A stretch of 21,342 bases of DNA from a virus, in IMG/VR virus record IMGVR_UViG_3300031857_001632, positions 1 to 21,342 of that record; one strand, given 5' to 3'. The number at the start of each line of letters is the position of its first letter. Positions within the stretch are counted from its first letter, which is position 1. Both the position numbers and the translations under genes were made by a program. Positions 1 to 21,342 of this stretch are shown here, piece by piece. Under the pieces are notes generated by a model. It had not been told where the DNA came from. It was given only the letters and a program-made list of their open reading frames with translations, and did no database searches.

Positions 1-1936
1 CAGTATATCCAGTGTAGTTACGAACAAAGTGCCCAGCATCACGGGATTCAAGAATACGCATTCCAATAAAATTCACACTGGGGAAATTATCACGAAGATT
101 CCGAAGAAGAAGGTCGGTAAATGAACTGGCATTATTCCAATTCTTTTCAGAGAACTTATAGACATTTCCAGTCTTACGATCCCGCAGATAAGCATTATCA
201 GTCACATAATTACATCCCAAATAAGACTCTCCATTCTCCCAATTGCGTTTGATTTCACGATAATACTTCAAAGGAGCAGCTTCACCATCAGTTAGAACAA
301 CACACTGAACTTTCTGCAGTTTGTTCTCACTTTGGAATTTGGGGAGGATTTGATGTAAGGCAACAAGTGACTCATTCAAAGGAGTGCCTGAAAGAGTCAT
401 TCTGTGAGGAGCTTGATAGGCACAATAGGCAGAACGGTCGTGATATTTGGCAACCCGATAAATGTTCTTGAGTTGAGTATCAAGAACCGAACTTTTTACT
501 TTGCTGGTAAGAATGTTCATCAAACCAAAGGAATAATCAATTACCAGTTCATTTTCTTTACGAGGAGTATGTTCTTTAGGAGTACTAGTCACTTTACCAT
601 CAGCATCATATGAAGACCTATAGTTCCAATCATTTGTAAAGGCATAAACCTCAAAAGGAATATTCACCTTATTACAGAACCAGATAAGATTATAAAGTTG
701 CTTGACAGTATCCATAAGAACATTACTCATAGAACCAGACCAGTCCAGAACGAAAACCAGACCGTGATTCTTACCGTTGGCAAATGTGGTTACTTTCTTA
801 AATAAATCCTCCTGATACTTATAAGTATGAAGTTTGGTGCAGTCCAGAACACCAGTCTTTGAGACAGATGCACGGGCATAGGAATCTGCTGCCTTACGGC
901 ATTCAAATTCTTTCACCAGATAATTAACTTCCTTTTGTGCAGAACGCTTAAAATTCACATAATCACTATCAACAGTATCAAAAATATTAACATCGTCCTG
1001 AATATAAACTTGCTTTTCCCAGGTTTCTTTACAGTTTTCGTGAATAATTTGATTTGAAATAATCACGGAATCCATATTCAGTTTGGGAAGTTCAAGATAG
1101 ATATTCTCATGGATACTATTATTAATGAGTTCTTTCAGGTTTTCCTCAAGAGAATTCATAGTCTTCACATCTGGTTCGGCGTGTTCTCCACCAGTCTGTT
1201 GAATATTTTGGTTGTCAAACTTTTTACCTTGAGTTTGTTGCTCAGACCCAGAAGTTTGTTGCTTATCCTCACCACCTTCACCATCCTCTTCGGGAAAAAG
1301 TTCTTGCTGTTCTTCGGATTTATCTCCAGCACCAGATCCAGGAGACTGTTCGTGATTATCAATACTGGGAAGTTGAATGGTTTCTTCCTGCTTTTGAGTG
1401 CAGTATTCATAAAGAACCTTGGCAGCATCCAGAGTTTCAGTAAAAGTCTCTGCCTTACCAATCATATCTACGATTTCCTGTTCCCTCTTGGTGAATTCAA
1501 GAGTCAAGAAATTGCCAACCTTGAAGTAAAGATTCACACGGTCGGCAAGATTATAGGTTGAAAGGTCATCGTCGCCAACCTGAAAGAAATCATCTTCCTG
1601 AAGTTCCCGATAGGCAGCATAGAAGGTCTTTGCCAGACCGGCATAACGACGCTTCATTAGTTTCTCCACACGGGCATCCTCACACACATTCACAAACTGT
1701 GGAGGAACCTGAACCTGCTCCGTCCAGTCCTCATCAGGCGTGTAGAGAGCGTGAGAGACTTCGTGAGCAACCAACATATCATAAACTCCACTACTTGCCT
1801 TCTGCCACATAGGAAGCGTCAGAACCCGCGTATGAACGTTAAAGCAGGCAGTCTCAACCTTCTTGTGTTCCACAATCAGGTCTTCCGTTGCCAGAAGACG
1901 GGCGAGCATACCTTTTACTTCAAAATTTACGGTCAT
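1..1936 (-). CDS. CobT-like metallopeptidase / von Willebrand A domain protein (partial, 3' end outside window)
   Basis: The frame is open from the ATG at 1936 to the window edge (645 codons, no stop), so the C-terminus is missing. An N-terminal domain carries HEVSH (H58, E59, H62) and, 24 residues on, NVCEDARVE with E86: a gluzincin-like zinc site HExxH...E. Residues about 200-265 are a Gln/Glu/Gly-rich linker. From about 390 comes a von Willebrand A domain with a full MIDAS: DWSGSM at 398-403, T518 in SGTP, and D550 in LTDGE. This layout resembles CobT and related bacterial vWA proteins that work with MoxR/CobS-type AAA+ ATPases; cyanophages are known to carry a cobS-like gene. A role as substrate adaptor or metal-dependent protease for such an ATPase is inference. 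It may instead be a virion-associated peptidase. A TATAAT box lies upstream; no Shine-Dalgarno is visible. Sure of the domains, unsure of function. Confidence 0.85.
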   Translation of the reverse strand, partial: MTVNFEVKGMLARLLATEDLIVEHKKVETACFNVHTRVLTLPMWQKASSGVYDMLVAHEVSHALYTPDEDWTEQVQVPPQFVNVCEDARVEKLMKRRYAGLAKTFYAAYRELQEDDFFQVGDDDLSTYNLADRVNLYFKVGNFLTLEFTKREQEIVDMIGKAETFTETLDAAKVLYEYCTQKQEETIQLPSIDNHEQSPGSGAGDKSEEQQELFPEEDGEGGEDKQQTSGSEQQTQGKKFDNQNIQQTGGEHAEPDVKTMNSLEENLKELINNSIHENIYLELPKLNMDSVIISNQIIHENCKETWEKQVYIQDDVNIFDTVDSDYVNFKRSAQKEVNYLVKEFECRKAADSYARASVSKTGVLDCTKLHTYKYQEDLFKKVTTFANGKNHGLVFVLDWSGSMSNVLMDTVKQLYNLIWFCNKVNIPFEVYAFTNDWNYRSSYDADGKVTSTPKEHTPRKENELVIDYSFGLMNILTSKVKSSVLDTQLKNIYRVAKYHDRSAYCAYQAPHRMTLSGTPLNESLVALHQILPKFQSENKLQKVQCVVLTDGEAAPLKYYREIKRNWENGESYLGCNYVTDNAYLRDRKTGNVYKFSEKNWNNASSFTDLLLRNLRDNFPSVNFIGMRILESRDAGHFVRNYTGYT

Positions 1937-1961
1937 TTGAGTTCGTTTGTCTTATGAACGT

Positions 1962-1967
1962 ATTATA
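1962..1967 (-). promoter_or_regulatory. Possible sigma70-type -10 box for the CobT-like gene
   Basis: The minus strand reads TATAAT about 26 nt upstream of the ATG at 1936. It sits directly behind the T-tract of the preceding terminator. The expected -35 region falls inside the terminator hairpin and matches TTGACA poorly, so this is a weak call. Confidence 0.4.
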
Positions 1968-1968
1968 C

Positions 1969-1995
1969 AAAAAAAGAGGGTGGTAAAACCCTCTT
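1969..1995 (-). terminator. Rho-independent terminator after the 146-aa gene
   Basis: On the minus strand a 7-bp stem AAGAGGG/CCCTCTT with an 8-nt loop is followed by a run of T. It begins 24 nt after the stop codon at 2019 and would end transcripts of the 146-aa gene. Confidence 0.85.
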
Positions 1996-2018
1996 GTGTG
2001 CCAGTTTTGGAAGTGGTC

Positions 2019-2459
2019 TTAACGTCCCTGCCTTTTCATAAAGGCAGCAAAAGCGGGTGAATTTATTCCTGTATTTGGATCTTCCATTGCTTTTTGCTTT
2101 TTACTCTTTGCTTTTCTTTGTCTCTCCTCATAATCTTCAGGATTATTGCGAGCCTCTTGTGCTTCAACAATACTCTGTCTCCACCCTTCGCTCATATTTG
2201 CCATAATCGCAAATGCCGCTTCTGGTGTTTCGGCATATCCACCTTCAAGAAGATATGAACGGATGATATCAAAGGGGTCGGTTTCTTCTTTTACTGGATT
2301 ATGAACTCTGGCAGGTCCAGCATCTTTCATTAATCTTTTATTTTTAGTCGATTTTGTAATTCTTTCTGGCGCTTCCTCATCAAGTTTCTCTACCTCTTCT
2401 TGAGGTTGATGAACCAGGCTATAAGCCTTATAAAGATCTTTAACTTCTTGTTCTCTCAT
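2019..2459 (-). CDS. Hypothetical protein, 146 aa, with a GYAE/MSxxW helical motif
   Basis: Function is not recognised. The protein is charged and probably helical, with a Lys/Arg-rich segment at residues 34-44 and another (RQRKAKSKKQK) near 113-123. Its most distinctive part, about residues 63-98, reads DIIRSYLLEGGYAETPEAA followed by MANMSEGWRQSI. That pattern (hydrophobic helix, GYAE, Ala, then MSxxW) recurs in the 52-aa protein at 9333-9491, and from memory it is common in small proteins of marine T4-like phages. The gene stands alone, with its own TATAAATA late promoter 20 nt upstream and a terminator behind it. Late, possibly virion-associated expression is inferred from the promoter type only. 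No strong ribosome binding site is seen. Confidence 0.8.
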   Translation of the reverse strand: MREQEVKDLYKAYSLVHQPQEEVEKLDEEAPERITKSTKNKRLMKDAGPARVHNPVKEETDPFDIIRSYLLEGGYAETPEAAFAIMANMSEGWRQSIVEAQEARNNPEDYEERQRKAKSKKQKAMEDPNTGINSPAFAAFMKRQGR

Positions 2460-2473
2460 TTTTCCAAGACTTT

Positions 2474-2626
2474 TTAGTTATTTATAAAAAAAGAAGCATC
2501 CCCATGAAGGAGACGCTTCTTGAGTGCCTGCCGACGTGCCTTTGCTTGTCGGAGTGCCTGAGGTTTGAGTTTTCGTTTCTGCTCCTTTTTGGAGTGGTGT
2601 TGCCAGTTTGGAATTTGCTTTGCCAT
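2474..2626 (-). CDS. Possible small basic protein, 50 aa
   Basis: ATG at 2626 to TAA at 2474 encodes 50 residues, starting MAKQIPNWQHHSKKEQKRK and very rich in Lys, Arg and Gln. Small basic proteins of this sort are frequent among phage early genes, where some bind nucleic acid or host proteins; nothing more can be said of function. A well-formed sigma70-like promoter (2650-2679) lies just upstream with a leader of only about 15-20 nt and no Shine-Dalgarno. Its last codons run through the terminator hairpin and the late promoter of the next gene, which is unusual and argues somewhat against it being real. It is in the same frame as the upstream dehydrogenase, after that gene's stop. Confidence 0.45.
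   Translation of the reverse strand: MAKQIPNWQHHSKKEQKRKLKPQALRQAKARRQALKKRLLHGDASFFINN
2479..2486 (-). promoter_or_regulatory. T4-type late promoter TATAAATA for the 146-aa gene
   Basis: This is an exact match to the T4 late -10 consensus that gp55-containing RNA polymerase recognises. It lies 20 nt upstream of the ATG at 2459 and touches the T-tract of the preceding terminator. Confidence 0.75.
2486..2521 (-). terminator. Strong hairpin terminator ending the gp55-47-46 unit
   Basis: The minus strand folds into a 13-bp stem (2509-2521 with 2491-2503, two G-U pairs) with loop TTCAT, followed by a T-run. It lies about 140 nt past the stop of the sugar dehydrogenase gene. It also overlaps the 3' end of the possible small basic ORF at 2474-2626. 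Confidence 0.85.
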
Positions 2627-2649
2627 CGCAGTGGGTTGTGAATGGGTCT

Positions 2650-2679
2650 ATTATAGCGGTCAGGTGACTGACCAGTCAA
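2650..2679 (-). promoter_or_regulatory. Sigma70-like promoter with a palindromic spacer
   Basis: On the minus strand TTGACT (2674-2679) and TATAAT (2650-2655) are 18 nt apart. The spacer contains a perfect inverted repeat GGTCAG-TCAC-CTGACC (2658-2673) that could be an operator. It overlaps the last codons of the dehydrogenase gene. It probably drives the small basic ORF early in infection. Confidence 0.55.
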
Positions 2680-3448
2680 TAACGGTTCTGATTTCCTGAT
2701 TGTACTTCCATACTTCCATAAGCATATCTGCATTTATTCCATTTGCTTCCATTTGGACAATTAATGAATTTAAATCTTTGGGGAAGCAGGTTCCGCCGAA
2801 ACCACGATCATTATCAAATCCAGGAACTTTGGTGTGAGAATTACCAATTCTACTGTCGGCAACTACACCAGAACAAACAGTTTCATAATTCATCCCAAGT
2901 GATTCACATAAATCATACATTTTGTTGAAGTATGCAACTTTACATGCAAGAAAACTATTTGCAAAATATTTAATAGATTCACTTTCATTGGAGGAAGTAA
3001 TCACACTTGGAATATCTGGAAAAATAGTTTTGAAAAAATTCACAAACTGTTGACATAGATTTTTATCTCCACCAACCACATTTCTTTCAGAATTTCTAAA
3101 ATCTTCTACAGCATTCCTGGCGGTTAAGAATTCTGGATTATGAATAACTTTATATTTTTTAGAATATTTTTTAGTTGTTCCAATTGGGACGGTAGATTTT
3201 ATAATAAAAATACCATCAACAACTTTAGGTAGATCTTTAAAGAAATTGTCTAAAATGGAAAGATCGCACTCCCCAGTTGATTTCATTGGGGTAGGCAAAC
3301 AAACAAAAATAAAAGATTGATTTAAAACTTCATCCAGACTATTAAAAGATTTGTTTTTATCAACATCAAAAACTTTACAGGATACTTTATCCCTTAAATT
3401 TTGATATACAGCATTACCAACAAACCCATTTCCAATAATTCCGATCAT
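2660..3448 (-). CDS. UDP-glucose/GDP-mannose dehydrogenase family protein, C-terminally short
   Basis: Members oxidise a nucleotide sugar twice with NAD to give the uronate (for example UDP-glucuronate). The N-terminal Rossmann motif GIIGNGFVG is at residues 3-11. STVPIGTT (85-92), NPEFL with E107, the FLACK lysine K170 and the catalytic-cysteine motif FGGTCFPKD with C221 are all present. At 262 aa it stops soon after the central helix. Bacterial enzymes of about 390-440 aa continue with a C-terminal nucleotide-sugar binding domain, which is missing here, so substrate choice cannot be read. The ATG overlaps the gp46 stop by 4 nt, so it is translationally coupled to gp46. A role in modifying cell-surface or phage sugars is inference. 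Family assignment is firm. Confidence 0.9.
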   Translation of the reverse strand: MIGIIGNGFVGNAVYQNLRDKVSCKVFDVDKNKSFNSLDEVLNQSFIFVCLPTPMKSTGECDLSILDNFFKDLPKVVDGIFIIKSTVPIGTTKKYSKKYKVIHNPEFLTARNAVEDFRNSERNVVGGDKNLCQQFVNFFKTIFPDIPSVITSSNESESIKYFANSFLACKVAYFNKMYDLCESLGMNYETVCSGVVADSRIGNSHTKVPGFDNDRGFGGTCFPKDLNSLIVQMEANGINADMLMEVWKYNQEIRTVIDWSVT

Positions 3449-5157
3449 ACAATCATCCTACTAAATCCTTTAACTTTATCAAATTTTATCACATTATCAA
3501 ACTTATCAAGCAAATCTGATTTGTGGGAGATGACAAATATATTGGCATCTTTAATCACGTAACGAATAATTTTAAGAAACTCATCAGTTCCAAACCCATC
3601 AAGAGAACTATCAAACACCTCATCCATAATCAATAGATTTGTGTTTACTGAATTTTTAATTTTCGCAATTTCTCTCCAAGTAAAAAGAAGTGCCAAATCA
3701 ACTCGCATTTTCTCACCTTCACTAAATGAACTATATGAGAAATTCTCATGAATAGGAGACTGAATTGATTCATTAAATTCCTCATCAAGATAGAAATTAA
3801 TGTAAAAATCCATCATCTGAAGATAACGATTGACCTGCTGATTGATGAATGGAAGATACTTCTTAATTATCTTCGTCTTTACACCATCATCTTTTAGCAA
3901 CGAATATGCAAAATCATAATAAACAATTTCTTCTTTTTTCTTTGAAAGATCATCAAATGTTTTTTGGAAATTATCTTTAAATTCCTCTAACTTTTCATGT
4001 TCAGTATTTCGGTTTTTAAGTTGTTCGGCAATAGTCTGAACTTCAGATTCAAGACCCCGGATTTGTCTCTGATTGAGTGATATCCGAGTATTGTTTTGAG
4101 AAATCTCATGATTGAGTTTTGTAATCTCCTTCGATAGAACTGTGAATTGACGCTCTCGCTCTTGTTCTAATTTAATAGTCTCCTCAAGATCTTGATAACC
4201 CCTTTGGAGTTCTTTTGCTTTATTTTGAGCATCTGCAATTCTATTTAACCGAAACTCTTCCTCTATAGTTTGAGTACAAGTGGGGCATACCGTATTTTCA
4301 GTAAAGAACTTATGCTCTTTGGTAATACCGGATACTTTTTGAGAGATTTTTCCTCTCAAATTGTTAAGCTTTACTAACTTATCTCCAGCACCAATAACTT
4401 CTTCCTGTTCCTTTGTATACCCAAATATGGACTCCTCAGTCTTGGCGTTCTCAACTATATAAATGCCAACTTCAGCATCTAACTTGGCAATCTTTTCTTT
4501 ATTGGCATTTATATTGGCATTTCCACGGTTCTCTAGTTCTTCGATGAAGTTTTTCTGCATCTTCATCTTGTCTTTAAGATTTTCTTTCTTAAGTTCAAGA
4601 GATTTAATTTGATCTTTTTGTGTGCGAATTCTATCCTTGATGAGATTATTCATTGCAGAAAAAATGCGAATGTCCAAAAGATCCTCAATCACCTCACGGC
4701 GATTTGCTGTTGTAAGTTGCATAAAAGGAACAAAAGTACTACTACCCAAAATCACAATCTGGGTAAAAGATTTATAATTCACTTTCAGAATATTTTCTTC
4801 AAGAATTCTTTGGTTAGCACGATCATCAGCCTCCTTATGAAGAGGAGAACCATTGACTTCAATATCAAAAATATTCGGTTTTATTCCACGACGAACAAGA
4901 TATTCTCTATTGTTAATAGTAAATTCAATTTCTACCAAGCAATCCTTTTCATTTACACTATTGACCAATTGAGGTTTATTAATACGCCTAAATGGCTTAT
5001 TAAAAAGAACAAACGTAAGAGCATCCAAAACAGTAGACTTACCTGCTCCATTTGTACCAATTATAAGGTTGGTATGATGCCTTTCAAAGTCTATTTCCGT
5101 AAATTGATTCCCGGAACTTAAAAAGTTTTTATATCGAATTTTATGAAATACTAGCAT
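3445..5157 (-). CDS. 46: gp46, recombination endonuclease subunit (Rad50-like ATPase)
   Basis: This SMC/Rad50-type ATPase works with gp47 to resect DNA ends for recombination-dependent replication and host DNA breakdown. Walker A is GTNGAGKST at residues 34-42. A long coiled-coil follows with the zinc-hook motif CPTC at 291-294, then a returning coiled-coil. The ABC signature SFSEGEKMR lies near 477-485 and Walker B LLIMDE at 508-513, followed by a D-loop (SSLD). Length 570 aa is close to T4 gp46 (560 aa). The start overlaps the 3' end of the DUF3110-like gene by 17 nt, and the end overlaps the next gene by 4 nt, so it sits in a coupled operon. All catalytic motifs look intact. Confidence 0.97.
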   Translation of the reverse strand: MLVFHKIRYKNFLSSGNQFTEIDFERHHTNLIIGTNGAGKSTVLDALTFVLFNKPFRRINKPQLVNSVNEKDCLVEIEFTINNREYLVRRGIKPNIFDIEVNGSPLHKEADDRANQRILEENILKVNYKSFTQIVILGSSTFVPFMQLTTANRREVIEDLLDIRIFSAMNNLIKDRIRTQKDQIKSLELKKENLKDKMKMQKNFIEELENRGNANINANKEKIAKLDAEVGIYIVENAKTEESIFGYTKEQEEVIGAGDKLVKLNNLRGKISQKVSGITKEHKFFTENTVCPTCTQTIEEEFRLNRIADAQNKAKELQRGYQDLEETIKLEQERERQFTVLSKEITKLNHEISQNNTRISLNQRQIRGLESEVQTIAEQLKNRNTEHEKLEEFKDNFQKTFDDLSKKKEEIVYYDFAYSLLKDDGVKTKIIKKYLPFINQQVNRYLQMMDFYINFYLDEEFNESIQSPIHENFSYSSFSEGEKMRVDLALLFTWREIAKIKNSVNTNLLIMDEVFDSSLDGFGTDEFLKIIRYVIKDANIFVISHKSDLLDKFDNVIKFDKVKGFSRMIV

Positions 5158-5416
5158 TTTTGGGGGGAATTACAATATCGTCAGGAGTAACCACAGCATA
5201 CTTGTAATTATACATCTTACAAGTCTTTATGGCAAGTTCATCATCGACTTCAACAACTTCCATTTCCTTCTCATATTCTTCATCTTCTTCAAGCATCATA
5301 GCATACCTAGTTGCATCATCTTCATCTTCAAATAAAAGCAAAACTTTTTCACCATGCCTATCGCTTAAGGCATATGCACCATCATCCTTATGGTCTTTGA
5401 GTGTAAGAAGAAACAT
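5141..5416 (-). CDS. DUF3110-like small protein between gp47 and gp46
   Basis: The core VLLLFEDEDDATRYAMMLEE closely resembles the cyanobacterial DUF3110 family, small proteins of unknown function whose hallmark is a FEDEDDA(T/A)R-type stretch. I chose the ATG at 5416 (91 aa), which forms a TAATG overlap with the gp47 stop. An in-frame TTG at 5431 would add five residues but lies inside gp47. The C-terminus overlaps the gp46 start by 17 nt. The placement inside the 47-46 operon suggests co-expression with the recombination nuclease, but nothing in the protein shows a nuclease or DNA-binding motif. Probable host origin is inferred from the family's cyanobacterial distribution. Confidence 0.8.
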   Translation of the reverse strand: MFLLTLKDHKDDGAYALSDRHGEKVLLLFEDEDDATRYAMMLEEDEEYEKEMEVVEVDDELAIKTCKMYNYKYAVVTPDDIVIPPKNASIS

Positions 5417-6453
5417 TATTCTACTTCGCAAGCTTGTTGATAAAGATCTTGAAATATTCCTTTAATGATATTTTTATCGAACTCAAACTCCGAGTCATCA
5501 ATATAACGATTTAGAATTGAAAGAGTATTCTCTTCCTCATCAATCTCAAAATCTTCACTTTCCTGGATTTCAAAATTTTCAATAATTTTAAGTTCTTGAA
5601 CTCCGGAGGTATAAAGTTTATCAATAAACTTTTCAAAATCTTTTTGTTTAGATTTTTTACGGACAATTACCTTAACAATTTTATTTTCATACTCACTGGC
5701 ATCAAACAATTGATGTGGAGTATCTTCATAATAAATGTTATGAAATAATTTATAAGGATTGTTAATTGGAGTATGTTCTAGAGTCTCAGTATCAAAAATA
5801 TGAAACCCCCTAGTATCATTCACATCCGTCCAGTACATTTCATAAGGATTACCAAGGTAGAAAATACGTCCATTATCAGAACGAGTGTGGTAATGACCAG
5901 AAAATACCTTTTTGAACTTACTAAAAATATTCGAATCCAATCCATGTTCTTCCATAATAAGATTACGATTTACACGAAATCCTTGAAGCTCTAAGTGTCC
6001 CATAGCAACTTTTGCCTTGGACTTCTTAATTTGATTCAAGGTTTCATCATAGTTGTCACTACAAATCCATGGAACCATCATAATATCCAGTTCACCAACT
6101 TTAATAGTTTGTGGAGAACTATAAGTTTTAATATTTGAATAAGTTTGGAGGAGAAGACTTGGAGAGTTTACGCTATTGGTATTCTTATAATAGCAGTCAT
6201 GATTACCAATAATCATGTGAACATCATATTTCTTCAGATGTTCAAATACAACTCTCTTTGCCCACTCAAGGCTTTGATAATCGATAGATTTACGACTATC
6301 AAAAGCATCACCCATATGAATGACTGCCTCTACACCGTGTTCTTTCAAAGAAGGAAAAAACACATTTTTGTAGAAGAGTTCAAAGTGATCATGAAGATAC
6401 TTGGAACCCTTTCTAGCTCCATAATGTGTATCTGTAATAACGGCGACTTTCAT
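5416..6453 (-). CDS. 47: gp47, recombination endonuclease subunit (Mre11-like phosphodiesterase)
   Basis: This is a calcineurin-like metallophosphoesterase, the nuclease partner of gp46. All metal-ligand motifs are visible: DTH (D8, H10), GDAFD (D49), GNHD (N84, H85), GHLE (H153) and GHYH (H187, H189). Length is 345 aa against 339 aa in T4. The start codon overlaps the gp55 stop in an ATGA, and its stop overlaps the ATG of the DUF3110-like gene. It therefore lies second in an operon led by gp55. The C-terminal third is acidic, as in other family members. Confidence 0.97.
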   Translation of the reverse strand: MKVAVITDTHYGARKGSKYLHDHFELFYKNVFFPSLKEHGVEAVIHMGDAFDSRKSIDYQSLEWAKRVVFEHLKKYDVHMIIGNHDCYYKNTNSVNSPSLLLQTYSNIKTYSSPQTIKVGELDIMMVPWICSDNYDETLNQIKKSKAKVAMGHLELQGFRVNRNLIMEEHGLDSNIFSKFKKVFSGHYHTRSDNGRIFYLGNPYEMYWTDVNDTRGFHIFDTETLEHTPINNPYKLFHNIYYEDTPHQLFDASEYENKIVKVIVRKKSKQKDFEKFIDKLYTSGVQELKIIENFEIQESEDFEIDEEENTLSILNRYIDDSEFEFDKNIIKGIFQDLYQQACEVE

Positions 6454-6968
6454 CGATTACTGCGGTATTGAATATTGTCCTTCATCGTATTGTAGTCTGA
6501 ACTGCTGCCAGAAAGCAAGCTATCGTCAACCATCATAACCTCATCAAAACCGGTTCTTTCGATAATTTTAGTTTTAATGTCTAACTGCTTCTTTTCCTTC
6601 TGAATTCTTCTCAAGAAAGCATAGTGAATAATTTGAGTAAAATAAGCAAAAGGATTGCTAGTTTTATTTGGGTCGAAATTGTGAATATACTGTACGCAGT
6701 TTTCTATACCATCTGATATCATATCTTCCCTAAACATATAATTAACAAAGTTAGGTTTATATGAAAGATGGGTTGCAATTTTTAAAAAACACTCTCCAAG
6801 ATAATTAGGAATTCTTGGTTTACCTTCCCAAAATCCAGATTTGGGAGGATACTTATCATGCTTTTCAAAATATATTTTTTGAGCTTTTAATAATTTTGAT
6901 CGGTAAACAATGAGGGCTTCCAATAATTCTTTATTGTTTACATAATGTTCTGATTTTTTCTTGGACAT
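6450..6968 (-). CDS. 55: gp55, sigma factor for late transcription
   Basis: This 172-aa protein matches T4 gp55 (185 aa), the minimal sigma-family factor that brings host RNA polymerase to TATAAATA late promoters and is activated by the sliding clamp through gp33. The segment FREDMISDGIENCVQYIHNF followed by FAYFTQIIHYAFLRRIQKE corresponds to sigma region 2. The C-terminal tail is polar and ends without a region-4 domain. It heads the operon with gp47, whose ATG overlaps its stop by 4 nt. A sigma70-like promoter with flanking inverted repeats precedes it (6993-7056). Expression early in infection by the host sigma is the natural reading, since gp55 must exist before late promoters can fire. 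Ribosome binding site is weak. Confidence 0.93.
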   Translation of the reverse strand: MSKKKSEHYVNNKELLEALIVYRSKLLKAQKIYFEKHDKYPPKSGFWEGKPRIPNYLGECFLKIATHLSYKPNFVNYMFREDMISDGIENCVQYIHNFDPNKTSNPFAYFTQIIHYAFLRRIQKEKKQLDIKTKIIERTGFDEVMMVDDSLLSGSSSDYNTMKDNIQYRSNR

Positions 6969-6992
6969 AATGTCATCTTTAGTTTAAAAATA

Positions 6993-7009
6993 AAGTATAA
7001 TGTATACTT
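6993..7009 (-). repeat. Perfect inverted repeat at the gp55 transcription start
   Basis: AAGTATA and TATACTT (7 bp each) are separated by 3 nt. It begins one base past the -10 box and covers the expected start site. It could be an operator or a 5' mRNA hairpin. Confidence 0.6.
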
Positions 7010-7038
7010 ATTATACCATCATCTTAAAGACTTGACAA
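7010..7038 (-). promoter_or_regulatory. Extended -10 sigma70-like promoter of gp55
   Basis: The minus strand reads TTGTCA (7033-7038), a 17-nt spacer, then TATAAT (7010-7015) preceded by TGG, which gives an extended -10. The leader to the gp55 ATG would be about 35 nt. Confidence 0.8.
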
Positions 7039-7039
7039 G

Positions 7040-7056
7040 TACTCAAATATTGAGTA
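7040..7056 (-). repeat. Perfect inverted repeat upstream of the gp55 -35 box
   Basis: TACTCAA and TTGAGTA (7 bp each) flank a 3-nt centre. It begins 2 nt upstream of the -35 hexamer, a typical place for an activator or repressor site. Confidence 0.6.
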
Positions 7057-7096
7057 AAATACCTTTGTTGGGTTTGAAGATAAGGATTAGCTTTCT

Positions 7097-7501
7097 TTAA
7101 AGATCTTTGAATAGATTCTCTAAATTTCTTCTAGATTCTTCGACCGAAGATATATATCCCATCTCTTTTGAGACACCGACTTTACCGCCATCCGGATTAT
7201 ATATTTCAGCACTGTCATCTTCACTATCATTTATGTAATTATTGTAAATATCAATAAGCTTCTGTTCTTTACTTTCAGTCATTGTTATTACACTTGAAAG
7301 TTTAATGATAAAAAAATCATCGTCAGATAGTTCAACCCAAGGTTTAACCTTTATGAATATTCCTCTTCCATTATTAAATGATTTCATGACAACAGGATTT
7401 TGAAGAATTAATATTTCTTCTTCTTCATTATCAGCACAAACTAATGAAAATATTTCTTCACCAGAGATTAATTTTAAAATGCAGTAAAAATCTTCTCCCA
7501 T
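7097..7501 (-). CDS. Hypothetical acidic protein, 134 aa, downstream of uvsW
   Basis: I do not recognise a defined family. The first 70 residues look beta-rich (YCILKLISGEEIFSLV, then a strand after an acidic turn, NPVVMKSF), and the pattern recalls small Sm/Lsm-like barrels; that resemblance is only an impression. The second half is acidic and helical, with an EDDSAEIYNPDGG turn. The ATG lies 1 nt past the uvsW stop, so it is co-transcribed and probably coupled with uvsW. No terminator is evident behind it before the gp55 promoter region. A link to DNA replication or repair is inferred only from its neighbours. Confidence 0.75.
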   Translation of the reverse strand: MGEDFYCILKLISGEEIFSLVCADNEEEEILILQNPVVMKSFNNGRGIFIKVKPWVELSDDDFFIIKLSSVITMTESKEQKLIDIYNNYINDSEDDSAEIYNPDGGKVGVSKEMGYISSVEESRRNLENLFKDL

Positions 7502-7502
7502 A

Positions 7503-8966
7503 TTAATCTTTAAATGGTATGTTTACAATATCGTAATTAAAGTTTTCTTCATTATAAATTTTAATTCTTTCAATTAAGTGATTAAGAGTATAATTTTTTG
7601 TTGACTTATAACTAATATCATCAGCAATATCATATAGAGTTGCCTTTACTTTGTTTTCTCCTTTTCGTAAGACTCTTCCGATGGATTGGAGATTTCGTAT
7701 CCTTGATTTGCTAGGTGAAGCAAATATAACATTATGAAGATTTCTGATATTGACACCAGTAGAAAAAGTGCCGTAGGAAGCAACGATGATTGCATTATTT
7801 TCTCTTTCGGTAATTTCTCTAACTAATTCACGTTCTTCAGTATCAACGCCACCATGAACAAAAAATACGTGCCTATTATCAGTTTTGCTATTATTTATGA
7901 TCTCGTAAAGTGGTTGCCCGTGCCCCTCTACTCTAGCAAAAAGAACAAGAGTATTACCCTTTAAATCAAGGGCAAGATTCTTTATAAAGTTATTTCTTTT
8001 TTGATGATTGATAATATACTGAACCTCATCCTCAAAAGTTTCAAATCTATGAGGTGGATGCTTCAGTAGTAGAACTTTAATATCTAATTTGGCAAGATGA
8101 CCCTTCTGCATCAGTTCATCTGTCTTAATAATCTTATATGAAGGTCCAAATAAACCTTCCAAAACCCACTTATGAGTTTGAGACCCATCTAGTGTTCCGG
8201 TGAATCCAAAACGGTATTTTGCATCACAAAGTTTAGTCATTATAGATATTAATGACTTGGATTTAAATTGGTGTGCCTCATCTCCTACGACTACATTAAA
8301 TCTGGAAAAATACTGCTTGGGCAACTTGTAAATACTTTGCCAGGTAGTAATAATAACTTGGGAATCAGTTTCTCGTTCCTTACCAGCGTATATCTTGTGG
8401 CAGTATGAACCAACATCCCATCCATAATCTGCAAAATCTTTATACATTTGTTCTACAAGGGAAGTCGTCGGAACAACTATCAGAATATTTTGTTGCTTCT
8501 CAACGTAATATCTCACAACAGAATATATCATCAATGACTTTCCCGAAGCAGTTGGAGATATCAATAACTTTCGATTATGTCTTAAGGCGTCGTATACTCC
8601 CTCAACTTGGTAGTCGCGTGGGGCGTGTCTACTGATGGCAGTCATATAATCCTTAACACCTTCCTTTGAGATGTTCTCATTTATCTCAAAGGGTGGACCA
8701 TAAAACTTATTATTCGTGAACTCATAAGTGTAATTGTGATCCTTACAGAACTGAATTACACGATCTAAAAGACCGACATAGATTTCGCCCGTTTGCGTAG
8801 AGAAAAGGCGAATCTTTCCGTCCCAATACTTATTCCTATATGCCGGTGCAAACTTGGCATTAGGAACATCAAAAGTAAATTGATCTGCTAATTCATAATA
8901 AACATGAGGTTCTGCCTGAATATGGAGATAGACCTCATTTTTCTTTGATATAACCAAATGAGACAT
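7503..8966 (-). CDS. uvsW: UvsW, RNA-DNA and DNA helicase
   Basis: This SF2 helicase unwinds R-loops and branched DNA and shifts T4 from origin-dependent to recombination-dependent replication. Motif I is SPTASGKS with K143; motif II is DEAH at 229-232; FTGT is motif III; QSIGRVLRKG near the C-terminus is motif VI with its arginine fingers. The N-terminal about 110 residues match the small UvsW N-terminal domain. Length is 487 aa against 503 in T4. An ATAAATA late-promoter variant lies 22 nt upstream, directly behind a terminator, which fits the late expression of uvsW in T4. Confidence 0.96.
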   Translation of the reverse strand: MSHLVISKKNEVYLHIQAEPHVYYELADQFTFDVPNAKFAPAYRNKYWDGKIRLFSTQTGEIYVGLLDRVIQFCKDHNYTYEFTNNKFYGPPFEINENISKEGVKDYMTAISRHAPRDYQVEGVYDALRHNRKLLISPTASGKSLMIYSVVRYYVEKQQNILIVVPTTSLVEQMYKDFADYGWDVGSYCHKIYAGKERETDSQVIITTWQSIYKLPKQYFSRFNVVVGDEAHQFKSKSLISIMTKLCDAKYRFGFTGTLDGSQTHKWVLEGLFGPSYKIIKTDELMQKGHLAKLDIKVLLLKHPPHRFETFEDEVQYIINHQKRNNFIKNLALDLKGNTLVLFARVEGHGQPLYEIINNSKTDNRHVFFVHGGVDTEERELVREITERENNAIIVASYGTFSTGVNIRNLHNVIFASPSKSRIRNLQSIGRVLRKGENKVKATLYDIADDISYKSTKNYTLNHLIERIKIYNEENFNYDIVNIPFKD

Positions 8967-8987
8967 TCATAAAGTATCAGTTATGAG

Positions 8988-8995
8988 TATTTATT
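8988..8995 (-). promoter_or_regulatory. Late-promoter variant AATAAATA upstream of uvsW
   Basis: Seven of eight bases match TATAAATA. It is 22 nt upstream of the uvsW ATG and 9 nt behind the T-run of a terminator, so uvsW needs a promoter here. Confidence 0.6.
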
Positions 8996-9003
8996 TGGTC
9001 AAT

Positions 9004-9024
9004 AAAAAGAGGCATTTCTGCCTC
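9004..9024 (-). terminator. Rho-independent terminator with GAAA loop
   Basis: The minus strand folds as GAGGCA-GAAA-TGCCTC, a 6-bp stem with a GNRA tetraloop, followed by TTTTT. It lies just past the stop at 9033 and would end the gp3/uvsY unit. Confidence 0.88.
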
Positions 9025-9032
9025 AAAATTAA

Positions 9033-9323
9033 TTATTTTGTGTTTGGATTAATTGAAACACCAGGATCTCCAACCTTAAATCCTTTTCCAGCACCAGATC
9101 TAATAGTAGTTCCAGAAAGAGGTTTTACTACATCCATTGCTCCACTAATATTATCGGAAGCAGTATCTTTTGGATCATTTGCAGTTGCATTCATGCCAAT
9201 TTGTCTCATCCTTGATGCAGAACCCATTGATCTTGCGTGTGCCGCTTGAACTGCCGGTGCTTTATAATCTATGTAATTAGATGGAAGGGTAGATTGTTCC
9301 AAAAACTGTCGAAACGTCTTCAT
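9033..9323 (-). CDS. Small protein with MKTF capsid-targeting-type N-terminus, 96 aa
   Basis: The sequence begins MKTFRQFLEQS, close to MKTYQEFIAEA, the capsid-targeting sequence of T4 internal proteins (for example IPIII), which the gp21 protease removes after an (I/L)xE site. Here the nearest candidate is FLE at residues 7-9, a non-canonical match. The rest is low-complexity and Ala/Ser/Gly-rich with no recognised domain, ending in a Gly/Pro/Asn-rich tail. It lies 9 nt after the 52-aa gene and is followed directly by a terminator. A role as a protein packaged inside the head is inference from the N-terminus and the neighbourhood. Confidence 0.8.
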   Translation of the reverse strand: MKTFRQFLEQSTLPSNYIDYKAPAVQAAHARSMGSASRMRQIGMNATANDPKDTASDNISGAMDVVKPLSGTTIRSGAGKGFKVGDPGVSINPNTK

Positions 9324-9332
9324 TTGTTATAC

Positions 9333-9491
9333 TCAATCAAATAAGATTGTATTAAACCAGGTTTGACTCATACCTTTGATTATATCATCAGCAGACTGCT
9401 GATCTTCTGCATATCCCTCTGCAATTAAATGCTCAACGACTTTTTCGTAGGTTTGATAGGATTCTTGAATCTCTCTAGGCGTCGGTTTCAT
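9333..9491 (-). CDS. Small protein, 52 aa, with GYAE/MSxxW motif
   Basis: ATG at 9491 to TGA at 9333 encodes a 52-residue protein starting MKPTPREIQESYQTYEKVV. It contains LIAEGYAEDQQSA and then GMSQTWFNTIL. This is the same pattern as in the 146-aa protein at 2019-2459 (GYAE, Ala, MSxxW, I), which supports it as a real gene despite its size. It lies between uvsY and the MKTF protein, with a CTAAATA element 23 nt upstream overlapping the uvsY stop codon. No Shine-Dalgarno is clear. Function unknown; the motif looks like a two-helix unit, perhaps for binding a partner. Confidence 0.75.
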   Translation of the reverse strand: MKPTPREIQESYQTYEKVVEHLIAEGYAEDQQSADDIIKGMSQTWFNTILFD

Positions 9492-9513
9492 TTCAGTGAT
9501 GGAAGTTTATTTT

Positions 9514-9520
9514 TATTTAG
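9514..9520 (-). promoter_or_regulatory. Possible late-promoter variant CTAAATA
   Basis: CTAAATA lies 23 nt upstream of the 52-aa gene and overlaps the uvsY stop codon. The same heptamer precedes the 60-aa gene at 10490-10672. AT-rich sequence makes chance matches possible. Confidence 0.4.
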
Positions 9521-9948
9521 TTAAATCCTGCCGTGAACTTATGCCACTCAATACTGTTCTTGATTTGATAAGTCCTATTGGAAATCATCTTAAGGACTTC
9601 TTCTAGAAACTTAAGCATAATATCATAATATCTAATTTTTAAATCAACTTTACAGAGTCTCTCATCGGCATCCATATACCTCTGTATAGCGTCTTTTTCT
9701 CTTACTTTATACGGAAATGGTTCTTCAGCATATACCTCTGCTGTTGCCTTTCCTGTGTAGTAGTTGTAGCGTTCCAAACGCACTCTATTGTAAGTTTCTC
9801 TTGCCTTTTCACGGAGAAGAGTGATGGTATTGTACAGAGTATAATATTTTGCATGAAGTTGTGGAATTTTTAAAGATTCATCGTGTAAATTATCAGGGTC
9901 TATGACAGAATCTCTCTGCCACATTTCCTGAATTTCATCAAGATTCAT
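9517..9948 (-). CDS. uvsY: UvsY, recombination mediator
   Basis: UvsY loads the UvsX recombinase on gp32-coated single-stranded DNA. The 143-aa product matches T4 UvsY in length (137 aa) and in pattern: an N-terminal LDEIQEMWQRDSVIDPDNL, a central basic-aromatic RLERYNYYTGKA resembling the LDYYSGR region of T4, then KVDLKIRYYDIMLKFLEEVL and a C-terminal ISNRTYQIKN helix. Its ATG overlaps the gp3 stop by 4 nt, so a recombination gene is coupled to a tail gene. The gene order gp3-uvsY-uvsW is typical of cyanomyoviruses. Confidence 0.92.
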   Translation of the reverse strand: MNLDEIQEMWQRDSVIDPDNLHDESLKIPQLHAKYYTLYNTITLLREKARETYNRVRLERYNYYTGKATAEVYAEEPFPYKVREKDAIQRYMDADERLCKVDLKIRYYDIMLKFLEEVLKMISNRTYQIKNSIEWHKFTAGFN

Positions 9949-10490
9949 AGAGGATCGCCATTTACATCTAATATGTTATAGACAGTATACTTGAAAAGTA
10001 CCTCTGCTGTAAAGTAGTTATAGTCGGTTTCTGTTGATTCAAATTCCATTGCACTCAATGTGAATGGAAATAAATCTTTAAATTTTACTATGGCAACATC
10101 ATTATAATTGCTATTTAAAATTCTTAAACTACCGTCACTATATTGACTTTTTAAATCCCTTATTCCATCATCATTAGTTGTCAACTCTTTGAATTGTTGT
10201 GGAGTTTCTGGAAATCCTAAACCAGTAATCCAGTTATGAATTGCCATGTAGTTTTCCATATCTTCATCAACAAAAAATCTCAAAGAAAAATCTCCATATT
10301 GGATTATTTCTCCTGGAGTATCCAACATCTTTAAATATGATGGTTGTATAGCAGTTCCTAAAGTAATTTCTGGAATTCTTGCAGAATTACTAAAGAATGA
10401 AATTTTAGGATTTTTTGCTACGGTAAATTTAAATCCAATTGGAGAGAGGAAATTTCTATTTCCAATTTGATTGTCAAAAATTGATGCCAT
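9945..10490 (-). CDS. 3: Tail-tube-fold protein, probably gp3 tail completion and sheath stabiliser
   Basis: The 181-aa protein resembles gp19: FFSNSARIPEITLG aligns with the FMVKAAALPASNLG stretch of the tube protein, and FSLRFFVDEDMENYMAIHNW with its TVLNDTNFTLRHAFEDW. It is therefore a second member of the tail-tube fold. Position between 23 and uvsY is where cyanophages carry gene 3, whose T4 product caps the tail tube near the neck. The ATG overlaps the stop of the preceding 60-aa gene in a TAATG. Fold assignment is firm; the choice of gp3 over another tube-like protein rests on gene order. Confidence 0.75.
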   Translation of the reverse strand: MASIFDNQIGNRNFLSPIGFKFTVAKNPKISFFSNSARIPEITLGTAIQPSYLKMLDTPGEIIQYGDFSLRFFVDEDMENYMAIHNWITGLGFPETPQQFKELTTNDDGIRDLKSQYSDGSLRILNSNYNDVAIVKFKDLFPFTLSAMEFESTETDYNYFTAEVLFKYTVYNILDVNGDPL

Positions 10491-10672
10491 TATGGTAGTT
10501 TACCAATAGTTTGTAATGTAAATTTAACAGGTGGTTTAGATTTAGTTCCTGGACCCATGGGTCTTGAAGAATTTAAATTTTTTTGAGTTGCGGGATCCAT
10601 TGCAAATGTTTGTTTTGCATTTACAGGTGCCCTATATTCAGCTTCCGAAATAAATTCTTGAAACGTCTTCAT
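10490..10672 (-). CDS. Small protein with T4-type capsid-targeting sequence, 60 aa
   Basis: The N-terminus MKTFQEFISEAEYR is almost the T4 internal-protein capsid-targeting sequence MKTYQEFIAEA. ISE|A at residues 8-11 fits the gp21 protease rule (I/L)xE, so cleavage after E10 is predicted. The remaining 50 residues are basic and Pro/Asn/Lys-rich (PMGPGTKSKPPVKF) without a known fold. It is the first gene behind the gp23 terminator, with a CTAAATA element 12 nt upstream, and is coupled to gp3 by TAATG. Likely role: a small protein carried in the head. Inference from motif plus location next to the capsid genes. Confidence 0.8.
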   Translation of the reverse strand: MKTFQEFISEAEYRAPVNAKQTFAMDPATQKNLNSSRPMGPGTKSKPPVKFTLQTIGKLP

Positions 10673-10683
10673 TTTTTTATTTC

Positions 10684-10690
10684 TATTTAG
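10684..10690 (-). promoter_or_regulatory. Possible late-promoter variant CTAAATA
   Basis: CTAAATA lies immediately downstream of the gp23 terminator and 12 nt before the ATG at 10672. The spacing to the ATG is short for a -10 box with a leader, so the call is tentative. Confidence 0.4.
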
Positions 10691-10692
10691 AT

Positions 10693-10717
10693 AAAAAAAG
10701 AGGGTCCGAAGACCCTC
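10693..10717 (-). terminator. Rho-independent terminator of gp23 with UUCG loop
   Basis: The minus strand forms GAGGGTC-TTCG-GACCCTC followed by seven T. C(UUCG)G is the exceptionally stable tetraloop, fitting the end of the most abundant late transcript. Confidence 0.95.
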
Positions 10718-10738
10718 AAGAAATTTATGTGAAATGGA

Positions 10739-12187
10739 TCACATGAGGTTGAGAACCTTAACTCTTCTGTAGTAACGGTTAGCGTTAACTCTGAGGCGTC
10801 CAAGACCCTGGTCGGTTCCTTCTGCGAATGGGTTAGCAACAAGACCATAACGGGTCTTAAAGCCAATCTTGGGCTGGAAGGTGTTCTCACCAACGGCACG
10901 AACCATTTGGAGGGGAACATAAGGGCAATAGAAGAGACCAGCGTCATATGCGCTAGAACCCTTATAACCAACAACGTAGTACTGACCACCAGCAGAACCA
11001 ACGTTTGAACCGCCCGAATATGGGTCGATATAAACGCGATACTTACCTTGGAGAACACCAGCGAAGGTGTTACCAGTGTCATCAACGTTAAGGTTAGCGT
11101 TGAGTGCAGGGGTGTAATCAAGAACACCTGCCATGGTGAGTGCCGAAGCAACGTCAGCAGAGCAGAGGATCATGTTGCCCTTCCCTCTACGAGTTCTTTG
11201 TGCGATTGCGTTAGCATCGCGCTCGATTTGGAAGATAAGACCCTTGAACTTCTCAACTGACCAACGTCCGTTGGAGTCAACATCTAGGTCGAACTGACCA
11301 GCGGTAGCAGTGTTGTGTTGAGCACCTGATTCTGCAACCTTATAGATGGTTCTGATGACTTCGCGGTTGATTTCAGCAAGAATCTCGCTAGAAAGAATGT
11401 TAGCAAGTTCTGCTTCTGCATTTAAACCGTGAATTGCCTTCAGGTCTTGAGCAAGTTCGAGGCTGTATTCTGCTTTCAGAGCACGGCTCTTGGCAGTAAC
11501 AGTGACCTTCTCGATTGAGAACGCCATTTGGTTGAACTCGTTTCCACCAGTTCCAAGACCTTCTGCATCTTCAGTGTCCATACCACGTCCAGTGGTATAA
11601 GCAGATTGAGTTACATTGCTGTCTGGGCTGAGGAGACCGGGATTGGTTCCACCTTGAGCAGCAGTTGTACCGAAACCAACAGCGCCGCCAGTTTCACTAC
11701 CCTCATTTTGGGTATATCCAGAACCAAGACCGCCGGCTGCGCGGGCAGATCCTTGTGCTGAATATGCAGTATCTGGCTCGTTGAAGAATGCTTCATCCGA
11801 ACTGTTGCTTTGTGCTCCATAACGTGAGCGCATTGCAAAGATGAGTCCGGTAGGACCATTCATTGGTTGAACGCCAGCGAGGTCATATGCGACCAGGTTA
11901 GGCATTGAACGGCGGATGAGGCTGATTAGAACAGGGTCGAAACCTGAAACAGGACCAGCATCAGCTGCGTTTGCACTGAAACCTGCGGTTGCACCGCTGG
12001 ATCCAGTTGACATGTTAGGAACAGCTTCGTTGAGGAAAGCACGCTCCTCACGAAGTTCTCTCTCTTGGTTTTCTAGCAGGATAGCGGTGACAGCTCTACG
12101 ATGTGAATCTCTGATTGGATCCATTCCATCGTAATCGAGGATCGGTGCCCACTTCTCCTGCAATTGTTCTGCATTGAACATTTGCAT
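10739..12187 (-). CDS. 23: gp23, major capsid protein
   Basis: The 482-aa product aligns with T4 gp23 from the N-terminus: QLQEKWAPILD, then RRSMPNLVAYDLAGVQPMNG and PTGLIFAMRSRYG, close to T4 RRAIPNLIAFDICGVQPMNS. T4 gp23 is cut by gp21 after FLTE65; here FLNE|A at residues 51-55 is the matching site, so a mature form from A55 is predicted. I chose the first ATG (12187), 8 nt from the SD GAGGT; an in-frame ATG two codons later is spaced less well. The start region carries the same 16-nt SD block as gp19. No TATAAATA lies directly upstream, so expression may come from the gp22 promoter. A UUCG terminator follows. Confidence 0.98.
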   Translation of the reverse strand: MQMFNAEQLQEKWAPILDYDGMDPIRDSHRRAVTAILLENQERELREERAFLNEAVPNMSTGSSGATAGFSANAADAGPVSGFDPVLISLIRRSMPNLVAYDLAGVQPMNGPTGLIFAMRSRYGAQSNSSDEAFFNEPDTAYSAQGSARAAGGLGSGYTQNEGSETGGAVGFGTTAAQGGTNPGLLSPDSNVTQSAYTTGRGMDTEDAEGLGTGGNEFNQMAFSIEKVTVTAKSRALKAEYSLELAQDLKAIHGLNAEAELANILSSEILAEINREVIRTIYKVAESGAQHNTATAGQFDLDVDSNGRWSVEKFKGLIFQIERDANAIAQRTRRGKGNMILCSADVASALTMAGVLDYTPALNANLNVDDTGNTFAGVLQGKYRVYIDPYSGGSNVGSAGGQYYVVGYKGSSAYDAGLFYCPYVPLQMVRAVGENTFQPKIGFKTRYGLVANPFAEGTDQGLGRLRVNANRYYRRVKVLNLM

Positions 12188-12190
12188 TTG

Positions 12191-12206
12191 TTTTACCTCT
12201 TTTAAA
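12191..12206 (-). promoter_or_regulatory. Strong ribosome binding site of gp23
   Basis: TTTAAAAGAGGTAAAA lies upstream of the ATG, with GAGGT well spaced. The identical 16 nt precede gp19, whereas most genes in the window lack a clear SD. Confidence 0.8.
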
Positions 12207-12236
12207 AAGTTAGTTTGATTTGATATGATTTAAAAA

Positions 12237-13415
12237 TCACTTTTTAGCGACTCTACTGAGAACTGTAAGATAACTTTCCATTCTTCCACCAACTTGTGGT
12301 TGTTCGGAATAATTAGCTTCTTCAGCAATGTTTTCAGTAACAGGTCTTTGAGTACTAGTCGATTTTGATGAGAAATAAGAATCTCTCAATGTAACTAGCT
12401 TCTCACGATAGTTTTCTTCACTATCAAACTCAACATTTTCAGCAAGAGAAGCGAGTTTATCTTTCTGTGAAAGTGCTAAACCTTCAGTAACTTCAGTAAA
12501 AATTACATCAGCAACTGACTCTGCTAATCTTCTATTAAGAGCAACATTCTTTTCGATTTGCTCGTTGAGTTTTCCTTCCATTTCATCAAGTTTATCTACC
12601 ATACTCTCGATAACATCATATTTTTCTTCAGGGATTGTTACATAATGATCTTCAAAAAGATTCTTCATTCCTGAGAGGAATGATTCAGTCATTTCGGTTC
12701 TGAGACCGTGCTCAATTGCAAGAGTGTTTTCATGCATCCACTCGTCAGCAACATATTCTAAATATGCATCTACTCTATCGGTGAGTTCTTCTTTGATTGT
12801 AGAAATTTCTTCTACAAGAGCTTGCTCATATTCAGATTGGAATCTCTCTTCCAACTGTTCTTTGATTGAATAAATTTTTGTTCTAACTGCAGTCTCAAAG
12901 ATTATTCTTGCCTTTTCTTGGAACTCTTCTGAAAGTTCTTCACCAGCAAGAAGAGCATTAACATCTTCTTCGATGTCAAAATCTTCATCTTCCTCAACTT
13001 CTTCCTTCACCTCTTCATCTTCGTCTTCGTCTTCTTTAGACTTCTTCTTCTTAGGTGACGAAGAATTGGAATTCTCATCCTCTTCATCCTCTTCATCTGC
13101 TTCCACAATGAGATCTTCATCATCTAGATCTTCTTCCTCCTTTACGGCATCTTTATTAAGATGTGGCATTGGATCTGCTGACTTAGCACCTTTGTTGACA
13201 ACATTTTTTACTTGTGACAACGTTGCACTAGGCTCTTTTAATTTTGCCGAGTCATTATCTGAACGATAATTTTCTGGAGTAGGACCACCGAGATCTTCCC
13301 AATTGCCAGTTTGACCATCAGGAATACCTGTGGTTAATTTTGGCATTGGTTCTGCCGGCTTAGCTCCTTTGGTTACTACGTTTTCCATTTCTTGTAAATT
13401 TCTACCAACGGACAT
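12237..13415 (-). CDS. 22: gp22, prohead core scaffold protein
   Basis: gp22 forms the inner scaffold around which gp23 assembles and is degraded by gp21 during maturation. The 392-aa protein has the expected make-up: very acidic (Glu/Asp runs at about 93-155), then long charged helices and coiled coil (about 160-330). It stands between gp21 and gp23. Possible (I/L)xE sites such as LSE and IAE suit proteolysis. The N-terminus carries two copies of NVVxKGAKxA(E/D)PMPxL at residues 12-27 and 71-86, not part of the helical core. T4 gp22 is only 269 aa, so the N-terminal acidic region is extra. A TATAAATA promoter lies 30 nt upstream. Confidence 0.93.
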   Translation of the reverse strand: MSVGRNLQEMENVVTKGAKPAEPMPKLTTGIPDGQTGNWEDLGGPTPENYRSDNDSAKLKEPSATLSQVKNVVNKGAKSADPMPHLNKDAVKEEEDLDDEDLIVEADEEDEEDENSNSSSPKKKKSKEDEDEDEEVKEEVEEDEDFDIEEDVNALLAGEELSEEFQEKARIIFETAVRTKIYSIKEQLEERFQSEYEQALVEEISTIKEELTDRVDAYLEYVADEWMHENTLAIEHGLRTEMTESFLSGMKNLFEDHYVTIPEEKYDVIESMVDKLDEMEGKLNEQIEKNVALNRRLAESVADVIFTEVTEGLALSQKDKLASLAENVEFDSEENYREKLVTLRDSYFSSKSTSTQRPVTENIAEEANYSEQPQVGGRMESYLTVLSRVAKK

Positions 13416-13444
13416 TTGTTTAGATCTGTTTTATAATCTATATT

Positions 13445-13452
13445 TATTTATA
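13445..13452 (-). promoter_or_regulatory. T4-type late promoter TATAAATA upstream of gp22
   Basis: Exact late consensus in the gp21-gp22 gap, 30 nt before the gp22 ATG. It may also supply gp23, which has no such element of its own. Confidence 0.8.
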
Positions 13453-13454
13453 AA

Positions 13455-14105
13455 TTAAAGATTTGCTAAGAAATCTTGGAACAGTTGAATTTTATGCTCT
13501 TGTAAAGTACTTTCATCTACAAGAGTATTAATTCTGCGTCTTGTTTGCTCAGCAAGTCTTTCACGAAGAATCCCTCCTTCCCAAACCCACTCCTTACCTT
13601 CCATAATTCCCTGAACAAATGCATCGGGGGCAGAAGGATCGGCAACAATATCAGCAGCGGTTGCAAGCATAAAATCTTCACCGACAACTTTATGACCTTC
13701 ATTGGTCATCTTCAATGAACCAACACCACGAGAAGAAACTCCAAGGCAAACACCCTCTTTAATCAAAGACATTGCAATCTTTCCCATTGGGGTCTCAAGA
13801 AGTTGTGCCTTACCGATAAAATTATTACCTTCTCTAGCAAGTTCACAAATTTTATGTGAAACGCGATCAAGATTTACAGTTGGACCATCTGGATGTCCAA
13901 GTTCACCGAGAGCGCGACCTTTTTGAACAAAATTTTCATTATAACGATTTACTTCTCTTTCCATAATAGAAAGAGGATACATTCTACCGTTACGATTAAC
14001 CTGCTCTGCTTGTAAGAAAATGCCTTTAATATAGCATTTTTGCGAAGAACCTTTTCCTTCGGTAATAAATTCTACTTTTGATACTTCTTCTGTGATGAGT
14101 TTCAT
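13455..14105 (-). CDS. 21: gp21, prohead core protease
   Basis: This serine protease cleaves scaffold, gp23 and internal proteins at (I/L)xE sites during head maturation. LQAEQVNRNGRMYP (31-44) matches the T4 MQAEVVNRNKRLYP. The catalytic histidine is H71 in GELGHP, and the serine lies in GVSSRGVGS (S124/S125); DPSAPDA (156-162) matches the conserved T4 GPSAPDA. Length 216 aa equals the T4 enzyme (about 212 aa). An N-terminal ITE at 4-6 and 14-16 could be self-processing sites. It follows the 87-aa gene with a 1-nt gap and precedes gp22, as in T4. Confidence 0.96.
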   Translation of the reverse strand: MKLITEEVSKVEFITEGKGSSQKCYIKGIFLQAEQVNRNGRMYPLSIMEREVNRYNENFVQKGRALGELGHPDGPTVNLDRVSHKICELAREGNNFIGKAQLLETPMGKIAMSLIKEGVCLGVSSRGVGSLKMTNEGHKVVGEDFMLATAADIVADPSAPDAFVQGIMEGKEWVWEGGILRERLAEQTRRRINTLVDESTLQEHKIQLFQDFLANL

Positions 14106-14106
14106 T

Positions 14107-14370
14107 TTAGTTTGTGAATGCTACTTTATTTGCTTTGATTGATGCAGATGACCAAATAACATCAGATGGAGTTTTAGCTAAAAATTCAACACTTCCATTT
14201 GGAATAGAGAAATATGTACTAGTTGCTGCTCCAACAGAAGTGCTTATTGCAACTGTAACAATACCAGCAGTATTGTTATATAATCTCACACAAGTTGCAT
14301 CACTAATACTAGTAGCAGCTCCAGCACTAGTACCGGTACTTTGTTCTGTTGTTACTATCTTAGTAATCAT
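14107..14370 (-). CDS. Small beta-type protein in the gene 68 position, 87 aa
   Basis: The protein is rich in Thr, Ser, Ala and Val with almost no charged clusters: CVRLYNNTAGIVTVAIST, then YFSIPNGSVEFLAK and ASIKANKVAFT. It looks like a small all-beta domain. In T4 the gene between 67 and 21 is 68, a charged helical core protein; this is not similar, so it is probably a replacement rather than gp68. Similar short beta proteins are, to my memory, common in marine phages without a known role; a decoration or structural part is a guess. ATG overlaps the gp67 stop (ATGA) and its stop abuts gp21, so it is coupled in the head operon. Confidence 0.8.
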   Translation of the reverse strand: MITKIVTTEQSTGTSAGAATSISDATCVRLYNNTAGIVTVAISTSVGAATSTYFSIPNGSVEFLAKTPSDVIWSSASIKANKVAFTN

Positions 14371-14546
14371 TCTTCATCCCCAGTAGTTTCTGACTGATCT
14401 CCAAGTTCTCCAAATAATTTGAATGCAACTGAAGGTCTTATTGCATCTATTTTTTCTGAAGCTTTATTAAAAATCAATTCTTTAATTTTGCCACTTACGT
14501 CCGATGCGGGCGAATTAGTTGCGATCAAATCCAAAAGTTCTTCCAT
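14367..14546 (-). CDS. 67: gp67-like prohead core protein, 59 aa
   Basis: ATG at 14546 to TGA at 14367 encodes 59 residues. The start MEELLDLIATNSPASDV and the later helix EKIDAIRPSVAFKLF follow the T4 gp67 pattern (MEGLIEAIKSNDLVAARKLF), and the C-terminus is acidic (DQSETTGDEE), as in gp67 but much shorter than the long acidic tail of T4. gp67 is a small core protein needed for prohead shape and is cut by gp21. Gene position between 20 and 21 agrees. A TATAAATA promoter overlaps the end of gp20, 33 nt upstream. The stop overlaps the next ATG by 4 nt. Confidence 0.8.
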   Translation of the reverse strand: MEELLDLIATNSPASDVSGKIKELIFNKASEKIDAIRPSVAFKLFGELGDQSETTGDEE

Positions 14547-14578
14547 AAGATTTCAATGTGTTTATAAACCTATATTTT

Positions 14579-14586
14579 TATTTATA
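14579..14586 (-). promoter_or_regulatory. T4-type late promoter TATAAATA upstream of gp67
   Basis: Exact consensus overlapping the last codon and stop of gp20, 33 nt before the gp67 ATG. It would drive gp67, the 87-aa gene and gp21. Confidence 0.75.
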
Positions 14587-16255
14587 TTTCTGCTTTTTTA
14601 GTATCTTTTTGAACCTGTGCGTTAGTATCTTTAGATTGAGATTCTAAATCAGGTTCTTGAGGAACATCACCCATCATTTGCTCCTCACCACCAGCTGGAA
14701 GGGGTTCTCCCGTGATTGGATCAATTGAATTTGGGTCGGGAATAATTCCTTCTTTAATTTCCTTTTCTATTTGCTCATCAATCTCGATAATTTCACTATC
14801 AGTTTGACGAAGTACTTTTCTTCGAACATATTCTGCAGAATAATATTTACCAATATAGGGTTCTATAGTAGCAAGAATTCCTAAGCGATCAGTCATCAAT
14901 TCGCTTTCTTTTAGTTCTGCAAATTGATTATCATATAAAAAGTCATATTGAACATGATCAACAATTTTGTCCCAATCTTCTGGGGTTACAATATTTTTTA
15001 AAATCAATTGTGTGCGAAGAAAGTCATTGAATAAATTTGCAAAACGCTTTCTTAAACGTCCGACAAATTTAGAAAACTTTAATTCATCTCTTAATATTTC
15101 TGAAGAGCGACCAAGATTGAATCCACCATCACTCGCAATTCTAGATTCCGGAACTCCAAGTGCTCTGTAGAGTTTCTTTTGGAAATATTCAATATCAGAA
15201 AGTTCTCCAAGATTTTGACCGCCTGGAAGAGTTGTAATTTCAGTTCCTCTACCACCTTCTCTCCTTGGAAGCCAAAAATCTTCCATCATACTCATGAATT
15301 TACGATCATCACGAACTTCCCCAGTCTCTGCATTGTATACCAGTTTATTTCTGTAACGATACATTACATCCTTAAGGTATTGCTCTGCCTTGACCTTCGG
15401 AAGATTGCCGACGTCAATATAAAAAATTCTTCTTTCTGGAGCACGAGACAATCTATAAATTACAAGGGAATCTTCAATCATTCTTAATTGATTGAGTGCT
15501 TTAATTGCTTTGTGTAGGTAAGATAAAACTGTTCCTTTGTTTCTATCTACTAATCCAGAACTACAGTACGTAATAGAATCTTTAGCAATTTTTATTGATT
15601 TTTGTCCGTATAAACTTGCAACAGATCCAGTTGGACTTTTTGGTAGTGGAGTGTAAATATAATATTCATCTATTTCCGGAGTAAATGTTTTTTCAACATC
15701 TCTCATTCCAGTTCTAACTGCAATATTATCCTTTGATTCGCTCTTTTTTTCTTGACGAACGTATTTCATCTTCATAGGATCAATATACCTCAGATCCTTT
15801 ATACCCTCTTCGGGATTTTTAATGTCAATGACTTTTAGATAAAATAGTCTACCATCTACATACCAATTTCTAAAAATTTCATGGCACTTCTTATCGAAGT
15901 CCATAATTTCTTTAATATATTTGAATTCTTCTCTTATAATTTTTTTTAATTTGTCACTAACATCTAGATTTGAAAGTTCAATTTCAACTGGGGAATCATA
16001 TAAATCACTTACAATAGCTTCATTAACAACATCTTCAATAGCATTATCACACTCTGGGTGTAATGCCATTTCCCTATATCTTTTAATTAGGTCGTACTCT
16101 GTTCTGTAAACACCCTCAATGTCTACGTAAGACCCATAAAAACCACTGGCAATATAATTATCAACCCCGTCCTCATTATTTTGGGGAACGGGGGAGACAA
16201 TTGATTTTGCTTGATTATTACTATCATCAATTGAAAAACCAAAAAGCTTTGCCAT
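14582..16255 (-). CDS. 20: gp20, portal protein
   Basis: The portal forms the dodecameric vertex ring that nucleates prohead assembly, docks the gp17 motor and holds the neck. The 557-aa protein (T4: 524) shows the gp20 hallmarks: YREMALHPECDNAIEDVVNE near 63-82, EIELSNL, FRNWYVDGRLFYLKVID, YIDPMKMKYVR, LSRAPERRIFYIDVGNLPK, YRNKLVYNAETGEVRDDRK and MEDFWLPRREGGRGTEI. The C-terminal about 55 residues are acidic and Gln/Pro-rich. It lies between gp19 and gp67. An ATAAATA late-promoter variant sits 24 nt upstream. This gene is the standard marker used to type cyanomyoviruses. Confidence 0.98.
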   Translation of the reverse strand: MAKLFGFSIDDSNNQAKSIVSPVPQNNEDGVDNYIASGFYGSYVDIEGVYRTEYDLIKRYREMALHPECDNAIEDVVNEAIVSDLYDSPVEIELSNLDVSDKLKKIIREEFKYIKEIMDFDKKCHEIFRNWYVDGRLFYLKVIDIKNPEEGIKDLRYIDPMKMKYVRQEKKSESKDNIAVRTGMRDVEKTFTPEIDEYYIYTPLPKSPTGSVASLYGQKSIKIAKDSITYCSSGLVDRNKGTVLSYLHKAIKALNQLRMIEDSLVIYRLSRAPERRIFYIDVGNLPKVKAEQYLKDVMYRYRNKLVYNAETGEVRDDRKFMSMMEDFWLPRREGGRGTEITTLPGGQNLGELSDIEYFQKKLYRALGVPESRIASDGGFNLGRSSEILRDELKFSKFVGRLRKRFANLFNDFLRTQLILKNIVTPEDWDKIVDHVQYDFLYDNQFAELKESELMTDRLGILATIEPYIGKYYSAEYVRRKVLRQTDSEIIEIDEQIEKEIKEGIIPDPNSIDPITGEPLPAGGEEQMMGDVPQEPDLESQSKDTNAQVQKDTKKAEI

Positions 16256-16278
16256 AGTATAAATCTAATACCTGTATC

Positions 16279-16286
16279 TATTTATT
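16279..16286 (-). promoter_or_regulatory. Late-promoter variant AATAAATA upstream of gp20
   Basis: Seven of eight bases match TATAAATA, 24 nt before the gp20 ATG, abutting the gp19 stop. Same variant and spacing as before uvsW. Confidence 0.55.
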
Positions 16287-16865
16287 TCAACTAGAAAGAG
16301 GGTTTCCAGTAATATCATCACCACCAGCTGCAGGTCCATCACCCTTTTCTGCTTCCCACCATTGAACTTGCATTTCAACTGTAAATTCTTCTATACTATC
16401 AGTAGTATCATATGAAAGTTCTATCTGAGAAACATTAGTTGGGAAAATATCATGGAATTTATATGTTCTTAAAATAGATCCGTCACGATCAAGTTGTTTA
16501 ACATAGGCGTCCTTCATGTAAGATGCTGGAGTGATTAATCCAGTTGCATCTCCGACATTATTAATTTGATTGACCCAATCTTCAAAAGCATGTCTGAGTG
16601 TGAAATTAGTATCATTTAAAACTGTTATGGTCCAAGTATCAAATGTTCTGTCACCAGCAATTTTTAAAATTCTACCTCTAAATGGAACGTCAATTGGTCC
16701 TAGGTTTGATGCTGGTAAAGCAGCCGCTTTTACCATGAATCTTTCTAAGTCAGAATTATTACCAACAAGAGTAGTTGGAAAAGTAATACTAACTTCAAAG
16801 AGGTTAGGTCTTGCGCCACCACCGGTTAGTTTATTTTTAAATTCTGTAATTGTTCTTAAAGACAT
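16287..16865 (-). CDS. 19: gp19, tail tube protein
   Basis: gp19 hexamers stack into the inner tail tube through which DNA passes. The 192-aa product (T4: 163) contains FMVKAAALPASNLGPIDVPF with RGRILKIAGDR and DTWTITVLNDTNF, the conserved tube-protein core, then YKFHDIFPTNVSQIELSYDTTDSIEEFTVEM. It has a C-terminal Gly-rich tail (GDGPAAGGDDITG). It stands between gp18 and gp20 as in T4. A strong SD, identical in 16 nt to that of gp23, precedes the ATG. It has a paralogue-like relative in the window, the probable gp3. Confidence 0.96.
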   Translation of the reverse strand: MSLRTITEFKNKLTGGGARPNLFEVSITFPTTLVGNNSDLERFMVKAAALPASNLGPIDVPFRGRILKIAGDRTFDTWTITVLNDTNFTLRHAFEDWVNQINNVGDATGLITPASYMKDAYVKQLDRDGSILRTYKFHDIFPTNVSQIELSYDTTDSIEEFTVEMQVQWWEAEKGDGPAAGGDDITGNPLSS

Positions 16866-16869
16866 TGTT

Positions 16870-16885
16870 TTTTACCTCTTTTAAA
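16870..16885 (-). promoter_or_regulatory. Strong ribosome binding site of gp19
   Basis: TTTAAAAGAGGTAAAA, the same 16 nt as before gp23, fills the gap between the gp18 stop and the gp19 ATG. Confidence 0.8.
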
Positions 16886-19048
16886 TTAAACGGTTCCGAT
16901 AATTTCTTCAAACGAAACACCAGTTCTGGTGGCAACAAACGTTAGACCGATAAAGTTAATCGATCTGTTTGGTTGTACGTAAATATCCGCAAGAAATTCA
17001 TTATTATCAATTACTGCGGCAGTATTATTAGATTCATCACAAACAACTTTGAAGGATTGAACTCCTCTCTTTGCCTGAATATCACGTAAGAAAGGTTCAA
17101 TAATATTTACAAAGTTATTTCTTGTAATTTCATCATTAAATTCAAATAGTTGATCTTTTGCTGCCGTAGAAATTGCCTCTTGGATATAGATAAACAATCT
17201 CCTTACATTAATTCTATCAAATGCCGATGGTTTTGCCAATCCTGTTTTGTCACCAAAAAGAATGATACCAGATCCAGGGGAGAATACAATTGGATTAATT
17301 CTGTTAGTGTATAATCTATCTCTTTGAAGTTGAGTTGGGTTGTATGCTAGTTTAATAGCATTTAATATGACTCCTCTAGAAGTTCCTGCTGGTGAGAACC
17401 ATGGGAAATCATTAATATCAGTTCTTGCACACAATCCGGATGTATCACCATTTAATGGAATATATCTAAATGTATCATTAAATCTATCATACGTGTACTT
17501 ATAACCACTATCAAAAACTGCATAAGAAGATGATGTAATAGGAGAATAGAAACTAATCAAATTATCAGTAATTGCATCCGATGCGTTAATTGATCCTGTA
17601 TTATCAATAAGAGCGTCTCTATATGGACTAATGAACGCCATGCAGTCTTTTCTTGCTTCTGCTATGGAAATAATTTTATTCGCAAGGGATTGTGCCTCTG
17701 ATTTAATATAATTTGCACTACCCATTAAAATAAAGTCAAGTCTATAATCTTCCGCATTCGATAGAATTGCGTATGACTCGGATAGTTTGCTGACAGTGGC
17801 TGACATACAACCGGCGGTCGTAATACCTGCACTGCCATCATAGTTTTTACCACCACCAAGAGTTATAGGATTATTTCCAGTAGCGGCAAAGTCTTGATTT
17901 GATGCCTTTTGGTCCCACCCATTATCTGTATCTAATGTAAAATTACTTGAATAAGTAATCGTGGTTATTCCTGCAGGAGTTTTACCACCAAAAATAAATC
18001 TAGAATTTATTTCTAAGTATCTTCTCCAGTAAGAAGGAGACCCTGCTGCAAATTCAGCATCGGTTGCTTTTGAAAGACCTAGATGCTTTTCTAGAATATT
18101 TCCAGCATTACCACTAATGGATCCATCATTATCAATTACTAAAACGTGTAATTCATCGAACCTTGCATTTCTATCAGCACCAAAACTAGTTGTGGTTGGT
18201 CTATCTGCTATATTATTCCAATATAATTGTGATCCACTATTAAGAGTAATATACTGCTCATCATACCAATCAGAACTAGTGTTGTAAGAAGTTGTCCCTA
18301 CGGCAGTTGCATTACCAACGGTATGAATGGCAACAGACCCAGTACTGGAGAATTTATAAACTCCACCCACCTGATACTCTACATTAGTTGCGGTATTTCC
18401 GGCAGAAATATGGGAAAGTAATTTAACTGAAACTTTATTTTGTCCAATTTCAGTAATCATTCCCTTGAAATATCCATCAAGGAGTGATGTAGTTCCTGCT
18501 CCTGCTAAAACTGTGTCGGAAGGTACTGCTTGAGTAACTCCCATACCAACAGCAAGGGTTCCACCAACTCCACCGGTAGTAGCAATACCAGATAAAACTT
18601 GGTCTGCCTTTCCATCAATTAAACAAACTTGTAAAGAATTTCCCCATGATCCGGGATTTCTCGCAACAATACTAGCAGATGTGATGACATTTTCATTATA
18701 CCCAAGTTGAGTATAATGTTCTGCACTTTTGATTTTAATATTTGCTGTGTCGGGAGATGATGCGTTTTTTAAATCAGTGTCATCAGTCCTAAGTACTCTT
18801 AAGGATCCCCCATAAGAAAGAAAGGATGATGCAACATACCAACTTTCATATTGTCTGTCTACTGAAAGTGGACCTCCAAAAATTGAATATAAATCTTGTT
18901 CACTTTGTATTAAAACTGGTACATTAACTGGTCCTTTTTGAAATGGTGCTGCAATGGCACCAATTTTTTGCGATAATGGATCAACTCTCCCACTTGTTAA
19001 GTCAACTTCTCTTACTATAATTCCAGGAGATGCTAAGTTTAGCGGCAT
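16886..19048 (-). CDS. 18: gp18, contractile tail sheath protein
   Basis: gp18 forms the contractile sheath around the gp19 tube. The 720-aa product (T4: 659) starts SPGIIVREVDLTSGR, the conserved sheath N-terminus, and has IGAIAAPFQKGPVNVPVLIQSEQDLYSIFG. Near the C-terminus come INPIVFSPGSGIILFGDKT, RINVRRLFIYIQEAI and FIGLTFVATRTGVSFEEIIG, all typical of the conserved C-terminal domain. The middle (about 130-380) is Gly/Ser/Thr-rich and would be the variable exposed domains. A strong SD GAGGAG (19056-19061) and a TATAAATA promoter 38 nt upstream point to high late expression. Confidence 0.98.
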   Translation of the reverse strand: MPLNLASPGIIVREVDLTSGRVDPLSQKIGAIAAPFQKGPVNVPVLIQSEQDLYSIFGGPLSVDRQYESWYVASSFLSYGGSLRVLRTDDTDLKNASSPDTANIKIKSAEHYTQLGYNENVITSASIVARNPGSWGNSLQVCLIDGKADQVLSGIATTGGVGGTLAVGMGVTQAVPSDTVLAGAGTTSLLDGYFKGMITEIGQNKVSVKLLSHISAGNTATNVEYQVGGVYKFSSTGSVAIHTVGNATAVGTTSYNTSSDWYDEQYITLNSGSQLYWNNIADRPTTTSFGADRNARFDELHVLVIDNDGSISGNAGNILEKHLGLSKATDAEFAAGSPSYWRRYLEINSRFIFGGKTPAGITTITYSSNFTLDTDNGWDQKASNQDFAATGNNPITLGGGKNYDGSAGITTAGCMSATVSKLSESYAILSNAEDYRLDFILMGSANYIKSEAQSLANKIISIAEARKDCMAFISPYRDALIDNTGSINASDAITDNLISFYSPITSSSYAVFDSGYKYTYDRFNDTFRYIPLNGDTSGLCARTDINDFPWFSPAGTSRGVILNAIKLAYNPTQLQRDRLYTNRINPIVFSPGSGIILFGDKTGLAKPSAFDRINVRRLFIYIQEAISTAAKDQLFEFNDEITRNNFVNIIEPFLRDIQAKRGVQSFKVVCDESNNTAAVIDNNEFLADIYVQPNRSINFIGLTFVATRTGVSFEEIIGTV

Positions 19049-19085
19049 CTTTGTTCTCCTCTACAATTCCAGAATATTCTAGAAG

Positions 19086-19093
19086 TATTTATA
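19086..19093 (-). promoter_or_regulatory. T4-type late promoter TATAAATA upstream of gp18
   Basis: Exact late consensus in the gp17-gp18 gap, 38 nt before the gp18 ATG, with the strong SD between. Confidence 0.85.
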
Positions 19094-19104
19094 AATCACC
19101 TTAT

Positions 19105-20754
19105 TTACATATAATCCCACATGTAAGATTTATCACCATATTCATCGGTATACCATCTATCACCATCTTCATCAACAAAACTTGACATTTCATCAATTCC
19201 ATCTGCAATAAAACCAAAAGGTGCCATATCTTGTTCTATTTGATTTTTTTGCTCTTCATATATCCTCTTGCGGACATCATTGTCTGTCATTTCTTTAAAA
19301 TAATCTTGTGCAACTAACCAAGAAAAAATAACAAGACACATTGCCAGATCATCATTACATCCTTCTTCTGCCTCAAATGAGTTATGTTTTTGTATAAAGG
19401 TTGTCAGTTCACTAATAATTTCATAGTCATTGACTATTAATTTATCATCTTCTATAAGCGTCCTTAAGTTTGAACATCCTAACTTTTTAACAGATGCGGT
19501 CATTCGAACACCTAGTTGAGATTTTTTACCACTAAATCCAGATCCAACTATTTGTCCTGCGCGTCCTCTCATAGAACACATTAGTATATTGTCGTATTCT
19601 AAATCAAAGTGTAAAATATTTGCTACTTGATCTCCAATATCATTTATTTCTGCCAAAACATATGAATTATTATATCCACGAGCAACATCATTTATAATAC
19701 TTGGAAATAGCATTGGTTTAATTTCATTATTCCTATACTTTGCTACTGTTCTGTATGGAAACTCTGTAATATCAAAAACAATAAAAGTTGAATAATCACC
19801 ACCAATACCTCTGGCAACGTCAACTGTCATTAAGTAATTGTGTTCTTCCTTTGGATTTTCATATACATCCAATCCTTTGTTTCTTTTAATTGGATCATCA
19901 TATACTAGAGTTTTTAACTTTGCTGGACTAATAAGTGTATCAACGGACCCTAAAAATTCACATTCAAATTCAACTTTGAACTGTTGTTCGGAAGTGTTAG
20001 CAATGGTCTGCGCTTTCCACTTTTCATCTCTTCCCGGAACTTCTGCCCAATGAACATCCGTTGGAACATACTCATTCTTTTTTCTTTCGGCATCATGCCA
20101 CATGCGATAAAAATGATTCATACCACGGGGGGTAGAAACAATAATTACCTTGGTACTTTGTCCTGATGAAATGGTAGGATATACAGAAGCAAAAAAGTCA
20201 TCAGCGATATGATTTGGAATGAACGCAAACTCATCCAAGAATATGATGTTATATGATCCTCCACGCACCGCAGACGCCGATGTAGATGCTGCCATGATCT
20301 TTGACCCATTCTCTAGCTCCAAGCTCCCCCTGTTCCACTGTAGAACCCCTTGCTGCATCCACCTAGGGAGATTTTCATATGCAAGTTGTAGTCTCTGAAG
20401 AAGATCTCTTGCCGTAGATGCTTTGTTTGCAAGAATCGCAATATTTACATTATCATTAAAAAGTGCATAGTGTAAAAGGTAAGATACGCAGGTAGTAGAT
20501 TTGCCTGTCTGACGAGGCATCTTGCAAATGTTGAATCTATTTTGATGGAAATTTTTAATTAATTTTTCTTGAAACTTATATAAAGAAAATGGAACCAATC
20601 CATGATCCAGAGAAACGATTTTAATGTAGTTTTTTGCAAAATATACCGGATCCTCTTTACATTTTAAAAATTCAATGATTTGATCTTCAGTAAATTGGAT
20701 TTGTGTATTTGCTTTTTTTAAATTGGGATTACCAAGATATACGCTATCAGACAT
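19105..20754 (-). CDS. 17: gp17, terminase large subunit (packaging ATPase-nuclease)
   Basis: gp17 pumps DNA into the prohead through gp20 and cuts concatemers. Walker A is RQTGKST at 81-87 (K85); Walker B IIFLDE has D174 and E175; the coupling motif STP is at 207-209. The RNase H-like nuclease domain shows VDVARGIGGDYS with D312 and D320, LAEIND with E369, and NDDLAM with D468/D469, the acidic residues matching T4 D401, E458 and D542. Length is 549 aa against 610 in T4. A good SD AGGAGA (20762-20767) is 7 nt from the ATG. No gene 16 lies directly upstream, unlike in T4. Confidence 0.98.
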   Translation of the reverse strand: MSDSVYLGNPNLKKANTQIQFTEDQIIEFLKCKEDPVYFAKNYIKIVSLDHGLVPFSLYKFQEKLIKNFHQNRFNICKMPRQTGKSTTCVSYLLHYALFNDNVNIAILANKASTARDLLQRLQLAYENLPRWMQQGVLQWNRGSLELENGSKIMAASTSASAVRGGSYNIIFLDEFAFIPNHIADDFFASVYPTISSGQSTKVIIVSTPRGMNHFYRMWHDAERKKNEYVPTDVHWAEVPGRDEKWKAQTIANTSEQQFKVEFECEFLGSVDTLISPAKLKTLVYDDPIKRNKGLDVYENPKEEHNYLMTVDVARGIGGDYSTFIVFDITEFPYRTVAKYRNNEIKPMLFPSIINDVARGYNNSYVLAEINDIGDQVANILHFDLEYDNILMCSMRGRAGQIVGSGFSGKKSQLGVRMTASVKKLGCSNLRTLIEDDKLIVNDYEIISELTTFIQKHNSFEAEEGCNDDLAMCLVIFSWLVAQDYFKEMTDNDVRKRIYEEQKNQIEQDMAPFGFIADGIDEMSSFVDEDGDRWYTDEYGDKSYMWDYM

Positions 20755-20783
20755 AAAATTATCTCCTATCTCAATATTTAACT

Positions 20784-21342
20784 TTAATCAACTTCCCAAA
20801 TAAGAGAAGTATTAGTTGCAGTAACGTTAGATGCTTTTATTGCTAGAGAAATATTACTTCCAGGAGAAACTACAATTCTGTAACTACTCAAATCAATATT
20901 TAATGAACCACTACTAGGTATTGCATAAGATAAAATAGGAGTATTAGTAGTTTCACTTATAGTTCCATTTTCTTCTGAAACCAGTGCAATTGAATTTCCT
21001 CCTGGTTGAGTTCTAAAAATATGAGAACCTGTTGCTAAAGGAGCATCTAGAAATACAAAGACTTCAGCAGGTGCTTGCCCACTATTAAATGTCCCACTCA
21101 ACCCTTTCATAATTATTTCTCTTGAATTAAGTACTCCATTATTTGTAGTTGGGTTTTGAACAGTAATTAAATGATTTACTACGTTTGCACTTAATCCTGC
21201 AGTACTTCTAAATGTGGAACTTGGATATACATTTTGAACAATTTTACCCTCAACACCCATCATTAGGGATGCTCCACAAACAGCAGCAGTTGAAGCAATA
21301 CCAACACCACTTAAATTTGCGGCAGCATATCCAATTTTAAAT
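20784..21342 (-). CDS. Virion-like beta-rich protein (partial, 5' end outside window)
   Basis: The frame stays open to the window end, so the true start is outside; internal methionines near 21263 are not good starts, since the in-frame codons before them continue smoothly (Ala/Gly-rich, about 26 codons). The visible part of about 185 residues is rich in Ser, Thr, Asn, Val and Gly, with strand-like stretches (EVFVFLDAPL, YRIVVSPGSNISLAIKAS) and ends SLIWEVD. It resembles small structural proteins of cyanophage virions in composition only; no family is recognised. It ends 29 nt before the gp17 ATG, in the place where T4 has gene 16, but does not look like a small terminase (no helical or HTH-like segment seen). 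Confidence 0.7.
   Translation of the reverse strand, partial: FKIGYAAANLSGVGIASTAAVCGASLMMGVEGKIVQNVYPSSTFRSTAGLSANVVNHLITVQNPTTNNGVLNSREIIMKGLSGTFNSGQAPAEVFVFLDAPLATGSHIFRTQPGGNSIALVSEENGTISETTNTPILSYAIPSSGSLNIDLSSYRIVVSPGSNISLAIKASNVTATNTSLIWEVD

Follow-up and report, generated by a model that had tools for sequence, protein, structure and literature searches.

Described relatives of the gene pair considered here include two machines built from an AAA+ ATPase and a vWA protein. In NorQ/NorD, cryo-EM located a finger of the vWA domain inside the AAA+ pore, with the vWA and N-terminal domains joined by a stretched linker (PMC13036017), and the N-terminal domain of NorD is a lever in the published model. 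Aerobic cobaltochelatase likewise consists of an AAA+ ATPase (CobS) and a vWA/MIDAS partner (CobT), homologous to the phage pair. Phage pairs of this kind have been read in two ways. Liu et al. 2021 (PMC8651126) identified the phage pair as cobaltochelatase CobST and regarded its 'peptidase' label as a misannotation. Iyer et al. 2021 (PMC7824862), in their account of group 2.2 jumbo phages, described a MoxR gene paired with a vWA protein that bears a metallopeptidase domain at its N terminus and proposed a role in virion assembly with processing; this description of the pair is for group 2.2 and does not name the cyanophage genes. Neither the gene nor its pairing nor either interpretation is new to the literature. 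As a side observation, the name 'cobS' in the literature and in phage annotations mixes two unrelated enzymes, the AAA+ subunit of cobaltochelatase and cobalamin synthase (as in the S-RSM4 annotation), and cyanophage papers call cobS the final-step cobalamin synthase, which is a different enzyme.

The window, meaning the whole stretch of 21,342 bases that was analysed, is a fragment of a T4-like cyanophage whose record ends at position 1. Its minus strand carries gp17, gp18, gp19, gp20, gp21, gp22, gp23, gp3, uvsY, uvsW, gp55, gp47 and gp46, several of these names being assigned by gene order, as well as a CobT-like gene laid out as an N-terminal HExxH metallopeptidase domain, an acidic disordered linker, a helical segment and a C-terminal vWA/MIDAS domain. 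The features of this gene are as follows.

Positions 2 to 1936, minus strand: CobT-like gene, a single frame of 645 amino acids that stays open up to position 1, matching phrog_459.
Positions 1376 to 1936, minus strand: predicted N-terminal metallopeptidase domain, residues 1-187, from the AlphaFold2 model and its structural neighbours.
Positions 1751 to 1765, minus strand: HEVSH zinc motif, residues 58-62 (H58-E59-V-S-H62), from its invariance in 61 relatives.
Positions 1664 to 1681, minus strand: EDARVE motif, residues 86-91, with E86, D87 and R89 invariant and E86 as the candidate third zinc ligand.
Positions 1178 to 1375, minus strand: acidic linker, residues 188-253, predicted to be disordered (pLDDT under 50).
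Positions 2 to 772, minus strand: vWA domain, of which residues 389-645 are present, from the structural matches of the model.
Positions 731 to 745, minus strand: MIDAS motif 1, DWSGS, residues 398-402 (D398-W-S400-G-S402), with D, S, G and S invariant and W replaced by Y in phage OC.
Positions 380 to 391, minus strand: MIDAS motif 2, SGTP, residues 516-519, with the metal-ligand Thr518, from the alignment of 61 proteins.
Positions 281 to 295, minus strand: MIDAS motif 3, LTDGE, residues 548-552, with Asp550, from the same alignment.

The window gene is an already catalogued core gene of marine T4-like cyanophages, annotated 'peptidase' beside 'cobS'. The phrog_459 'peptidase' profile covers residues 3-644 of its product (E-value 1.8e-239), and the gene order after gp46 matches that of syn9 and P-HM2, with extra ORFs in the window; in P-HM2, the gene is T4-GC 146 and adjoins cobS, T4-GC 150. 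The window protein was matched by 463 phage records (460 of them with at least 80% coverage), nearly all from Synechococcus and Prochlorococcus phages, with an identity of at most 57% to cultured phages and of 100% over 626 residues to an IMG/VR contig. Records holding the CobT-like gene numbered 365 against 381 for the portal gene under 'Synechococcus' and 61 against 62 under 'Cyanophage', which is in line with a near-universal cyanophage gene. The original prediction of a complete vWA domain holds for the MIDAS residues, all of which are present, but not for the end of the domain: since the record end cuts the gene and full-length relatives have about 726 residues (726-727 at 94% identity; 726 in the relative L008), about 81 C-terminal vWA residues are missing. 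Pfam placed neither a peptidase nor a vWA domain over the cut-off on the window protein, and Pfam and NCBIfam together gave no domain over the cut-off on a full-length relative. Because Pfam alone recognises neither domain, the original motif reading added information; HEVSH, E86, DWSGS, SGTP and LTDGE are all where it had placed them and are conserved in the 61 relatives.

Some further genes of the window were also recorded. Two small minus-strand proteins (10490-10672 and 9033-9323) begin with MKTFQEFISEA and MKTFRQFLEQS, respectively; these starts resemble the sequence that targets internal head proteins of T4 to the capsid, and the two products are possibly packaged. A C-terminal module like GYAETPEAAxAIMANMSEEW is shared by the 146-aa ORF that precedes the peptidase gene (2019-2459, minus strand) and by small ORFs between the peptidase gene and cobS at two other loci (L001, ~14208-15116; L007, ~10405-11064). 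After gp46, at 2660-3448 on the minus strand, lies a UDP-glucose/GDP-mannose dehydrogenase-like gene, of which the NAD-binding and central domains alone were matched.

Both putative metal sites are conserved almost without exception. In the alignment of 61 proteins, which takes in the distant Ochrobactrum phage OC, residues H58, E59, H62, E86, D87 and R89 of the N-terminal domain and D398, S400, G401, S402, P519 and D550 of the vWA domain are invariant, while T518 is Thr in 60 proteins and Ser in one; this invariance argues that neither the zinc nor the MIDAS motifs arose by chance. When the N-terminal domain was modelled alone by AlphaFold2 (pLDDT 87.4, pTM 0.84), HExxH fell in a predicted helix (residues 49-65) and E86 in the following one (79-97), so the gluzincin signature of HExxH plus a downstream Glu in the next helix is found throughout the 61 proteins, with the helices taken from the model. 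The leading structural neighbours of this model are mostly zinc metallopeptidases, namely ArdC, abylysin, jannalysin, selecase, BlaR1, IrrE/PprI and Wss1, of which abylysin and jannalysin are minigluzincins; the fold scores are modest (best Z 7.0 for ArdC, 4.8 for Wss1, and Foldseek E-values of 0.08 or worse). Among predicted viral structures, CobT-like proteins of haloarchaeal and Gordonia phages were matched. Taken together with the invariant ligands, these neighbours suggest, short of proof, a gluzincin fold for the modelled domain.

The full-length model (pLDDT 70.5) comprises an ordered N-terminal domain, the disordered linker at residues 188-253, helices and the vWA domain. Its best structural matches over residues 277-726 are the vWA domain of NorD and the MIDAS domains of Midasin/Rea1 (Z 12.1-15.6). 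For the C-terminal half, NorD ranks first (Z 15.6, with an rmsd of 5.2 across 250 residues); in the single-chain model this match begins at residue 279, ahead of the vWA core. Sequence profiles of the phage protein searched against PDB sequences gave no CobT, NorD or peptidase match. NorD shares with the phage protein the MIDAS, an N-terminal domain and a long linker, but where NorD has its lever the phage protein has a predicted peptidase with intact catalytic residues.

The original prediction called for an AAA+ partner gene, to be sought past position 1, where the window record ends. Every one of the 58 cyanophage loci whose sequence includes the stop codon and continues for at least 1.5 kb carries such a gene, CobS/MoxR-like and on the same strand, downstream of the CobT-like gene at a distance of 39-1500 nt (median 236). 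Searches of the window's own record for an AAA+ domain (PF07728) and for CobN were both empty, as expected for a 21 kb fragment. The partner protein belongs to AAA_5 (64-67 bits) and is related to midasin, CobS and NorQ; with the MIDAS invariant, each of the 58 loci therefore holds an AAA_5-type gene next to a vWA/MIDAS gene, as in MoxR AAA+/vWA pairs. The pair is flanked by gp46/gp47/uvsW/uvsY on one side and gp45/gp44 on the other, following gp46/gp47 and preceding the sliding clamp and clamp loader in S-SRM01, syn9, P-HM2, P-SSM3 and phage OC. A genome scan with a single query returned one near-identical cellular locus and nothing else.

The region upstream of the CobT-like gene contains three features.

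Positions 1962 to 1967, minus strand: TATAAT -10 box, 26-31 nt before the ATG, with no late TATAAATA.
Positions 1976 to 1993, minus strand: terminator-like hairpin (GAGGGTTTTACCACCCTC, then T7), between the -10 box and the element below.
Positions 1997 to 2017, minus strand: ACCACTT-N4-AACTGGCACA element, some 32 nt ahead of the -10 box; it recurs before cobS in relatives, at the same spacing.

Exact TATAAT boxes occur in 21 of the 46 distinct regions upstream of the peptidase gene and in 34 of the 44 upstream of cobS. The T4-like late promoter TATAAATA was found in none of the 46 or the 44, whereas gp22 and gp18, also in the window, have it. The sequence CCASTT-N-AACTGNC is common to both genes and ends 31-33 nt before TATAAT, and 57 of its 74 occurrences in the cyanophage loci fall within 160 nt before the peptidase gene or cobS. 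We rejected the idea of a regulon private to these two genes, as a genome-wide search found a wider promoter class in which an AACTGNC box stands 30-34 nt upstream of TATAAT, with 10 copies in S-SRM01 and 14 in a 234 kb contig (reversed-pattern control: none in either). The other S-SRM01 occurrences lie mostly among small non-structural genes, one being inside a putative tail-fibre gene. The AACTGNC box probably serves early or middle genes as an activator site. Because late promoters are absent and the AACTGNC box with TATAAT is shared, both genes likely belong to the early or middle class. The neighbouring upstream gene, which encodes 146 aa, carries a promoter of late type, so read-through into the peptidase gene is possible, although the terminator-like hairpin stands in between.

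Related pairs also occur on plasmids. Searches by tblastn with the phage AAA+ protein and with a plasmid vWA protein each matched more than 2,000 plasmid records, many of them from Escherichia, Klebsiella and Salmonella; IncC and IncHI2 plasmids are included among the records with relatives of the vWA protein. The plasmid pairs (IncC, IncHI2 and related) share with the phage pair the HExxH motif, the vWA MIDAS and the AAA+ partner, and in most cases ExxRxE, but differ in having an extra DUF3150 gene, an AAA+ gene located upstream instead of downstream, and a divergent sequence. The plasmids inspected have ssb, bet, exo, recT, radC, toprim, helicase or DNA methylase genes close to the HExxH-vWA gene, which is usually accompanied by DUF3150, and a module of MoxR, DUF3150 and HExxH-vWA often stands beside ssb/bet/exo or recT/exo (loci L083, L085 and L090-L094). 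In SSU5-like elements, the next gene encodes DNA polymerase III alpha. One Pseudomonas aeruginosa plasmid locus has DUF3150 and hypothetical genes as neighbours and no DNA-metabolism gene.

A question raised by these findings is which function they fit. In the proposal of Liu et al. 2021, which has the standing of a reading already in print, the pair is a viral CobST that joins the host CobN, inserts cobalt, and boosts B12 and thereby nucleotide reduction during infection. The homology of the pair to CobS/CobT is in its favour (the phage AAA+ protein matches TIGR01650 with 60 bits), as is the fact that cyanobacteria carry CobN without CobS/CobT; CobN was found in the cyanobacterial control. 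However, those 60 bits compare with a curated CobS cut-off of 558 and a score of 651 for Sinorhizobium meliloti CobS, and the CobS_N segment (PF12556) of genuine CobS, scoring 62.8 bits in the S. meliloti protein, has no match in the phage AAA+ protein. The vWA protein departs further from its namesake. TIGR01651 (CobT cut-off 759 bits; S. meliloti CobT 1166) did not match the 94%-identical full-length relative or syn9 at E-values up to 1, and the CobT families PF06213 and CobT_C PF11775, which score 325 and 373 bits in S. meliloti CobT, did not match the window protein, L008 or syn9. The HExxH motif is present in 18 of 18 phage and plasmid proteins and in none of five genuine CobTs (four annotated alphaproteobacterial proteins and one more divergent Burkholderia protein encoded beside a CobS), although genuine CobT shares the Glu at the E86 position and has a recognisable ExxRxE region. 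In trees of the AAA+ and of the vWA proteins, genuine CobS/CobT form one group and the cyanophage proteins another, on long branches. Moreover, Escherichia coli plasmids carry related pairs while the E. coli control genome lacks CobN, and the phage and plasmid neighbourhoods that were inspected contained no cobalamin genes. These results uphold the doubt about cobalamin in the original prediction: the phage proteins do not pass the curated tests for CobT and CobS, and they retain a peptidase motif absent from real CobT. This motif is real, conserved in the phage family and missing from the metabolic enzyme, which makes the 'peptidase' label at least as defensible as 'CobT'. We therefore regard a viral cobaltochelatase as unlikely.

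Somewhat less likely still is an anti-host or counter-defence protease, by which the pair would dismantle a host defence or a host DNA-bound complex early in infection. Such a role would explain the spread of the pair over phages and conjugative plasmids, and it agrees with the early/middle-type promoters and with the anti-restriction protein ArdC being among the nearest folds (Z 7.0). Against this, the ArdC match is common to many zincins, no defence genes were found among the neighbours, and the gene is a core gene in nearly all T4-like cyanophages; defence-linked genes are usually patchy in distribution. The least likely of the alternatives is virion assembly, with the pair as a chaperone-peptidase that remodels and trims structural proteins in head or tail maturation: the jumbo phages in the group 2.2 account of Iyer et al. 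2021 have genes paired in the same way and with matching domains, and the structural genes of the window lie further along in the same strand block, but the cyanophage promoter evidence argues against the role proposed there, conjugative plasmids carry related pairs and build no virion, and a prohead protease, gp21, already exists in T4-like phages. Overall, these tests disfavour both published readings as stated.

The evidence points to a protein-remodelling machine in preference to a vitamin B12 enzyme. The reading that we prefer, and to which we give about an even chance, is a MoxR AAA+/vWA/gluzincin remodelling protease that is made early or in the middle of infection and likely acts on DNA-replication/recombination proteins or DNA-bound host proteins. 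We infer a remodelling protease because the parts of NorQ/NorD are present here, with a peptidase-type domain replacing the N-terminal domain of NorD. The CobT-like protein would be the vWA partner of the MoxR-family AAA+ ATPase called cobS, and the pair would be expressed early or in the middle of infection from promoters of the host-sigma type. By analogy with NorQ/NorD, the two proteins would form a complex in which the AAA+ hexamer is the docking site of the vWA domain and the MIDAS metal binds the client, and ATP hydrolysis would twist the vWA domain against the N-terminal domain via the flexible linker. The remodelled or pulled-open client may then be clipped by the N-terminal peptidase, a step suggested by the intact gluzincin-type motif that distinguishes this domain from NorD and from genuine CobT.

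As to the substrate of this putative remodelling protease, DNA replication or recombination proteins, or host proteins bound to DNA, would be the likeliest clients. The neighbours of the pair across elements are mostly replication/recombination genes, and together with the timing they make DNA-metabolism proteins a first guess, one that is more apt to be wrong than right. Gene neighbourhood is a weak clue here, as there are other reasons for the conserved gene order of T4-like phages and the P. aeruginosa plasmid locus has no DNA-metabolism neighbour.

A more specific version, which we consider distinctly doubtful, would make the cyanophage 'cobS' the motor of an early/middle ATP-driven metalloprotease whose task is to remove or process proteins on DNA undergoing replication and recombination, instead of an auxiliary metabolic gene for B12, and would make genuine CobT a relative that lost its peptidase. 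The machine would be, in mobile elements of prokaryotes, the functional counterpart of Wss1/SPRTN with Cdc48, in which a zinc metallopeptidase works with an AAA+ motor near DNA during DNA-protein crosslink repair. That likeness is a functional analogy only, since Cdc48 belongs to a different AAA+ family, the system has no vWA domain, and Wss1 is among the weaker fold matches.

The present analysis adds evidence by which the published readings, which predict opposite outcomes, can be told apart, and it opens the role of the core cyanophage 'cobS' to testing. Few core genes of marine T4-like cyanophages have names; cobS, which is one of them, serves as a community marker and is routinely taken as a sign that phages boost B12. 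If its obligatory partner is indeed an active metallopeptidase, the B12 reading would be mistaken for a phage group that is among the most abundant in the sea, and research would have missed a core step in the infection cycle of cyanophages.
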